DNA from: Candidatus Omnitrophota bacterium
Lineage (GTDB): Bacteria; Hinthialibacterota; Hinthialibacteria; Hinthialibacterales; JAKPRU01
Direction of reading: 5' to 3'
Assembly: GCA_029570205.1 (NCBI GenBank)
Contig: JAKQSI010000096.1
Coordinates: 62,001-126,000 of the forward strand
DNA length: 64,000 nucleotides
The stretch's first letter is position 1, and each line of letters starts with the position of its first letter. The translations under genes and the position numbers were made by a program. The notes beneath the pieces were generated by a model. That model did not search any database. It was not told the origin of the DNA and saw nothing but the letters and a program-made list of their open reading frames with translations. Shown here piece by piece: positions 1-64,000 of the stretch.

Positions 1-3000
1 GCCGACAAGACCGAGGTGGAGTTCGATTCCGGTGTGACTGTCGTTGTCGGTCCCAACGGCTGCGGGAAATCCAACATTTCAGATGCCGTGCGGTGGGTGC
101 TTGGGGAGCAGAATCCGAGAAAACTTCGCGGCACAAAGATGGCGGACCTGATTTTCAACGGGACCACCAACCGCTCCCCGCTCGGCCTTGCCCAGGTAAC
201 CCTCGTTTTCGATAACAGTGACCGGCTTCTGCCGGTCTCTTACGAAGAAGTGGCCATTACCCGCAAATTGTTCCGCGACGGCGAGAGCGAATACCTGCTC
301 AACGGTACGCCCTGCCGTCTGAAAGACATCACCGACCTGTTTCTGGACAGCGGTATGCGGACCAGCACATACTCGCTGATTGAGCAGGGCCGTGTGGACA
401 TGATTATCAACGCCAAACCGACAGAGCGGCGTGAGATCATCGAGGAAGCGGCCGGGGTGTCCCGGTATCTTCATCGCCAGGCAGAGGCGCTTCGAAAACT
501 CGAACGAACCGAGAATGACCTGGTTGTTGTCAACAATATTATCTCCGAACTGGATCGCCAGATGCGTTCCCTCAAGCGTCAGGCCACGCAGGCGGAACGG
601 GTCCAGCAATACCGCCGCGAGTTGAAACTGATCGAATCGGTAGCCGAGCGACGACGCGGACGGAAACTGCTGACTGACCTGGATACGCTCACCGGGCAGA
701 TTGAGGAACTCACAGCAAAAATTCAACAATCCGAAGCGAGCATTGCAGATTTACGCGGTCGAAAAGCCGAACTGATGAAAGCCGCGCAGCAGTTCGACCA
801 CCGTACCCGCGAGTTTCGCGATACCTACCTCCAGCTGAACAACCGGTTGGAACAGACAGAGAAGCAGATCGAGGCGCTGCGCAACCGGATCACCGAGCAT
901 CGGCAGCTTGCCGAGCGGTTCCGCGCGGAGGTGCAGGCGGACCGGGAACGGATTGCCCAGGAGGAAGAGCGGATCAGGCTTGCAGATGAGAATCTGAAGA
1001 CAATTTCGAAGGATCTGATCGGCATTCAAGAAGAGGTGACTTGGGCGGAAAAAGAGGCGGATCTGGCTCGTGAGGAATGCCGACGGATCGCTGCCGAGGG
1101 GGGACAGCGGAAAGTCCGGTTGAATGAAGTTCAGCGGACCATAACGGATTATCGTAATCTGTCGCGTGAATGGCAGCGAGATTACGAGTTTTACACATCC
1201 CGCCTGGAGAACCTGGCTGCGCAAGAGCGTCAGAGCGAATCTGATCTCCGCACTCACCTGGCCCGCCGGGGTGAACTGGAAGGATCGGCTGCCGACCTGA
1301 GCCGGCAGATTGCCGCCCTTGCCGAACGTCTGGAGCAGGTCAGCTCGCTTCTTCAGGAGACCTCGGAGAAGCGCGACCTGACCGGGAAGGCGCTCCACGA
1401 AACCGAGACAGCCTGGCAACAGAAGAATTCGCGGCTGGAATCTCTGGTTCGTTTGCAGAATAACCTGGAGGGATTCGCGCCGGGTGTCCGATTCCTGCTG
1501 CGTGAAGACAATAAACGTGTGGAGGGATTATCCCACACCATCGCGGAACGAATTGTTGTCGAGAAGGGATTTGAGCGGGCCATTGAAAGCGCGCTGGATA
1601 AGGCGCTGGAGGCAATTCTCACATCCGATCTCCGCACTGTGGAACGCGCAATCGAACGTCTTCGTGAAAAGCGAAAAGGTCGGGTCGCCTTCATGGCAAA
1701 CGGGAACCCGAAGACTCTCATCGGAGAGGTTCCCGAACCGTTGCGCGGATTACGTCGCGCCCACACGCTGGTCCACGCAGATGGGGAGACCAGCGAGGTT
1801 GTCGAGTCCCTGCTTTCGAACACATTGATCGCGGAGAGCCTGGAAGAGGGATTGCGAATCTGGTCGAATTTACCGGCAGGCTGGCGGATCGTCACTCCGC
1901 AAGGCGAGCTGCTGGATGGGCGGGGAGTGATTATCGGCGGTTCGGTGGAAGAGACAAGCCTTCTTTCACGGATCAACGAAATTGAAGGATTGCGGGCCGA
2001 GACCGAACAACTGGCCCGGCGTCGGGAAGACCTGACCCGTCAGATTGCCGAACTGCGCGAATCCGTGAATCGAATCCGGGGCGAGCGGAACGAGATCAGT
2101 GAGCAAACACTGGCAACGGAGGCGAATCTTCGCCACACAAAGGAAGATCTTCGGCGCACCGATGAACTGATCGCACGCATTCAGAAGAGCCTGGCCGCCA
2201 CGAAAGAAGAACAGACCCGCATTGAAAAGGCGATTCTGGAAGGCAAGGGAGCCGAGGAAGACCGGCAGCGCATCCTGGCCGAACTCAAAGAGCAGGAAAG
2301 CCTTCTGCTGGAAGAGATGGATTCCTGGGATACCCGGGTCGCCGAATCGGAAGAAGCACGGAATTGCATCCAGGACCGTCTGGCCGAACTCCGAATGAGA
2401 ATTCTCGAACGACAGAAAGATCAGGAACGCTGGACCGAACAACGTGAAACCATCTCTCGACATGTCGCGGAGATGGTGCGAAGCATTGAAGAAAAAGAGG
2501 AATTCATTTCACTCCAGCAACTTCGCGAAAAGGATGCCGAGGGAGAAATCGGCACACTCGATGAACAAGTTCGGACTCTGCGGTCCGAACGCGACAGTCT
2601 CTGGACACAGATCCAGGAGAGTGATTCGGGAGCCGCCTCCGTGCGGGAACAGATTCATGCCCTGGAAACCGAGGAGAAGGCTTTTCTCGAAAGTATCCAA
2701 GCGACGGATGAGGAGCGCAACCAGCTGGAGCAGCAGCGGGTGCGCGGAACGGTGGAGAAAGAATACTGGGAGCGCCGGATGCGCGAAATGTTCGACGGCG
2801 AGATTCCGCAGGACCTTTCCGATGAGGACATGCGATCCGATGAGGAGATTGAGGAATTGCTTGCCACACTGCGCCGCCGCCTGGAGCGCATCGGTGTGGT
2901 CAACGAATTGGCTATCGAGGAATACCAGGAGGTTCGGGAAAGGTATGAATTTCTCACGGCTCAGCGGGATGACCTTGAGAAGGCGCGGAATACCCTTGTA

Positions 3001-3735
3001 CAGACAACTCGCGAACTTCACAGCACAGCCGTAGAGAAATTCCTGACCACGCTGGAACAGGTCCGTGTGAATTTCCACAACATGTTTCGAAAGATGTTCG
3101 GAGGGGGCCGCGCGGAGTTGCGGCTGCTGGAAGGCGACCCCATTGATGCCGGAATCGAGATCGAGATTCAACCGCCCGGCAAGAAACTTCAGTCCATCAG
3201 CCTTCTTTCCGGTGGGGAGAAAACGCTGGTGGCCATTGCCCTTCTGTTTGCCATTTATCAGATTAAGCCCAGCCCGTTCTGTTTTCTCGACGAGATTGAT
3301 GCGGCGCTGGACGATGCGAATGTCGGGAGATTCACTTCCATGCTGGAGTCATTTACGGATCAATCGCAGTTCATCATTGTGACACACAATAAGCGCACCA
3401 TGTCCATTGCGAATACCATTTATGGTGTCACCATGGCGGAGGAAGGCGTTTCATCGCTGATCTCGATGCGTTTCGACAGGGAAAAGCCCGAAGGGACATA
3501 CGACATCGAAAGCGCCGGGGAGCAGCCGGAGTTTGAGGAGCAAACCTCCTCCGGGCAGACCTCGGTTGAACGGGAGCGATCTATCCTGGAACCGGAGATA
3601 TTGGATTCTACGCTGCCTCCGAAATCCGAAGAGGAGCCTCGATCCGAAACGGTAGAAAAGTTAGAACAAACCAATGTAGCCGGTGAATGGCTGGAGCAAT
3701 CACCGGAGCATTCAATGGATCTCAAGGAGGTTTGA
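1..3735 (+). CDS. smc: Chromosome segregation ATPase SMC (5'-truncated by the window edge)
   Basis: SMC forms ring-shaped dimers that compact and segregate the chromosome. The reading frame is open from base 1, and the first codons (ADKTEVEF) match the segment usually found about 15 residues inside an SMC, so the true start lies upstream; the GTG at 16 is not a credible start. A Walker A motif GPNGCGKSN lies near the N terminus. It is followed by a long coiled coil, a hinge around nt 1470-1960 (starting GFAPGVRFLL), a second coiled coil, the ABC signature LLSGGEKT (about nt 3205) and Walker B FCFLDEIDAALDD. An acidic tail of about 85 residues, rich in Glu, Ser and Pro, follows the ATPase head and is longer than usual for the family. 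The gene is followed by a strong terminator, so it is probably the last gene of its transcript. Confidence 0.95.
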   Translation, partial: ADKTEVEFDSGVTVVVGPNGCGKSNISDAVRWVLGEQNPRKLRGTKMADLIFNGTTNRSPLGLAQVTLVFDNSDRLLPVSYEEVAITRKLFRDGESEYLLNGTPCRLKDITDLFLDSGMRTSTYSLIEQGRVDMIINAKPTERREIIEEAAGVSRYLHRQAEALRKLERTENDLVVVNNIISELDRQMRSLKRQATQAERVQQYRRELKLIESVAERRRGRKLLTDLDTLTGQIEELTAKIQQSEASIADLRGRKAELMKAAQQFDHRTREFRDTYLQLNNRLEQTEKQIEALRNRITEHRQLAERFRAEVQADRERIAQEEERIRLADENLKTISKDLIGIQEEVTWAEKEADLAREECRRIAAEGGQRKVRLNEVQRTITDYRNLSREWQRDYEFYTSRLENLAAQERQSESDLRTHLARRGELEGSAADLSRQIAALAERLEQVSSLLQETSEKRDLTGKALHETETAWQQKNSRLESLVRLQNNLEGFAPGVRFLLREDNKRVEGLSHTIAERIVVEKGFERAIESALDKALEAILTSDLRTVERAIERLREKRKGRVAFMANGNPKTLIGEVPEPLRGLRRAHTLVHADGETSEVVESLLSNTLIAESLEEGLRIWSNLPAGWRIVTPQGELLDGRGVIIGGSVEETSLLSRINEIEGLRAETEQLARRREDLTRQIAELRESVNRIRGERNEISEQTLATEANLRHTKEDLRRTDELIARIQKSLAATKEEQTRIEKAILEGKGAEEDRQRILAELKEQESLLLEEMDSWDTRVAESEEARNCIQDRLAELRMRILERQKDQERWTEQRETISRHVAEMVRSIEEKEEFISLQQLREKDAEGEIGTLDEQVRTLRSERDSLWTQIQESDSGAASVREQIHALETEEKAFLESIQATDEERNQLEQQRVRGTVEKEYWERRMREMFDGEIPQDLSDEDMRSDEEIEELLATLRRRLERIGVVNELAIEEYQEVRERYEFLTAQRDDLEKARNTLVQTTRELHSTAVEKFLTTLEQVRVNFHNMFRKMFGGGRAELRLLEGDPIDAGIEIEIQPPGKKLQSISLLSGGEKTLVAIALLFAIYQIKPSPFCFLDEIDAALDDANVGRFTSMLESFTDQSQFIIVTHNKRTMSIANTIYGVTMAEEGVSSLISMRFDREKPEGTYDIESAGEQPEFEEQTSSGQTSVERERSILEPEILDSTLPPKSEEEPRSETVEKLEQTNVAGEWLEQSPEHSMDLKEV

Positions 3736-3791
3736 AATTCGCGGTCGGGGTATTCGCCCGGGCCGATGAGCCGGATATCAAAAGATCAGAG

Positions 3792-3810
3792 GTGGCCGCC
3801 TGGCGGCCAC
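3792..3810. repeat. GC-rich palindrome downstream of smc
   Basis: Two 9-base arms, GTGGCCGCC and GGCGGCCAC, are separated by one base. There is no T-tract, so this is not a terminator by itself. It resembles other GC-rich intergenic palindromes in this window and may be a REP-like element. Confidence 0.5.
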
Positions 3811-3843
3811 TCGCTCTGAGTCGCCTCCCGCTTGCAGTACTGT

Positions 3844-3875
3844 GCCGGTCTAACCTCTAGACCGGCTATTTTTTT
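3844..3875 (+). terminator. Rho-independent terminator after smc
   Basis: A perfect 9-bp stem (GCCGGTCTA / TAGACCGGC) with a 5-base loop is followed directly by TATTTTTTT. It lies 109 bases after the smc stop and fits intrinsic termination of smc transcription. Confidence 0.85.
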
Positions 3876-4185
3876 GCGGACACGACGGGGGGCGTACGGT
3901 GAGCCTGGCCGATCAAACGGCAAAGCGGGACGGGAACAGCGGTTGTGATTGACCGGCGAGGTGTGAAAAACGTATCGTTTGAACGGAAAAGAAATCCCGC
4001 CGAGGGTATTTGGGGGGGAAGGCTACTACCCCAAAGTGAGGGTAGTAGTAAGGGTAGTATGCGGAAGCGCTTCTGCACAAAAGGCCAATGAGAACCCCAG
4101 CGTCCCTCGGAAATGTAAGATACCAAGGCAGAATGCGGCGGGCGAACGTGTGGATGAACAGGGTCACGTCGCAGCAAATTGTTTC
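3876..4185. other. Intergenic stretch with one hairpin, no convincing gene
   Basis: Short open frames here show no recognisable protein features. One hairpin is visible: CTACTACCC at 4023-4031 pairs with GGGTAGTAG at 4040-4048 across an 8-base loop, and a third GGGTAGTA copy follows. I see nothing else to annotate. Confidence 0.4.
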
Positions 4186-4214
4186 TTGAATTTATTAACG
4201 CATGACGTTATGAT
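4186..4214 (+). promoter_or_regulatory. Promoter and likely autoregulatory operator of the higBA locus
   Basis: TTGAAT (4186-4191), a 17-base spacer and TATGAT (4209-4214) form a good sigma-70 promoter just upstream of the GTG at 4221. The inverted repeat TAACG-catga-CGTTA (about 4196-4210) overlaps the -10 box. HigA-type antitoxins repress their own promoter at such palindromes, so operator function is inferred from position and symmetry. Confidence 0.6.
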
Positions 4215-4220
4215 CGTATC

Positions 4221-4499
4221 GTGATAAAATCCTTTCGGTGCAGCGAAACGGAGAAGCTGTTTCGACAGGAGTACTCTCGAAAACTTCCTCGTGATATTCA
4301 GCGAGTAGCCATGTGCAAGCTGTGGATGATTGATGCCGCACCGGATTTCAATGCACTTCGCGCTCCACCTGGGAACCGTCTGGAAACGCTGAGCGGGAAT
4401 CGGCCGGGAGAATATAGCATTTGGATCAATGACCGATGACGTATATGTTTCCGTTGGTGTGACGGGAATGCTTACGATGTCGAAATCGTGGACTACCAC
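4221..4499 (+). pseudogene. higB: HigB/RelE-family toxin interrupted by an in-frame TGA
   Basis: HigB toxins are ribosome-dependent mRNA interferases paired with HigA. The frame starts with GTG (MIKSFRCSETEKLF) and runs to a TGA at 4437-4439. It then continues in the same frame with RICFRWCDGNAYDVEIVDYH, which is the conserved C-terminal strand of HigB. In family members as I remember them the motif reads NDxWRICF, so the TGA sits where a Trp (TGG) is expected: a single G-to-A change. The frame stays open past VDYH into higA, so the normal stop also seems to be lost. Most likely this is an inactivated toxin. UGA readthrough is a less likely alternative, because neighbouring genes use TGA as a stop. 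Confidence 0.8.
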
Positions 4500-4512
4500 C
4501 AGGAGACCGACT

Positions 4513-4815
4513 ATGAAAAAGAAGAAAATATCCTCCATTCACCCGGGCGAGGTCCTCCTGGAAGAATTTCTGAAGCCTATGAACATTTCTCAATACCGAT
4601 TAGCGAAGGACATCTGTGTTTCTCCTCGGCGGATGAACGAAATTGTACACGGGGAGCGGGGTATCACGGCAGACACCGCCTTGCGTCTGGGGCGTTATTT
4701 TAGTCTCTCCCCCCAGTTCTGGCTGAATCTTCAGACACACTTCGACCTTGCGCGAGAAGAGGAACGGATCGGAGACAGGTTGAATCAAGAGGTTCGGGGT
4801 TTCACGCCTCTATGA
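4513..4815 (+). CDS. higA: HigA-type antitoxin, XRE-family HTH
   Basis: This 100-residue DNA-binding antitoxin would neutralise HigB and repress the shared promoter. The ATG at 4513 (MKKKKISSIHPGEVLLEEF) is chosen because PGEVLxEEFLKP is the standard N terminus of the family; the open frame extends 28 codons further upstream without family similarity. The helix-turn-helix follows (ISQYRLAKDICVSPRRMNEI), then VHGERGITADTALRLGRYF and the FWLNLQxHFDL segment. It looks intact while its toxin partner is broken, as expected if toxin loss is tolerated more easily than antitoxin loss. Confidence 0.9.
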   Translation: MKKKKISSIHPGEVLLEEFLKPMNISQYRLAKDICVSPRRMNEIVHGERGITADTALRLGRYFSLSPQFWLNLQTHFDLAREEERIGDRLNQEVRGFTPL

Positions 4816-4831
4816 CAACAACCGACCTATT

Positions 4832-4862
4832 GGGTCCCGGCGCCCCGTCATCTTGCCGGGGG
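4832..4862. repeat. Dispersed GC-rich repeat (CATCTTGCCGG family), copy 1
   Basis: The core CGCCCCGTCATCTTGCCGG resembles the copies at 8948-8976 and, inverted, at 47541-47568. It lies in the gap between higA and the convergent protease gene. The function is unknown; it looks like a small mobile or REP-like intergenic element. Confidence 0.45.
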
Positions 4863-4946
4863 GTTGTCTGATAACATTTTTCCGCCCTTCTCCCCTATCA
4901 CGCTGTCTCATGCCGGAATCCAGGGCTACACTCCAAGGTCCGAGTC

Positions 4947-7640
4947 TCAGCCGGGGAAGGGACTGCCCGGTTGCAGCAAGAATACCTCGATCCGGTCGAT
5001 CCATACCGTTGTCTGCGCCGCGCCACCTGCAACCTGGATGAATGGACTGACCAGTTCTCCCGAATCGGGTTTGAACAGGACCAGGATATCACGCTCCTGA
5101 TTAACATAAGCCGTTGTGGTGATGAAGTTGCTGTAGCCGAGTGAGAAATCCATATCCTGCCCGGTGAACAGATCGCCTTTCAAGGCTCCGATGAATACTT
5201 GTGCAGACGGTCCGCTACTGCGTATTTTTGCGCGCACCAGGGCATGATGACCATTTGTTGAAACCGCCGTCTGAGTGAGGAGGAACGTCACCTCGCCCGG
5301 ATCCACGGTGATTGCCAATCCCCGGTTGTCTTGCGAAGAGGTGAATTGACCGGCGGTAAAACTCACAACGGCGGTACTTCCCGGAGTTGCGCTACTGAAT
5401 CCGCCCGGTATTTCTGCCCATCCGTTCTCTGCCAGGGTGGGAAGATGAAACTCCGAAACCGCGATGGGCTGCGGCCCGCTGCCCGGTGTGGACGTAGCGG
5501 TTAGGGATGGCGGTCGTGTCGGAGTGAAGGTCGGGGTTGGTGTTACGGTTGGTGTTACGGTTGGTGTTGCGGTCGGAGTTCGGGTTGGTGTTCGGGTCGG
5601 TGTGGAGGTGGGTAAAGCGACATTTCCGACTGCAAAGGTCAGACTTTTTGTGTCATTACTTGGATTTTCATCGCCGGAGATTGAGAGGCGCCATTCGACC
5701 GTGTGGAAGCCGGGCGTACTGGCGCTCCATCTCCCGCCGGTTTTCCAGGTCCACCAGGTATTCAGCTCAATCGGCCCGTTGTTGTATGACCGGCTGTACA
5801 GGTTTCCATCGACATAGCATTCCCAGCTGTAATCCGGAATCACCTCATAGCCGACATTCTTGATGACCCCCTTGAACCGGATTCCCTGGCCCGGCGCGGG
5901 ATTGGTTACAACAAGGCTGTCGTTTGCGGCATCCAGCAGGGACACCTCGGTTACCGCGCCATCGAAATTATATTTCACGGCAATCGGGGTTGGATTGGTG
6001 TTGCGGGGGGGCAAGGTCGGTTTCGGTGTCGGTGTGAAAGTCGGGAGACTGGACGGTTGGCCATCGGTGAATTCCACGTTCAATACATAGTCTTTGGAAA
6101 CCTGGAATCCGTCGGTGGTCGAATGCACGATCCCAATCCAATGCCAGCCTGTTTCCGTGGGTGTGAACGTGATGGAAGGGAACTCCGAAACATCGCTCTC
6201 CCTGTACTGTCCTGACGAATCGTACAGTTGGATCATTACATCTCCATTGTAGTACACTCCTGTATTGCTGATCGACCAGAAGTTTCCGTAAAAGATGGAG
6301 CCGATGGACACCCGGACCTCAATCTGTCGGCCCAGATCGGACTTCGCCACATAGAAGGCATACCAATCTTCGGTATCCTGATAGTCCTCTTCACGGTACG
6401 TGGTGTAGGAGGAAAGCGCTCCCAGGACCGGTTTGCCGATTTCCATAATGAACGGTTCGTTAATGGAATCGTTCAGTTCCGCTTCCTGTGTGAGGATTTC
6501 CTGCGCAAGGGGAGATTTTTCCCTGTATTCCCGGATGGCCGTATCGAGCAGCTGTTGTGCCCCGTTGAGATTGAACACGCCATAATAGTGGGCCAGGTAG
6601 GCTTTCACATTGGGCGGCAGGTCTCCGTACACATGGTTGGAAGGAGCATCGTAGGTCATAAACGTATTGTTCAGTCCTCTGCTCCAGCCGGAGCTGAATT
6701 GTCCTTCCCCGTTGACTGTCCAGGCAATGGCGTCCGGTGGCGGGTTCCCGACTTCCGGCCAGGCCAGCCAGTCCACAAGGTAACTGTCCGTGGCCCCCTC
6801 TTCGTTGTTTGTCAGCGCATCGAACGGATGCATCAGACCGACCAGGTGGCCCACCTCATGCAGCACGGTCTTGCTGAACGGAGAACCGTATAGAGTCTGC
6901 TCACCTCGCTGAAAGGCGAACACATCGATCGGAAAAACACAGACAAAAGGATTCCCCGGCGGATATCGGTAAGCCGCAAGAGGCGCACCGTTTTCCAGCA
7001 GACCCAAAGAAGGCACGAAACGGTCATACGAGCTGCGAAAGTGCAGGATCGCATCATCCACACCGAATGCGCCGAAATAGGTCCCCATCCCGACATATCC
7101 CTGCACATCCTCCGAATCGGTCGCCAGCGCTGTGATGTGTTGGCTGCCGTCGCTGACCTCTTTAAACTCAAGACCCACATAGGCCAGGGAGCGGTTGTAG
7201 ATTTCCATACATTTACGGAGTTCGTTCTTTAATGCCTCAATTTCAGCCTGAGAATATCCGCTATCTGTAGCGAAGCGCCGGAAGTCGATGGCGTATCGGC
7301 ATTCCCGAAGCCCGTCGCCATCGGAGTCTGTCCGATTAGAGAGAATGTGATAATACCTGCTGGGCCACTGATAGGCATCCATGGGGCGGTGCATTGTGGC
7401 CTCGTTGGTCGCGGCAACAGGAGCGGTTATCGCCGCCTGCGGACTGCCGCCGAGCAGGTTTTTCTTTTCTCGGAGGTAGTCCGCCACGCTGCCTTTGTAG
7501 CTGTCGGCGTGAATCACGAGGCCGGGATGGGCAGAGACCGGAACACACAGACTTAAAGCGGCAAACACCGAGAGGACAACAAAACCGCACAGCCGGACAG
7601 TATGACCTTCCTTTTTTTTCAGTCGGATTGAACCTGTCAT
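4947..7640 (-). CDS. Secreted metzincin-like zinc metalloprotease with Pro-Thr linkers
   Basis: A predicted 897-residue exported protease. The ATG at 7640 is preferred: it follows AAGAAAGGA at good spacing and gives a clean signal peptide (FVVLSVFAALSLCVPVSA); the frame also opens 16 codons upstream. The catalytic zinc motif HEVGHLVGLMH begins at about residue 261, followed by a Met-turn candidate in NTFMTYD, which together indicate the metzincin clan (matrixin/M10-like). C-terminal to it are a pre-peptidase-like beta domain, a first Thr-Pro linker, a CARDB-like beta domain (about residues 545-670), a long (PT)n linker (about 672-708) and a terminal beta domain. The substrate is unknown. The linkers resemble those joining domains in secreted hydrolases. 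Confidence 0.85.
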   Translation of the reverse strand: MTGSIRLKKKEGHTVRLCGFVVLSVFAALSLCVPVSAHPGLVIHADSYKGSVADYLREKKNLLGGSPQAAITAPVAATNEATMHRPMDAYQWPSRYYHILSNRTDSDGDGLRECRYAIDFRRFATDSGYSQAEIEALKNELRKCMEIYNRSLAYVGLEFKEVSDGSQHITALATDSEDVQGYVGMGTYFGAFGVDDAILHFRSSYDRFVPSLGLLENGAPLAAYRYPPGNPFVCVFPIDVFAFQRGEQTLYGSPFSKTVLHEVGHLVGLMHPFDALTNNEEGATDSYLVDWLAWPEVGNPPPDAIAWTVNGEGQFSSGWSRGLNNTFMTYDAPSNHVYGDLPPNVKAYLAHYYGVFNLNGAQQLLDTAIREYREKSPLAQEILTQEAELNDSINEPFIMEIGKPVLGALSSYTTYREEDYQDTEDWYAFYVAKSDLGRQIEVRVSIGSIFYGNFWSISNTGVYYNGDVMIQLYDSSGQYRESDVSEFPSITFTPTETGWHWIGIVHSTTDGFQVSKDYVLNVEFTDGQPSSLPTFTPTPKPTLPPRNTNPTPIAVKYNFDGAVTEVSLLDAANDSLVVTNPAPGQGIRFKGVIKNVGYEVIPDYSWECYVDGNLYSRSYNNGPIELNTWWTWKTGGRWSASTPGFHTVEWRLSISGDENPSNDTKSLTFAVGNVALPTSTPTRTPTRTPTATPTVTPTVTPTPTFTPTRPPSLTATSTPGSGPQPIAVSEFHLPTLAENGWAEIPGGFSSATPGSTAVVSFTAGQFTSSQDNRGLAITVDPGEVTFLLTQTAVSTNGHHALVRAKIRSSGPSAQVFIGALKGDLFTGQDMDFSLGYSNFITTTAYVNQERDILVLFKPDSGELVSPFIQVAGGAAQTTVWIDRIEVFLLQPGSPFPG
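5515..5625 (-). repeat. Low-complexity tandem repeat encoding the Pro-Thr linker
   Basis: On the + strand this reads as repeated GGTTGGTGTTACGGTT-type units; on the coding strand it gives PTxTPTRTP-type repeats. It is protein-coding microsatellite DNA inside the protease gene and may vary in length by slippage. Confidence 0.75.
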
Positions 7641-7800
7641 GAACGTATCCTTTCTTTGGGGGCCTTCCGGTCCGATCATCGCGGGCATTATAGAATCCTG
7701 TACTCAAACTTGCCATTATTATTCCACAGACCGGTAGTGTATTGGGCCTGTAAGGGTATAGAATTGCAGGCAAGACAGTCTATGAGACGGAGGACACGCA
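7641..7800. other. Divergent intergenic region between protease and DUF4432 genes
   Basis: This 160-base gap should carry promoters for both flanking genes. A TATAGAAT-like -10 box is visible near 7757 on the + strand, but no well-spaced -35 box accompanies it. Confidence 0.3.
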
Positions 7801-8877
7801 ATGAAAGTTTTTGGAGAGAGCTATCAGGCCGGTCAAATCCGCCGACTGATCGGACGGACACGGCAGATCGGTGGGATTCGACAGGGACGATTCGAGGGCG
7901 GGCCGGAAGATCGCGCGCGGTTCTTGCAGTTCGAGACCGGCACGGGATTCCTGTTCACCGTGCTGCCGGACCGTGGAATGGATATTGCCTCGGCGAAATA
8001 CGGCGGGGCCTCGTTATCCTGGGACTCGCCGTGCGGGGAAGTGCATCCTTCATTTTACGAACCGCAAGGATTGGGCTGGCTGCGCACTTTTTTCGGTGGA
8101 TTAGTGTGTACATGCGGGCTGACCTGGATGGGGTCGCCTTGCGTGGATGAGGGGATCGAGCTGGGGCTGCACGGCCGGTATTCGCATTTGCCGTGCCGGA
8201 ATCTCAAAGTGGGTGAGGAATGGAATGGGAACGAATGCATTCTCTGGGCGGAAGGCGAAATGAGGGAAACGGTCGTTTTTGGCGTGAATGTCCTGCTGCG
8301 GCGCAGAATATCCACCGCGTTGGGATCGAACACCCTGACCATCGAAGATACGGTGACTAATGAGGGATTCGAGTCCACTCCCCACATGCTGCTGTATCAT
8401 ATCAATCTGGGATTTCCAGTGGTGTCGCCGAACAGCTGCCTGCTCTCACCGGCGAAACAAGTGCAGCCGAGGGACGAAGAGGCTGCCGACGGTTTCGAGC
8501 GATATAACCGGTTTGACGATCCGCAGAGCGGGTACAAGGAAAAGGTATATTTCCACGAAATGCCCTCGGACCGAAAAGGGATGGTTACCGTCGCGGTTGT
8601 GAATAAAGGATTTCAAAATCGGCGTGGATTGGGGGTCATGGTTCGATATCGGCAGAAGGAATTGCCTCGGTTCATCCAGTGGAAAAACATGGGGACCACG
8701 ACTTATGTATGTGGTCTGGAACCGGCGAACGCACTGGTGATGGGCCGCGCTCATGAGAGAAAGCATGGCAAGTTGCAGACACTTGCCGCGGGAGAAACCC
8801 GGCAATACCTGGTGGAGATTGGGGTGTTGCCGGATAAAGCGGCCATCGCAGAGATTGAACGTGCTATCGGGGGGTAG
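7801..8877 (+). CDS. DUF4432 / aldose 1-epimerase-like protein
   Basis: A 358-residue cytoplasmic protein of the galactose-mutarotase superfamily, DUF4432 branch. Recognisable segments are RFLQFETGTGFLFTVLPDRGMDIA near residues 40-63, ...LSWDSPCGEVHPSFYEP, and the cluster GLTWMGSPCVDEGIELGLHGRYSHLPC where this family usually has its active-site His residues. A second conserved stretch is MLLYHINLGFP. Proteins of this family bind carbohydrates and are often next to sugar catabolism genes; the exact sugar is not known. There is no signal peptide, and it stands alone, divergent from the secreted protease. Confidence 0.85.
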   Translation: MKVFGESYQAGQIRRLIGRTRQIGGIRQGRFEGGPEDRARFLQFETGTGFLFTVLPDRGMDIASAKYGGASLSWDSPCGEVHPSFYEPQGLGWLRTFFGGLVCTCGLTWMGSPCVDEGIELGLHGRYSHLPCRNLKVGEEWNGNECILWAEGEMRETVVFGVNVLLRRRISTALGSNTLTIEDTVTNEGFESTPHMLLYHINLGFPVVSPNSCLLSPAKQVQPRDEEAADGFERYNRFDDPQSGYKEKVYFHEMPSDRKGMVTVAVVNKGFQNRRGLGVMVRYRQKELPRFIQWKNMGTTTYVCGLEPANALVMGRAHERKHGKLQTLAAGETRQYLVEIGVLPDKAAIAEIERAIGG

Positions 8878-8880
8878 AGG

Positions 8881-8903
8881 TCACAGGCTGGAAGCCTGTG
8901 CCA
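8881..8903. repeat. CACAGGCTGGAAGCCTGTG palindrome, copy 1
   Basis: CACAGGCT and AGCCTGTG form an inverted repeat just after the DUF4432 stop. A near-identical palindrome (CACAGGCCGGCCGCCTGTG) lies at 23982-24004, just after another gene. The position after stop codons suggests a dispersed palindromic element or an RNA 3'-end structure. Confidence 0.5.
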
Positions 8904-8947
8904 CCCAATTCTCTCTCTCGCTGGGAGAGGGGTGGGGGGAAGGAGAT

Positions 8948-8976
8948 CCCGGGTGGCGCCGGCATCTTGCCGGTGA
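8948..8976. repeat. Dispersed GC-rich repeat (CATCTTGCCGG family), copy 2
   Basis: CCGGGTGGCGCCGGCATCTT followed by GCCGGTG is nearly identical to the inverted copy at 47541-47568 (allowing CCGG/CTGG). It occupies the gap between two convergent genes. Confidence 0.55.
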
Positions 8977-8990
8977 TTCCACCACAGAAA

Positions 8991-9794
8991 TCATCCTGCG
9001 GCGGAAATGAAAGGGAACTCCGACAGAGAAGCCTGTTTTTCTTTCAGGGTCTCCAGACGCTGATGGAACTTGTCCAGGTAAGGACTCTTGCGCGGCTGTG
9101 AGGACAGGATCCGTATGGCTTCCTCGCACGCCTCCCGCGCCTGGTCGAAATGCCGGCTTTGCTCCAGGGATTCGCAGAGAAAATCATATCCCTCCCCCAC
9201 TTTGCCGGGGAATATGATGTCGAAGAAATACACCGTGCTGGGGCGGTCCAGTACCCTGTCGAAAAAGTCCTGGGAGAAATAGATCGTGCGGATAACCACT
9301 TCGTTGGTGCGATAGAGGGGAAGGATTCTTTCGAAAAGGGGGATCAGGCGATCCATCAATTTTCGAGCGCGGCGGATTTGCACGGGCAAATCGCGACGAG
9401 CCGCGGCCAAAACCTGACGATCCAGTTGGCGCAGTCCGCGCAAGTGATTGCTGTCGTTGATCTCATCCTCGGAGGCATAGAACTCCAGCAGGCGGGCATT
9501 CCCGCGAGCTTTGTCCAGTTCATGCCATAATTCGCCCAGAAACTTGTCGAACAGCCGCTGGTGTTTGCAGCTGATATCGCCACGCTCTGTTACACGGTAC
9601 AGAATGTGAGAGAGGTCTTTCAAAACACGCAGGTGTTTTTCCAGGATTCGATCGATATAACTGTGCGATGGAACCTGAGTTCGTTCCGAAATTTCGAAAA
9701 GGCTCTCTAAGACTCTTCTCAGTTGATAAATTCCTTTGATGAACCGGACGCGAAGGTTATTGCGCCAATTCAGCTGGGGATCGTGCTCGTACAC
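8991..9794 (-). CDS. Helical protein of unknown function, partner of the GT9 gene
   Basis: A 267-residue predicted cytoplasmic, mostly helical protein that I do not recognise. The GTG at 9794 is chosen because it follows AGGAAG at 7-base spacing and lies 10 bases after the GT9 stop; the frame extends further upstream, but only antisense-like sequence inside the GT9 gene. Charged amphipathic helices run throughout, and the C-terminal part (HFDQAREACEEAIRILSSQ) looks like one TPR-type helix pair. The tight spacing implies co-transcription and perhaps a shared role in surface glycan assembly, which is inferred only from linkage. Confidence 0.75.
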   Translation of the reverse strand: MYEHDPQLNWRNNLRVRFIKGIYQLRRVLESLFEISERTQVPSHSYIDRILEKHLRVLKDLSHILYRVTERGDISCKHQRLFDKFLGELWHELDKARGNARLLEFYASEDEINDSNHLRGLRQLDRQVLAAARRDLPVQIRRARKLMDRLIPLFERILPLYRTNEVVIRTIYFSQDFFDRVLDRPSTVYFFDIIFPGKVGEGYDFLCESLEQSRHFDQAREACEEAIRILSSQPRKSPYLDKFHQRLETLKEKQASLSEFPFISAAG

Positions 9795-9804
9795 AGGTTT
9801 CTTC

Positions 9805-10941
9805 CTACCGGCCCGCCAGGGCGAATTGCTCCCGAACGGCATTCCAAACCCGGTCCGCTGAGAGGGACTGCATACAATCCGGCTTCCGGTCGCAGTCGGG
9901 CAAATAACACCCCAAGCAGTCCACAGCCCCCTGCAAAATGGTTCCTTGACCGTACAACTCCAGCTCTGCCGAGGAAGTCGGCCCAACAGGGACAACTACA
10001 CGCTTACCTAATCCCAGGGCAAAATGCAAGCCGAGGGTGTCTCCGGTGACCACGACATCGCACAGATTCATAATGGCCGCAAATTCGGCGAGTGAGTTGT
10101 CTCCGCCGGTGTCGATCACAGGTGTTGTGATGTGTTTCAGGAGATATTCCGCACGGTCCATATCCTCCGGGCCGTACAGCAGAAACACAGTTGCGTCGAG
10201 TTCCAAGTGTGCCCGTTCCGCGATTGACTGAAATCCTTCCACGGTCCACGCTTTCTTTTTCCACCGTCCTCCTGAACCGATATTCAATCCAAGAACAGGT
10301 TTGGTGAAATCAACTTTCCACTCTTCTTTTGCGTGCCGATTTACCTTTTCCGTACATTCCGGTGGAATGGGAACCTGGATTTTTCCGACGGGACCATCAA
10401 GATGGAGAATCTCCAGCATGAGGTCCTGGTAAGTTTTCGTGTTGGCCCGCTTGAGATCATCCCACAGGCTCATCTGCACATAGGGAATCCCGGCTGGATC
10501 GAACGATCTGACCGCTCCCTCCGGGGTGCGACCGAACCCGCGTTTCTCCTTTGCCTGAACCAGCTCCGAAACAGCCGTGCTTTCCGGGTCCAGGTCCAGA
10601 CCGCAGACCAGATCGAATCCCTCCACGGCCAAAATTGCGAGGGTTCCGGGAGTAAGGGCCAGCACGCGGTCAATCGGCTCGATATTCTCCAGCAGGGGAA
10701 CGGCGGAAGGCGCCGTGATCCAGGTGATATGCGCATCCGATTCGGCACGACGGAGCGGTTCCAGCAAAGCCGTTGTCCGCAGCACATCACCGGCGGCGCC
10801 CAGTTTTACGATCAGAATGCGCCGGGAGATTTTCGCTTCATAAGGGCAGTTTGCGCAGACAACCCCCTCGCGTTTATGCGGGCGGCAGGGGCGATCCCCG
10901 ATATACCAGCGGCAGTCCGTATGCATGATTCGGTCTTTCAT
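9805..10941 (-). CDS. Glycosyltransferase family 9 (heptosyltransferase-like) with cysteine clusters
   Basis: GT9 enzymes transfer heptose or related sugars from nucleotide donors to lipopolysaccharide or other surface glycans. The 378-residue protein has the family N-terminal signature ILIVKLGAAGDVLRTTALL and the C-terminal donor-site region GLNIGSGGRWKKKAW and VVTGDTLGLHFALGLGKRVV. The N-terminal Cys residues C10, C19, C29 and C32 are matched by a C-terminal set C342, C345, C350 and C356. I remember similar Cys-rich ends (GDRPCxPHKxxGVxC) in other GT9 proteins, suggesting a bound metal or Fe-S cluster. Two in-frame ATGs occur at the start (10941 and five codons later), neither with a clear ribosome site. 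Confidence 0.88.
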   Translation of the reverse strand: MKDRIMHTDCRWYIGDRPCRPHKREGVVCANCPYEAKISRRILIVKLGAAGDVLRTTALLEPLRRAESDAHITWITAPSAVPLLENIEPIDRVLALTPGTLAILAVEGFDLVCGLDLDPESTAVSELVQAKEKRGFGRTPEGAVRSFDPAGIPYVQMSLWDDLKRANTKTYQDLMLEILHLDGPVGKIQVPIPPECTEKVNRHAKEEWKVDFTKPVLGLNIGSGGRWKKKAWTVEGFQSIAERAHLELDATVFLLYGPEDMDRAEYLLKHITTPVIDTGGDNSLAEFAAIMNLCDVVVTGDTLGLHFALGLGKRVVVPVGPTSSAELELYGQGTILQGAVDCLGCYLPDCDRKPDCMQSLSADRVWNAVREQFALAGR

Positions 10942-11215
10942 GCGGACGATTGTGGCGCAACAGGGCCGCGTTGTCGATGGTCAGGCGGAGTGGACGATGT
11001 AAACAGACAGAAATCGCAGGCAGGCCGGCGGTGATCCACAAAAACACCCGGGATGTTGTATTTCTCCGTAAGAAATATCGCGCGCTTCGCGGTTTGTGCG
11101 GATTTGAGTATTCCCGCCAAAATTCAACAAGGGTTTCCGGGTCCCATGGCCTCTCTTTGCTGGAGAGAGGAATGGTGAGAGTTTTTAAATCCTGGGAAAG
11201 ATACTTTTTGCGTAC
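10942..11215. other. Divergent intergenic region
   Basis: This 274-base gap separates the GT9 gene from the divergent folate/TsaE fusion gene and should hold both promoters. No strong boxes, terminator or repeat stand out. Confidence 0.3.
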
Positions 11216-12280
11216 ATGGAAACGACCTTTATGCCGGAAAAGCAGGCGATTCGCGATCGGATTCGTGAACAAAGGCGGAATCTGGCTCCGTCTGTGCTTG
11301 CCTATAAGAGCCGGTGTATCACTCGGCAGGCGCTCGAACTGATCCGCCGGACAGGCGCCCAGAACATCGCGGCCTTTGCAAGCCTCCCAGGGGAACCGGA
11401 CACGACGGAACTGATCCATGAAATCCTTCAGATGAATTGCACCCTCTGCCTTGCACGCGTGGAGGGCAAGAATCTCACGTTCTACACGGTTTCCGATCCC
11501 GAAAAGCAACTTCGGGCGGTCCCGCCATACAACATCAGGGAACCCATTCCAGATCGTTGCCAAGTCGCGAATCTTCAGTCCATGGATTTAATTTTCACTC
11601 CTGGTCTGGCGTTCGATATCGAGGGGAACCGGCTGGGACAAGGGGCAGGATTTTATGATCGGTTCTTCTTGTCATTTCCCGCGCCCCTTCCGATGCGGGT
11701 CGGGCTGGGCTTTGAATTTCAGATGCACCGCACGATCCCGCATCGGGAATCCGATGTGGCGATTGATGGGGTCATCACGGAGGAGCGGTTCTTTCGTCCC
11801 CGTCATAGCGCCATCATCACCCATTCGCCCGACGAGACGCGTCGACTGGGAGAGCAGCTGGCAAATCGGCTGGCTCCGAATACCATCCTGGGATTACGGG
11901 GACCGCTGGGCTGCGGAAAGACTGTTCTTGTCCAGGGATTGGCAAGAGGATTCGGCGTTGCGGAAAACATCGTGAGTCAGACTTTCACCCTGGCGAAGGA
12001 ATATCGAACCTCAAAAGGCGCGCTTTGGCATGTGGACCTATACCGTTTGACCAACGAATCGGAGATTGACATGGGATTCTGGTCGGAGATTCTCGAAGGG
12101 CCGGGAGTCAAAGCGATTGAGTGGAGCGAACGGTTGGGAGATCGTCTGCCGCTGGATGCCATCATTGCAGAAGCCGCCGTTACAGGCGAGAATCGCCGTA
12201 CATGGTCATTGGCGACTTTCCTGAACAGCCAGCGGGATCTGCACGATTTTTTGCGTGGTTTCGGACACATCGAAAGTTGA
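11216..12280 (+). CDS. 5-formyltetrahydrofolate cyclo-ligase fused to TsaE (t6A synthesis ATPase)
   Basis: One 354-residue frame joins two enzymes. Residues 1 to about 195 are a 5-formyl-THF cyclo-ligase (converts 5-formyl-THF to methenyl-THF with ATP), shown by the basic N-terminal helix (KQAIRDRIREQRRNL) and the family motif RLGQGAGFYDRFF at 139-151. Residues from about 198 are TsaE: P-loop GPLGCGKT (229-236), SQTFTLAKEY where the family has SPTFTLVxEY, WHVDLYRL and IEWSER. TsaE is the ATPase that supports TsaB/TsaD in making threonylcarbamoyl-adenosine on tRNA. tsaB follows 12 bases downstream. The second ATG (11231) could be the real start. Both halves keep their key motifs. Confidence 0.9.
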   Translation: METTFMPEKQAIRDRIREQRRNLAPSVLAYKSRCITRQALELIRRTGAQNIAAFASLPGEPDTTELIHEILQMNCTLCLARVEGKNLTFYTVSDPEKQLRAVPPYNIREPIPDRCQVANLQSMDLIFTPGLAFDIEGNRLGQGAGFYDRFFLSFPAPLPMRVGLGFEFQMHRTIPHRESDVAIDGVITEERFFRPRHSAIITHSPDETRRLGEQLANRLAPNTILGLRGPLGCGKTVLVQGLARGFGVAENIVSQTFTLAKEYRTSKGALWHVDLYRLTNESEIDMGFWSEILEGPGVKAIEWSERLGDRLPLDAIIAEAAVTGENRRTWSLATFLNSQRDLHDFLRGFGHIES

Positions 12281-12292
12281 AGGAGACATGGG

Positions 12293-13000
12293 GTGCTCGT
12301 TCTGGGTGTTGACACGTCAACGAAATTTGTTGCCGCCGGATTGTGGGGTGATGAGGGATTCCTTGGAGAGATCTGCGGGGCCGGGCATCTTCTCAACAGC
12401 GAACGTCTTCTTCCACTGATAATGACTTTGTTGGAATCATCGGGGCGGCACTTGGAAGATCTGACCGGGATTGGCGCAGTGGTCGGGCCGGGCGCATTTA
12501 CCGGCCTGCGAGTCGGGATCGGGACAGTGCAGGGATTGGCCGAAAGCAGGCGCCTGCCGGTGGTGGGGTTGTGTTCCCTGGAGGTTCTGGCGTTCGGGTG
12601 CGGCGCTGCAGGACAGACGGTTTGCCCGTTGATTTATGCGCGAAAGGGGTATGTTTATGCGGCGTTGTATGAAGCAAACGCGCAGGGATTACGGGAGTTG
12701 CAGTCTCCCGCAACGTGTCAGCCGGAAGAAATCGTTCCCTGGATCACAAAGCCGGTCTTGTTTGTCGGAAGCGGTTTTGGGGGGCATCGGGAGTTCTATC
12801 GCGAGGTCCTCAAGGAGAGAGTTCTGGAACCGCCTGAATCTGTTTTGCATCCTTCCCTGGGTCGAAGCGCCGCCTATCTCGCTTATCGGGCGCTGTTGGA
12901 GGGAAAAGGGCACGATCCCGCTCTTCTTCTACCGGAATATCTTGGTGCATCCACAGCGGAGATCAACTGGAAGAAACGGCACAGGGAACCGACTTCTTGA
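12293..13000 (+). CDS. tsaB: tRNA threonylcarbamoyladenosine biosynthesis protein TsaB
   Basis: TsaB is the non-catalytic ASKHA-fold partner that activates TsaD in t6A37 synthesis. The 235-residue protein starts with GVDTSTKFVAAGLW and has the hallmark GPGAFTGLRVGIGTVQGLA. The GTG start is 6 bases after AGGAG, which itself overlaps the end of the upstream fusion gene, so the two are translated from one transcript. The C terminus keeps the ...PEYLGASTAEINW segment seen in the family. tsaD is not in the window. Confidence 0.93.
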   Translation: MLVLGVDTSTKFVAAGLWGDEGFLGEICGAGHLLNSERLLPLIMTLLESSGRHLEDLTGIGAVVGPGAFTGLRVGIGTVQGLAESRRLPVVGLCSLEVLAFGCGAAGQTVCPLIYARKGYVYAALYEANAQGLRELQSPATCQPEEIVPWITKPVLFVGSGFGGHREFYREVLKERVLEPPESVLHPSLGRSAAYLAYRALLEGKGHDPALLLPEYLGASTAEINWKKRHREPTS

Positions 13001-14482
13001 CTACTCAAGATCGTCATGATGAATTCGCTCCAGAAGGCGAGGTCCCCGACATTCTTCATCGAGGGGTTGGATTTCAATGTGGTCGTCTTGCAGAACGAAT
13101 TCGCAAGTGGAAACCGGTTCATCGACCCGGTAAATAAATCGGCCCATTCGAATTTCGGTTCCCGGCCATACGGTCCCGACACACCGCACCGCATGGCCTG
13201 TGCGGATCAAGCCACGGATCTTGGTCTCCAGTTCCACCACCTGGCGACGAATGAGTTCCGCCTGCCCGCGCATTCCCCATTCTGTCCGAACAGCCGTCAT
13301 CAGCATCATCTCCTTGTCGGGAGGAAGAGAGCCTTGATTGGCTTTCAGTTCTTTCAAGGTAAGCGAAAGGGACCGGGCTTTTCGGAGTTGGCTGTCTTTG
13401 TCACTGAGATCAACCTTTAATTCTGCGAGATATTCGTTGAGACGATTCAGTTCCTCGCCCACAATGAGGATGGTGCCCACCTCGTTTTTCGAGCCGATTT
13501 CGTCCGCCCAGATTTCATGTTCCGCACGGGTTGTTCCTCCAAGAATCCGACCGTTTTCACCAAAGAGGTGGATGGACTGACCGGCTGCCAAATCCGATTG
13601 AACAGCGGCTCCTGCCAGGAAAATTGTATGACCGGCCTGGATTTCACTGTAATGAACAGATCGAGCGAGAACACACCCCCTTGCTTCGATTCTTCCACGT
13701 TTGGCTCCCTCCATGCTTCCTCCGATAACTACACATCCATCGGAAAAAATTGAGGCGGCCTCCACAGATTCGCCGACAATCACATCGCCTTTTGCTCGGA
13801 TGACCGTATCGGAGCGTACTGTCCCCAGGATGGCCACGGTTCCGTCCGCAACGAAATCGTTTCCATTTGGAACAACATCGCCGTTGTGCAATTTGACTCC
13901 TACAACCCGATAGACATCGCCATCATAGGAAACCACTCCATCCCGCTCGGCGAGCAGTTCCCGTTTGTCTTGGGAAAGCATGGTTCCTGCTCCGGGAAAC
14001 AACTCTTCCTGGCAGGGAGATTTCCAGGGGATAGGTTTTCCCAGGACATCCTTTCCGTCTTCGCCATCGGTTCCGAGGATTTCGCGGGCGATAGGGTTAT
14101 CTCGTGTGATAGTGAGAGCGCGAACAAATTCATGCACAAACCGGCTGGAATCCCGGCATTTCAGCAGGGACTTATAGATATCCTGATAGACATAGAGATG
14201 CTTGATTTTTCTCGGCTTACCTTCGATGATCGGGGTTCCTTGGGCGATGACGACTGCTTCATCGAAGCGGTTGTCCCGAAAGATCGCGTGAACGGCCGTT
14301 GGGAGGATTCCATGTGTGATACCGTGACGATTGAGAAACTGAAGCAGACGTTCCACATTCCAGCGGTCGGCGAATTTGTGCCGGATCCATACCGTGGCTG
14401 AGAGGGCGTCTTTTGAGACGCTGAGTGTAATTCCACCTTCTTTCAGTGAGCCACCGGCCTCCAGCGTGGACTGTTCGGTCAT
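13001..14482 (-). CDS. DUF342 / FapA-like polymer-forming protein
   Basis: A 493-residue cytoplasmic protein with the FapA/DUF342 layout. The N-terminal domain runs to about residue 200 (ending PKRELLAERDGVV-type sequence). A central parallel beta-helix of Gly-rich turns follows, with repeats such as GDVIVGESVEAASIFSDGCVVIGG, and then a charged coiled-coil segment (LIVGEELNRLNEYLAELKVDLSDKD). Members in several phyla are linked to flagella, pili or envelope assembly, but no biochemical role is secure. AGGAGG precedes the ATG at 14482. It converges on tsaB with no gap between the stop codons. Confidence 0.8.
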   Translation of the reverse strand: MTEQSTLEAGGSLKEGGITLSVSKDALSATVWIRHKFADRWNVERLLQFLNRHGITHGILPTAVHAIFRDNRFDEAVVIAQGTPIIEGKPRKIKHLYVYQDIYKSLLKCRDSSRFVHEFVRALTITRDNPIAREILGTDGEDGKDVLGKPIPWKSPCQEELFPGAGTMLSQDKRELLAERDGVVSYDGDVYRVVGVKLHNGDVVPNGNDFVADGTVAILGTVRSDTVIRAKGDVIVGESVEAASIFSDGCVVIGGSMEGAKRGRIEARGCVLARSVHYSEIQAGHTIFLAGAAVQSDLAAGQSIHLFGENGRILGGTTRAEHEIWADEIGSKNEVGTILIVGEELNRLNEYLAELKVDLSDKDSQLRKARSLSLTLKELKANQGSLPPDKEMMLMTAVRTEWGMRGQAELIRRQVVELETKIRGLIRTGHAVRCVGTVWPGTEIRMGRFIYRVDEPVSTCEFVLQDDHIEIQPLDEECRGPRLLERIHHDDLE

Positions 14483-14696
14483 GCAGACAGAGCCTCCTGT
14501 AATCCGCGATTCTTCTTGGAATGAATGCGATTTTCACTTATAGGGTCAAATAAATAAAGTGTCCATTGAAGGGTCCCGCATCTTGAAAAACCGAATTGTC
14601 TTCTGTATCGTTGTACAAATGTGAGTTCGCGCAAAATTCCGGGTGAATCACAGCGCATGGTGCGCAAAAACACCCGTGACTTGCATGGAGGAAAAG

Positions 14697-15008
14697 ATGC
14701 GGACAATTCGGTGGCTTCTCATTCTGGCATGTTCTCTTTGCCTGGTGGCGGGTTGCGCCACATGGAAGAAAAAGCAGGCTTCTGTGGTGGACGACAAGGC
14801 GATTTGCACTGAGATCGAACAGCGGCTCCTTGCCGAAACGGGTCCAGCTGGCCCGTTTTCTCTCGACGTTGATTCGTATCGGGGGACGGTAACTCTGGAT
14901 GGTGTGGCCGGTTCTGAGGACCAGAAGGCCGCTATCTTGAACGTCGTAAAGGGTGTCGAAGGGGTTGTGGAAGTCCACGACTATATCGAGATGTCCACAA
15001 CACCCTGA
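14697..15008 (+). CDS. BON-domain lipoprotein
   Basis: A 103-residue predicted lipoprotein. The ATG at 14697 follows GGAGG at 5-base spacing and gives a signal peptide ending in the lipobox LVAGC. The mature part is a single BON domain: SLDVDSYRGTVTLDGVAGSEDQKAAILNVVKGVEGVVEVHDYI. BON domains bind membranes or phospholipids and are common in periplasmic stress proteins such as OsmY. An upstream in-frame start at 14643 would ruin the signal peptide and is rejected. Confidence 0.88.
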   Translation: MRTIRWLLILACSLCLVAGCATWKKKQASVVDDKAICTEIEQRLLAETGPAGPFSLDVDSYRGTVTLDGVAGSEDQKAAILNVVKGVEGVVEVHDYIEMSTTP

Positions 15009-15103
15009 GGAATTCCACCGCGCGACTTTCATGCTGACGATTGTCGGGAGAGCGCCGACTTCTGATCGCCGAGCGGGCCTGAGTCATTCTCTCGAGCCGT
15101 GCC

Positions 15104-15538
15104 ATGAATGTCGATTCAATTGTTGATTGGATCAACGAGACTCTCCCGGAGATCCTGAAGTTATTTTTTTTGATTGCGATCCTGGCGGGCATTTTCGTCG
15201 GGACGTTTTTGTTTATCCGGTGGCTGCACAGGCAGGATAGGCGGGAGAGAATGACTCCGGCACAGCGGAAAGCGGAAGCGGATGCAGTCCAGAAACTTCT
15301 GCGCGCCCAACATCTGCTGATGGAAAGCGACCAGAATGTTGCGGAGGCGCAGAAACTGCGCGATCAGGTTGTTATAGAAGACCTGCCCAAATACAAAATT
15401 CGTATTCTGGGCAAGGATCCCAAAAGCCTTCTTACGGATATCGACAACCGCATTCGGGGGGCCAAAATCCGCCTGAGCCGAGCCGTTGCGAAAGAGTCCG
15501 ATCAAATGGCCGATTCTGAGGACGAGGACCTGTTATGA
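15104..15538 (+). CDS. Single-pass membrane protein of unknown function
   Basis: A 144-residue protein with one transmembrane helix near residues 15-38 (EILKLFFLIAILAGIFVGTFLF). A basic cytoplasmic-type stretch (RWLHRQDRRER) follows, then a charged helical domain ending in an acidic tail (DSEDEDLL). I recognise no family. It is 95 bases downstream of the BON lipoprotein and may be co-transcribed with it, which hints at an envelope role. Confidence 0.7.
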   Translation: MNVDSIVDWINETLPEILKLFFLIAILAGIFVGTFLFIRWLHRQDRRERMTPAQRKAEADAVQKLLRAQHLLMESDQNVAEAQKLRDQVVIEDLPKYKIRILGKDPKSLLTDIDNRIRGAKIRLSRAVAKESDQMADSEDEDLL

Positions 15539-15572
15539 GCAAAGCAGCGGACCGGCTGGACAAAGAAGAATG

Positions 15573-16235
15573 TCACGTTTTCACCAGCCCCAGTACCTTC
15601 TGAACCAGATCCTCAATTCCCTTTGCCACATCCTTGATTGACGGGCCGAGCATATAGGCGGGCGTGGTTACAAGATTCCTTTGCGAATCCACGACAGCCT
15701 TATCCACCGGGCATTCCCGGTGAACAGCGCCCATGGATTCCAGGGCGTTGGCTGTTTGCCGGTCGGTCCCGATGGTGATAGTGGGGTTCTTTGCGCCCAG
15801 GACCGCCGCGAGAACGGCCGGAGCGATACAGATTGCACCGATGGGTTTGTGGACCTCCGCCATTTCGGAGACCAGTCGGCGAACCTCCGGCTGGACGCGG
15901 CATCCGGGGCCATCCACCGCAAATGTGCAGAGATTCTTTGCCGCGCCGAATCCGCCGGGGATAATCAGCGCATCCAGATCCCCGACTTTCACTTTGGCAA
16001 CATCCAGGATGTTCCCACGCGCGATCCGCGCAGATTCCACCAGGACATTTCGGGATTGTCCTTTCATCTCCTCATTTGTGAAATGATTGACCACGTGCAT
16101 TTGATCCATGTTGGGAGCCATGCAGACAATCTCGGCCCCGGCCCGGTCCAGGGCCAGGAGTGTCAATACGGCCTCATGTATCTCCGACCCGTCAAAAACG
16201 CCGCATCCGGATAGTAGTACGCCAACTCGAACCAT
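15573..16235 (-). CDS. elbB: ElbB-type DJ-1/PfpI-family glyoxalase-like protein
   Basis: A 220-residue protein matching ElbB (isoprenoid biosynthesis protein with amidotransferase-like domain). Features are VGVLLSGCGVFDGSEIHEAV at the N terminus, DALIIPGGFGAAKNL, and the nucleophile elbow PIGAICIAPAVLAAVLG with its catalytic-type Cys. The E. coli homologue has glyoxalase activity in vitro; the physiological role is unclear. AGGAGG lies 6 bases before the ATG at 16235, which excludes the 24-codon extension upstream. It converges with the membrane-protein gene. Confidence 0.9.
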   Translation of the reverse strand: MVRVGVLLSGCGVFDGSEIHEAVLTLLALDRAGAEIVCMAPNMDQMHVVNHFTNEEMKGQSRNVLVESARIARGNILDVAKVKVGDLDALIIPGGFGAAKNLCTFAVDGPGCRVQPEVRRLVSEMAEVHKPIGAICIAPAVLAAVLGAKNPTITIGTDRQTANALESMGAVHRECPVDKAVVDSQRNLVTTPAYMLGPSIKDVAKGIEDLVQKVLGLVKT

Positions 16236-16366
16236 GGTTATCCTCCTGCTCTGTTGTCTTTTGTTCAACTTACTCATGTTCTTCGCCCCATTCCAGATGA
16301 GGGCCATCGGCAGGCAGGGACACCTGCTCTACTGAAGTGGTGGGACAGACCTCTGTACCCCCTATG

Positions 16367-16407
16367 CTTCCCCCCGAAGATCGGGGGGAATACAAGGGGG
16401 GTTGAGT
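16367..16407 (+). repeat. Dispersed hairpin repeat (CCCCGAAGATCGGGG family), copy A
   Basis: A perfect 10-bp stem TTCCCCCCGA / TCGGGGGGAA with an AGA loop is followed by GGGGGGTTGA. It aligns with copies at 16481-16517 (inverted), 49607-49648 (inverted) and 56548-56587. All are intergenic. Confidence 0.65.
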
Positions 16408-16480
16408 TCAGGATAGGAGAGATTCCAGAGGTGTCGCAGCTGTTTTTCGTGTTAATCGCCGTCTGGCCTTGCTGAGCCGT

Positions 16481-16517
16481 CAACCCCCACCTGACCTTCC
16501 CCGATCTTCGGGGGAGG
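16481..16517 (-). repeat. Dispersed hairpin repeat, copy B
   Basis: Read on the minus strand this is CCTCCCCCGAAGATCGGGG, then a short spacer, then GGTGGGGGTTG, the same order as copy A. It lies only about 75 bases from copy A in the opposite orientation, so the pair forms a large inverted structure between elbB and the LarA-family gene. Confidence 0.65.
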
Positions 16518-16598
16518 AATTGGGCCTGTCCTCCCGGCCTGGCTTTTCGCTATACTGAATGTTCAGATTATCCGGATATTGGACAAGGAGTCTCAGCG

Positions 16599-17909
16599 AT
16601 GGCGCAAGTTTATCTCTCATACGGGACCGGCAAGGTTGGGGTGGAGGTGCCGGATGCCAATTTATTGCAGGTGGTTCACATGAAACCGGTCCCTCCTCTG
16701 GATGATCCTCGGTCGGCTGTGGAGCAGAGCTTGGGGAATCCCATCGGGTGTCCGCCGTTGGCGGAATTGGCGCATGGGCGAGAATCGGCGTGCATTGTCA
16801 TCTCCGATATCACCCGGCCGGTTCCCAATGCAATGATTCTTCCGCCCATTTTACGCACGATCGAGCAGGCCGGCATCCCCAGGAAGAAAATCACCATTCT
16901 GATCGCGACCGGCATTCATCGCCCGAACCTGGGTGAGGAGCTGAAGACCCTGGTGGGACAGGAAATCGCCGCGAATTACCGGATTGTCAATCATTATTCG
17001 GAGCGTTTTGAGGATCACGAATCCCTGGGGGAAGTGGACGGAATCCCGGTCTATATCAACAAGACTTACCTGGAGGCGGACCTGAAGATACTCACCGGGC
17101 TGGTGGAATTGCACCTGATGGCGGGGTATTCCGGGGGCCGGAAATCGATTCTGCCCGGGATTGCCTCGCTGGAAACCATGAAGCACATGCACGGATACCG
17201 GATGATCCAGGAGGAAGGCACGGCAAACGGGCATCTGGACGATAATCCGTTCCATCATGCGGCGGTGAAAGTGGCCCGCATGGCGGGAGTGGATTTCATC
17301 CTGAATGTCACACTGGATGAGTCCAGGAATGTGACCGGTGTGTTTGGAGGCGAGCTGGAGGCGGCTCATCGGAAAGCGGTGGAACTCGTGGCCGCTTCCG
17401 CCCTTGTGGAAGTGCCGGAGGCAGCGGATATCATCCTGACCTGTGGCGGGGGAGCGCCCCTGGATACGACGCTGTATCAGACACTGAAAGCCGTGGCCGG
17501 ATGTCTCGGCGCGATCAAGGAAGGCGGCACGATGATTATTGCAGCCCGCAATGCGGACGGTCCGGGCAGCCCGGAGTTCACCGAATTGCTGCGCAGATTG
17601 AAGAGCTACCGGCACTATTACGAGCTGGTACGCGGTCCGGATTACATTCAGAAAGACCAGTGGATGATCCAGGAACTCTGCAACGGGCTTCACCGCTGTG
17701 AGATACTCTATTATACGGAGGGCCTTACCGCCGAGGATGTGCGGGATTTCCTGATGGAACCGATCCCGTCCCTGCAGGCCGGTCTGGAGATGGCCCTCAA
17801 GAAACACGGTCCGAACGCCAGGGTGCTGGCGATCCCCGAAGGGCCTTATGTGGTTCCCTATTTGAGAGAGCCGATCCGGAATCTCTATTCCTGGGATACA
17901 ACGGTATGA
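16599..17909 (+). CDS. LarA-family nickel-pincer racemase/epimerase
   Basis: A 436-residue protein of the lactate racemase (LarA/DUF2088) family, which uses a nickel-pincer nucleotide covalently held by a lysine to racemise or epimerise 2-hydroxyacids. The key residues align at constant offset with the Lactobacillus plantarum enzyme: D70 and R73 in SDITRP, H107 in TGIHRP, H172 in VELHLMAGY, K182 in SGGRKSILPG (the cofactor-binding lysine) and H198 in HMHGY. AAGGAG lies 8 bases before the ATG. No larB, larC or larE cofactor genes are in the window. The substrate may not be lactate, because the family is functionally diverse. Confidence 0.88.
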   Translation: MAQVYLSYGTGKVGVEVPDANLLQVVHMKPVPPLDDPRSAVEQSLGNPIGCPPLAELAHGRESACIVISDITRPVPNAMILPPILRTIEQAGIPRKKITILIATGIHRPNLGEELKTLVGQEIAANYRIVNHYSERFEDHESLGEVDGIPVYINKTYLEADLKILTGLVELHLMAGYSGGRKSILPGIASLETMKHMHGYRMIQEEGTANGHLDDNPFHHAAVKVARMAGVDFILNVTLDESRNVTGVFGGELEAAHRKAVELVAASALVEVPEAADIILTCGGGAPLDTTLYQTLKAVAGCLGAIKEGGTMIIAARNADGPGSPEFTELLRRLKSYRHYYELVRGPDYIQKDQWMIQELCNGLHRCEILYYTEGLTAEDVRDFLMEPIPSLQAGLEMALKKHGPNARVLAIPEGPYVVPYLREPIRNLYSWDTTV

Positions 17910-18006
17910 CTTGCGAAAGTCCACCCGACTATTGACTTTGCAGCGACCGGGGATAAATATATCTATGGAGAGGTTAGGGATAATTTTCAATTTCAGGACG
18001 GTTGTT

Positions 18007-18594
18007 ATGAAACACAGGAAGACATCTTTGGGATTCACATTGATCGAACTTCTGATTGTGGTGGCGATTATCGGGATTCTGGCGGCGATTGCGGTTCCTA
18101 ACTTTATGAACGCACGAATTCGTGCGAATATCGCCCGGGTCCGGGCGGATCAGAAAAGCATCTCCACGGCATTGGAACTGTACCACATGGACAACAATTG
18201 CTATCTGATCACTATGTCGGGCGCGTCCGAATTCTTTCATTTGACGACCCCGACGCCTTATTTGAGCTCCGTGCCGGTAGATGTATTTCTTCCATGGAAA
18301 GGCGCCCGGGGAACGGCCTCCCGGAACGGGGACGACCGGTTTGCAACGTTTGATTACACAGGTAATGACTGGTTTACCAAGGACGCGAAGATCCACCCTC
18401 ATGCGTTTATCATGGAGAGCGTCGGACCGGATCAGATCCACATCCCGGAGCTTCACGGCGAGTGGGCGGCCTATAAGGCAAATCCCCCGGATTCGGTGTT
18501 CAACAAGTTCCTTTACAATCCGAGTAACGGTCTCAAGAGCTACGGGTCCATTGTCCGGGGCGGAGGACAGGGAAGAACGTTTGCCGAGGATTAA
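18007..18594 (+). CDS. Type IV pilin / type II secretion pseudopilin (prepilin-like protein)
   Basis: A 195-residue protein beginning MKHRKTSLGFTLIELLI: a short basic leader, the prepilin peptidase site G|F with Glu at +5, and a 20-residue hydrophobic helix. The helix continues into PNFMNARIRANIARVRADQKSISTALELYHMDN, the pattern of the abundant prepilin-like H-X9-DG-free secretory pilins of environmental phyla. The ATG at 18007 is chosen because it places the cleavage site correctly; the frame opens 32 codons earlier. No pilus assembly genes are adjacent. Such solitary pseudopilins often occur in many copies per genome. Confidence 0.88.
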   Translation: MKHRKTSLGFTLIELLIVVAIIGILAAIAVPNFMNARIRANIARVRADQKSISTALELYHMDNNCYLITMSGASEFFHLTTPTPYLSSVPVDVFLPWKGARGTASRNGDDRFATFDYTGNDWFTKDAKIHPHAFIMESVGPDQIHIPELHGEWAAYKANPPDSVFNKFLYNPSNGLKSYGSIVRGGGQGRTFAED

Positions 18595-18736
18595 CCGAAA
18601 GACTTCCTGGTGAGCGCTCCAGTCTCCTCCGCAGGAGACTGATGAGGATCTCGTGTTTGCCCGATTGATGGCATTCACCGAGTCGGTTCGGCGCTTCGTG
18701 CGAATCCCGGCGGAATAAGTCGGGCCGATGAATTGT

Positions 18737-20395
18737 TTACGGCTCCGTAAGCCGCTTTAGAAACTGAACGAGATCGGCCTGATCGATCCGGTTTCGTTCA
18801 TCCTTAACAAGATTCTCTCTCTCGTTCAGTCCGGTTGCGGTTCTCCACCATCGTGTAGAGAAGTAATACAGATCCTGACGGTTTTTCCATCCGTCGCCGT
18901 TCAAATCGCCTTCGGGGATATGCACACCGGTTACGGTAATTGTGTATGGAACGAACGACTCTGTCGAATTGACTACGGCGATGAAATATCGCCCGGTTTG
19001 GAGGGGCGGGTTATCCGAGGGGGAATAGACGGCCTGTCCTGATTCCCTTGCAGACAGAATCAAATCGTAGTTGTTGAAATCGGCCGGAGCCTCCCGACGG
19101 AGATAGAGGGACAATGACTTTGTCGGATCGTTCTCCATTTGAATTCGAATATAATCATCTTTCCCGGATACGGTAAATAAAAACTGGTATGTTCCCATTG
19201 TCCAGTACCCCTTGAGACCCTTAATTGCGCCGGTTTCCGGATACCCGGAGGCCAGAATCTGTACCTTGCTTTCGAGCGAGGGGTCCGGATTGATGTTTGC
19301 CAGAATGTCGATATTCTTAAGAGTTTTCCCGGCTGTTACAACAACCGGAGTCGCATCCCGTCGCGGATCGATCTTCTCATCATACATTTCGGAGGTACCG
19401 CTGTAATACTCGGCGAAAGCGACCTGTGTAAACGACAAACCGGATGTGGTTTCCGAATACGGGCCGACTTGTGAACTGCCGTTGAATGCCGGATGGATCG
19501 GCTCGATCCAGATCAGGTACTGTCCGGGCGGCAACCCGGCCAGGCGATAACTTCCATTGCGCAGCTTCAGGTAATCCGAAACGCAGGTTGTCGCAACGGC
19601 CAGCGGATCGTCTACTTTCCGGGCCGCGACGTTCACACCCCGAAACGCTATCCCGTTCGAATAGAGTACCCGCCCCTGAATCTCGCCGTAGCGTGTCGAA
19701 AATGACGACTCCGGATAGGCCATGGATACCGACACCCGGTCGTCATTCGCAAGTAGGGGTCGCTCCGTCTCGTCATCGGTAGTTGTCGGAAACATGACGG
19801 GAATGTACTGATCGTCCGGTCCGTAGCCGTCATAGGCAAGATGACGGAACAGTTGACAGTGGTCCAGACCGATAAAATGCCCGATTTCATGCACAGCCGT
19901 ATTGAGATACGCCTGTTCCGTATAACCGGTACCTCCAAGCAGCGTTCCGTTGAAAACCACCCAGGCACAGGCGATCAGGCCGTTCGAGGCGGCGGAAACC
20001 TTTGTCAATCCGAGTACGGATGTGGAGGCTCCCTGACCGAGAAGAAGATTCAGAATGCCACCATCATTGTCGAAAAGAATGGGATTCTGCCCGTTTGCCT
20101 GGGCCGTATTCAGCGCCGTTGAGACATTTTGAGCCGTGACATCAGAATTGAACATGCCGGATTGCTGAAAGCGGATCGAGGAGGTCTCGACGTTCTGCCA
20201 GGTTTGAAATGCGTTTGTGACAAGTTGTCGGGCCTGGGAGGCGGTCAGACTGCCGAGAGATCCCGGGTCGAACGTATAACGGACTGTGGTATTTCCCCAG
20301 TACATGGGTTTCCCGGCGGCGGCCAGCATTTGCCCTGCGCCCCAAGCCGGCGGGATCAATATCAACATAACCAGACAAACAGCAAGTATTCTCAC
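18737..20395 (-). CDS. Secreted metzincin zinc protease with C-terminal dockerin-like repeats
   Basis: A 552-residue exported protein. The GTG at 20395 gives the signal peptide VRILAVCLVMLILIPPAWGA and overlaps the upstream stop by four bases (GTGA), so it is preferred to the TTG 13 codons earlier. A peptidase domain follows, with HEIGHFIGLDH and a Met-turn in YIPVMFP, typical of metzincins. Next come a carboxypeptidase-regulatory-like beta domain (YGEIQGRVLYSNGIAF), a beta-rich domain, and two Ca-binding dockerin-type repeats at the end (GDLNGDGWKNRQDLYYF and KDERNRIDQADLVQFL). The dockerin may anchor the enzyme or simply fold as a Ca-stabilised cap. The substrate is unknown. Confidence 0.85.
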   Translation of the reverse strand: MRILAVCLVMLILIPPAWGAGQMLAAAGKPMYWGNTTVRYTFDPGSLGSLTASQARQLVTNAFQTWQNVETSSIRFQQSGMFNSDVTAQNVSTALNTAQANGQNPILFDNDGGILNLLLGQGASTSVLGLTKVSAASNGLIACAWVVFNGTLLGGTGYTEQAYLNTAVHEIGHFIGLDHCQLFRHLAYDGYGPDDQYIPVMFPTTTDDETERPLLANDDRVSVSMAYPESSFSTRYGEIQGRVLYSNGIAFRGVNVAARKVDDPLAVATTCVSDYLKLRNGSYRLAGLPPGQYLIWIEPIHPAFNGSSQVGPYSETTSGLSFTQVAFAEYYSGTSEMYDEKIDPRRDATPVVVTAGKTLKNIDILANINPDPSLESKVQILASGYPETGAIKGLKGYWTMGTYQFLFTVSGKDDYIRIQMENDPTKSLSLYLRREAPADFNNYDLILSARESGQAVYSPSDNPPLQTGRYFIAVVNSTESFVPYTITVTGVHIPEGDLNGDGWKNRQDLYYFSTRWWRTATGLNERENLVKDERNRIDQADLVQFLKRLTEP

Positions 20396-20889
20396 CGAAC
20401 TTTGAACCAGGGATGAATTGGAGGAATCAGACAAGACCGTTCCGTTTCCTCAATACGTTGAAACTCCACAGAGGCGATTTTTATTTCAGGGGGCGCTCCG
20501 CCGAAGAACAGGAATCCGGTGAACGCAGAAGCTTGACGATATTCGACGACCTTCTTGCCGCTGATGCGGGTGAAGGCATCGGCGAGTTGATCCACGACCT
20601 GCTGGGTGACGGGGTCCTGGGTCTGGTACGCGAGAATGGCGTACTTTCGTTCGTCCTGCCAGCGCACGGCGGTCTGCCAGGGGTCCATCCACATTACCGC
20701 AGGCCGCCCGATTGTTGCGCGGCCCATCGCGACCAGTTCACGGGCGACATACAGGGCGTACGGCGAAGCGCGATGCGACGCACCGCGTGAGGCCCTGCCG
20801 CTGGTGGTCATATCGGTCGGGAGAAGAGCCGCCTGTGGACATCGCAGGCAACCCCATCCCAGATGTTTCGGCGTTGCGCGCGGACTCAT
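20392..20889 (-). CDS. Unknown protein translationally coupled to the metzincin
   Basis: This open frame of up to 165 residues ends in FKVR and shares a GTGA overlap with the protease start, strong evidence that at least its C-terminal part is translated. The start is uncertain: the first 45-50 residues are Arg/Ser/Ala-rich and look like translated repeat DNA. A sensible protein appears from about ALYVARELVAMGRATIGRP onward. A Trp-rich patch (VMWMDPWQTAVRW) and an amphipathic helix (QQVVDQLADAFTRI) are visible. There is no signal peptide and no known family. It could be a chaperone or inhibitor of the protease, by position only. Confidence 0.5.
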   Translation of the reverse strand: MSPRATPKHLGWGCLRCPQAALLPTDMTTSGRASRGASHRASPYALYVARELVAMGRATIGRPAVMWMDPWQTAVRWQDERKYAILAYQTQDPVTQQVVDQLADAFTRISGKKVVEYRQASAFTGFLFFGGAPPEIKIASVEFQRIEETERSCLIPPIHPWFKVR

Positions 20890-21414
20890 TCGATTGGGGA
20901 TTGCGGATTGTGAATTTCGGATTGGAGTGTCCGGGAAGAATCCGAATCCTTTTCCTGCTTAGTGTGACAAAAGACTCGGCGTTGAGGAAGTGGGTTGATT
21001 ACCACGGCTGGTGGGGCTTATCTCTTTGGAGGTCTCACTCCCATGCTTCCAGATACGCAAAAATGTCACCCCCTCTCGCTCTCAGGCCGGAAAATCCTCT
21101 CCTTCCGGATTCTTTTTTGCCCTCCAATTCCCTCGCGATTCTGCGCTCCCGTCGGTCCTCCTCCCGATACCCTTCCCGCAAAGCACGTCCACACACTTTC
21201 CAGCCCATATTTCGGAATCGCTGCCGTCCGATAATCTTCATTCCGTCCTTGACAGGTCTCAGGTATAATTCTTCAGTGAAGGATAAAAAAGGAATTGGAG
21301 ATATCCCTGAATCCTTTTTCTACTGTGCCGGAGTGCATCGACCTCCCTTTCATCAGGACCGGCAAGGTCCGATGTACTGATAGAATCATCACGGGTCCGA
21401 GAAAGAGTGATGAA
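20890..21414. other. Intergenic region upstream of the DNA methyltransferase
   Basis: No convincing gene lies in this stretch. A TTGACA (21249-21254) and a TATAAT (21264-21269) occur, but only 9 bases apart, so they do not form one promoter; TATAAT could serve with a poor -35. The middle part is pyrimidine-rich. Confidence 0.35.
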
Positions 21415-22449
21415 ATGGATGCCGCAAAGAATGCTTTAGTATCTTCCAAGCGCCGCTTGAATAGTCGTGCCGGTTCGAATGCACAGCAGATACCTCTTTT
21501 TCCGCCGGAGTCAAAGTGCATATCGGACAGATACTCCAACTCCGCTCATATTGTGTTTGCCCAGGGAGACTCCCTGGAGCTGTTAAAATCTTGCCCGGAT
21601 GGTTTCGCCACGCTGATAATAACATCCCCTCCCTACAATATCGGGAAAGAATATGAATCACAGGTGAAACTTGAGAAGTATATTCAGACATTCCGTCCCA
21701 TTCTCGAACAACTTGTTCGGGTTCTTTCGTGCCGGGGTTCCTTGTGCTGGCAAGTCGGGAATTATGTTCAAGACAGTGAGGTATTCCCGCTTGATATCTT
21801 TTTTTATCCGCTATTTAAGCAACTTGGATTACAACTCCGAAATCGAATTATATGGACCTTCAACCACGGGTTGCATTGCTCCGTCAGATTTTCGGGTCGT
21901 TATGAGACACTATTGTGGTTTACAAAAACCTCTGATTACACATTTAATCTGGATTCCGTTCGGGTTCCGTCCAAGTATCCGGGTAAGACTTATTTCCGAC
22001 CGGGACCGAAGTATGGTCTTCCATCAGGAAACCCACTGGGTAAGAACCCAAGTGATGTTTGGAATCTCACGATTCAGGAGTGGGAAACCGGCCTTTGGTC
22101 CATACCGAATGTCAAAGCGAATCATCCGGAGAAAACGATTCATCCCTGCCAGTTTCCGATCGAACTTGTCGAACGTTGTGTTCTTGCAATGACAGATGAA
22201 GAGGATTGGGTACTTGATCCGTTCAGCGGGGTCGGTTCCGCGATGCTGGCGGCTGTGATGCACAATCGGCGTGCCATGGGATGTGAACGTGAGCCATCTT
22301 ACATGGATGAAGCCAAGCGCAGGATGGAACTTCTTTTTTCAGGCGATCTGCCGTATCGGCCACTGGGAAAACCGATTTATGAACCTACGGGAAGAGAGAA
22401 AGTTTCTCAAATCCCGGATTTGTGGCAACAGGAAAAGGAAAACAAATGA
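21415..22449 (+). CDS. Solitary DNA methyltransferase, beta-type motif order
   Basis: A 344-residue DNA-amino methyltransferase (N4-cytosine or N6-adenine). Motif order is catalytic first (TSPPYNIGKEY) and SAM-binding last (WVLDPFSGVGSAMLAA followed by RRAMGCEREPSY), as in the beta class. The ATG at 21415 is preferred to a TTG at 21295 because the extra N terminus has no coding character. There is no restriction gene beside it, so it may be an orphan regulatory methylase or the survivor of an R-M system. The AT content looks higher than in neighbouring housekeeping genes, consistent with transfer. Confidence 0.85.
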   Translation: MDAAKNALVSSKRRLNSRAGSNAQQIPLFPPESKCISDRYSNSAHIVFAQGDSLELLKSCPDGFATLIITSPPYNIGKEYESQVKLEKYIQTFRPILEQLVRVLSCRGSLCWQVGNYVQDSEVFPLDIFFYPLFKQLGLQLRNRIIWTFNHGLHCSVRFSGRYETLLWFTKTSDYTFNLDSVRVPSKYPGKTYFRPGPKYGLPSGNPLGKNPSDVWNLTIQEWETGLWSIPNVKANHPEKTIHPCQFPIELVERCVLAMTDEEDWVLDPFSGVGSAMLAAVMHNRRAMGCEREPSYMDEAKRRMELLFSGDLPYRPLGKPIYEPTGREKVSQIPDLWQQEKENK

Positions 22450-22605
22450 TTATCGCCGCGATGTATTCATTCAATAACGGTGAACAAATCGTAAAAGAAC
22501 AATATCCGATAGTTATACAGGAAATCAGGTGCGCCCGTTTCAAAAGACCGTTTCCATTACGGTGCATGTGGTACATCGTATCGTTGATGAGGAAGGTTCT
22601 CGCTT

Positions 22606-23973
22606 GTGACTGAGCCATCACGCATTCTGATTGTGGATGATGAACCGGAAACGATTCACCTGCTCAAGACTCTCCTCGAACCCCTTGAGGTAGAGGCGGA
22701 TGAGGCATACAGCGGTGAGGAGGCGCTTCCGATGATTCATCCCGCCAAGTACAACCTGCTGATCACCGATCTGCGAATGGGCGATATGGACGGCATTGCA
22801 CTGATGCGGGAAGCTCTTCGGATCGATCCGAATCTGATTGTGATCATGATGACGGGCCATGCGACAATTGCGGCAGCGGTCGAGGCCATGCGAGAGGGCG
22901 CGTACCATTTTCTCACCAAGCCGTTCAATGCCCGTGAGGTACTGGTTTTTGTCGAGAAGGGACTGAAACAAAGCCGGCTCCTGACCGAAAACTACGAAAT
23001 GCGGAGGCAGCTGCAGGAAGCTCAGGGGCTGGATCAAATCATCGGCAAAAGCAAGACCATGGAGAATCTGTTCGCGCTGATCCGCCGGGTAGCCGACAGC
23101 GAAAGTACCGTGCTGATCCAAGGCGAGAGCGGAGTGGGAAAAGAACTTGTTGCGCAGGCCATCCACACGCTTTCCTCGCGATCCCACGAGCGGCTTGTAA
23201 AGGTCAACTGTCATGCCCTGGCATCCAATATCCTTGAAAGCGAGTTGTTCGGTCATACACGGGGAGCGTTTACCGGCGCGACCCAGGATCGACGGGGTCT
23301 TTTCGCCAATGCGCACCGGGGGACGATTTTTCTGGATGAGATCGGCAGCGTTTCGCAGGAACTTCAGGCGAAATTGCTTCGAACTCTCGAAACCGGCGAG
23401 ATCCGGCCTGTTGGAGGGGATGACACCTACCATATCGATGTCAGGGTTCTCGCAGCAACCAATCAGAATCTGATGAAAGAGATTGAATCCGGGAACTTTC
23501 GGGAGGATCTCTATTACCGCTTAAATGTAATTACGCTTACCGTACCGCCTTTGCGCGATCACAAAGAGGACATTCCGATCCTGGTCCGGCACTTCTTAGA
23601 GACTCTTTGCGGAGGAAAAATGTTGCCTAAGTGTGAGCCGGGATTTCTGGAAACCCTGATGGCATACTCCTGGCCGGGGAATGTGCGACAGCTGCGCAGC
23701 GCCATCGAGCGAGCCTACCTGCTTCGGGAACAGAATCTTCTTCAGCGCAAAAGCCTTCCGCCCGAGATCCTCGCGCCGGAACGAATGGCGCCGGATCTGT
23801 CGGCGGGCGAAATTCTGCCCTTGTCGCTGGAGGAAGGCGAGCGTCGGCAAATCGAGAAGGCGTTGCTGATTACCAAAGGTCATTTATCCCATGCGGCCGA
23901 ATTGTTGGGTATCTCGCGCCGGACCCTCTACAGCAAAATCCGAAAATACAATATCGATTACAAGACCCTGTAG
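22606..23973 (+). CDS. NtrC-family sigma-54-dependent response regulator (orphan)
   Basis: A 455-residue regulator that would activate RNA polymerase-sigma54 promoters when phosphorylated. The receiver domain at 1-120 has the acidic pair in ILIVDDEPE, the phosphoacceptor Asp in LLITDLRMGDMDG and the Lys in LTKPFN. The AAA+ domain (about 145-380) has Walker A GESGVGKE, the sigma-54 loop GAFTGA and Walker B GTIFLDEIG. A Fis-type HTH ends the protein (HAAELLGISRRTLYSKI). The GTG start follows GGAAGG at 9 bases. No kinase is adjacent; the closest NtrB-type kinase is near 61 kb and has its own regulator. Confidence 0.93.
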   Translation: MTEPSRILIVDDEPETIHLLKTLLEPLEVEADEAYSGEEALPMIHPAKYNLLITDLRMGDMDGIALMREALRIDPNLIVIMMTGHATIAAAVEAMREGAYHFLTKPFNAREVLVFVEKGLKQSRLLTENYEMRRQLQEAQGLDQIIGKSKTMENLFALIRRVADSESTVLIQGESGVGKELVAQAIHTLSSRSHERLVKVNCHALASNILESELFGHTRGAFTGATQDRRGLFANAHRGTIFLDEIGSVSQELQAKLLRTLETGEIRPVGGDDTYHIDVRVLAATNQNLMKEIESGNFREDLYYRLNVITLTVPPLRDHKEDIPILVRHFLETLCGGKMLPKCEPGFLETLMAYSWPGNVRQLRSAIERAYLLREQNLLQRKSLPPEILAPERMAPDLSAGEILPLSLEEGERRQIEKALLITKGHLSHAAELLGISRRTLYSKIRKYNIDYKTL

Positions 23974-23981
23974 TTTCCCCA

Positions 23982-24004
23982 TCACAGGCCGGCCGCCTGT
24001 GCCG
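23982..24004. repeat. CACAGGC...GCCTGTG palindrome, copy 2
   Basis: CACAGGCCGGCCGCCTGTG lies just after the regulator stop, between two convergent genes. It matches the copy at 8881-8903 in arms and in position after a stop codon. Confidence 0.5.
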
Positions 24005-24024
24005 TCCGGATTATTCCCTCTCGA

Positions 24025-27009
24025 CTATTTCATCTCGGCTAATTCTTTTGCCGCTTTTTCGCTGCTTTCCTTATGATCAGGGGATTCCGGCTCCGCTACG
24101 GCTGCCTGAAAAGCCTTCTTTGCTTCATCCAAGCGCCCCAAGGCTTTCAGCGCCATTCCTCTCCAGTAATGGGAATTGGCTTCTCGGATGTGCGGCCCGC
24201 GTTCCACAGCCAGATTTTTAGGGAAAGTCAGAGATTTGTCGAAATGTTCCAGCGCGCCTTTTGGATCACCGCCTTGCAGTAGTTTTTTCCCCTGTTCCAG
24301 ATGGGCCTTCACAAACAATTCATGACTGGTGAACTGGTTCTCCCAGTTCTGGAAGACCGTGGTTTCCAAAAACCGAATCGCCTCGGGATACATGCCCTGC
24401 TTCAGGTAAAGACGCGCCAGCATTTCCGTGGAGTCTCGCCGAGGATAGGGTAATCGATATCCCTTTTCCAGGAGGGCAATGGCTTCCCTTGCTTTGCCCT
24501 CGGCTTCAAACAGTTCGGCCAGGTCACGGTACAGGATCGGGTCTTCGGGATCGCATTGCAGCGCTTGTTCGTAGTACTCGATGGCTTTCTTGCGGTCGCC
24601 GTCGATCTTATTCGCCGCGAGGCCCAGGTTACGAAATGCCACACTGGACGGCGGGGAAATCTCTACCGATCTCTCCCAATACTTTCGACCCTCCTCTAAT
24701 TGTCCTTTGGCGAACAACAGGTTCCCCAAATACAGCGCCGCGCGGCTATCCTGGGGATCGGCATCCAGCACGGCGCGAAGGATCGGGATGGTCTCCAGCC
24801 GATGCGGGAACACATAGGTCGGCGAACACTCCTGCGCGGATTTCCAGTAGTTCCTTGCCTGCTCGGATTGTCCTCTCTTGTATGCAAGCCAACCGGCGTA
24901 ATACCAGGCAATGGGATGACCCTCACCGGAAGCGCGTTTCTCCAGATAAAGATCCTGGAGAAGTTCCGCCGCCGGTTCATACCGACGTAGATTGATCCAG
25001 AACGCGGCCATTTCCAGTACATTCTGCGGCTCATCGCGAACAACTTGTCTCAACTTTTCCACCGCGCGTTTTCGGTCTCTATCGGAATTCGCCGACAAGT
25101 AACCGATACTGTGCGCGGCCAGGTCCAGCGGATTATCATTCAAGACGATCTCCGCTGTTGCGGCCGCGTCTTCTCTCTCACCAAGCAGGAACAACGCGGC
25201 GGCGAGTACATCTCGGCTGACCAGATCGCGATCATTTCGCTGTAGCGCCTCCAGCGAAAGAGAGACGGCATCACCCAACCGGCCGGATCGAACCGCCAAG
25301 CGAGCCAACACACTGTAGCCGAGCGCGGCGGATTCGGGGAACCGAACCGCTTTCCAGGCCGACTCTTCGGCTTGATCGTCGAATCCGCTTCGCAGCCGAC
25401 CCACCGAAAGCCAATACCACCCCATTCCCCAATCCGGATTTCGTTCCACGGCCTGAGCCGCATATTTACACGCGGTTTCGTATTTTCCCGATTCCAGGTC
25501 CAACACGGCTAATGAACACAGCGCCGGGCCGAACGCGGGATCTTTTTCCAGCGCCTTCCGATATTGTTTCCGCGCCTGCGCAGGCTGAGACTGCTTGTCT
25601 AATACCTGCCCGTCAAGCCAGAGATCATAAGCCGTCTTTTTCTCTTCCGGGATCGGTGTCGGCAGCGCGGGCGGCCTGCGAACAGGGAGCGGTAACGGGT
25701 GCGCAAAAGAAGCCCTCTCACGACCGTTCCTGTCGATTAAGGTGATGCGCCAGGGACCTTTACTGCTGTTGGTCGGGTGATGGATCACCGTCGGTTCTTT
25801 GGGCGTGGGATCGACAGCGTACAATGCGCTGTTTCCGACTGCGGAGACGGTCAGCGATCCTTTTCCCGTGCAGGAGGTAGTCAAAAAGCGGATGAGCAGC
25901 TCTCCGGTCTCCTCGGTTACATGAAACGCGGCCTCCCGATCGGCATAGTTGAATCCTTCCAGATCGTGTACCGGATACCACCGCTCTGTCCATTCGAGGA
26001 CTTGGTGCGGTTGGAGAAATCCGAAATCGGCTTGGGTCCGCAACGGGCCGGTTTGCACCTCGTTATACGGACCGTCGTCATCCGTGAGAAGGCTCTGGCG
26101 CAGTTTGGAATCCTCAGATTGCCCCCAAGTCCAGGCTTTCTTGCCGGGCAACAGGTAATGATCGGCGGTAGCAACAACTCCGCGATGCAGTAAATGATCG
26201 TAAGACCCGAAAAAATCCTGGTCGCATTCATAAGCGAAAATCGCACTCGGTCCCGGGTGGTTTTTTGCATAAGATAAATCGACACCCCGTTCGTCAATCG
26301 GCCATGTGTAGAAACTCGTTCCGGCATGATCTGTGCCGAGTGTCATGGGGTAGATGAATTGAAAGCCGTCGGTATTGGGCATGGCCGTATTGTTCCAGAA
26401 ATAGTATGGGTGGACCTCATCCTGAGCGTTAAACAATCGAATTCGTTCATCGAGCGCCGCCGTTCCCGGCCGAAGTGTCAGCACAACCGTCCAGTGCGTT
26501 CGGAAAATACGTTCCACATGGCCGACAACAATGGACGCGCTCCCGTCCGCATTGTTTAAGAGGCAACTTTCGATGGGTTCCACACAGGTCGCGGCATGGC
26601 CCATGGGCCCGGTGTTCCATTCCACGCCGCCGGATATCCATGCGCCGCGCATGGCGAGCAGGTTGGGTTTGATAACATGATTCACATAATACATCGGTTT
26701 ATCGATGCTCTTGTTGATTATCTCATAGACATGCCCGCCCAGTTCCGGCAGTACGCAAACACGCAAGTACTCATTCTCCATAAAGAGGGCGCGATATGTG
26801 CGGTCCGTTTTGGTGTCGCCGAGTTGATCCTGTAGCGTGTAAGGATAAATATTGTTTCCCTCGACGGCGGGAAACACCGGGTCGATGCTCCCCGGGTGCC
26901 AGGCATAGGTCGGGATCGTAATCCGGTCTTCCCAGACCTTTACTGTTTCGGAAGTAGCGGGAAGGGAAAGGGTGGCGAGGAAAGCGAAGAGGAGAAGACG
27001 AACGCGCAT
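24025..27009 (-). CDS. Exported DUF5107 and TPR-repeat protein
   Basis: A 994-residue protein with a signal peptide (MRVRLLLFAFLATLSLPATS). The ATG at 27009 follows GGAGG at 5 bases; the frame opens 20 codons earlier. The N-terminal 400 residues match the DUF5107 type (galactose-mutarotase-like beta-sandwich) with PELGGHVYEIINKS, SGGVEWNTGPMGH and FWNNTAMP. From about residue 475 the protein is TPR repeats (for example EARKQYRKALEKDPAFGPALC and AIEYYEQALQCDPEDPILYRDLAEL). Such proteins are thought to act in carbohydrate degradation; one may bind glycans and organise partners. It lies 56 bases after the three-gene unknown cassette on the same strand. Confidence 0.85.
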   Translation of the reverse strand: MRVRLLLFAFLATLSLPATSETVKVWEDRITIPTYAWHPGSIDPVFPAVEGNNIYPYTLQDQLGDTKTDRTYRALFMENEYLRVCVLPELGGHVYEIINKSIDKPMYYVNHVIKPNLLAMRGAWISGGVEWNTGPMGHAATCVEPIESCLLNNADGSASIVVGHVERIFRTHWTVVLTLRPGTAALDERIRLFNAQDEVHPYYFWNNTAMPNTDGFQFIYPMTLGTDHAGTSFYTWPIDERGVDLSYAKNHPGPSAIFAYECDQDFFGSYDHLLHRGVVATADHYLLPGKKAWTWGQSEDSKLRQSLLTDDDGPYNEVQTGPLRTQADFGFLQPHQVLEWTERWYPVHDLEGFNYADREAAFHVTEETGELLIRFLTTSCTGKGSLTVSAVGNSALYAVDPTPKEPTVIHHPTNSSKGPWRITLIDRNGRERASFAHPLPLPVRRPPALPTPIPEEKKTAYDLWLDGQVLDKQSQPAQARKQYRKALEKDPAFGPALCSLAVLDLESGKYETACKYAAQAVERNPDWGMGWYWLSVGRLRSGFDDQAEESAWKAVRFPESAALGYSVLARLAVRSGRLGDAVSLSLEALQRNDRDLVSRDVLAAALFLLGEREDAAATAEIVLNDNPLDLAAHSIGYLSANSDRDRKRAVEKLRQVVRDEPQNVLEMAAFWINLRRYEPAAELLQDLYLEKRASGEGHPIAWYYAGWLAYKRGQSEQARNYWKSAQECSPTYVFPHRLETIPILRAVLDADPQDSRAALYLGNLLFAKGQLEEGRKYWERSVEISPPSSVAFRNLGLAANKIDGDRKKAIEYYEQALQCDPEDPILYRDLAELFEAEGKAREAIALLEKGYRLPYPRRDSTEMLARLYLKQGMYPEAIRFLETTVFQNWENQFTSHELFVKAHLEQGKKLLQGGDPKGALEHFDKSLTFPKNLAVERGPHIREANSHYWRGMALKALGRLDEAKKAFQAAVAEPESPDHKESSEKAAKELAEMK

Positions 27010-27065
27010 AATAGCCTCCAAGACAGGTTGATATGGGTGTTTGCATGAGAAATCGCGGTCAAGAG

Positions 27066-27701
27066 TCACTGGTTATTGACAAGATTCCATTCTTCTTCCG
27101 TGAAATACAGATGATCGGGAGCGCCAAACCGACCAAAGCAATAGGCCAATCGCTCCTGCAAGGCTTTTAATGCCTCATCGGAGAGACGCAACCGTAGACA
27201 TCGTGCGGCAAGAGCATGCAGGTTAATGGGCGGAAAAGACTGAACATCAAGAAGGTCGGCGACCGATTCAACCATTGAGAATTCGTTGTCAACATACTTG
27301 GGAAGGTAAAAAAGGGAGGGATAGCGACCCGGATTGATCAGTGGCTTGATGCTCTTAACCCGTTTCTCAACGGAACTTGTCGAAAAATGTTTCATTCGTT
27401 GTTCGCATGGAACGACTCTCACAATTAGAATGGGTCTTTCTCTGCCGGGCTCTCCGGTCAAGTCGCAAGACTGGTTTAAAACCAGTCCTACGGACATTTC
27501 CAGATTCGCGAGTATTTTCGCTTGTGAAGAGATTTCTCTAAAGCCGGTCAGATCCTTCTTCTGTGGGGATAGTGCTCCTTCAATTAGGATTTGAGATTCG
27601 GAGATTGAGAATCGGAGGAACGGAATGGGCCAGAGAATATCCCCCTGTTTCAAGCAAGGCGAGTCTTCAGTCCCCTCACTTGGAGAAGAATAGAAGTCCA
27701 T
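27066..27701 (-). CDS. Unknown cassette gene C (GDI...QSCDL motif protein)
   Basis: A 211-residue cytoplasmic protein of unknown function. Near the N terminus it has QGDILWPIPFLRF, then VGLVLNQSCDLTG followed by a strand ILIVRVVPC. The combination of a GDI start and a (T/Q)xCD(L/I) motif is familiar from conserved hypothetical proteins in accessory regions, but I cannot name a function. The ATG starts immediately after the stop of gene B (TAAATG), so translation is coupled. It is the third gene of the cassette. Confidence 0.75.
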   Translation of the reverse strand: MDFYSSPSEGTEDSPCLKQGDILWPIPFLRFSISESQILIEGALSPQKKDLTGFREISSQAKILANLEMSVGLVLNQSCDLTGEPGRERPILIVRVVPCEQRMKHFSTSSVEKRVKSIKPLINPGRYPSLFYLPKYVDNEFSMVESVADLLDVQSFPPINLHALAARCLRLRLSDEALKALQERLAYCFGRFGAPDHLYFTEEEWNLVNNQ

Positions 27702-28241
27702 TTATAGATCACTCTCTTGCTCAAGATCATATTGATATTTGAATAGATCCCGATTATGCGGTGCTTCCGCGAATACGTGGCTCCAGTCAATATTTGGTGG
27801 AACCTCTACATGCGAAAGGGAATCCATTGACCGATAATCCAGTTCCAACTCATCAAATTCCTCATCATCTCCCAAATCGTATTGCGGAGTCACCACAGGG
27901 AATTGCTCCTTGACAGTGGGTTCAGCTGGGCAAGAGAGAAAGGACACGACAAACGAAAATAGGCGCGACTCGGGATTCGATTCGTCTTGCCATCCTATGG
28001 ATACGGGAGTGTAAGTGTTTTTCCGGGATATTGTATCTAGTGGGACATTGGTAATCCGGAAAGGATTTCGCGGATTATCTAAAACTGTACGGATATCCTG
28101 TGAAGAAAAATCACGATATCGGGCGCTCGTCCAATGAGATGGTTCTTCAGTACCTCTTGCACACAAGCGGTCTGATACAAGAAACCGGGATATCTTGGGC
28201 ACGGCATCTTGCCCATATTCATACCAGAGACTCGTTGTCAT
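27702..28241 (-). CDS. Unknown cassette gene B
   Basis: A 179-residue protein with no recognised domain, starting MTTSLWYEYGQDAVPKISRF. The ATG at 28241 overlaps the stop of gene A (ATGA), which fixes the start; the frame opens 22 codons earlier inside gene A. The sequence is beta-rich in the middle (TYTPVSIGWQDE, SRLFSFVVSFLSCP) and strongly acidic near the end (DLGDDEEFDELELDY). It probably acts with the products of A and C. Confidence 0.75.
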   Translation of the reverse strand: MTTSLWYEYGQDAVPKISRFLVSDRLCARGTEEPSHWTSARYRDFSSQDIRTVLDNPRNPFRITNVPLDTISRKNTYTPVSIGWQDESNPESRLFSFVVSFLSCPAEPTVKEQFPVVTPQYDLGDDEEFDELELDYRSMDSLSHVEVPPNIDWSHVFAEAPHNRDLFKYQYDLEQESDL

Positions 28242-28918
28242 TCCAATGTCTCCTTTAAGAGCGACTCGTCTACGAATCGACGATAGGATTCCACAAGGTC
28301 TTTCCATTTCGCAATAACGGCAATTGTCCGTTCGAGTCTGACTCCCGGATCCGAGCCAGATACCTCATGATGGAAATTCGCGGCAAAAATCAAGATGTGC
28401 CCCTGGTCTCCATCAGATGTGGAACGAATCATCGGTTCGATCGTCAGATTCAGAAGATCTTCTCCCATCCGGTATACGAAACGGATTCCTATTTCTGCTG
28501 GGCACTCATTGAATTGGGTCCAAGGTCCAGGCAAGATCAATCTCTCGGTCCGGAATCCTGCTTTTTCATCGTCTGAAATTGGAATGTCTCCCTTTGGATT
28601 GATGCCAACCGCGCGATATTCCACGTGCGGGAGAGTCTTTACATAATCGCGTGCAATATCCGCCACAACGATATCAGCCAGTTGTTTATCAGCAAGCGTC
28701 TGCGAGAAACTGACCTTACCTAATTCCGCGATTATGTTCACTCCATTTTCGAAAGAGACGTGCGCGAATGGCCCTACACATATTGGATCTTCCGCCAGTT
28801 TCCAATCTTGTCCCACAATCCCGTTGTATTTCAGGAAATCGGGATTCAATATCGTGGGATTGTGGTTTCTCGCAGCCACCACAACTGCCAATTCTCGTAT
28901 TGTCAGGGTCTGCTTCAT
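28238..28918 (-). CDS. Unknown cassette gene A
   Basis: A 226-residue protein starting MKQTLTIRELAVVVAARNHNP; a start five codons earlier is also possible. It has a mixed alpha/beta look with a conserved-looking motif NPTILNPDFLKYNGIV, an ISDDEKAGFRTERLIL segment and a C-terminal helix (AVIAKWKDLVESYRRFVDE). The layout (about 230 residues, beta-strand repeats, C-terminal helix) recalls sporadic families such as TIGR04255, but I cannot confirm that. It is the first gene of a tightly coupled three-gene unit. Confidence 0.75.
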   Translation of the reverse strand: MKQTLTIRELAVVVAARNHNPTILNPDFLKYNGIVGQDWKLAEDPICVGPFAHVSFENGVNIIAELGKVSFSQTLADKQLADIVVADIARDYVKTLPHVEYRAVGINPKGDIPISDDEKAGFRTERLILPGPWTQFNECPAEIGIRFVYRMGEDLLNLTIEPMIRSTSDGDQGHILIFAANFHHEVSGSDPGVRLERTIAVIAKWKDLVESYRRFVDESLLKETLE

Positions 28919-29078
28919 GATGTTAAGAACCACGAAGAGGGATTATTCCTTTCGTATTGTCAACCGAAAACCGTGCACTTACAGCCTGTGCATATAAACG
29001 GAATACGAACGCAAACAAAACGATTTTAATTCCCTTCGCCCAAAAGTAAACCGCCGTTCACTGAAATTGCCCGGTCAA

Positions 29079-29834
29079 TCATCCCTCAATCCCAATCCCC
29101 CTCAAATACTCCAGGCTCTCGCGGATGGAGTCTTTCGGCGCTTTGTTGGTTTTGTCCTGTTCCACCACAATCCATTCCGTACCGGCACGGAAAGCGGCAT
29201 CCCGCACGGAGAGAAGATCCACCTCGCCCCGGCCCAGTTCTGTAAACCGGCCCGGCGAACCATCCTTGAAATGGCAGTACAGGGCACGGTTCCGGTATCG
29301 GTCGATATACTCCGCCGGATCCTCTCCACCGATGTAGACCCAATACACATCGACACACAGTCCCACCAAATCCGAATCGCAGAGTTCCATCATGCGATGA
29401 ATGCCTTTGACGCCATTCCAAACCCGGAACTCATAGTCGTGATTGTGATAGCAGAACCGAATTCCTGCATCCCGGCATTGCCGCCCGACTTGATTGAACA
29501 CCTCGGCGCTGCGTTCGTAGCCTTCCAGGGAATGGAGGTCGCTCACCCCGGAACAGAGAAAATACCGCGCTCCCACCGCCTTCAGGTATTGCAGGTGTAA
29601 ATGCACCTTTCCCTGCTGGGTCAGTTCCTCATAACCGACATGAATCGCGCTGACCTGCAGGTCTGTCTCCGCAAGGATCTTTTTGAATCGCGATTCGCCG
29701 TGTGTCTCAAAGAAGTTGCAGGTTTCTATCGCGGTGTACCCTGCCTGAGAGACCTCCTTCAGCACGCCTTCGAGATCGTTTTGCACGCGATCTCCAAAAA
29801 TGATCAGGTTCAATCCGATATTCGGTTTATTCAT
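29079..29834 (-). CDS. Sugar phosphate isomerase/epimerase-like TIM barrel
   Basis: A 251-residue protein of the xylose isomerase-like TIM-barrel superfamily (AP endonuclease 2 fold). Metal-site motifs include ESRFKKIL..., FCYHNHDYEF, GLCVDVYWVYIGG, ALYCHFKDGS and WIVVEQD; the H, D and E residues in these are the usual divalent metal ligands. Relatives include IolE and many sugar isomerases of unknown substrate. AAGGAG lies upstream of the ATG. No pathway partner is adjacent. Confidence 0.88.
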   Translation of the reverse strand: MNKPNIGLNLIIFGDRVQNDLEGVLKEVSQAGYTAIETCNFFETHGESRFKKILAETDLQVSAIHVGYEELTQQGKVHLHLQYLKAVGARYFLCSGVSDLHSLEGYERSAEVFNQVGRQCRDAGIRFCYHNHDYEFRVWNGVKGIHRMMELCDSDLVGLCVDVYWVYIGGEDPAEYIDRYRNRALYCHFKDGSPGRFTELGRGEVDLLSVRDAAFRAGTEWIVVEQDKTNKAPKDSIRESLEYLRGIGIEG

Positions 29835-29986
29835 GTGTCCGTTCTCCTTTTTTCCGGTCGGCTGGTCAAAGTGTAGGAGGTGTGTCGCCGCAGCACAAGG
29901 AGCATTTGCCCAGGGTTTATCCCCGCAAAGGGACGTGGCATAATGTCTTGTCTTTTTTAACGATTCCGGCGCAGAGAGGGTTTCTC

Positions 29987-30532
29987 ATGTCTGGAACGAC
30001 AGTCACGGCGCTTGTTTCTCTGAAGATTTTTGACAATGTGGCGGCGACAGCGTTGTATGCCCTGAAAGACCGGCTGGGGTATCATCAAATCCGTTCCCTG
30101 GAACGCAGCGATTATTGGCGATTGTCTCTGCCTGATCTGGACGAACAGACCGCCGTGGAGACCATCGAACAGATTGTGTCCAGGACCGCTCTGTTTGCAA
30201 ATCCGAATAAGCACCGATGGGAGATTGCCGCCGATGCCGATCCGACCAAAATGGTGCATAAATCCGCCGGAGAAACCGCGGCAGCCATTCTGGTGGAGGA
30301 CGAAGAGGATGCCCGCACGGCAGGGGTGCGGGAGGCCCTGTTGACCGGCGGAAGCTGCGGCAGCGGGATTGAGGTTTCGCACGGCACTTTATGGGTGCTG
30401 AGGTTGGGGGATTTGCCTCTTGCGGAGGCCAGGTCTCTGGCCGAGGAAGTGGCCGTAACCAAAGCACGACGCCGAGGACTGTTCTCCAACCCCCACTACC
30501 AGCGGGCCACGGTGATGGTTTCCGGGAATTAA
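29987..30532 (+). CDS. Tandem PurS-like protein
   Basis: A 181-residue protein made of two PurS-like halves. PurS is the small (about 80-residue) subunit of phosphoribosylformylglycinamidine synthase that bridges PurL and PurQ. The first half has the PurS pattern VTALVSLKIFDNVAATALYA, LGYHQIRSLERSDYWRLSL and ends LFANPNKHRWEI. The second half repeats it with VLRLGDLPLAEARSLAEEVA and GLFSNPHYQRATVMV. The ATG at 29987 follows AGAGGG at 6 bases; the frame opens 35 codons earlier. purL and purQ are not in the window. Assignment is by pattern only. Confidence 0.65.
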   Translation: MSGTTVTALVSLKIFDNVAATALYALKDRLGYHQIRSLERSDYWRLSLPDLDEQTAVETIEQIVSRTALFANPNKHRWEIAADADPTKMVHKSAGETAAAILVEDEEDARTAGVREALLTGGSCGSGIEVSHGTLWVLRLGDLPLAEARSLAEEVAVTKARRRGLFSNPHYQRATVMVSGN

Positions 30533-30542
30533 CCTTCCGCTT

Positions 30543-31898
30543 TCATTTCCCGATACAAAATTGCGTGAAGATCCGGTCGATGATATCCGGCGAGATAACT
30601 GTCCCACGCAGGCATCCCAGAGAGGCAAGGGCAGAGCGGATCTCTTCCGCTGCAATCTCCGGTTGTCCGTGGGACACCGCTTCCATCACGGATATCAAAG
30701 CCTCTCGAATCCGGCGCAATTGCTCTTCCTGGTACGCGGAAAGCAAAATCTCCGGCTCATCGGATGTGTCCGGAAGAAGCCGGGCGGTCAGTTCGTCCAG
30801 TTTCTCCCACAAGGCATCCATTCCGAGGCCGGTCAATGCGGAGATGGGAATCCCCTCTCTTTCCGGCGGTTCGGAAACCAGATCCATTTTATTCAGAATA
30901 ACCAGAACCGGCTGTTTGAAGGAGTTACAAATTTGTTGCTCCTCGGCAGTGACTGGCTCGGTGGCTTCGGTGACAAGAAGAATCGCATCGGATTCTTCTA
31001 TTGCCTCGCGTGTGCGTTCGATCCCCAGGGCTTCCACTTCCTCCGGTTGTTTCCGCAATCCGGCGGTGTCGATAAAGGTTACCGGTACGCCCTGGATTTC
31101 GACGGTGGCCTCGATGGTGTCGCGTGTGGTTCCCGGATGGGGACTGACAATGGCTCTGTCCCGACCCACAAGACGATTAAAGAGGCAGGATTTCCCCACA
31201 TTCGGCCTGCCGATCAGGACATATCGAAATCCCCCGGTCAGGAGCCGACGCCGAAACGCGGTCGATTCGATCTCCCGGATTTCCTGCAAAGTGGCTTGAA
31301 TTTCACGGATTTCTAACGAATCCTCCTCTTCGGAAATGTCATCGGGAAACTCGATGGATGCCTCGATCCTGACAGCCATTTGGATCAGGTTTTCTTCAAT
31401 GAACAGAAGTTTTTGCTGAAGGATTCCACGATAGGAAGAGAAAGCGGCGCGCCGGAATCGTTCGGTACTCGCTTCAATCAGGTCGCCAATAGCCTGTGCC
31501 TGGATGAGATCCAACTTGCCGTTTCGAACAGCGCGGAATGTGAATTCGCCCGGTCCGGCCGGACGTGCCCCCAAACGGTGGAGTGCGCCAAGAACGGCGC
31601 GCACAATCGCCAAGCCTCCATGACAGCTGATCTCGATGACATCCTCGCCGGTGTAGGATTCCGGCGCGGGAAAGAAGGTGATCAGCACCTCGTCGAGGAT
31701 GTCTCCGTCGAGGACAAGGGGCGCCAGCGTCACGCGGCGCGGTTTCGGCGGGGCTTTCATCAAAGGAGGAGAGAGAGCCTGTATGAGCGACAGTGAAGCA
31801 GGACCGCTGATGCGCAGCACAGCAATGGCTCCCCGGCCTGGCGGTGTCGAAAGCGCGGCAATGGTATCTTCCCGGAAGTAATCAAATGTGGCGGTCAT
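30543..31898 (-). CDS. mnmE: tRNA modification GTPase MnmE
   Basis: MnmE works with MnmG to install the 5-carboxymethylaminomethyl group on wobble uridine 34, using methylene-THF. The 451-residue protein starts with DTIAALSTPPGRGAIAVLRISG. It has the N-terminal folate-binding domain (PGEFTFRAVRNGKLDLIQAQAI) and the G domain with G1 GRPNVGKS, G3 DTAGLR and G4 NKMD. It ends with the family C terminus FCIGK, whose Cys is catalytic-type. The length is normal and the gene looks intact. mnmG is not in the window. Confidence 0.97.
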   Translation of the reverse strand: MTATFDYFREDTIAALSTPPGRGAIAVLRISGPASLSLIQALSPPLMKAPPKPRRVTLAPLVLDGDILDEVLITFFPAPESYTGEDVIEISCHGGLAIVRAVLGALHRLGARPAGPGEFTFRAVRNGKLDLIQAQAIGDLIEASTERFRRAAFSSYRGILQQKLLFIEENLIQMAVRIEASIEFPDDISEEEDSLEIREIQATLQEIREIESTAFRRRLLTGGFRYVLIGRPNVGKSCLFNRLVGRDRAIVSPHPGTTRDTIEATVEIQGVPVTFIDTAGLRKQPEEVEALGIERTREAIEESDAILLVTEATEPVTAEEQQICNSFKQPVLVILNKMDLVSEPPEREGIPISALTGLGMDALWEKLDELTARLLPDTSDEPEILLSAYQEEQLRRIREALISVMEAVSHGQPEIAAEEIRSALASLGCLRGTVISPDIIDRIFTQFCIGK

Positions 31899-31952
31899 AT
31901 CGGACGAACGATAGAGGAATTTGTCGGGGCGTCACTCACGGATTGAAAAGCC

Positions 31953-33107
31953 TCACTTTGACTGGCTCTCGCGGTGTTGCACTATGACCATACGACTGGA
32001 GAACTTCGTGGCAATGGGCGGAAACTTCGGTTTTCGAAGCTTCTGTCTGGTCATCATGCTGCGAACCTGATCCTCAATACTGTCTTCGTAACCGCTGTCC
32101 TTCAGCACCTCATCGTTGATATAGGCTATCACGTCATCTACATTCTCAATCTGCGTGGCGATCAGTTTGGTTTCCTTTTCAATGGCGGAGAGTTCCGAGG
32201 ACCCTTTCTCGATTTTCTTTTCCGTTTTGTCGATTTTTTCGACACGATTTTCGTATTCATCCATGTCCACGGTTACTCCGCGTGCCTTAAGGTTATCTTC
32301 CTGCTCTTTGGCGGACTTCAGATCGTGGAGTTCCTGCTTCAAATGCCGGATTTCATTTTCCAGGGAGTCTTCACGTTGCGCCGAGAGATATTTCTGGACA
32401 CTCAGCACCCGCTTCTTGGTTTTCTGCAATTCCATCCGATAGTAATAGCTCGTATAGATATCCGGCTCAAGCGCGCGACTCATAATAACATATTGACGTT
32501 TCTTTGCGGCGAGTTCCTGCGCGAGATTGGCCGCTTCCGCAGTCTTGCCCTGGCGTTGCAGGTTCATCATTCTGCCCAGTTTGGATTCGTATTCCTCGAA
32601 GATGGGTTCCCGTTTCCTTTTGGCCTCGATGGTTTTCTCAATTTCCCGCATGGCGCTGGTGAGTTGTTCCACCTCTTGAAATCGGCGCTGCAAGGTCGGT
32701 TCGATGCGCCGGATTTCGTCTTCGGAGATGGCCTGTTCCTCTTTATATCGGCCCAGAGTGGATGCGGATATCGCGAGCAGAACCGACAGTTCATCGGAGA
32801 GGGATTTGAATTCTCCCCGCATGGCGCGCTTGATTTCCTTTTTGACGGCATTCTGACGTTTGTCGGTATCGTCGGAAATCTGCAAATACAAACTGGCTTC
32901 ATCCTGGGTGATCCAATTCACCTTCCCGTTGAGGACAAATCGGACCAGTTTATTCGGATCGACACCTTTCCTGTCGGCTTCGAGCGGACGGGTTCTCTCC
33001 CAATAGTCATCAAATCGGTCCAGGGTGAGGTATTTCCGGTCCTCACCGCCGAAAATACTGTCGAAGGAGGCTTTTGGCGCGCTGTAGTCTTCCTGGTCTG
33101 CTGACAT
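31953..33107 (-). CDS. Coiled-coil protein of an unrecognised family (paralogue 1)
   Basis: A 384-residue cytoplasmic protein dominated by coiled coils. The ATG at 33107 follows AAGGA and is supported by the paralogue, whose homologous N terminus starts at a similar point (SFDSIFGGED versus VDIGQIFGQSE). Order: short N-terminal motif, a beta-like LVRFVLNGKVNWITQDEA segment, helices, then a conserved block EPIFEEYESKLGRMM...A.LA.EL...K..Y..MSRALEPDIYTSYYYRMELQK, and a long charged coil. A second copy of the whole architecture lies at 56625-57704. No function can be assigned. It sits between mnmE and the divergent mutS2. Confidence 0.8.
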   Translation of the reverse strand: MSADQEDYSAPKASFDSIFGGEDRKYLTLDRFDDYWERTRPLEADRKGVDPNKLVRFVLNGKVNWITQDEASLYLQISDDTDKRQNAVKKEIKRAMRGEFKSLSDELSVLLAISASTLGRYKEEQAISEDEIRRIEPTLQRRFQEVEQLTSAMREIEKTIEAKRKREPIFEEYESKLGRMMNLQRQGKTAEAANLAQELAAKKRQYVIMSRALEPDIYTSYYYRMELQKTKKRVLSVQKYLSAQREDSLENEIRHLKQELHDLKSAKEQEDNLKARGVTVDMDEYENRVEKIDKTEKKIEKGSSELSAIEKETKLIATQIENVDDVIAYINDEVLKDSGYEDSIEDQVRSMMTRQKLRKPKFPPIATKFSSRMVIVQHRESQSK

Positions 33108-33333
33108 ACTTTCCTTGTCCTGGTGAATGAACTGCGATTTCCGATAGCCCGCTTCCACGGAGTGGTTACTCGGTGTAGGGTAACCGCACTCCGCCGTACG
33201 GATAGGCTCCGCCGCTGTGTCCTGATCTGAAAAGATACGAACCGGGGACCCGGCAGATTTCACCGATCCTTCGTTATTATTTTATGTCGAATTCATCGCA
33301 AAGTCGATAGCGCAAGAAAAGAATCTTTTTGAA

Positions 33334-35772
33334 ATGAACAATCATACCCTGGCCGTCCTGGAATATGAGAAAGTGATCGCGCTGTTGCGATCTTTGGCGT
33401 TCTCCGATTTGGGCCGTCAGCGGGTAGATGACCTGCGCCCGCGCACGGACCTGACTCAAATCCGTCATGAATTAGGTGAAACATCGGAGATGCGCCGCCT
33501 GTGGGAAGCGAAACAGGACCCGCCGCTGGATGGACTGCACGACCTTTCGGGGGTAATAAAAAAGAGCCGGATCGGAGGAGCAATGCTGGAACCTCCGGAA
33601 TTCCTGCAAATCAAGGACTGTGTTATTGCCGCCCGCCGGATTCAATCTTCCCTGCGTGAGATTCAAGTCAAGGCACCCCATATTCAGCATTACGGGCAGC
33701 GCCTGATCCCGCGCGAGGATATTGAGGAGGCCATTGACCGCGTCCTGGATGAAATGGGCGAGGTCCGCGACAGCGCCTCACCGGAGCTCCGAAGAATCCG
33801 GCGTTCTCTCCGGGAATTGCGGCAGGAAATCGTCAAGAAACTTGAAATCCTTCTGCGCACCGATTTCAAACCTTATGTCATGGAAAACTACTACACGCAG
33901 CGCGAGGGGCGCTATGTGCTGCCGGTGGAGGCCAAGTTCCAGAACCGCGTGGCGGGCATCATTCATGATCGGTCAGCGACCGGAACCACGGTCTATATCG
34001 AGCCGCTTGTTCTCATCCAGGAAGGCAATCGCCTGAAAGACCTGGAGAAACAGCAGGAGCTGGAGGTCCGTCGAATCCTTCGGGAACTGACTAACCTGGT
34101 CGGCAAAGCTGCACTGGACCTGGAGAATAACCAGGAGATTTTCGCGGACCTGGATTTTCTTGCGGCGAAAGCCCGTTTCAGCATCCGGTTCGATATGACA
34201 GAGCCGGAATTTGTGGAGAACGGCCCATTTGAGCTGCTGGGAGCGAAACACCCTCTGCTTATGAAACACCTCGGTGCGGAACGGGTCGTCCCACAGGACA
34301 TCCGGCTGGATCGGGATATCCGAATTCTGGTGATTACCGGCCCGAACACCGGCGGCAAGACCGTCGTCCTGAAAACCGTGGGATTGCTGATTCTGATGGC
34401 TCAGTCCGGTCTGCATATCCCGGTGCAATTTGGAACACGGCTTCCGCTGTATGGCTACATCGGAGCGGACATCGGCGATGAACAAAGCCTTGAACAAAGT
34501 CTTTCGACCTTTTCTTCGCATATCTCACAGATTCGAAAGATCCTGGAGGAAGCGGGGTCGGGGAGCCTGGTTCTGCTGGATGAACTCGGATCGGGTACGG
34601 ACCCTGTGGAAGGCGGCGCGCTGGCGACAGCCATCCTGGAGTCGCTTCATCGGAAAGGCGTGATGGCGTGTATTACCACGCATTTGAATGACCTCAAGGT
34701 CTATGCGCATAACACGAACGGCGTGACTAACGGGGCCATGGAGTTCGACTCGGATACATTGGAGCCGACGTTTCGATTTACCCTCGGCCTTCCGGGACGG
34801 AGTAATGCCATTCAGATCGCCCAGCGCCTTGGGCTTTCGAGCGAGATTATTCAGTCGGCCCGTAACTATGTCGGGGAGTCCGGCGCGGAAGCGGAGGATC
34901 TGCTGTTCCGCCTGGGAGAAGAGCTGAAGCTGGCTCAGCAGCATCGCCGGGATGCCGAAGAGGCATTGCTCAAAGCGCGGGATGTCGAACGGGAAAGCGA
35001 GGAGATCCTCCGCCGCGCCAATACGGAGGCAGGTCGGATTCTGAAGCGATCCGAACAAAAAGCGCAAGGCTTGCTGACCGAGATGGAACGGCGACTAAAA
35101 GCGCTCGATCGCCAGGAACAGGAGTTCCGGCAGGAATGGAAACGTCGCCTGGCGGAATTGGAACAAAAAGCGTTCTCCAACACTCCACCCGAAACTCTTC
35201 TTCAACAACTCCGTCAGGAGCTGCGTGTTGCGCGAAGCCAAATGGAGGATGTCTCCGCCGCCGCCCGCGAAAGGCTGGGAGAATCGCAGGAAAAACCGGT
35301 CGATCCCCGGGACATCCAGGAAGGACTGGAAGCGCGAATTCAGGGAATGACCGGCTGGGGAAAGGTTCTTAAACTTGTGAATCGGGGACGGGATGTCGAG
35401 CTTTCCATCAGCGAAATGACGCTGCGGGTTCCTGTGGAACGCATTGTGGAACTGCGGAAATCTGTCTGGGATTACTTTCCGCCTCAAGCCACTCTGGATT
35501 ACGTTCCCAAGGAAGAGTCCGTTACCCAGGTAGATATACACGGCCTTACGGTAGATGAAGCGCTGCCTGTAGTCGATCGCGCCCTGAATGATGCTGTCCT
35601 GTCACAATCGCCTTCCGTTACCATTGTCCACGGTCATGGTACAGGAACGCTTCGCCGCGCTGTCCGGGGATATCTGGCAACGCACCCGCTTGTAAGAAGC
35701 TTTCGGAACGGTAGAGATTACGAGGGCGGCGCGGGGGTGACGGTTGTGGCGTTTCGGGATACGGAGGAGTGA
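33334..35772 (+). CDS. mutS2: Endonuclease/ribosome-rescue factor MutS2
   Basis: MutS2 binds branched DNA and collided ribosomes; it has an ABC-type ATPase and a nicking Smr domain. The 812-residue protein starts LEYEKVIALLRSLAFSDLGRQRV. The ATPase has Walker A TGPNTGGKT and Walker B SLVLLDELGSGTDP. A long coiled coil (about residues 520-620) follows, then a KOW-like segment (GWGKVLKLVNRGRDVELSISEM) and a C-terminal Smr domain with DIHGLTVDEAL and VHGHGTGTLRRAV. All expected parts are present. Confidence 0.96.
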   Translation: MNNHTLAVLEYEKVIALLRSLAFSDLGRQRVDDLRPRTDLTQIRHELGETSEMRRLWEAKQDPPLDGLHDLSGVIKKSRIGGAMLEPPEFLQIKDCVIAARRIQSSLREIQVKAPHIQHYGQRLIPREDIEEAIDRVLDEMGEVRDSASPELRRIRRSLRELRQEIVKKLEILLRTDFKPYVMENYYTQREGRYVLPVEAKFQNRVAGIIHDRSATGTTVYIEPLVLIQEGNRLKDLEKQQELEVRRILRELTNLVGKAALDLENNQEIFADLDFLAAKARFSIRFDMTEPEFVENGPFELLGAKHPLLMKHLGAERVVPQDIRLDRDIRILVITGPNTGGKTVVLKTVGLLILMAQSGLHIPVQFGTRLPLYGYIGADIGDEQSLEQSLSTFSSHISQIRKILEEAGSGSLVLLDELGSGTDPVEGGALATAILESLHRKGVMACITTHLNDLKVYAHNTNGVTNGAMEFDSDTLEPTFRFTLGLPGRSNAIQIAQRLGLSSEIIQSARNYVGESGAEAEDLLFRLGEELKLAQQHRRDAEEALLKARDVERESEEILRRANTEAGRILKRSEQKAQGLLTEMERRLKALDRQEQEFRQEWKRRLAELEQKAFSNTPPETLLQQLRQELRVARSQMEDVSAAARERLGESQEKPVDPRDIQEGLEARIQGMTGWGKVLKLVNRGRDVELSISEMTLRVPVERIVELRKSVWDYFPPQATLDYVPKEESVTQVDIHGLTVDEALPVVDRALNDAVLSQSPSVTIVHGHGTGTLRRAVRGYLATHPLVRSFRNGRDYEGGAGVTVVAFRDTEE

Positions 35773-35802
35773 GAGGCAGACGAAACAGCCCCGCCTCCTC
35801 TC

Positions 35803-37866
35803 CTATTCAAACTCCTCATAGATCCTCCCGCTTCGATACGCCTCCCAGGTGTTCTCAAACCAGTACTCCTCTTCGGGAATCGGGCGGACAGGCGTGACCG
35901 ACGTGACAAAGCGCCCCGCGTCCTCATCCCAGGCAACCTCCAATACCTCTCCCCGCAACTCCTCGTTTTCCGGCAGAAAGTTCCACTCATCGCCCAGCAT
36001 TGGGTGTGGCTTGATTCCTCTCTTTTCATCCGTAATCAAGTGCGACCCTCGGCTGCCGCCCCCCCGCGCGATCATTGCATCCATCGCGGTCAAGTACGCT
36101 TCCGAGGTGAGCGCCATCTCGTAGATCTGCCAGGCTTTCAGGAAGTCTTTCTTTTCGTGCAGCCTTAATCCTTCCTGGGCAATTCGTTTCCGCAGCTGTG
36201 TCGCATCCGATACGGCTTGTCTTACACCATCCGGTCGCCGAATTTGCGAGCCGTGCTCGGTCATCCGATGTCGGATTTCCCGTTTCGCCTCCTGTAAACC
36301 GAGAGTAGCCGATTCTCCCTGATGCAGCCATCGCTCAACTCGGTCGAAAGTCGCCTGAATCCGGTCTTTAGCCGAATCGCAGAATTGCCGCTCGTCCGGC
36401 AGATCCGCAAAACAGTAAAACACGATGTACTCCGCCGCCCGCAGAGCGCCCACCTGCCCGCTGTTCAGCGCAGAACCGCCCGGACGTTTTACCCCGTGGG
36501 TCCCGGCGAGCTCCCCGATGATAAACAGATTCTGGATGGTCGATTCCCACCACGGGCCGACTTTGAATCCGCCGTTATTGTGCTGCGAGCAGACACAGAC
36601 TTCCAGCGGCTCTTTGAATAGATCTCTTCCGCGCTCGGTGTACAAGTCGATACTGAGCGGATTCATTTTCAGTAGACGCCGGATCGGGGTATCCTGTAAT
36701 GCCCCGGAATTCACAAGGTAATTGCGCGCCTCCGGTTCCAGATCATCCGGCGAAAATTCCCGTAGTCCCGATCCGGCTCGCGGATTCTCCCGAAAATCCA
36801 TGAACACACGGCGACCTTTGTAAAACACTTCATTATACACAAGGATGTCTACTACCGAGGAACGATAACCCGTCAATTTATCGGGGTCGAACGGCCATTG
36901 GTATCCTTTGAGAAAAATGTTCGTTGCCATCGAACGCATGGATGGAAAGTATGGATTCAAAAACTCTTGCGGGTCGGTTCCATCGGGCCGGGTACTAAAA
37001 TAGCGCGGAATTACCTGTTGATATGTACCCGATACGTTCCATCTCGGATCGACAGAAGCCAGTCCGAATTGCGATTCCGTCAAATTCTGCGCAACCGCCC
37101 CGGCTTCAAACAGACAACCGTGACTTCCCATCTGCCCCGGAGGGTAGACAGAGATTTCATACATGTCTCCGGGGCCGCCGGTGGCCACAACCAGATTTTG
37201 GCAATGAATGACTACAAGACCGTGGTGCGGTTCGTCTCTTCGGGAACGGTCAACAAACACCGCTCCGATTACTTTTTTCTCCGGCCCCAATCGATCTGTG
37301 AGAACGGAAATTAGTTCGAAATGCTGGAAAATCTTGATGCCGTAACGTTGGATCTCAACCAGCGCTTTCTGGTACATAAATCGTGAGGTCCACGGTCCGG
37401 CGGAGGTGGCGCGCCGGCGGGGATCGTGATCGGTTTTGTAGCCGACAAAACTCCCGTACGCGGTATGAGGAAACGGGACACCATTCTCGACCAGATGGTA
37501 GAAACACCGTGTGGAGTTCTCTCCTTCAATCAGGGCCAGGTCGCCGTGCATACATCCCCCGGCAGACAGGGTTTTCGCGAAATCCAGCGGGCAGTCCGCC
37601 GTCCCGCCGACGGCATTCAGGCGGTAGTATGTCTGCTTGTCGGAGCCGGAATTATTGGAGGTTCCGCCGCCCAGGAAATTCGTGGCAATGGCGACATGAT
37701 CGCGCGGATTAGCCGTTCCACGTTCCTCCAGAAATCGGAACATATACTCTGCACAGCTCAGCCCGGCCGCGCCGCTCCCGACAATCAATGTATTGATAGG
37801 GTAAAGGGGGATCGCCGTCCGATCTTTCAGATAAACATATCGCTCTTTCACCGTTCTTCCTCTCAT
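35803..37866 (-). CDS. FAD-dependent oxidoreductase, fumarate reductase/succinate dehydrogenase flavoprotein type
   Basis: A 687-residue flavoprotein. The dinucleotide-binding motif is IVGSGAAGLSCAEYM near the N terminus. The FAD-contacting C-terminal motif FIIGELAGTHGVKRPGGSALNSG is typical of the FrdA/SdhA/NadB superfamily. There is a helical C-terminal extension. No signal peptide is visible, and no iron-sulfur or cytochrome subunit is adjacent, so the electron acceptor is unknown. The start is uncertain: ATG 37866 is given, but the GTG at 37851 follows AGAGGAAG well. It follows the SDR gene by only a few bases, so the two enzymes probably act on one substrate. Confidence 0.82.
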   Translation of the reverse strand: MRGRTVKERYVYLKDRTAIPLYPINTLIVGSGAAGLSCAEYMFRFLEERGTANPRDHVAIATNFLGGGTSNNSGSDKQTYYRLNAVGGTADCPLDFAKTLSAGGCMHGDLALIEGENSTRCFYHLVENGVPFPHTAYGSFVGYKTDHDPRRRATSAGPWTSRFMYQKALVEIQRYGIKIFQHFELISVLTDRLGPEKKVIGAVFVDRSRRDEPHHGLVVIHCQNLVVATGGPGDMYEISVYPPGQMGSHGCLFEAGAVAQNLTESQFGLASVDPRWNVSGTYQQVIPRYFSTRPDGTDPQEFLNPYFPSMRSMATNIFLKGYQWPFDPDKLTGYRSSVVDILVYNEVFYKGRRVFMDFRENPRAGSGLREFSPDDLEPEARNYLVNSGALQDTPIRRLLKMNPLSIDLYTERGRDLFKEPLEVCVCSQHNNGGFKVGPWWESTIQNLFIIGELAGTHGVKRPGGSALNSGQVGALRAAEYIVFYCFADLPDERQFCDSAKDRIQATFDRVERWLHQGESATLGLQEAKREIRHRMTEHGSQIRRPDGVRQAVSDATQLRKRIAQEGLRLHEKKDFLKAWQIYEMALTSEAYLTAMDAMIARGGGSRGSHLITDEKRGIKPHPMLGDEWNFLPENEELRGEVLEVAWDEDAGRFVTSVTPVRPIPEEEYWFENTWEAYRSGRIYEEFE

Positions 37867-37870
37867 TTGC

Positions 37871-38668
37871 TCAGAGTCTGGGAATCTGAAAACCTCCGCT
37901 GACCTCAATCACCTCCCCCGTGCTGTAAGCGAGATCCCCGTTGACGATCGCGCCGACTACTTTCGCCACATCCTCCGGCTGTCCCCATCTTCGCTGCAGC
38001 AGAATCCCCTCCTCGATCAGTTTGTCGTATCGTTCCTTTACCACCGCCGTCATATCCGTCCGAATAATTCCCGGGCGAATCTCGTAGACAGTGATTCCCT
38101 CCTCGGCCAGGCGGTGCGCAAACAGTCGGCTCACCATCGAGAGTCCGGCTTTCGAGATACAATATTCCGGTCGTGAGGGGGAAGACACATAGGCGGAAAT
38201 GGATGTAATGAAAACAATGATTGGGGGAAAGGGGGTCGATTCCTTTACCTGTTTGACCATTTGCTTGGCGACAAGCTGCGTCAGAAAAAACGGTCCCCGT
38301 AAATTGACATTCATCACCAGGTCATAACTCTGTTCCGTCGATTCAAGAATATCGAGCCGCCTCGGACAGGGAATCCCGGCATTGTTCACCAGGATATCAA
38401 TGCGCTCAAATGTGTTGAGTGTCTCGTCCAGAATGCGCCTGCGGTCGTCTGTGTCGGAGATGTCCCCGTGAATGAACAGCCCGGTTCGACCGATTTCCTG
38501 GATGCGCTCCAGGACCTCGCAAGCCCCGGTTGAACGATCTTCCGGGTTATCGACGATGTCGTTCACGACAACATCGAAGCCGCGTCGGGCGAGTTCCAGG
38601 GCAATACCTCTGCCGATACCTCTTCCTGCGCCGGTTACCAGCGCCGTTCCTTTACTCTGTTCCGCCAT
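37871..38668 (-). CDS. Short-chain dehydrogenase/reductase (FabG-like)
   Basis: A 265-residue classical SDR. The NAD(P)-binding motif is TGAGRGIGRGIA, NNAG is in ILVNNAGIP, the catalytic Ser is in ITSISAYVSS and YCISK carries the Tyr-xxx-Lys pair. AGGAG precedes the ATG. It is the first gene of a two-gene unit with the flavoprotein. SDRs oxidise or reduce sugars, steroids and acyl substrates, so the substrate cannot be read from sequence. Confidence 0.92.
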   Translation of the reverse strand: MAEQSKGTALVTGAGRGIGRGIALELARRGFDVVVNDIVDNPEDRSTGACEVLERIQEIGRTGLFIHGDISDTDDRRRILDETLNTFERIDILVNNAGIPCPRRLDILESTEQSYDLVMNVNLRGPFFLTQLVAKQMVKQVKESTPFPPIIVFITSISAYVSSPSRPEYCISKAGLSMVSRLFAHRLAEEGITVYEIRPGIIRTDMTAVVKERYDKLIEEGILLQRRWGQPEDVAKVVGAIVNGDLAYSTGEVIEVSGGFQIPRL

Positions 38669-38838
38669 AACCGTAACTCCTGCTCTCTCTCGGGTTTTTC
38701 AGATTCCGCCGTATACGGTGACGTGGGAAGGGGGGTTGTGTCAAGAACACAAACCCCATCCGGTCTTGGGGTCCTTGGCATCGTTCGGTCTTTGGTTGAT
38801 ACTGTGAGCGTCAACAAATCGAGAGGAGTGCAAGCCCC

Positions 38839-41091
38839 ATGCGAACTCAATTTGTCATCGCCCTGTCGGTTGTCCTTATTCTCTTCACATCCGCGTATGC
38901 GACAAGTTCGAAATCCTCGTTCACCGTCAATCAGGATATGGTGATCGTGCAGGCGCGGGATGCCATCCCTGCCGAACAACATGCGGCGGAGGAACTTCAG
39001 CAGTATATCGAAAAAAGCACAGGGCTGCGCCTGCCCATCGTTGAGACAGCCCAGGACCGTCCGGCCATTTTCGTGGGACCCGGACCGGAGACATCTCGCA
39101 TCGCCCCGGACTTGGCAGCGGAAAACCTCGGGAAGGAGGAATTCTTTCTTGAAACCCGTGACGGAAACCTGTTTATTCTCGGCGGGCAGCCTCGCGGAAC
39201 CCTGTATGGTGTTTATGAGTTTCTGGAGGATGTGATCGGCTGTCGGTGGTACACGAGGGACGTGGAGAAGGTCCCGAAACACAGGAAACTCACGATCCCC
39301 CGACTGCATCGCCGCGACAAACCGGATTTCGAATACCGCGAACCGTTTTTTACCGAGGCATTCGACAGGCTCTGGGCATCGCGAAACCGAGTCAACAGCT
39401 CCCACGCCGACCTGGATGAGTCGGTCGGCGACAAGATCCATATAACAGGGTTCGTGCATACTTTCTACAGCCTTGTTCCTCCGGAAAAATACTTCGACCA
39501 ACACCCGGAATACTTCTCCGAAATCAACGGCAAGCGCACGGCCGAGTATAGCCAGCTGTGCCTGACAAATCCGGATGTTCTTCGGATCGTGATCGAGGCC
39601 GTTTTTAAGCGAATCGAAGAAAATCCGAAATCAACGATTTTCTCCGTGTCGCAGAACGACTGGTATGGGGCCTGCCAATGCGCACAGTGCCGCGCCATTG
39701 AGGAGGCGGAAGGAAGCCCTTCCGGGACTTTAATCGCATTCTGCAATAAAGTAGCCGAGGCGGTAGCAGAGCGTTACCCGGATAAATACATCGATACCAT
39801 CGCCTACAATTACACCCAGAACGCGCCGAAGACCATCCGCCCCCATCCGAACCTGATTGTGCGCCTGTGTCACATGGCTCCTTCCTGTGACAGCCACGCA
39901 CTCGCTTCCTGCCCCAAAAATGCTACTTATGTAGAGGACCTCCGCGCCTGGTCTGCTATCAGTAATAAAGTCTATGTATGGCATTATGTAACGAATTTCT
40001 CCCACTACCTGATGCCGTTCCCGAATTTCAATGCCATTCGGGAAGATATCCCCTTTTACCGTCGGGAAGGTGTAGACGGCCTGTTCTGCCAGGGGAACTC
40101 CTCACCGGGCGGCGGCGGGGAAATGGCAGAGCTTCGCTCATACATTCTGGCGAAACAGCTGTGGGATGTCGATACGGATGTCGATGCGACAATCGATGAT
40201 TTTCTACAGGGAGTCTACGGAAGATCATGGAAACCGATCCGCCGCTATTTCGATTGTTTACATGACTATGTCAAAACGAACGATATTCACTTTGACCTGT
40301 ACAGCCCACCCGAAATCGGGCATCTGCCGCCGGAGATCCGGCAGAAAGGCCGCATTGCGCTGGATGAGGCGCTTCGAACAGCCGAAAACGATGCCGTCCG
40401 GGCGCGGGTAGAGAAAGTCCGGATGTGGCTGGATTATGCGGATATTTACTTCCAGCGGCGGCAACTGGAGCTGACCGGCGAAGACATTCTCGATCCGACA
40501 TTAGTGGAGCGGTTTATTCGTGTAGCGAAAGCGAACGGCGTTACAAATATCAGCGAGGCAAATCCGATAGAGCCGTTCTATCAATCTCTCCAAATGCGCG
40601 GGTCGTACATCACAAACTGGTGGATTATCGGACCATTTCCAAAAGAAGAGGACGCCCTTTCCGACGGCGGATTCGGGCAACGGCAACCGGTTTCGTTCGA
40701 CGGCGTGTATAACGGGCTGAACGATCAACCGGTACGTTGGATAAAAGTAACCGGCCCGACCGCCTATCTCGATTTTACTCGGTTTATCGAACCGTATGAC
40801 ATTGTCGGCGCGGCGTATGCATTTACATTCATTGACTCGGATTGTGAGCGGGACATCTCGATCGCGGTGGGCAGTAATGACGGAACGCAAGTCTGGGTAA
40901 ATGGCGAACAGGTGTACAAGGATGCCGGAAATCACAAGGCGATCCCGGATCAGGACATTGTGCCGATTCATCTGCGCGCCGGACGGAATACCCTTCTGTG
41001 CCGGGTCCATCAGCTGGGAGCCGGGTGGGGACTGTATGTCCGGCTGCTGACTCAGGAAATGGATGTGAAAGCATCGGTAGAGATGCGATAG
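38839..41091 (+). CDS. Exported DUF4838 glycoside-hydrolase-like protein
   Basis: A 750-residue exported protein (signal peptide RTQFVIALSVVLILFTSAYA). The N-terminal domain (AEQHAAEELQQYIEKSTG ... GGQPRGTLYGVYEFLEDVIGCRWY) is the small alpha/beta domain found at the front of alpha-glucuronidases and hexosaminidases. The DUF4838 core follows, with FSVSQNDWYGACQCAQCRAIE and YVWHYVTNFSHYLMPFPNFNAI. The C terminus is a beta-sandwich resembling PA14/galactose-binding domains (AVGSNDGTQVWVNGEQVYKD). It is probably a glycan-degrading enzyme; activity in this family is not settled. GAGGAG lies upstream of the start. Confidence 0.85.
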   Translation: MRTQFVIALSVVLILFTSAYATSSKSSFTVNQDMVIVQARDAIPAEQHAAEELQQYIEKSTGLRLPIVETAQDRPAIFVGPGPETSRIAPDLAAENLGKEEFFLETRDGNLFILGGQPRGTLYGVYEFLEDVIGCRWYTRDVEKVPKHRKLTIPRLHRRDKPDFEYREPFFTEAFDRLWASRNRVNSSHADLDESVGDKIHITGFVHTFYSLVPPEKYFDQHPEYFSEINGKRTAEYSQLCLTNPDVLRIVIEAVFKRIEENPKSTIFSVSQNDWYGACQCAQCRAIEEAEGSPSGTLIAFCNKVAEAVAERYPDKYIDTIAYNYTQNAPKTIRPHPNLIVRLCHMAPSCDSHALASCPKNATYVEDLRAWSAISNKVYVWHYVTNFSHYLMPFPNFNAIREDIPFYRREGVDGLFCQGNSSPGGGGEMAELRSYILAKQLWDVDTDVDATIDDFLQGVYGRSWKPIRRYFDCLHDYVKTNDIHFDLYSPPEIGHLPPEIRQKGRIALDEALRTAENDAVRARVEKVRMWLDYADIYFQRRQLELTGEDILDPTLVERFIRVAKANGVTNISEANPIEPFYQSLQMRGSYITNWWIIGPFPKEEDALSDGGFGQRQPVSFDGVYNGLNDQPVRWIKVTGPTAYLDFTRFIEPYDIVGAAYAFTFIDSDCERDISIAVGSNDGTQVWVNGEQVYKDAGNHKAIPDQDIVPIHLRAGRNTLLCRVHQLGAGWGLYVRLLTQEMDVKASVEMR

Positions 41092-41300
41092 GGCGAAGGC
41101 GAATCGACATGTATGTCCCGATGACATCTCTGTCCGAGAAGTGGTATAATTCCGGGCAGGGGAAAAGATAGTGTTCTTTCGGCGATAATGGCGCGGGGAA
41201 ATAGGTGACCTGGAGCAGGAGCGGACATTCAAGGCAATATGGGGCAATGGCCTAAACTCCAGGCAGGATAGAGGACATTACGTTCTAAAAAGGACTGGCG

Positions 41301-42224
41301 TTGATGAAAAGCGGCAAAAACGTTTCACCCATCTTTCTGGATGAAGATTTTTCTTCAGAAGGGGCAAAGGGTGTTCACATTCCGCGCCGTCGGAGCCGTC
41401 GGATCGTGTTCGGCTGGTATGGTGGGAAGTTTTCCCACCTGGATTGGCTTCTTCCTCTCCTTCCCCCATGCCACCATTACTGTGAACCGTTCAGCGGTTC
41501 AGCGGCAGTGTTATTGAATCGCAATCCGTCTCCGGTAGAAACCTACAATGATATTGATGGCGAGGTGGTCAATTTCTTCCGTGTATTGCGTGATTGACAT
41601 GAAGAATTGATACGTTCCATTTCGCTGACGCCATTTTCCAGGGAGGAATACTACACCGCAATTTACGGCGAAACGGAGGGAATATGCGAAGTGGAACGCG
41701 CAAGGCGTTTTTTTGTTAAGGCTCGCCAAACCCGCACCGCTCTTGCTCAAACGGCGTCTCTTGGTCGTTGGGCAAATTGTAGGAATACAAGCCGTGGTGG
41801 TATGTCGGGAGTTGTCTCTCGCTGGCTCGGCGGTATAGATGCGCTTGAAGAAATTGCACAGCGACTCATTCGAGTACAGATCGAGAACCGTCCGGCAGTC
41901 GACGTGATCCGGCTGTATGACGATCCTCAAACTCTTTTCTACTGTGATCCGCCTTACCTCCATGCGACAAGGGGCGACTCGAATGCTTACGGTTTTGAGA
42001 TGGATGAAACGGAACATCGCAATCTCGCAGAGGTCTTGAGTGAATGCCGAAGCAAAGTTGCTGTGTCCGGCTATGACCATCCCTTAATGGAGAAGCTGTT
42101 TCCGCCAAAGCGATGGCTCAAAACACCGGGAGCCGATAGGACCATACATTCCACGAAAGGCATTCGCCGGGAAATTCTATGGACGAATTACAGTCCACGG
42201 AGTGAACGGAGTCTATTCGATTGA
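41301..42224 (+). pseudogene. D12-class (Dam-like) DNA adenine methyltransferase interrupted by in-frame TGA
   Basis: N6-adenine methyltransferase of the D12 class. Upstream of the break it has FGWYGGKFSHLDWLLPLLPP and the SAM-site YCEPFSGSAAVLLNR. A TGA at 41595-41597 then interrupts the frame, after which the same frame continues with HEELIRSISLTPFSREEYY, RTALAQTASLGRW and the catalytic DPPY (FYCDPPYLHATRGD), ending SERSLFD. No frame change is needed, so one substitution explains the break. The full frame is about 308 codons, a normal length. The restriction partner just downstream is also broken, so the whole system looks dead. Readthrough is possible but unsupported. Confidence 0.85.
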
Positions 42225-42803
42225 TGACGCAACACACTCCCGATGATATTCTGCGAGATATATACGAACAAGCCACAGAAAGCCTCGGCAGGTCGCTTAT
42301 CTCGAATCCCGATAGCGGCGTATCAAGCAGCGGGAAGCCGCCTGGCAGAACGCTTGTTGCCGCTCACTTCGCACAATGCGGCGGATCTTCAAACCGGCTC
42401 AAGGGGCGATATCGAAATCTGCCTTGTCGGAGATGACGCGGTTGTGACCGTCTACAAGATGAAAATGAAAAGAGTTACGATAGACGATATCGACTGTGCC
42501 ATAGCGAAGATCGCCAAAGCAGCAAATCAGATCAACAATTTTCTTTTCATCACCACAGATAGTATTGATTTCGATGTTTCGGAATATGCGAAGAGGTGTT
42601 ACGAAGAAACGGAAGGAACTGAGATAGCCATTCTCGATTGCATCGGATTCCTTCGGCATTTTCTTCATTTCTTCCACCGAATAAGAATGGCCTACCTGAA
42701 TGCCTACCAGAGTCTTGTCCTCAACGAGCCCGACTCGGCAGTAAGTCAGACCTTGAAAGAGGCGTTCTTGGTTCTGCGTCAAACCGCAGAAAGTGGTGAA
42801 TAA
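42224..42803 (+). pseudogene. Remnant of a type II restriction endonuclease (SacI-family-like)
   Basis: A frame starting at 42224 overlaps the methylase stop (TGATG) and encodes MTQHTPDDILRDIYEQATES. Coding then continues in another frame with RIPIAAYQAAGSRLAERLLP, HNAADLQTGSRGDIEICLV, ILDCIGFLRHFLHFFHRIRM and SAVSQTLKEAFL. I remember these blocks from the C-terminal half of SacI-family endonucleases. About 150-200 N-terminal residues seem deleted and the frame is shifted. Where relatives, from memory, read YEMKMK (the E-x-K of the nuclease site), this reads YKMKMK, so the catalytic Glu also appears to be lost. Confidence 0.7.
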
Positions 42804-42937
42804 TGAACGAGGTCGCGAGATCGGATAGGCAGGCTATCTCAGCGACGGGCTTGCTCTCAACGCCGGGTCCGAGCAGGACCTGCCACATCAGATTCAGCCG
42901 GGACGGAAATTCCTTCATCCCGGAGATCTCGCACCAC

Positions 42938-45900
42938 TTACCTTTCCCTGTATGGTACTTTGATATGGATGATCGTCCCCGCGCCAATATGGGACTGAAC
43001 CTCGAATGTCCCCCGGAGAAGGGAAACCCGTTCCTCCATGCTCCGGAGGCCCATCCGCCTCTCGGCCGGGGCAGCGTTCATCCGCTGCTGCACATCGAAG
43101 CCCTTGCCGTTATCCTCGATCTGAAGAGAAATAGTTGAGCCGGAGGCCGTCAAACGAATGGTAACGCGCGTTGCCTCGGCATGATTCTTTACATTGTTTA
43201 ACGCTTCCTGGACCAGGCGGTAGAGATTGATTTCGGTATCGAAGTCCAGCGTGATGTTCTCCATTCCTGTACAGGAGAAATCGACACCGATGCCGGTTTT
43301 TTCCGAGAACTCTTCGCAGTAGTTGAGCACCGTCTTGGAGAGTCCCAGCTGATCCAGGCCGGCAGGACGAAGATTGTAGCACAGGTCCCGAACCGTCAGG
43401 ATTGCATTCTGAAGGACATTACACAAATCCTGGATTTGTTTCGAATGCCGGGAGTCCGTAGTCGAGATTTGCTCGTCCAGCATTTGGATTCCGATCCGCA
43501 CGGTGGTCAGGTCCTGGGCGATGTTATCGTGAAGGTCACGAGAAATTCTCCGCCGTTCGTCTTCCTGTATTTTAATCAATTCCTGGGTCAGTGCACGAAT
43601 GGATTCCTCGCTTCGTTTTCGTTCGGTGATATCGAGAGCAAGAAGCGCCAATCGTGTAACCTCGGCTTTTTCGTCCAGTACCGGGTACAGATGGTTGTCG
43701 AAAAACCTCCCGTCCCGTTCATCCTGGAATTGAACGGGTTCCCTGGTCCGGACGGCGCGCCGGATTTGTTCCATCCGGCTTTTTGCCGATTCTGTGGGTA
43801 GATAATCGGTAATGTTTGTACCGATCAAATCACGGAGATCGGCTCGGAATCGGCCGGCGAGGCCCTGGTTCCCCTGGAGAATATTCCCGTGGATATCCAG
43901 CAGGCAGGCTACTTCCGGAAAAGCGTTCAACATGACTCTCAGGGTCTCCTCGCTTTCCTGCAACGCTTCCCGGGAGCGTTTCTGTTCGGTAATGTCCTGG
44001 GCTATTTCTACAACACCGATAATGATTCCCAAGTCGTCCCGCACCGGATACCCCCGATGCAGCCAAATGGCATCGTCCTCTTTTGTTCGTTCCACTTGAC
44101 ACGGCTTTCCCGTCCGAAGGACATCGACCACCGGGCAGCCGGTACACGGTTCTGAAGCATTCTCCCACAGTTCATAGCAATGTCTTCCGATCATCTCGTT
44201 CCGTTGAAGCCCCAATATCTCCCAAGCGGTTCTGTTTGCAAGGACAATGCGCAAATCCGTATCGACAAAGGTAATGATATCCTGCGCGGCATCCAGCACA
44301 GCGGCCTTCTCCCGCTCGGATCGTTTCAATTCGATATTCGACTTGACCAGTTCGTTTGTGCGCTCCTCTACACGGCGTTCCAATTCGTCATTGGCTCTTT
44401 TCAGCGCTTCTTCCGCGAGTTTGCGGGCCGTAATATCGGTAACGACACCGGATGAACCGATAAACTGCCCCTTTTCGTCGATGTGGGGACGGCTGGAAGC
44501 CCGGATCCAGAGATACTCCCCGGACTTTGTACGAAATCGGTACTCACCCGTAACCGTCCGGCCGCAAAGGATATCCTGGAGCGCGATTTTTGCACGTTCC
44601 AGATCCTCCGGGGGAAAGAACGGATCGATCGGGCGGCCGACTAATTCATCGGGATCATAGCCCATCATCCTCTTGACGGCCGGACTCACGTACGTGATAT
44701 TCCCCCGTGTATCCACCGTGTAGATGATATCGTTCAGCGACTCCACTAAATCTCGATATTTCTTTTCGGAAGCTTCCAGGGAACAGTGCTTCTGGTACAG
44801 AAAAACCACGGCGACGGAGGCAAACAGGAGGGAAATTGCTACCGGAAGGTAGAATGCCGGTGTACGCCAAATCGGCGGGAGAATCTCAAATCGAGCTTGG
44901 GCAGGAGTCGGATCGATATTTCGATCGTTGTCCGCTGCCCGCACCTCGAACCGGTATTCTCCCGGACTCCGCGAAGGCGTAACCGCCGTTGTGGCACGAT
45001 CAAACGGAGACCATGGAATTTCATTTCCGTTTTCTTCCGATAAAGGAACAACTCGCCAGGAATAAACCAGGTCCTCCGCCAATGTCAGATTCCATTTATC
45101 CTTCGCCGAGAAAACAAATACTCCTTCATCGCCGGCGGGAATGGTCCGTGGGGATTCCCGGATCACCGTATCCGGCGGATCATCCGTCGGGCGATAACAG
45201 GCTATCCCCACATTCTGCAACGCCACCCAGATCGTCCCTTTTGGGGATTCGCAAATCCCATGGATGCTCTGCCCTTCCAGACCATCCTCGTGCGTGTAGT
45301 TCACCCAGCGCCCATCGCGACAGGAGGACAGATTGGTTGCTCTTCCCGCCGCCCAGATCGTTCCATCGCTTGCCGGAAAGATGCGCTCCACCAGGTCGCT
45401 GTGCATCCCTTCTCTGGTTGTGTATCGCTGAAGGCTCTCGCCGTCCCAACAGAACAATCCACCGCCGGTGGTCCCAAACCATATACATCCGTCCGCTTCA
45501 CAGGCAATCGCGGAAATGCGATGCTGGACCTTCAGATCCTCCCCCTGTATCGATAAGAGAACCTTATCTTCTTTCCAACGCTCCACGTGGTTCTGGAACT
45601 CCACCCACACGCTGCCGTCCGGTCCCTCCGCCATGCTTCGCGCCGCCTCTATCGGGACGCTTAATCCTTTTGGGCGAAGTTCCCATTGGTCCCCAACATA
45701 CTCATAGGCTCCTTTCTGGGTAGCGAGATACAGCCGACCGCTTTTTGTTTGGAGCAATTGGTTGACACCTTGGATTTCTTCGGGAATGGGTATGGAGCGG
45801 AGGACTGTTTGTCGATCCAGAGAAAACTCAACAATGCGGTCCTGGAACAGCACATAAATCCGGCCATTGCAGGGACGTGTGATCCCAGATCCCCTTTTGT

Positions 45901-47149
45901 TGTCCGGGTGAAGCGACGCAATCGGTTGCCAAGCGCTGCCGTTCCACTGCGCCAGACGGCCATGGTCATCCGTGGTCAGTGGCGGCATATCCGGATCGCT
46001 GCAAACCGTCAGCCCCGGCAGGGACACGCCATCCACAGTACGGCGCTGGATTACCCAGGAGGTCGGGGCAATTCGGTATGCTCCAGCCTCCGTCCCGATC
46101 CACACCGCCCCATCCGGAAAACAAGAAACCGCTTCCACGCGCGGGTTCGGGACCTTGTCATTCAGAGAGGGATTTCTCCACATCCCATCCCGCCGTACCC
46201 AAATCCCTTGTCGTGTCCCGACAAATAACTCTCCATCCGGTGTCTCGTCCACACAGACAGAACTCCCTCCCAGCTCGGGTTCCGTGGTCCACTTCTCTCC
46301 ATCGTATCGATACAGCGTGGCATCACCCGCCAGCCATACGGAACCATCCCGGCTCTCCAGGATGGAATAGTTCTTTCCACCCACTTCCTCTGCCCGCCAC
46401 CGGTGTTCCCAATAAGAGCCGGTATATACGAGAATCCCGGATTTATTAACACCTGCCCATACCTCTCCGTTCGACATTTCGACAAGATCGCGAACGCTGT
46501 TCCCTTCTGTCAGCGTCGGGTCCAGAACCACAGCCCAATCACCATTCGGCATAGTTATCTCCCCGGATGTGTCCCGATCGGGTGACGAAGCGCGAGGAGA
46601 GAATTGCAGGACTTCTCCACCTCCCGTTCCAAACCAGAATGTTCCGTTGCTGCGTCGGAGAATACAATAAATGGAGGCCGTTGCGTGGTTCGGAATGGCG
46701 GTGGGAATGTGTTGCCAACGGCCTTGCCCGTCCTGTCTCGGCAGATAAGCAATTCCGGCCATGGTCCCGGCCCAGATTCCCCGTTCGCCATCGGGCATCA
46801 GCGTCCGCACATAGTTGTGAGGCAATCCTTCTGTTTGCCGGAAGGTCCTCCAATTGGTTCCGTCGTATCGTGAGATCCCGCCTCCCCAAGTCGCAAACCA
46901 TACGGATTCGTCGTTCGTCCGGATAATATCCCGTACAATTTCCGCCCCCAGACCGTCGGAGACACCGAATCCCCTTATATTCGGCGCTTTTGCCGAACCC
47001 AGTATCGGCTGCATTGCATACAGCATCAGCAATCCGCAAAACACGTAAATGAGGCGCCGATATCCGACAAGTATTCCGGCGCTTGTCCGGCCTGGAAGCC
47101 GGTTTTCCGCATGGATCTGCTTGGCGCTGAATGCCGACTGCCGCATCAT
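42938..47149 (-). CDS. Hybrid propeller-type sensor histidine kinase (Reg_prop, Y_Y_Y, 3 PAS, HisKA_3)
   Basis: A 1403-residue membrane sensor. Order: N-terminal signal anchor (LIYVFCGLLMLYA), about 600 residues of two-component-regulator propeller repeats (for example VWFATWGGGISRYDGTNW and IWAGTMAGIAYL), a Y_Y_Y beta domain (VYSWRVVPLSE ... GEYRFEVRAADNDRNIDP), and a transmembrane helix (FYLPVAISLLFASVAVVFLY). Three PAS domains follow, then a HisKA_3 dimerisation helix with the phospho-acceptor His in RRISRDLHDNIAQDLTTV, and a HATPase domain (IEDNGKGFDV). The kinase type pairs with NarL/LuxR regulators, but none is adjacent. Such sensors often detect oligosaccharides outside the cell. The start at 47149 follows GGAG; the frame opens 43 codons earlier. 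Confidence 0.92.
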   Translation of the reverse strand: MMRQSAFSAKQIHAENRLPGRTSAGILVGYRRLIYVFCGLLMLYAMQPILGSAKAPNIRGFGVSDGLGAEIVRDIIRTNDESVWFATWGGGISRYDGTNWRTFRQTEGLPHNYVRTLMPDGERGIWAGTMAGIAYLPRQDGQGRWQHIPTAIPNHATASIYCILRRSNGTFWFGTGGGEVLQFSPRASSPDRDTSGEITMPNGDWAVVLDPTLTEGNSVRDLVEMSNGEVWAGVNKSGILVYTGSYWEHRWRAEEVGGKNYSILESRDGSVWLAGDATLYRYDGEKWTTEPELGGSSVCVDETPDGELFVGTRQGIWVRRDGMWRNPSLNDKVPNPRVEAVSCFPDGAVWIGTEAGAYRIAPTSWVIQRRTVDGVSLPGLTVCSDPDMPPLTTDDHGRLAQWNGSAWQPIASLHPDNKRGSGITRPCNGRIYVLFQDRIVEFSLDRQTVLRSIPIPEEIQGVNQLLQTKSGRLYLATQKGAYEYVGDQWELRPKGLSVPIEAARSMAEGPDGSVWVEFQNHVERWKEDKVLLSIQGEDLKVQHRISAIACEADGCIWFGTTGGGLFCWDGESLQRYTTREGMHSDLVERIFPASDGTIWAAGRATNLSSCRDGRWVNYTHEDGLEGQSIHGICESPKGTIWVALQNVGIACYRPTDDPPDTVIRESPRTIPAGDEGVFVFSAKDKWNLTLAEDLVYSWRVVPLSEENGNEIPWSPFDRATTAVTPSRSPGEYRFEVRAADNDRNIDPTPAQARFEILPPIWRTPAFYLPVAISLLFASVAVVFLYQKHCSLEASEKKYRDLVESLNDIIYTVDTRGNITYVSPAVKRMMGYDPDELVGRPIDPFFPPEDLERAKIALQDILCGRTVTGEYRFRTKSGEYLWIRASSRPHIDEKGQFIGSSGVVTDITARKLAEEALKRANDELERRVEERTNELVKSNIELKRSEREKAAVLDAAQDIITFVDTDLRIVLANRTAWEILGLQRNEMIGRHCYELWENASEPCTGCPVVDVLRTGKPCQVERTKEDDAIWLHRGYPVRDDLGIIIGVVEIAQDITEQKRSREALQESEETLRVMLNAFPEVACLLDIHGNILQGNQGLAGRFRADLRDLIGTNITDYLPTESAKSRMEQIRRAVRTREPVQFQDERDGRFFDNHLYPVLDEKAEVTRLALLALDITERKRSEESIRALTQELIKIQEDERRRISRDLHDNIAQDLTTVRIGIQMLDEQISTTDSRHSKQIQDLCNVLQNAILTVRDLCYNLRPAGLDQLGLSKTVLNYCEEFSEKTGIGVDFSCTGMENITLDFDTEINLYRLVQEALNNVKNHAEATRVTIRLTASGSTISLQIEDNGKGFDVQQRMNAAPAERRMGLRSMEERVSLLRGTFEVQSHIGAGTIIHIKVPYRER

Positions 47150-47688
47150 GGATGTCCGCTCCGGGTTTCGTCCGTATGCGTCGACAAAGACGCTTTTTTT
47201 TGCAATCCCACACCGGAGTTCCCGGAAATTAGCACATCTTCTATTCCGGCGCAAGCAGCAAATGGCTAGTGATTTCAATTACTTAGGACAGATTCAATAA
47301 GGCAGATTGCGTCTCTGAATCTCTCCTTGCGACCGCACAGATCGTTCGAAAGAGCCGTACCGACAAGGCAACGGTGGTGCGGATTCCCAATGTGATGACT
47401 CGTTTTCTAACCTCCCTGTAAATAAAGATTTATACCATTTCCATGCTCCGGGAAAGGGCTTGTTTTCTTGACGGTTTGGGATTTGTAGCTCAGAATGAGT
47501 GTTTGCAGCATCAACTTGGTCTCATATCGTTGCGGACGAGCCACCGGCAAGATGCCAGCGCCACCCGGAGTTTTTCTCGTCCCACCCTCTCCCGGAGGGG
47601 GAAGGAAAAGGTGGTCTCCGAGCTGTGAACTGTCCGTAAAGGCATTTGAGTCACCCAGCAACAGATCCTTTTGAGAAAGCACGAATAG
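47150..47688. other. Divergent intergenic region between the sensor kinase and accB
   Basis: This gap of about 540 bases carries no convincing gene. It holds one dispersed repeat (47541-47568) and a pyrimidine-rich stretch. Promoters for both flanking genes should lie here, but I cannot place them with confidence. Confidence 0.4.
47541..47568. repeat. Dispersed GC-rich repeat (CATCTTGCCGG family), copy 3, inverted
   Basis: CCACCGGCAAGATGCCAGCG followed by CCACCCGG is the reverse complement of the copy at 8948-8976 with one substitution. It is intergenic, upstream of accB. Confidence 0.55.
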
Positions 47689-48150
47689 ATGGATCTCGAT
47701 CTGATACGCCAGATAATAGCTCTCGTGGAGAAGGCGGAAATATCCGAACTGGAGTTGGAGGAAGAGGATCTTCGGGTGGTGGTGAAGAAGTATGCTGCCC
47801 CAGTAACGATATCCTCGCTTCCTCTGCAAGGATATGCGCCACCGCCGCCTGTGCCCGTGCCGGCTGAAGCGAAATCAACCTCCGAGCCGGAGAGCAAGCC
47901 GCTCGACGATGTGAATGTCATCAGGTCACCCATGGTGGGGACGTTTTATCGTGCTCCCTCCCCGGATGCGGAACCGTTTGTGGAGGTGGGAAGCGATGTG
48001 CGGGAAGACACGGTGGTGTGCATTCTGGAAGCGATGAAAGTGATGAACGAGTTGAAAGCAGGATATCGTGGAAAAGTGGCGGCTATACTGGTGGAAAACG
48101 GTCAACCGGTGGAATACAACCAGCCGTTATTCCATATTCGAAAGAGTTGA
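47689..48150 (+). CDS. accB: Biotin carboxyl carrier protein of acetyl-CoA carboxylase
   Basis: AccB carries the biotin that shuttles CO2 in the first step of fatty-acid synthesis. The 153-residue protein has the N-terminal helix (LDLIRQIIALVEKAEISELELEEEDLRVVV-type), a Pro/Ala-rich linker (YAPPPPVPVPAEA) and a biotinyl domain with IRSPMVGTFYRAPSPDAEPFV. The biotinylation motif is EAMKVMNE, with K the modified residue. accC follows after 42 bases, the usual operon. Confidence 0.96.
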   Translation: MDLDLIRQIIALVEKAEISELELEEEDLRVVVKKYAAPVTISSLPLQGYAPPPPVPVPAEAKSTSEPESKPLDDVNVIRSPMVGTFYRAPSPDAEPFVEVGSDVREDTVVCILEAMKVMNELKAGYRGKVAAILVENGQPVEYNQPLFHIRKS

Positions 48151-48192
48151 CAAATCCGGCCCCCGGTATGGGTGTGCCGTCCGGGATCATCC

Positions 48193-49599
48193 ATGTTTAC
48201 CAAGATTCTGATTGCCAATCGGGGCGAAATTGCCTTACGGATTATCCGTGCCTGTCGAGAGATGGATATCCGCACGGTGGCGGTGTACTCGGAAGCGGAT
48301 GGAGACAGCCTTCATGTGCAGTTTGCCGATGAGGCGGTGTGTATCGGTGCCGCGCCGCCGCGAGAAAGTTATCTGAACGTGCCTCGGATCATCAGCGCGG
48401 CCGAGATTACGGATGCGGATGCGATTCATCCGGGATACGGTTTTTTGTCGGAGATTCCCCATTTTGCGGAGATCTGTACCTCTTGCAATATCACGTTTAT
48501 CGGGCCGCCGGCGGATGTGATTGCGCGAAGCGGAGACAAGTCGAAAGCGCGGGAAATCATGAAGAAACATGGCGTACCGATCATTCCCGGCTCCGATGGA
48601 ATTGTGGCCAATCCGGATGAGGCGGTGGAGTTGGCTCACCAGATCGGATACCCGGTGATCTTGAAAGCGGCGGCGGGGGGGGGCGGGCGAGGAATGCGTG
48701 TGGCGCATACGGATATCAGTCTGAGAAAGTCGTTTGGAACGGCGCAGTCGGAGGCGGAACGCGCATTCGGAAATCCATATCTTTATTTGGAAAAATACAT
48801 TCAACGTCCCCGCCATGTTGAATTTCAGATTCTGGCGGACCATTACGGGAATATGGTTCACTTGGGGGAGCGCGAATGCTCGTTTCAGCGTCGGCATCAG
48901 AAAATGCTGGAGGAAGCGCCATCGGCCGCGGTCAGCCCGGAGTTGAGGGAGAAGATGGGGGAATCGGCTATTCAGGCGGCCAAAGCATTTGAATACCGGA
49001 ATGCGGGGACCATCGAGTTTCTGTTGGACGAGAACGGGAACTACTACTTCATTGAAATCAATACGCGGATTCAGGTGGAACATCCGGTCACGGAGGCGAT
49101 TACGAGCCTTGACCTGGTGAAAGAGCAGATTGCGATTGCGGCCGGTGAGCGTTTGCAGTTCAAGCAGCAAGACATTATTGTCCGGGGCCATGCCATCGAA
49201 TGCCGAATCAACGCAGAGGACCCGTCGCAGAATTTTATGCCGAGTTGCGGGAAGATTACTGCGTTGCACCTTCCGGGCGGTCCGGGGATTCGGATCGATA
49301 CGCACATTTACACGGAATACGTTATTCCCCAGAACTATGATTCTATGCTGGCGAAGGTGATTGCATGGGGTCGCACCCGTGAGGAGGCGACGGCGCGGAT
49401 GCGGCGGGCGCTTCACGAAATGGTGATCGAAGGGGTTTCCAGCACGATTCCGTTTCAGGAGATTATTCTCAACAGTCGCCAATTTCGGTCGGGGAAGTTC
49501 AACACGGCCACAGTGGAGCAGTTGCTGGAAACGGCGTATCCTGATACAGGGCGTCAGGGAGGACTGCCGCTGGTAGAAATGGGCGGAGCGGTGGTATGA
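48193..49599 (+). CDS. accC: Biotin carboxylase subunit of acetyl-CoA carboxylase
   Basis: AccC carboxylates biotin on AccB using ATP and bicarbonate. The 468-residue ATP-grasp enzyme starts [20 protein letters not shown], has [10 protein letters not shown], the Gly-rich loop [22 protein letters not shown] and [14 protein letters not shown]. The ATG at 48193 is preferred; a GTG seven codons upstream is possible. The C-terminal tail is slightly long. The carboxyltransferase genes accA and accD are not in the window. Confidence 0.96.
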
Positions 49600-49606
49600 T
49601 GGTTTA

Positions 49607-49648
49607 GTTGAACCTACTCCGCGTCTGCCCCAATCTTTGGGGGAGAGG
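49607..49648 (-). repeat. Dispersed hairpin repeat, copy C
   Basis: CCCCAA-TCT-TTGGGG hairpin between accC and the Asp23 gene. Read on the minus strand it aligns with the CCCCCGAAGATCGGGG family (copies at 16367, 16481 and 56548), including the trailing GGTT. Confidence 0.5.
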
Positions 49649-49706
49649 GTTTGCGACAGTTTCGCGATCTTTGACTTAACGACATGGCGATCTATGGAGG
49701 CTGAAA

Positions 49707-50123
49707 GTGAACGGATATTACATGACGGAAAACGGGCGGGTGAGTATCGCCCCAAACATTCTCAAATCCTTTGTGATAAAGGAACTGGAGGGATCCTCCT
49801 GTTTTCGGCTTTGCGCAACACGCGGCGAAGGGCTGGGAGAGTATTTCGGCAAGCGGAGTCTCGATAACAGTATCCGGGTGTCGTTTACGGACAGCGGTCG
49901 GGCGAACATCAGCCTGAATCTTCAGGTGCTGTTTGGGACCCGCATCCGTTTGAAGGCGCGTGAGTTACAGGGTCGGATTGCACGAGCCATCGCACTCGGC
50001 ACAGGTTTGGATGTGGAAGATGTGTCGATTACTGTGGATCGGGTATATTGCGAGCCGGAAATCCTGGACAATCTTGTATCAGAGCCGACCCAGTCCAGCA
50101 ACATTGATCTCGACGAAGGGTAA
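49707..50123 (+). CDS. Asp23/Gls24 family envelope stress protein
   Basis: A 138-residue protein of the Asp23/Gls24 (DUF322) family. Typical features are GRVSIAPNILKSFVIKELEG, the central strand-rich LQVLFGTRIRLKARELQGRIARAI and the closing DVEDVSITVDRVY. The GTG start follows GGAGG at 6 bases. In Firmicutes, Asp23 is recruited to the membrane by AmaP; an AmaP-like gene follows here, so the same pairing is likely. Linkage to accBC is also known in other bacteria. Confidence 0.85.
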   Translation: MNGYYMTENGRVSIAPNILKSFVIKELEGSSCFRLCATRGEGLGEYFGKRSLDNSIRVSFTDSGRANISLNLQVLFGTRIRLKARELQGRIARAIALGTGLDVEDVSITVDRVYCEPEILDNLVSEPTQSSNIDLDEG

Positions 50124-50208
50124 GGCAAAGCGTGTCCATCGAACGGAATCGGGAGTGACCGTACGGAATTGACTTTATCGCCCCCGAGCGGGGGAAAGGA
50201 GGTGCCCG

Positions 50209-50820
50209 GTGACATTCTATCGCAGGTTATCCCTCATCATTGCATTTTTGCTTCTATTGGGTGCGGCAGTGGGATTGGCGTATGTGTATTTTGCCGGGGA
50301 GCCGCTCTTGATGAACGCGGCCCGGTGGATAACAGATTGGTTGTTGAATTCGAACTTTTCGTGGGTGATTGTGTTGATCCTGGTGCTGCTTCTTGTGAAT
50401 CTCGCTTTTTCGGTTCTGGCGGCGGCCTTCGAGTTCACGCCCGGATTCAGCCGTCATTTGACCATCGATGGAGAGGGCGGGCAGATCTCGGTGGCATTGG
50501 ACGCTGTGGAGGAGTTCCTTCGTCGGAAAGGGTGTGAGGTAAGCGGGGTGCAGGAATTGCAGGTGAACGCGGAAGTGTGCAGCGGGTTGCTTGCTGTCTA
50601 TTGCAGGCTTTCGTTGATCCTCGACCGGGACATCCCCACATTCGCCAAAGAATTTCAGGGACTCTTACGAAATGAGATTACGCGAACGCTGGGCGCTCAG
50701 GACATCAAAGAGATTCGGGTGATTATTTACAAGATGGTGACGGACGATTCCGGGTTACGTCCTTCCTCTGCAGATGCGAAGATCAAGACGGAAGAACCGG
50801 GGGAGTTAGACCGGCGATGA
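50209..50820 (+). CDS. AmaP-like membrane anchor for the Asp23 family protein
   Basis: A 203-residue protein with two transmembrane helices (LIIAFLLLLGAAVGLAYVYF, and WVIVLILVLLLVNLAFSVLAAAF) followed by a cytoplasmic domain (ISVALDAVEEFLRRKG ... LLRNEITRTLGAQDIKEIRVIIYKM). This is the arrangement of alkaline-shock membrane anchor proteins. The GTG follows AGGAGG at 6 bases. A hairpin CCCCCGAGCGGGGG lies just before the ribosome site and might tune translation. The stop codon lies inside a terminator stem. Confidence 0.8.
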   Translation: MTFYRRLSLIIAFLLLLGAAVGLAYVYFAGEPLLMNAARWITDWLLNSNFSWVIVLILVLLLVNLAFSVLAAAFEFTPGFSRHLTIDGEGGQISVALDAVEEFLRRKGCEVSGVQELQVNAEVCSGLLAVYCRLSLILDRDIPTFAKEFQGLLRNEITRTLGAQDIKEIRVIIYKMVTDDSGLRPSSADAKIKTEEPGELDRR

Positions 50821-50836
50821 ATCGCCGGTCTATTTT
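50808..50836 (+). terminator. Terminator hairpin overlapping the AmaP-like stop codon
   Basis: A perfect 11-bp stem AGACCGGCGAT / ATCGCCGGTCT with a 2-base loop is followed by ATTTTC. The TGA stop is in the loop, so ribosomes completing the gene would disrupt the stem. The same CGGCGAT...ATCGCCG motif recurs in the repeat array downstream. Confidence 0.65.
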
Positions 50837-50895
50837 CATTCAGCCGTTCGGGCGCACCGACCGGAATATCCGTTGTCTCGAACGGGACATTGGAT

Positions 50896-51218
50896 AATAG
50901 CCCGCCGTTTCAACAGGGCGCAATTCATTCCCGTTCAAATGACTCTTCGGTCGACGCAGGCCATTCACGAATCCGTCCGGGTTCGACAATCCAAAATCGT
51001 ACCCACCGTTGAAACGGTGGGCTATTGTCGTCCGTCCTTTGGACGGATTGATGATAGCCCGACGATTTATCGCCGGGCATTTTATCACCCGGCATTTTAT
51101 CCCTGCCCGCCATCATGCCCACCGTCGGGCACACCATCGTGCCCCGTTGAAACGGTGGGCTATTGTCGTCCGTCCTTTGGACTTCGGACGGCAATAGACC
51201 GACGATTTATCGCCGGGT
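50896..51218. repeat. Array of palindromic repeat units
   Basis: Two copies of a unit of about 75 bases lie at 51002-51077 and 51143-51217. Each contains CCGTTGAAACGGTGGGCTAT, then GTCGTCCGTCCTTTGGAC and then CGACGATTTATCGCCGGG. A degenerate partial copy (TAGCCCGCCGTTTCAAC) is at 50896. Each sub-block is itself a palindrome. There are no spacers of constant length, so this is not a CRISPR array. It may be a structured RNA, a REP-type cluster or a small non-autonomous element. Confidence 0.6.
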
Positions 51219-51262
51219 CCCCTTAAAGGTAATATTTTTTTCAGAAAAAACACAAAATGGGC

Positions 51263-51289
51263 TTGACATGAATACGACGAATGTAGGAT
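51263..51289 (+). promoter_or_regulatory. Possible sigma-70 promoter
   Basis: TTGACA (51263-51268) and TAGGAT (51284-51289) are separated by 15 bases. It lies just after the repeat array and faces the unassigned stretch and the YidR-like gene. Confidence 0.35.
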
Positions 51290-51316
51290 CATACGGCTCG
51301 TGCAAGCCAAATACCG

Positions 51317-51728
51317 GTGAACCGGCGTCACGGTCCCGGCAAGGATGGAGTGCTGGAGGCGATTCAGGAACACGCGGATCGCTGGGAAACACTCCTCCGG
51401 AAAATGGCCGATTCGGCCGGAGGAATGTGGTATGAGCAAGGACCGCGGACAGCAGGCTATGCCCGGGAATTTGCCCATGTTCCACAGCAATGTCGGCCGC
51501 TTGACAAACCTGCACCCATATTTGGGGCGCTCATCCCAACACCCGAAAGCAGCGGTTCAGAACAACGGGTATTACACACTGCACATCTCCGAGACGAGGT
51601 CGGCGCTTGCCAGTCGGAAATCCCCTGAACGACCCAAAAGTCAAGGAAGAGACCCTCCTCCGGTTTCCGGAACTTGCCGGAACCGCTCTGGCTCGTTCTC
51701 GGGTACCCCATTCGTTGTGTGCAGATAA
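51317..51728 (+). other. Unassigned stretch with possible small or degraded coding regions
   Basis: Two overlapping short frames show some coding character. The first (GTG at 51317) contains GVLEAIQEHADRWETLLRKM, which reads like a helix. The second (ATG at 51432, MSKDRGQQAMPGNLPMFHSN) follows GGAGGA at 7 bases and runs 98 codons to 51728. Neither resembles a known family and their ends look random. They could be small genes, decayed genes or chance. Confidence 0.25.
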
Positions 51729-51798
51729 TCCGCGGGAATAAACTTTCGGCGGAAACAATCTTTTGGTGAGTATCAAATCAACCGTAAGGAGAAAAATC

Positions 51799-53193
51799 AT
51801 GAGAAGGTTTACTCTGACTTGTTTCGTCGCTCTTTTCTTTGTTACGCTGGTCGTGCCGGCCGCCTTTTCTGACTATGTGGAGAGGCAACTCACTTTCGGC
51901 ACCGATGTGAATCACTCGCTCGACAATAACCTCAACTGGTCTCCCGACTGTCAGTGGATTGCATACGACACGAGGGCGTTCGAGGGTGGAATCAACAACA
52001 CGTTGACTTTGGAGAAAGTGAATATCAACACGAGAGACATCATCGTCATATACAAAGCGCCGAATGCTCTTCCTCTTGACAAATTCGGCCCGGGTACTGC
52101 GGCGGTGAGTTTCTTCCCATTCGAAGATAAAGTGATTGCCATTCGTGGCATCAACGGTGTACAGTATGCAGGGACAGCCCGCTTTGGCGCAATGATCAGC
52201 CCCACGGACGGCAGTGTAGGCCCGGAGGGATATATCATCGCTGATGCCCGCGATGTAACCCCGCCCTTTACGCCCGGTGCGCTTCGCGGTGGAACACACC
52301 GCCACGAGCCTACCGGAGACGGGAAGTTTGTCGGCTTTACCTATAATGATCAGGTCATGGCCGGTCTGAGCAAGGACCTCCGAACAATCGGGATGACCAA
52401 ACTGGGTATTCCAGTCAAAGTGGATACCGCACTTGGAAATCAGAACGGCGTGGGCTTCACAGTCCTGATCGTGAAAGTTAAACCCAAGGACGAGATCACT
52501 CCGGGAAGCGATGACATCTACCAAGGTTCCGAGGATTCCTGGGTTGGTGAGCGTGGCTATAAGAAGGCGGATGGCACCTGGCAGCGCGCGCGTGCCTTTA
52601 TCGGAAAAACGCTCTCAAGCGCAGGGACGGAACTCACCGAGGTCTTTATTGCTGATGTCCCCGAGGACATTACGGTCGCCGGTCCGGACGGGCCTCTGCA
52701 GGGAACCGAGACAACCTTCCCAATGCCACCGGCGGGCACGGTACAGCGGCGATTGACCCACAGTACCACAGGCTGTGGCGGGATTATCCGCTGCAGCCTG
52801 GATGGGTCCCGGATTGCATTCACGCGGGACAACCAGATTTGGTTGGTCTCCCCCCTGGGTGGCGAGCCGACCCAAGCTACCTCGATCCCGACCGGAGCCG
52901 CCAGACCATGGTGGGATCCATCCGGAAACTACCTCTATTGTGTCTCGGATAACTCGCTCTGGATGACAAATGTGAAGGTGGGCGACCCCAACTTCGGGCA
53001 GTCCGTAAGACTGACAGACCCGAATCTCTACCCCAACAATGCACCTGACGCCACTTGCGTCTCCCCTGACGGCAATTGGGTTGCCTTCAACCGGCAATTT
53101 GACCGTGGAGACGGTGTGAAGGTCAAGCAGATCTTTATTACACCCGGCGCCCGCCAGTTGTCGGAAGTGGTAGACTGGAGCCAGCTCAAGTAA
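51799..53193 (+). CDS. Exported YidR-like (DUF3748) beta-propeller protein
   Basis: A 464-residue protein with a signal peptide (RRFTLTCFVALFFVTLVVPAAFS). The ATG at 51799 follows AAGGAG at 7 bases. TolB/WD40-like propeller blades are visible, such as LNWSPDCQWIAYDTR, IRCSLDGSRIAFTRDNQIWLV and CVSPDGNWVAFNRQFD. The overall pattern, including HRHEPTGDGKFVGFTYND, matches the DUF3748 family of E. coli YidR, whose function is unknown. It stands alone and is followed by a strong terminator. Confidence 0.82.
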   Translation: MRRFTLTCFVALFFVTLVVPAAFSDYVERQLTFGTDVNHSLDNNLNWSPDCQWIAYDTRAFEGGINNTLTLEKVNINTRDIIVIYKAPNALPLDKFGPGTAAVSFFPFEDKVIAIRGINGVQYAGTARFGAMISPTDGSVGPEGYIIADARDVTPPFTPGALRGGTHRHEPTGDGKFVGFTYNDQVMAGLSKDLRTIGMTKLGIPVKVDTALGNQNGVGFTVLIVKVKPKDEITPGSDDIYQGSEDSWVGERGYKKADGTWQRARAFIGKTLSSAGTELTEVFIADVPEDITVAGPDGPLQGTETTFPMPPAGTVQRRLTHSTTGCGGIIRCSLDGSRIAFTRDNQIWLVSPLGGEPTQATSIPTGAARPWWDPSGNYLYCVSDNSLWMTNVKVGDPNFGQSVRLTDPNLYPNNAPDATCVSPDGNWVAFNRQFDRGDGVKVKQIFITPGARQLSEVVDWSQLK

Positions 53194-53224
53194 GCGTATT
53201 CGCGCAAAATCTCGCTTGTCAACG

Positions 53225-53268
53225 GGGGAGTGAGTCCCGGTAACGGCTCACTCCCCTTTCGTTTTTTC
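53225..53268 (+). terminator. Rho-independent terminator after the YidR-like gene
   Basis: A 10-bp stem GGGGAGTGAG / CTCACTCCCC with a 12-base loop is followed by TTTCGTTTTTT. It lies about 30 bases after the stop codon. Confidence 0.8.
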
Positions 53269-53313
53269 CCCCTTCACATAAACGAAAGGGAACTTTCCTT
53301 ATCCGACTGACGG

Positions 53314-53648
53314 TCAGTAGAAGGGAGTGGGGCGCCTGCCGAATCCGGGAAGCAACACAAAGGGGCGGAGCAGATTCAGATTCGCATACGCGCCAGCAAA
53401 AAGAGCCTGATACGGACAACCGCTCGCCATCGACACCACGATCCTTCGCACCGTCACGCGAATCCGAGCCCCCAGTTTGAACAATTTGAGTCGAATCGTC
53501 TGGCACACTGCGCCGTACACCCGCGCCGCTTTCTGTGTCCGCGCATACTGTTTCCTCGCCTTTCCTCCACTTCCCGCAACAGCAGCCTGCCTGCATCCGA
53601 CGTGATCGTTCCTCCGTCAAACGAGGCCGGCACTTCCCGCTTCTCCAA
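53314..53648 (-). pseudogene. IS1380-family transposase remnant
   Basis: Two frames on the minus strand give the two ends of an IS1380-type DDE transposase. The N-terminal piece has FDGGTITSDAGRLLLREVEE. The C-terminal piece, in another frame, has RLKLFKLGARIRVTVRRIVV and SMASGCPYQALF. The roughly 350 middle residues, including most of the catalytic region, are missing. Fewer than 110 codons remain of a protein usually about 450 residues long, so the element cannot move itself. Confidence 0.7.
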
Positions 53649-53690
53649 CGGTTAAAAATCGAATAACGTTCCTGTACACTCTGTTTTCAT

Positions 53691-53757
53691 AAGGTCACCT
53701 TCCTGGCATACGATAGGTTCTTACCGCAACTCTATTTATGCCATAAAAGGTGACCTT
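53691..53757. repeat. Inverted repeat beside the transposase remnant
   Basis: AAGGTCACCTTCCTGGCAT (53691-53709) and ATGCCATAAAAGGTGACCTT (53738-53757) are imperfect inverted copies around a 28-base loop. They lie about 40 bases upstream of the transposase start, so this is likely part of the insertion sequence end or a MITE derived from it. Confidence 0.55.
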
Positions 53758-53791
53758 TAAAAATGGCTACCGTGAGAAATCCGGGCTAATC

Positions 53792-54577
53792 TTATGAAAC
53801 GGCTTTCCCCTCTCCCGGCGCACCCTGCAAACAGAACGGCAATTCAAGATCATTGGCCTCCAGAAGATCTTTATCGTAAAGGATTTCACGGCTGGGACCG
53901 TCGGCTACAATGCCGCCCGCGTTCAGAAGAACACATCGCTCGCAAATCTCTAACGCAAAATCGAGATCGTGCGTCGCAAGGATCTGCGTTTTCGGGAACG
54001 CGCTCAGCCAGTTCAACAATCGACGGCGATGTTTCGGATCGATATTCGCGCTGGGTTCGTCCAGGGCGAGAATCTCCGGGTCCAGCACCAATACCGTCGC
54101 CAGCGCAACCCGCTTCTTCTCGCCGCCGGAAAGATGATACGCAGAGGAATCCTGATGCTGTTCCAACCCGACCTGGCACAGAGACCGATACACCCGCTCT
54201 AAAACCTCCTCCTTGCTGTACCCCAGGTTCATGGGACCGAACGCAATATCTTCAAACACAGTCGGGCAGAACAACTGGTCATCCGGGTCCTGAAAAACCA
54301 GCCCGACCAGAGACCGAATCTGCGGAAGGAAACCGTTGGAAACATCCATCCCGCAGATTCTCACTCGGCCTGTGCCGCGCAAAACCCCGTTCAGGTGCAT
54401 AAGCAGCGTGGATTTCCCCGCGCCGTTCGGCCCGATCAGCGCAACCCGTTCGCCCGGACGGATACGCAGGTTGATATGCCGCAACGCTTCAGGGCCATGC
54501 CCATACCGAAACAAAAGATCTTCGATATCGACCGCCCATTCATATTTCTCCGGATTCTGCACAGGACCGGACATCAT
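53792..54577 (-). CDS. cbiO: Cobalt/nickel ECF transporter ATPase CbiO
   Basis: A 261-residue ABC ATPase that powers the ECF-type uptake complex. Walker A is GPNGAGKST, the Q-loop is VFQDPDDQLF (typical of CbiO/EcfA), the signature is LSGGEKKRVA, Walker B is ILALDEPSA and the switch His is in ATHDLDF. It is the last gene of the cbiMNQO cluster, 92 bases after cbiQ. One ATPase gene is present, as usual for Co/Ni group I ECF systems. Confidence 0.95.
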   Translation of the reverse strand: MMSGPVQNPEKYEWAVDIEDLLFRYGHGPEALRHINLRIRPGERVALIGPNGAGKSTLLMHLNGVLRGTGRVRICGMDVSNGFLPQIRSLVGLVFQDPDDQLFCPTVFEDIAFGPMNLGYSKEEVLERVYRSLCQVGLEQHQDSSAYHLSGGEKKRVALATVLVLDPEILALDEPSANIDPKHRRRLLNWLSAFPKTQILATHDLDFALEICERCVLLNAGGIVADGPSREILYDKDLLEANDLELPFCLQGAPGEGKAVS

Positions 54578-54669
54578 TCCTCACTGTCTTGCCGGGAGTT
54601 CGTATTCTGACCTGAGCAAGCCGATTCCAGCCTTCAGCCACCCGGCAGAGAAAAGATTTCTCCCCTCAT

Positions 54670-55446
54670 CTAGCGCAGCCAGGCGACAAGCCGACCTGTG
54701 ATGCACACGGCGATCACGGTGACGGTCAACGCCACGTCGCTTGCCCGAAGCTCCGGTGTGTCCAACGTGCGGATCGTTCCCAGGAAACCGCGCGAACACA
54801 TAGCCTGGTAGATCCGCTCGCCCCGCTCAAATGCGCGGATAAACAACACCCCAATAATGCCGCTAAGCCCCCGCCACAAAAGAATGCGACGAGGATAGGG
54901 ACATCGCGACCGCAACGCCAGCATCATACGCTCCCGTTCATCGGTCAATACAAACAGGTAGCGATACATGAATCCCAGGATGTTTACCAGTAGTCGCGGG
55001 ACCCGCAGCGATTCAAGACCTCGCAGGAAGCCGACAAATGGTGTGGTCGCATTCAGCAGCACCATGGCAAGAATCGCAATCGTGCCTTTGCACAGCACAT
55101 TCAAAAAAACATCCACACCCTCTCGTGTGACAGCTCCGGTCCACGGCCCCAGTTGCCATTTCCACAGCGGTGTACCCTCTTTGAAAAACGGCACAAAAAC
55201 AATCAGCGCCAGAAGAAACGGTTCCACCTTCAGCACCTTCTCCACCAGGTGAAGGACCGGCACACGGGAAAAGAACATGGCGAGAACCAGCAGGGGAAGA
55301 ACAAACAGGAAGTCCAGATATCGGCCCGGCGGTGTCGATGCCGCAAAACAAACGATAGCCAGGACCATAATGATCTTGGCCCGAGGCTCCAGACGATGAA
55401 GAGGGCTGTCCCCCCGGCTATGGTGATCCAGAAACTCGTGTTTCAT
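54670..55446 (-). CDS. cbiQ: Cobalt/nickel ECF transporter transmembrane subunit CbiQ
   Basis: A 258-residue T component with several hydrophobic helices (for example IIMVLAIVCFAAS, FLFVLPLLVLAMFFS). The coupling-helix motifs ERMMLALRSRC and FERGERIYQAMCSRGF contact CbiO. The start overlaps the preceding gene stop (ATGA). It assembles with CbiM, the CbiN-like subunit and CbiO in the inner membrane. Confidence 0.94.
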   Translation of the reverse strand: MKHEFLDHHSRGDSPLHRLEPRAKIIMVLAIVCFAASTPPGRYLDFLFVLPLLVLAMFFSRVPVLHLVEKVLKVEPFLLALIVFVPFFKEGTPLWKWQLGPWTGAVTREGVDVFLNVLCKGTIAILAMVLLNATTPFVGFLRGLESLRVPRLLVNILGFMYRYLFVLTDERERMMLALRSRCPYPRRILLWRGLSGIIGVLFIRAFERGERIYQAMCSRGFLGTIRTLDTPELRASDVALTVTVIAVCITGRLVAWLR

Positions 55447-55757
55447 GTGCCGGATTGATTCGGAACGCGGTCTCGACGTGACGCCAGGAGCCTGGCCAGT
55501 CCGAATCCGCCGAAATAGAGAATCAATGTCCCGAGACCACCGGCAATTGCAGTCGAGAACGATTTGTTCTCAACACCGGGGATGGTGTAGTCCGGGAACA
55601 CCTCCGGTGCAACCGATTTCTCCGCCGCTTTACCGACAAACTGATGATCCTCCGCCACTCGCTCCAGTCCATCCGGACTGGAGGATGCAAACGGAGACAA
55701 AACAATTGCCACAAACAACGCAAGGCCAAGTCCGGTCAGAATCTCTTTCCTGGTCAT
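55443..55757 (-). CDS. CbiN-like PDGLE-domain subunit of the Co/Ni transporter
   Basis: A 104-residue membrane protein with two helices (ILTGLGLALFVAIVLSPFAS and AIAGGLGTLILYFGGFGLARLL) and the hallmark SSPDGLERVAEDH between them. PDGLE proteins take the place of CbiN/NikN in many transporters. The ATG at 55757 overlaps the cbiM stop (ATGA), and its own stop overlaps cbiQ. The frame extends far upstream over cbiM, but that part is not real. Confidence 0.9.
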   Translation of the reverse strand: MTRKEILTGLGLALFVAIVLSPFASSSPDGLERVAEDHQFVGKAAEKSVAPEVFPDYTIPGVENKSFSTAIAGGLGTLILYFGGFGLARLLASRRDRVPNQSGT

Positions 55758-56386
55758 GACGTTGCCTCCGCACGTGTGGTGATCAAATCCGGTCGGACCG
55801 CGTTCACGTATCCCAACACAACGCAGGTAATAATCGCCTCCCCGATTCCGATCACTGCATGCCAGCCCAGCATGGCCTTGATTGCCAAGCCCATCGGAAC
55901 CGTGCCGGAAATTCCCAGCTCCACGGCACACATTCCCGAAGCCAGCTCCACCGAAACCCAAGCCGCCAGCGCAGCAGCGGGAATGTGCCCGATCCCCCTG
56001 CTCAGAGGCTTGTAAATCCAGAATGGGACGACTGTCCCGATGAGGGCCATGTTGAATATATTCGCTCCCAACACCAGAACCCCGCCATCCTGAAACAGAA
56101 AGCACTGGACGATCAGCACCAGTGCGATGACCAGCGCCCCCGCCCACGGGCCAAGCAGGATAGCCGCCAAGACACCGCCCAACAGATGGCCCGATGTGCC
56201 CCCGGCGACCGGGAAATTGATCATCTGCGCCGCAAAAATAAATGCGGAGGTGATCCCCATCAATGGAATTGTGCGCTCGCCCAATGCGGCCTGGCTGCGG
56301 GATACGGACATCCAAAGCCCGGCCACCGCCGCCAAACCTGTTACGGCACAAACCGGCACGTTGAGAAAACCGTCAGGAATGTGCAT
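55754..56386 (-). CDS. cbiM: Cobalt/nickel ECF transporter substrate-binding subunit CbiM
   Basis: A 210-residue membrane protein that binds the metal ion. The N terminus MHIPDGFL carries the conserved Met-His-Ile-Pro start whose amino end and His bind the metal. Further motifs are MINFPVAGGTSGHLLGG and NIFNMALIG. It heads the cbiM-PDGLE-cbiQ-cbiO operon. I see no cobalamin riboswitch in the 238 bases upstream, so the choice between Co and Ni is open. Confidence 0.95.
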   Translation of the reverse strand: MHIPDGFLNVPVCAVTGLAAVAGLWMSVSRSQAALGERTIPLMGITSAFIFAAQMINFPVAGGTSGHLLGGVLAAILLGPWAGALVIALVLIVQCFLFQDGGVLVLGANIFNMALIGTVVPFWIYKPLSRGIGHIPAAALAAWVSVELASGMCAVELGISGTVPMGLAIKAMLGWHAVIGIGEAIITCVVLGYVNAVRPDLITTRAEATS

Positions 56387-56547
56387 GTGCTGTCTCCCAT
56401 CGGATGTCTTAGTCTTTCCCGATTTACCGACATACTATCTCAATTTTCGTGGCACGGCAAGACCCTGTCTCCAAAATGCCCACCTATCGCCGCACCGCCC
56501 CGCCCCGGTTAGCCTCCCCTCTTTGACCACCGCTTTACCCGCAGTAT

Positions 56548-56587
56548 CCCTCCCCCAAAGATCAGGAGAGACCAAGTGGGGGTTGAT
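56548..56587 (+). repeat. Dispersed hairpin repeat, copy D
   Basis: CCCTCCCCCAAAGATCAGGA followed by a short spacer and GTGGGGGTTGA matches the order of copies A-C, but the hairpin is degraded. It lies between the coiled-coil gene and cbiM. Confidence 0.55.
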
Positions 56588-56624
56588 CTGCTTCTCTCCC
56601 CCCAAACAGTTCTCAACAAACCGG

Positions 56625-57704
56625 TTATTTTTTTCCCCCTTCTTCCTTCAACCGCTCCGCGATCACCATTCTCCCCGCCTGTTTGTCGCCTTTGTCGGAC
56701 GGTTCTCCGCTTTTCTTAATCTGTTCCTTGCCGGCTTGTGCGTGGGTGATCGCCGCCTTCCGAATGCTGTCGTCTTTGAAGACCTCGGTTTCGATCCATC
56801 GGCAAACCTTGTCGACTTCGCTGATGGTCTTAACCAGAACTTTGACTTCCAGGGTCAATTTCTGAAGTTCCTGCTGATATTTCAGGAATTTCTGTGCGCT
56901 TTCGGAATGATCCAGTGTGGCGAGTTGTTGTTGCAGGTCTTCCCCATTGCCCTGCAATGTGGTTTGTATCTCCTGCAAAACCTTCCGCACCACCGTGTCG
57001 CGCATTTCGGTGAGTTGCTGTTGGATTTTCAGGACCCGGCTTTTGCTTTTCTGAAGATCGAGGCGATGATAGTACGAGGCATAAGTCAGCGGTTCCAACG
57101 CCCGGCTGTGGAGAAGGTATAGTTTCTTGTCCCGTTCCAGTTCTTTAGCCAAAGCGACAGCCTGTTCCATTTGACCATCGCGCTTGAATCGAATCATCCT
57201 CGCCATCTTACTTTCGTAAGCGGCGAAAATCGGCTCGGCATTCTTCCGCTGGGTTAATTCATTCTCTACCTGGACCAGGGCGGAGATGTTTTCCTCCGCT
57301 TCATTGAAGCGTCGCCGAAGGTTCATGGTCATCGACTCGGCTTCTTTGTCGCTGATTGACTCGTCTTTGACTCGTTCCGTGAGGGACTGCACCGCGAAGA
57401 AAAACAACATCCGCAGTTCTTCTGCGACGGCACGGCCGCCGCCATACAGCGCCTTTTCCAGGTTCCTTCTCAGCGCATCCTGGGCGGCGTCTTCTCCTTC
57501 TTTTTCCTGAAGAATCTTCGCCGCTTCGTCGGTGGTAAGTAAAAGGACTTTCCCCTCGTGGAACACACGGACAAGCCCATTCTGGGATACCTTTTTCTTC
57601 CGAACTGCCTCCCTGCTTTCCTGGTCCCAGGACTGACGCTGTTTCTCAAAAGCAGTTATATTCTCCGACTGACCAAAAATCTGACCGATATCGACGGATG
57701 CCAT
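56625..57704 (-). CDS. Coiled-coil protein of an unrecognised family (paralogue 2)
   Basis: A 359-residue protein similar over its length to the product at 31953-33107. Shared blocks include IFG near the N terminus, LVRVFHEGKVLLLTTDEA (versus LVRFVLNGKVNWITQDEA), EPIFAAYESKMARMI (versus EPIFEEYESKLGRMM) and SRALEPLTYASYYHRLDLQK (versus SRALEPDIYTSYYYRMELQK). The rest is coiled coil. The ATG at 57704 follows GGGAGG; the frame opens 43 codons upstream. No signal peptide or known domain is present. The two genes have different neighbours, so the duplication is not a recent tandem event. Confidence 0.8.
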   Translation of the reverse strand: MASVDIGQIFGQSENITAFEKQRQSWDQESREAVRKKKVSQNGLVRVFHEGKVLLLTTDEAAKILQEKEGEDAAQDALRRNLEKALYGGGRAVAEELRMLFFFAVQSLTERVKDESISDKEAESMTMNLRRRFNEAEENISALVQVENELTQRKNAEPIFAAYESKMARMIRFKRDGQMEQAVALAKELERDKKLYLLHSRALEPLTYASYYHRLDLQKSKSRVLKIQQQLTEMRDTVVRKVLQEIQTTLQGNGEDLQQQLATLDHSESAQKFLKYQQELQKLTLEVKVLVKTISEVDKVCRWIETEVFKDDSIRKAAITHAQAGKEQIKKSGEPSDKGDKQAGRMVIAERLKEEGGKK

Positions 57705-57839
57705 GGCCCCTTCTACCTCCCTGAATAAGATGGGATCTCCGCAATCGCGGAAGAAAGAAATCCCACTGGGGTTCATATTCCAGAATCCGGCACATGATTC
57801 TTCCGTAGAATGGCCCGCGCGGAAGAAATTCACGATATA

Positions 57840-57867
57840 TTGGACTCAATTTTCTTTTCTGTAAAGT
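57840..57867 (+). promoter_or_regulatory. Candidate sigma-70 promoter for the GH109-like gene
   Basis: TTGGAC (57840-57845), a 16-base spacer and TAAAGT (57862-57867) lie about 125 bases upstream of the start codon, in a locally AT-rich stretch. Moderate match only. Confidence 0.35.
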
Positions 57868-57991
57868 AAGCGAGCGTAACGAGGACCGGTTGTTTTTCAA
57901 TCCTTTCTCGATCATCCCGCCTGTCTATTCAATCCATCTTTCAGGGGGTAATTTACTTTCGCATCTCAGATTGTGAGTACGAGGTTTCCCG

Positions 57992-59305
57992 ATGAGTTCC
58001 AAATGTAATCGCCGTAAATTCGTTCAATTGGGGATGGCCGCCGGAGTCGCGGCTGCTGTCCAGGGTATGTCGGTCGCGTCCGCCGAGGAGAAACCGGTTC
58101 GAATCGGTGTGATCGGCGTGGGAAATCGTGGAACGCACCTGCTGAATGTCTGCCTGAAGGAACCGGGCATTGAAGTGGCGGGCATTTGTGATATCCGCCG
58201 CGATGCCATGCGACGAGGCATCGACCTGGTGGACCAGGCAGGTCAGAAACGTCCGGCGGGCTATTACTACGACCAATTCGATTACCGCCGGATGCTGACA
58301 CGGGACGATATCGAGGCAGTTGTGATTGCGACACCTATGCAGTGGCACGCCGCCATGGCCGTGGATGCGCTCAAGGCCGGGAAGCATGTCCTCAGTGAAG
58401 TGTCGGCGACCATCACGCTGGAGGAATGCTGGAACCTGGTCCATGCCGCCGAGGAGACGGACCGTATCTACATGCTTTCGGAGAATTGCTGCTATTACCG
58501 CTCCAACATGGCGGTTCTGAATATGGTGTCCCAAGGGATTTTCGGCGATTTCACTTACGCGGAATGTGGCTATGTACACGATTGCCGATACCTGGATTTT
58601 ACGCCCGATGGGAAATTGACCTGGCGCGGGGAACTGGCCCGCGATTATATCGGAAATCTCTATCCGACCCATGCAATCGGACCCGTGGCGACCTGGCTGG
58701 GAATTAACCGGGGGGACCGATTTGAATCGCTGGTTTCTTTCACAACTCGCCAGGCAGGGCGAACCGTCAACGCCATCAAGAAATTCGGAAAGGACCATCC
58801 CGCGGCCCAGACTCCATTCTCCGTGGGTGATTCCACCACAACGCTCATCCGAACCGCAAAAGGCGCAATGATCGACCTCCGGTACGACACGGCCTCTGCT
58901 CACCCGGTACTCAACACAACCTACTACGGCTTGCAGGGAACAACCGCCTCCTATGACGATCGTGACAATGTGCAGCGGATCTGGATCGACGGACGGTCCG
59001 AAGGGGAAAAATGGGACAGTCTCGAAACCCATTTGACAGAGTTCGAGCATCCGCTCTGGCAGCGATTGCGCGAACAGGCCGAGGGCAGCGGACACAGCGG
59101 CGGTGACTTCTTTGTGGTTCACGAATTCTTCGACACAATCCGAACCGGACGACCATCCCCCATCGACGTGTATGACGCCGCAACCTGGAGCACCGTAATC
59201 GGTCTCTCCGCGAAATCCATCCGGGAAGGCGGCCGGCCGCAGGAATTCCCGGACTTCACGGGAGGCACTTGGGAAACCCGCAAAAGAACTCTCTTGATGG
59301 GATAA
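57992..59305 (+). CDS. Tat-exported Gfo/Idh/MocA protein, GH109 (alpha-N-acetylgalactosaminidase)-like
   Basis: A 437-residue protein with a twin-arginine signal (CNRRKFVQLGMAAGVAAAV). It then has the NAD-binding fold IGVIGVGNRGTHLL and the Gfo/Idh second motif GKHVLSEV. The segments SENCCYYRSNMAVLNMVSQG, DYIGNLYPTHAIGPVATWLG and INRGDRFESL resemble family GH109, which uses tightly bound NAD to cleave terminal alpha-N-acetylgalactosamine from glycans. Tat export would fit a folded protein carrying NAD. GAGG precedes the ATG. The substrate is inferred from family similarity only. Confidence 0.82.
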   Translation: MSSKCNRRKFVQLGMAAGVAAAVQGMSVASAEEKPVRIGVIGVGNRGTHLLNVCLKEPGIEVAGICDIRRDAMRRGIDLVDQAGQKRPAGYYYDQFDYRRMLTRDDIEAVVIATPMQWHAAMAVDALKAGKHVLSEVSATITLEECWNLVHAAEETDRIYMLSENCCYYRSNMAVLNMVSQGIFGDFTYAECGYVHDCRYLDFTPDGKLTWRGELARDYIGNLYPTHAIGPVATWLGINRGDRFESLVSFTTRQAGRTVNAIKKFGKDHPAAQTPFSVGDSTTTLIRTAKGAMIDLRYDTASAHPVLNTTYYGLQGTTASYDDRDNVQRIWIDGRSEGEKWDSLETHLTEFEHPLWQRLREQAEGSGHSGGDFFVVHEFFDTIRTGRPSPIDVYDAATWSTVIGLSAKSIREGGRPQEFPDFTGGTWETRKRTLLMG

Positions 59306-59408
59306 GGCGTGCGGTTATACATCCTTACTGTTCCCGCTTTCCACTAATTCGGCATGATAACGTTTGGTCTGCCGGATTGACTGCTATAATAATACACAGA
59401 TAGCGATC

Positions 59409-60290
59409 ATGAAACACACGAAGATATACGCAATCTGGCTCGCATTTCTTTTCATCGGTCCTGGCGCGCTGCCCGGCTCCGCCAAGAAAATCGAACAGCT
59501 GGGTATGACCTGGTACACCAAACTGGAGGAAGGGCTGGCAGTCGCCCAGAAAGAAAAGAAGCCGATTTTCGTCGACTTCTGGGACATCCATTCAACCGCG
59601 TACAAACAGCAATTCGAGGAAACCTATAAAGATACCCGCATCATGGCGATGTTCCCGAAATTCGTTCTCGTAACGCTGAATATCCTGGTGGAGAACGAGA
59701 CAGCGAACCGATTCCGTGTCCGCCAGGTTCCGGAAATCCTCTTTCTGAACCCCGAGGGGAAAGAGCTGGGCCGTCATCGCGCCAGCCAGCATGTGACTCC
59801 TGAGATGCTCCTTGAACGGATGGAAAGCGTTCTTGGCGACCTGGAGGCTTTCGAGAAGCTGAAACAGCAAATTAAAGACGAACCGACGAATTACAAGGCC
59901 ATGCTCAAAATGGCCCAAACCCTGGAAAGATGGCTCCAGGAGGAGGAGGCCATCCCCCTGTATGAGAAACTCAGCCACACTGAAGAGGCAGGCCAGGAGA
60001 TCCGGGACCTCGCCAATGAGGGGTTATTTCGATCCCTTCTGGCGTATGGAAACCGCTTGGGCCTGCACGGCGATACCGAGACGGCCATCGAAACTCTGCG
60101 AAAAGCGCTGGAACTGTTCCCCCAACATGAACGCACCAATGAGGTGCTGTTCATCCTTGGACAATACTTGATCGACGCCGGGAAGAAGGACGAGGCGATC
60201 AAAGTCTTTGAACAACTGAAGGCAAACTCCAAGGGAGAGGATCGGAAGAAAGCAGAGACGATACTGTCCGCTCTGAAGAAAACCCAATAA
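59409..60290 (+). CDS. Exported thioredoxin-fold protein with TPR tail, lacking the CxxC site
   Basis: A 293-residue protein with a signal peptide (KHTKIYAIWLAFLFIGPGALPGSA). The thioredoxin-like domain (KKPIFVDFWDIHSTAYKQQF ... FVLVTLNILVEN ... RQVPEILFLNPEGKELGR) has the usual cis-Pro (VP) but WDIHST where active enzymes have WCxxC, so it cannot do thiol chemistry there. The C-terminal half is TPR helices (AIPLYEKLSHTEEAG, AIETLRKALELFPQHERTNEVLFILGQYL). The ATG at 59409 gives the signal peptide. It lies 103 bases after the GH109-like gene on the same strand. Confidence 0.8.
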   Translation: MKHTKIYAIWLAFLFIGPGALPGSAKKIEQLGMTWYTKLEEGLAVAQKEKKPIFVDFWDIHSTAYKQQFEETYKDTRIMAMFPKFVLVTLNILVENETANRFRVRQVPEILFLNPEGKELGRHRASQHVTPEMLLERMESVLGDLEAFEKLKQQIKDEPTNYKAMLKMAQTLERWLQEEEAIPLYEKLSHTEEAGQEIRDLANEGLFRSLLAYGNRLGLHGDTETAIETLRKALELFPQHERTNEVLFILGQYLIDAGKKDEAIKVFEQLKANSKGEDRKKAETILSALKKTQ

Positions 60291-60472
60291 TTCCGCGCAC
60301 AGGCTGTGAAGTCTGAACCTTGATTTGCTTGATTTCGGGATTATCCTGATTGTTCTTCATCCTGCCGATCCTTCAATCCTGCGGATCGCGGTTCAAACTT
60401 CTTCGCCCCGCACGCACTTCCAAAGTCCCATGCCATTATCGGATCTTTTTTGCATTTCCGCGAAAAAACATC
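60291..60472. other. Intergenic stretch with repeat-like sequence
   Basis: No gene is evident. The part around 60296-60310 (GCACAGGCTGTG) recalls the CACAGGC palindromes elsewhere. The part at 60340-60400 is a run of ATCCTG-containing words, a pattern common in intergenic repeats. Confidence 0.3.
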
Positions 60473-60502
60473 TTGACAGAGGTATGCCATAAGTTGTACT
60501 AT
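60473..60502 (+). promoter_or_regulatory. Sigma-70 promoter upstream of the FlgN-like gene
   Basis: A perfect TTGACA (60473-60478), an 18-base spacer and TACTAT (60497-60502). Transcription would start near 60509, leaving a leader of about 110 bases with a CGGCAA-ATA-TTGCCG hairpin. It probably drives the FlgN-like and NtrBC-type genes. Confidence 0.6.
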
Positions 60503-60620
60503 TCCCATAAGATAGCGCAATTATCTTGAAATGAGTTATTAAGTTAGGGAACAGCAAACCGGCAAATATTGCCGTCCGACTGGCACTAAGTCACTAGATG
60601 TTGTGTTGTATTCATGTCGA

Positions 60621-61082
60621 ATGGACGCGAAACAGCTGAGCCAACGTATCGAGGAGATTCTTGCTGGGGAGCTGGCGCTCTACAGGGAGATGGAACAATT
60701 CTCCCGCGAACAGATCGCGGCTTTGTCCCTGGATACCCCGGATATTGAAAAAGCCGCCGAGATGATCCGGGCAAAGCAGTCCATCGTGCAGAGTCTGAAT
60801 GAACTCGATAAAGACTCTCGTGAAATCAAGGAAGAATGGGAATCCGTTGCGGAGACATTGGATGAGGAGATCCGCAAACCCGTTCGGGCCGTTGCCGCCG
60901 ATATTGCCGGATTGCTTGAGACTCTGATGAAGCTGGAGAAAGAAAACGAAGACTGCCTGAAACAAAACGCGGCGGATTTGAATCGAGAGTTGCTTGCAAT
61001 ACAGCGGGCACGGCTGGCTTCCCGGGCATACGGAAGCCGGATCGGGCCTGATGATCCTCGGTTTCTGGACCGCAAACAGTAA
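60621..61082 (+). CDS. FlgN-like helical protein
   Basis: A 153-residue, entirely helical, cytoplasmic protein that resembles the flagellar export chaperone FlgN in length and pattern. It has an N-terminal helix (LSQRIEEILAGELALYREMEQFSREQIAAL), a central EMIRAKQSIVQSLNELDKDSREI, and a long C-terminal helix ending near LAIQRARLASRAYGS. FlgN keeps hook-associated proteins FlgK and FlgL unfolded for export. The ATG at 60621 is preferred to a GTG six codons earlier. The assignment rests on pattern and on the two-component pair that follows. Confidence 0.5.
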   Translation: MDAKQLSQRIEEILAGELALYREMEQFSREQIAALSLDTPDIEKAAEMIRAKQSIVQSLNELDKDSREIKEEWESVAETLDEEIRKPVRAVAADIAGLLETLMKLEKENEDCLKQNAADLNRELLAIQRARLASRAYGSRIGPDDPRFLDRKQ

Positions 61083-61188
61083 GCCGGAAGATATCCGGGC
61101 ACGTCACTACGGATGCACGGATCGACAGGGTGAGGGTGGATAGTTCATGCGGTGGGCGCTGGGCCGTATGCCTCAGGAGGTAAAGGCC

Positions 61189-62565
61189 GTGGCAGCCGAT
61201 CCCCAGGGTTCAGGAATGAGAAAAGATCAAGACCTGCCTGCGATTTCCGACGCGACCCGTCCGGAAGACGTAGCGGAACTGCGGAAAGCCATCGCCGCGT
61301 TCAACCGGCACACGGAACGCTTGCAGAATGCCTATGATCTGTTGCAGCTCCGGATCGCCGAAATCAATCGCGAACTCGAACTCAAAAACCAGGCTCTCGA
61401 AGAAGCCAATCGAAACCTGCAATCCAAAATCGCGGAGGTCGAACGTCTCCGGGCTGATCTCGACAATGTGATCGAGTCGATGGGTAGCGGCCTCCTGGCA
61501 GTCGATACGGAGGGGATTTGCTTCACGTTCAATGCCGCCTCCGAACAGGCGCTCGGAAGAAACCGCACGGAGGTACTCGGCAGACATTGTTCCGAGATCA
61601 TGGGAAAAGCGGCTTCCGTGCTGGCCCCGTTGCTGCTGGATGGAGATCGTCACGATCATGTCGAGATCTGCATCCCTCATAAGTCCGGGCGGGATGTTTT
61701 CGTAAAAGGGGCCGTTTCTCCGCTGTTCGACCGGATGCATTGCCGCATCGGATCGACATTCATTTTTTCAGACCTGACCTCCCAACGCCTGCTGGAGGAA
61801 CGGGCGCGACGAAACGACCGCATGACCGCCCTGGGCGAATTGGCTGCCGGTGTTGCTCACGAGATGCGCAATCCCCTGACCACGATCCGGGGATATTTGC
61901 AAATCCTTCCATCCATGAAGGACGACCTGGAATTTTTGCAGGAGTTTTCGGAGAATGTGATCCGAGAGATCGACCGCCTGGCAAATCTGACCGATGACAT
62001 GCTCGACATGGCCAAACCGATCTCCAGCGTTTTGGAATGGCGCGACTTGGGGGATCTTTCGGAAGAGGTGCTTCAGTTTCTCGCAGACCGGTTCAGCCGC
62101 ACCGGAATTGCTTACGAACTCCGGCGCGACCCGCAGGGCAGCCCGGTGAAAATCGACAACAGTCGGCTCAAACAAGTATTGATCAATCTTCTAATCAATG
62201 CCATTGAGGCCCTCGGCCCGGCAGGAGGAAAAGTGCAGATTACACTGTCACGAACCGAGGAACGACTGGCCCGTGATGAGGAAGTGCGGCCGTTCGCGGT
62301 TTGCCGTGTTCGCGATACCGGGCCGGGTATTCCGCAGAAAGACCTCGACCGTCTGTTCGATCCGTTTTTCACAACCAAACCGCACGGGACCGGCCTGGGG
62401 CTTGCGGTCTCCAACAAAATTGTCGAAGAGCATCACGGGTTTCTCCGAGTGGAGAGCGAAGAGGGCACAGGGACGGAGTTCTCGCTGTTTTTGCCGATCG
62501 GCGAACGAGATTCGGAGCATTCGGAGGATCTGTCTGGACCTGATAAGGTCCGGAGAAGGGAATAG
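61189..62565 (+). CDS. PAS-domain sensor histidine kinase, NtrB/FlgS/FleS-like
   Basis: A 458-residue soluble kinase. The GTG at 61189 is chosen because AGGAGG lies 8 bases before it; an ATG 14 codons earlier is possible. It has an N-terminal coiled coil (LQLRIAEINRELELKNQALEE), a PAS domain (VIESMGSGLLAVDTEGICFTF), a HisKA domain with the phospho-His in LAAGVAHEMRNPLTTIRGYL, and a HATPase domain with N-box INLLINAIEAL and G-box GTGLGLAVSNKI. There is no membrane segment. It is followed after 5 bases by its sigma-54 response regulator, the arrangement seen for flagellar FlgSR/FleSR and for AtoSC. Confidence 0.92.
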   Translation: MAADPQGSGMRKDQDLPAISDATRPEDVAELRKAIAAFNRHTERLQNAYDLLQLRIAEINRELELKNQALEEANRNLQSKIAEVERLRADLDNVIESMGSGLLAVDTEGICFTFNAASEQALGRNRTEVLGRHCSEIMGKAASVLAPLLLDGDRHDHVEICIPHKSGRDVFVKGAVSPLFDRMHCRIGSTFIFSDLTSQRLLEERARRNDRMTALGELAAGVAHEMRNPLTTIRGYLQILPSMKDDLEFLQEFSENVIREIDRLANLTDDMLDMAKPISSVLEWRDLGDLSEEVLQFLADRFSRTGIAYELRRDPQGSPVKIDNSRLKQVLINLLINAIEALGPAGGKVQITLSRTEERLARDEEVRPFAVCRVRDTGPGIPQKDLDRLFDPFFTTKPHGTGLGLAVSNKIVEEHHGFLRVESEEGTGTEFSLFLPIGERDSEHSEDLSGPDKVRRRE

Positions 62566-62570
62566 AAATC

Positions 62571-63962
62571 ATGCCGGCGTATGAGATCCTGGTTGTAGAC
62601 GACGAGTTGGGAATTCGAAACCTCCTCAAGACGGTTCTGAAAGCGGAGGGCTATACCGTTCGAACAGCGGAAAACGGGCAGGAAGCAGTGGATGCGGTCC
62701 GAGAAAGCCTCCCGGACCTGATCTTATGCGACATCAAGATGCCGGTGAAAGACGGGATTGAAGCCCTGAAAGAAATCCGCGAGATTTCCGATGATGTGCT
62801 TGTGGTGATGCTGACCGCTCACGGCACAATCGACACGGCTGTCCAGGCCATGAAACTCGGCGCTCGCGATTATCTGCGGAAACCGTTCGATGTCGAGGAA
62901 CTGAAAGTCAAAATCCGGCGTGAATTGGATCATGCGGATTTGCGCCGAACCACCCGTCATTACCAGGAGGAAGCCGGGCTGAAATACGGTCTGGATCGGA
63001 TTGTCGGCCAGGACCCGAAGATGGCGGCAATCTATGACTTGATTCGCACTGTCGCGCCGACACGCAGCACGGTCCTGATCCGGGGGGAGAGCGGGACCGG
63101 CAAGGAGCTGATCGCCGGGGCCATCCATTACCTCTCGCCGCGCCGCAATAAACCGTTTGTCAAGGTGAACTGCGCCGCCATCTCCGAGGACCTTCTGGAA
63201 AGTGAGTTGTTCGGGCATGAAAAGGGCGCGTTTACCGGCGCCATCCGTTCCAATGAAGGCAAGTTTGTCATGGCGGACGGCGGCTCAATTCTGCTGGACG
63301 AAGTCAGCGAGATGAGCGCGAAACTCCAGGCAAAACTCCTGCGCGTTCTCCAAGAACGGGAAGTGGATAAGGTGGGCGGACGCGAGCCGGTGAAAGTGGA
63401 TGTCCGGGTGATGGCCACCACCAACCGCAACCTGGAAGAGTATATCAAACGCGGCGACTTCCGGGAGGATTTGTTTTATCGACTCAACGTGGTCGCCATC
63501 GAATTTCCGCCCCTTCGGGAGCGGAAAAGCGATATCCCGATGCTCGTGAATCATTTTATCGATAAGTATAATAAGGAGATGAACAGGCGCATTACAGGAA
63601 TCTCCAAGGAAGTGGAATCACTTCTCTGGAAATGCGACTGGCCGGGGAATGTCCGTCAATTGGAAAATGTGATTGAACGGGCCGTTGTGTTGGCCAGGAA
63701 CGCGGTGATCGGAGTGGATGACCTTCCGCTGGAGTTGCGGGACAGCTCGCCGGACCGTTTACTTCCGAATGGGAACGGTCCCCGTGTGGGGATGACTGTG
63801 GGCGAGATGGAGCGCGATCTGATTTTCAGGACGCTGGAGACAGTGGGAGACAATCGGACGAAGGCGGCGGACATGCTGGGTATCAGCATCCGCACGTTGC
63901 GCAATAAGTTGAACGAATACCGAGAGGCAGGATTCGATTGGCCCCGGAAGATCGTCGGCTGA
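62571..63962 (+). CDS. NtrC-family sigma-54-dependent response regulator, FlgR/FlrC-like
   Basis: A 463-residue regulator, cognate to the preceding kinase. Its receiver has DDE in ILVVDDELG, the phosphoacceptor Asp in LILCDIKMPVKDG and the Lys in LRKPFD. The AAA+ domain has GESGTGKE, GAFTGA (the sigma-54 contact loop) and GGSILLDEVS. A Fis-like HTH ends the protein (KAADMLGISIRTLRNKLNEY). It should activate sigma-54 promoters, plausibly of flagellar genes. A new gene begins 30 bases downstream. Confidence 0.94.
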   Translation: MPAYEILVVDDELGIRNLLKTVLKAEGYTVRTAENGQEAVDAVRESLPDLILCDIKMPVKDGIEALKEIREISDDVLVVMLTAHGTIDTAVQAMKLGARDYLRKPFDVEELKVKIRRELDHADLRRTTRHYQEEAGLKYGLDRIVGQDPKMAAIYDLIRTVAPTRSTVLIRGESGTGKELIAGAIHYLSPRRNKPFVKVNCAAISEDLLESELFGHEKGAFTGAIRSNEGKFVMADGGSILLDEVSEMSAKLQAKLLRVLQEREVDKVGGREPVKVDVRVMATTNRNLEEYIKRGDFREDLFYRLNVVAIEFPPLRERKSDIPMLVNHFIDKYNKEMNRRITGISKEVESLLWKCDWPGNVRQLENVIERAVVLARNAVIGVDDLPLELRDSSPDRLLPNGNGPRVGMTVGEMERDLIFRTLETVGDNRTKAADMLGISIRTLRNKLNEYREAGFDWPRKIVG

Positions 63963-63992
63963 TGAATCCCCAATTCAATTGAGGTACGAATC

Positions 63993-64000
63993 ATGGTGCA
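63993..64000 (+). CDS. Start of a downstream gene (cut by the window edge)
   Basis: ATGGTGCA at the very end is preceded by GAGG at 8-base spacing, and it lies 30 bases after the regulator stop. Only two codons are visible, so the product cannot be named. In flagellar loci with this regulator pair a rod gene such as flgB often follows. Confidence 0.35.

Follow-up and report, generated by a model that had tools for sequence, protein, structure and literature searches.

In-frame fusions of t6A proteins to other enzymes are known, among them TsaE-phosphotransferase and TsaB-RimI. The protein described here is likewise an in-frame union of two housekeeping functions, one of them a t6A protein, but the partner is a folate enzyme, and our survey found this combination in a single phylum only. 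The partner, 5-formyltetrahydrofolate cyclo-ligase (5-FCL, also MTHFS; fau, ygfA or yqgN; PF01812, TIGR02727), usually stands alone as a protein of about 190 amino acids. It recycles 5-formyl-THF, which serine hydroxymethyltransferase forms as a by-product and which inhibits folate enzymes (PMC9426524). TsaE (YjeE, YdiB; PF02367, TIGR00150) is a P-loop ATPase of weak activity that is stimulated by TsaD-TsaB and binds at the TsaD-TsaB interface; while bound it excludes tRNA, and it resets TsaD for further turnover (PMC9654439).

A single gene encodes both enzymes in the window, by which we mean the whole 64,000-nucleotide stretch analysed, from a draft genome (131 contigs, 93% complete) of a Candidatus Omnitrophota bacterium. 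The features of the locus are as follows.

11216-12280, + strand: 5-FCL-TsaE fusion gene, ATG start, 354 amino acids, no internal stops
11240-11782, + strand: 5-formyltetrahydrofolate cyclo-ligase domain (amino acids 9-189; PF01812/TIGR02727), with the motif PGLAFDIEGNRLGQGAGFYDR
11783-11821, + strand: linker (amino acids 190-202), equal in length in 12 fusions, modelled as a strand at 192-202
11822-12181, + strand: TsaE domain (amino acids 203-322; PF02367/TIGR00150), with Walker A GPLGCGKT, SQTFTL, HVDLYR and EW
12293-13000, + strand: tsaB, GTG start, 235 amino acids (TIGR03725, 136.6 bits against a cut-off of 69.3)

The first-pass annotation had described one uninterrupted frame that carries a cyclo-ligase motif and the TsaE P-loop, with tsaB 12 bases downstream, and its coordinates and both domain identities proved correct: RLGQGAGFYDRFF and GPLGCGKT lie in one common reading frame, the fusion stop codon occupies 12278-12280, and the tsaB GTG stands at 12293. 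Both domains scored far above their cut-offs. For 5-FCL, the PF01812 match (E 1.7e-34, 119.8 bits against 27) spans profile positions 1-186, which is the whole domain, and TIGR02727 gave 145 bits against a curated cut-off of 84.9; for TsaE, PF02367 gave 107.6 bits against 26.6 (E 5.5e-31) and TIGR00150 gave 96.1 bits against a curated cut-off of 60.1. By sequence comparison, the front half of the protein matches the solved structures 1sou, 3hxt and 2jcb, and the back half matches 5np9, 5mvr and 6nak. Two in-frame ATGs, at 11216 and 11231, are candidate start codons, the earliest invariant residue being K9. Relative to the known families, a TsaE domain has thus been added at the C-terminal end of 5-FCL or, seen from the other side, a 5-FCL domain at the N terminus of TsaE, in which the SPTF motif reads SQTF in the window's genus.

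Profile searches of the host genome found PF01812 and PF02367 once each, both within the fusion; a separate stand-alone copy of either enzyme was rejected on the same evidence. The tsaD gene is located on a different contig (C120), and two frames with a Sua5/YrdC domain were found, one of 267 amino acids, the size of TsaC, and one of 851 amino acids. With tsaB, tsaD and a TsaC-type gene found, the t6A set of the host is therefore complete, and its only TsaE is the fusion. The second Sua5/YrdC domain (G000:C46:35068-35589), in the 851-amino acid open frame, possibly belongs to HypF.

The fusion was present as one open frame in 12 of the 14 genomes searched from the phylum (10 genera, four families), which genome search placement showed to be small and to consist of one class. 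Identity to the window protein is 94% and 85% within the genus and drops to 30-38% outside it, which indicates that the fusion is older than the split between families; what the first-pass annotation had seen in one genome is thus shared by close relatives and, to about 30% identity, across the phylum. The same unbroken frame occurs in the independent assemblies JAKPRU010000321.1 (94% identity) and JAKPYU010000296.1 (85% identity), both deposited as Candidatus Omnitrophota MAGs. The OLB16 lineage, which was earlier misclassified as Omnitrophica (PMC10066038), is Ca. Hinthialibacterota, whose genomes measure 3.39-7.54 Mb (PMC11382960). Genome sizes in the present group, 4.1-6.9 Mb, fit this range, and the phylum is probably Ca. 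Hinthialibacterota.

Each genome of the phylum holds one 5-FCL and one TsaE above the cut-off, in one frame, with the exception of G010 and G011; the only further TsaE match in the phylum (G013:C567, 21 bits) falls below the cut-off. In G011 the 5-FCL half is intact and the TsaE half is broken by apparent frameshifts over three frames (L017/L072, G011:C34, about 347500-348580). In the other frames the TsaE motifs still follow one another in order (GKTEWTRGF, SPSYALLNVY, HIDLY, VVEWAD), and the genome has no other TsaE. Judged from these remnants, the break looks like a few indels, either sequencing errors or a recent break that made a pseudogene, rather than a different architecture. In G010 neither domain was found, yet tsaB and tsaD were detected, as expected if one gene were missing from this 92% complete assembly.

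Both halves carry the residues typical of their families. The 5-FCL half has the ATP/folate-site motif (PG.AFD, R.G.G.G.YD) with its key residues invariant in the 12 members, where K9, R13, E60, P129-G130, F133-D134, R139, G141, G143, G145 and D148 are unchanged. The TsaE half has the Walker A G.LG.GKT, S-x-T-[FY], H-x-D-x-[YF]-R and EW motifs, and T208, L231-G232, G234-K235-T236, S254, H272, D274, R277 and E302-W303 are invariant in the same set. Among three congeners, dN/dS was 0.15-0.19 for 5-FCL and 0.04-0.18 for TsaE, values that point to purifying selection on both halves. A degenerate or decoy half was considered and rejected, as the motifs are invariant and dN/dS is <0.2 in both domains.

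A confident AlphaFold2 model built from a 12-row alignment (pLDDT 87.8, pTM 0.86) consists of two complete known folds. The front half has the MTHFS fold (Foldseek to 2jcb_A, E 1.5e-15, TM 0.83 to target; TM about 0.8 for 2jcb, 3hy6 and 1sou) and the back half resembles TsaE structures over the full ATPase domain (6n9a_E, TM 0.86 to target; 5np9, TM 0.88 to target). Residues 187-208 are constant in length in 12/12 members and variable in sequence. In the model, residues 192-202 form a beta strand that joins without a break onto the start of TsaE, so the connection between the domains is short and probably not floppy; the high pTM might reflect domains held in a fixed, functional arrangement.

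As in the tsaE-tsaB neighbourhood of many bacteria, tsaB adjoins the fusion gene in 9/14 genomes (G000-G003, G005-G008 and G011); it lies apart in G004, G012 and G013, and the fragmented G009 yielded no clear tsaB. In the window, an AAGGAG that resembles a ribosome-binding site upstream of tsaB overlaps the fusion stop codon, so the two genes may be translationally coupled. The gene beyond tsaB, for a FapA-type protein (PF03961, PF20250; window 13001-14482, - strand), is convergent with it, and the fusion and tsaB therefore form a two-gene unit here. Elsewhere, a rimI-like acetyltransferase gene follows tsaB (G003, G005), and in families f2, f4 and apparently f5 the fusion is preceded by a gene whose TPR_21-like product has a membrane-like segment at its N terminus (L073:3957-4649, L070:6080-6835, L071:4119-4856); in the window no such gene precedes the fusion. 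The recurrence of these neighbours makes an ancestral order TPR protein - fau-tsaE - tsaB - rimI likely, of which the window lineage has likely kept only the fusion and tsaB. 6S RNA is often encoded upstream of fau; within the window, the region upstream of the fusion included, 6S RNA was sought and no Rfam match was found. A promoter and terminator scan near the fusion gene gave hits at roughly chance level. Other genes of the window include one for an ElbB-type DJ-1/PfpI protein (15573-16307, - strand; NF008747, 337 bits) and a 913-amino acid frame with no Pfam match (4947-7688, - strand).

We consider it quite probable that the gene encodes a bifunctional housekeeping protein that arose once, by in-frame fusion of a fau/ygfA-type 5-FCL gene to tsaE, in the ancestor shared by the whole phylum. 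The N-terminal half would convert 5-formyl-THF and ATP to 5,10-methenyl-THF, clearing an inhibitory folate by-product, and the C-terminal half would be the TsaE ATPase, which resets TsaD-TsaB before each new round of t6A synthesis. The two halves most likely work side by side, each with its own chemistry and with no catalytic coupling. The link would fix their co-expression, and in most lineages tsaB would be coupled to them as the downstream gene. The joining of two housekeeping genes is the likeliest explanation, ahead of a new mechanism, and of the benefits that had been proposed at first, simple co-regulation fits best, co-expression being the likeliest gain. Gene fissions are generally rare. 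Retention of the fusion wherever the two domains occur, even where tsaB has moved (G004, G012 and G013), somewhat exceeds what neutral joining needs, and its persistence at about 30% identity, with or without a nearby tsaB, leaves some scope for selection on a physical link.

The other proposed benefit, that one-carbon supply or ATP sensing is coupled to tRNA modification, finds no support beyond the fusion: the catalytic motifs of both halves are ordinary, an additional sensor domain is absent, and the linker is short and of variable sequence. A regulatory fusion would be one in which folate/ATP occupancy of 5-FCL gates TsaE, or TsaE/TsaBD gates 5-FCL, so that t6A output is tied to one-carbon status. 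All 12 intact copies stay fused in four families, the linker keeps its length and the model has a high pTM, which speaks for this; we nevertheless regard it as unlikely, since both halves resemble ordinary free-standing enzymes, the linker sequence is not conserved, and common ATP use is the only established metabolic link between the two reactions. That the fusion acts phylum-wide as a coupling device, with the folate/ATP state of 5-FCL controlling the TsaE-driven t6A reset or the reverse, is distinctly unlikely; if true, it would link one-carbon metabolism to translation fidelity across the whole phylum.

The position of tsaB as the next gene in most of the genomes would fit a mainly structural 5-FCL half, one that serves TsaE as a scaffold or stabiliser within the TsaB-TsaD complex and whose own catalysis is secondary, but the invariant 5-FCL motifs, in what is the sole 5-FCL copy of every genome that has one, make this very improbable. 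The short linker of variable sequence might instead be cut after translation to release separate 5-FCL and TsaE; we give this equally little credence, as the model shows the linker as a beta strand that runs into the start of TsaE and the 12 members have no cleavage motif in common. A chimeric assembly or frame error, which the draft state of the genome and the frame breaks in G011 might suggest, is refuted by the same frame in 12 genomes, 10 genera and independent assemblies, which excludes a false join or frameshift between the domains and leaves this reading a negligible probability.

On present evidence both enzymes look ordinary and their pathways are unchanged. The fusion joins two near-universal enzymes phylum-wide and is usable as a lineage marker; it also gives the correct annotation for a gene otherwise named after one half only, and, as a natural construct, could be used to ask whether the two enzymes ever communicate.

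When a profile of the fusion was compared with 386 genomes, a spread sample with about 370 from outside the phylum out of the tens of thousands that exist, two-domain matches occurred in the phylum only and all others covered one half; given this sampling, rare fusions could exist beyond the phylum. The fusion was not found in six genomes of the outside phylum whose 5-FCL is the most similar, nor in 394 genomes around G065, a weak negative as these are mostly one lineage. A literature search, with most subscription journals outside its reach, found no published description of a 5-FCL-TsaE fusion, in agreement with the earlier statement that none was known. The fusion apparently combines two well-known enzymes in an undescribed way; within the phylum it is old and has stayed stable, and it may already be visible in domain-architecture databases. 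Outside the phylum, the genes tsaE-tsaB-rimI-tsaD form a run in G065 (C1:1136000-1149500), and a separate 5-FCL gene lies ca. 7.4 kb downstream of them on that strand, past a gene for an ABC-F-type ATPase; this is a single example of loose proximity as separate genes. Matches to 5-FCL also occur in open frames of 619, 649 and 585 amino acids (G359:C73, G230:C32 and G360:C8, respectively), perhaps other 5-FCL fusions, and a 524-amino acid frame (L025:1423-2997, - strand) has TsaE at amino acids 372-492, preceded by 370 residues that match no Pfam family.
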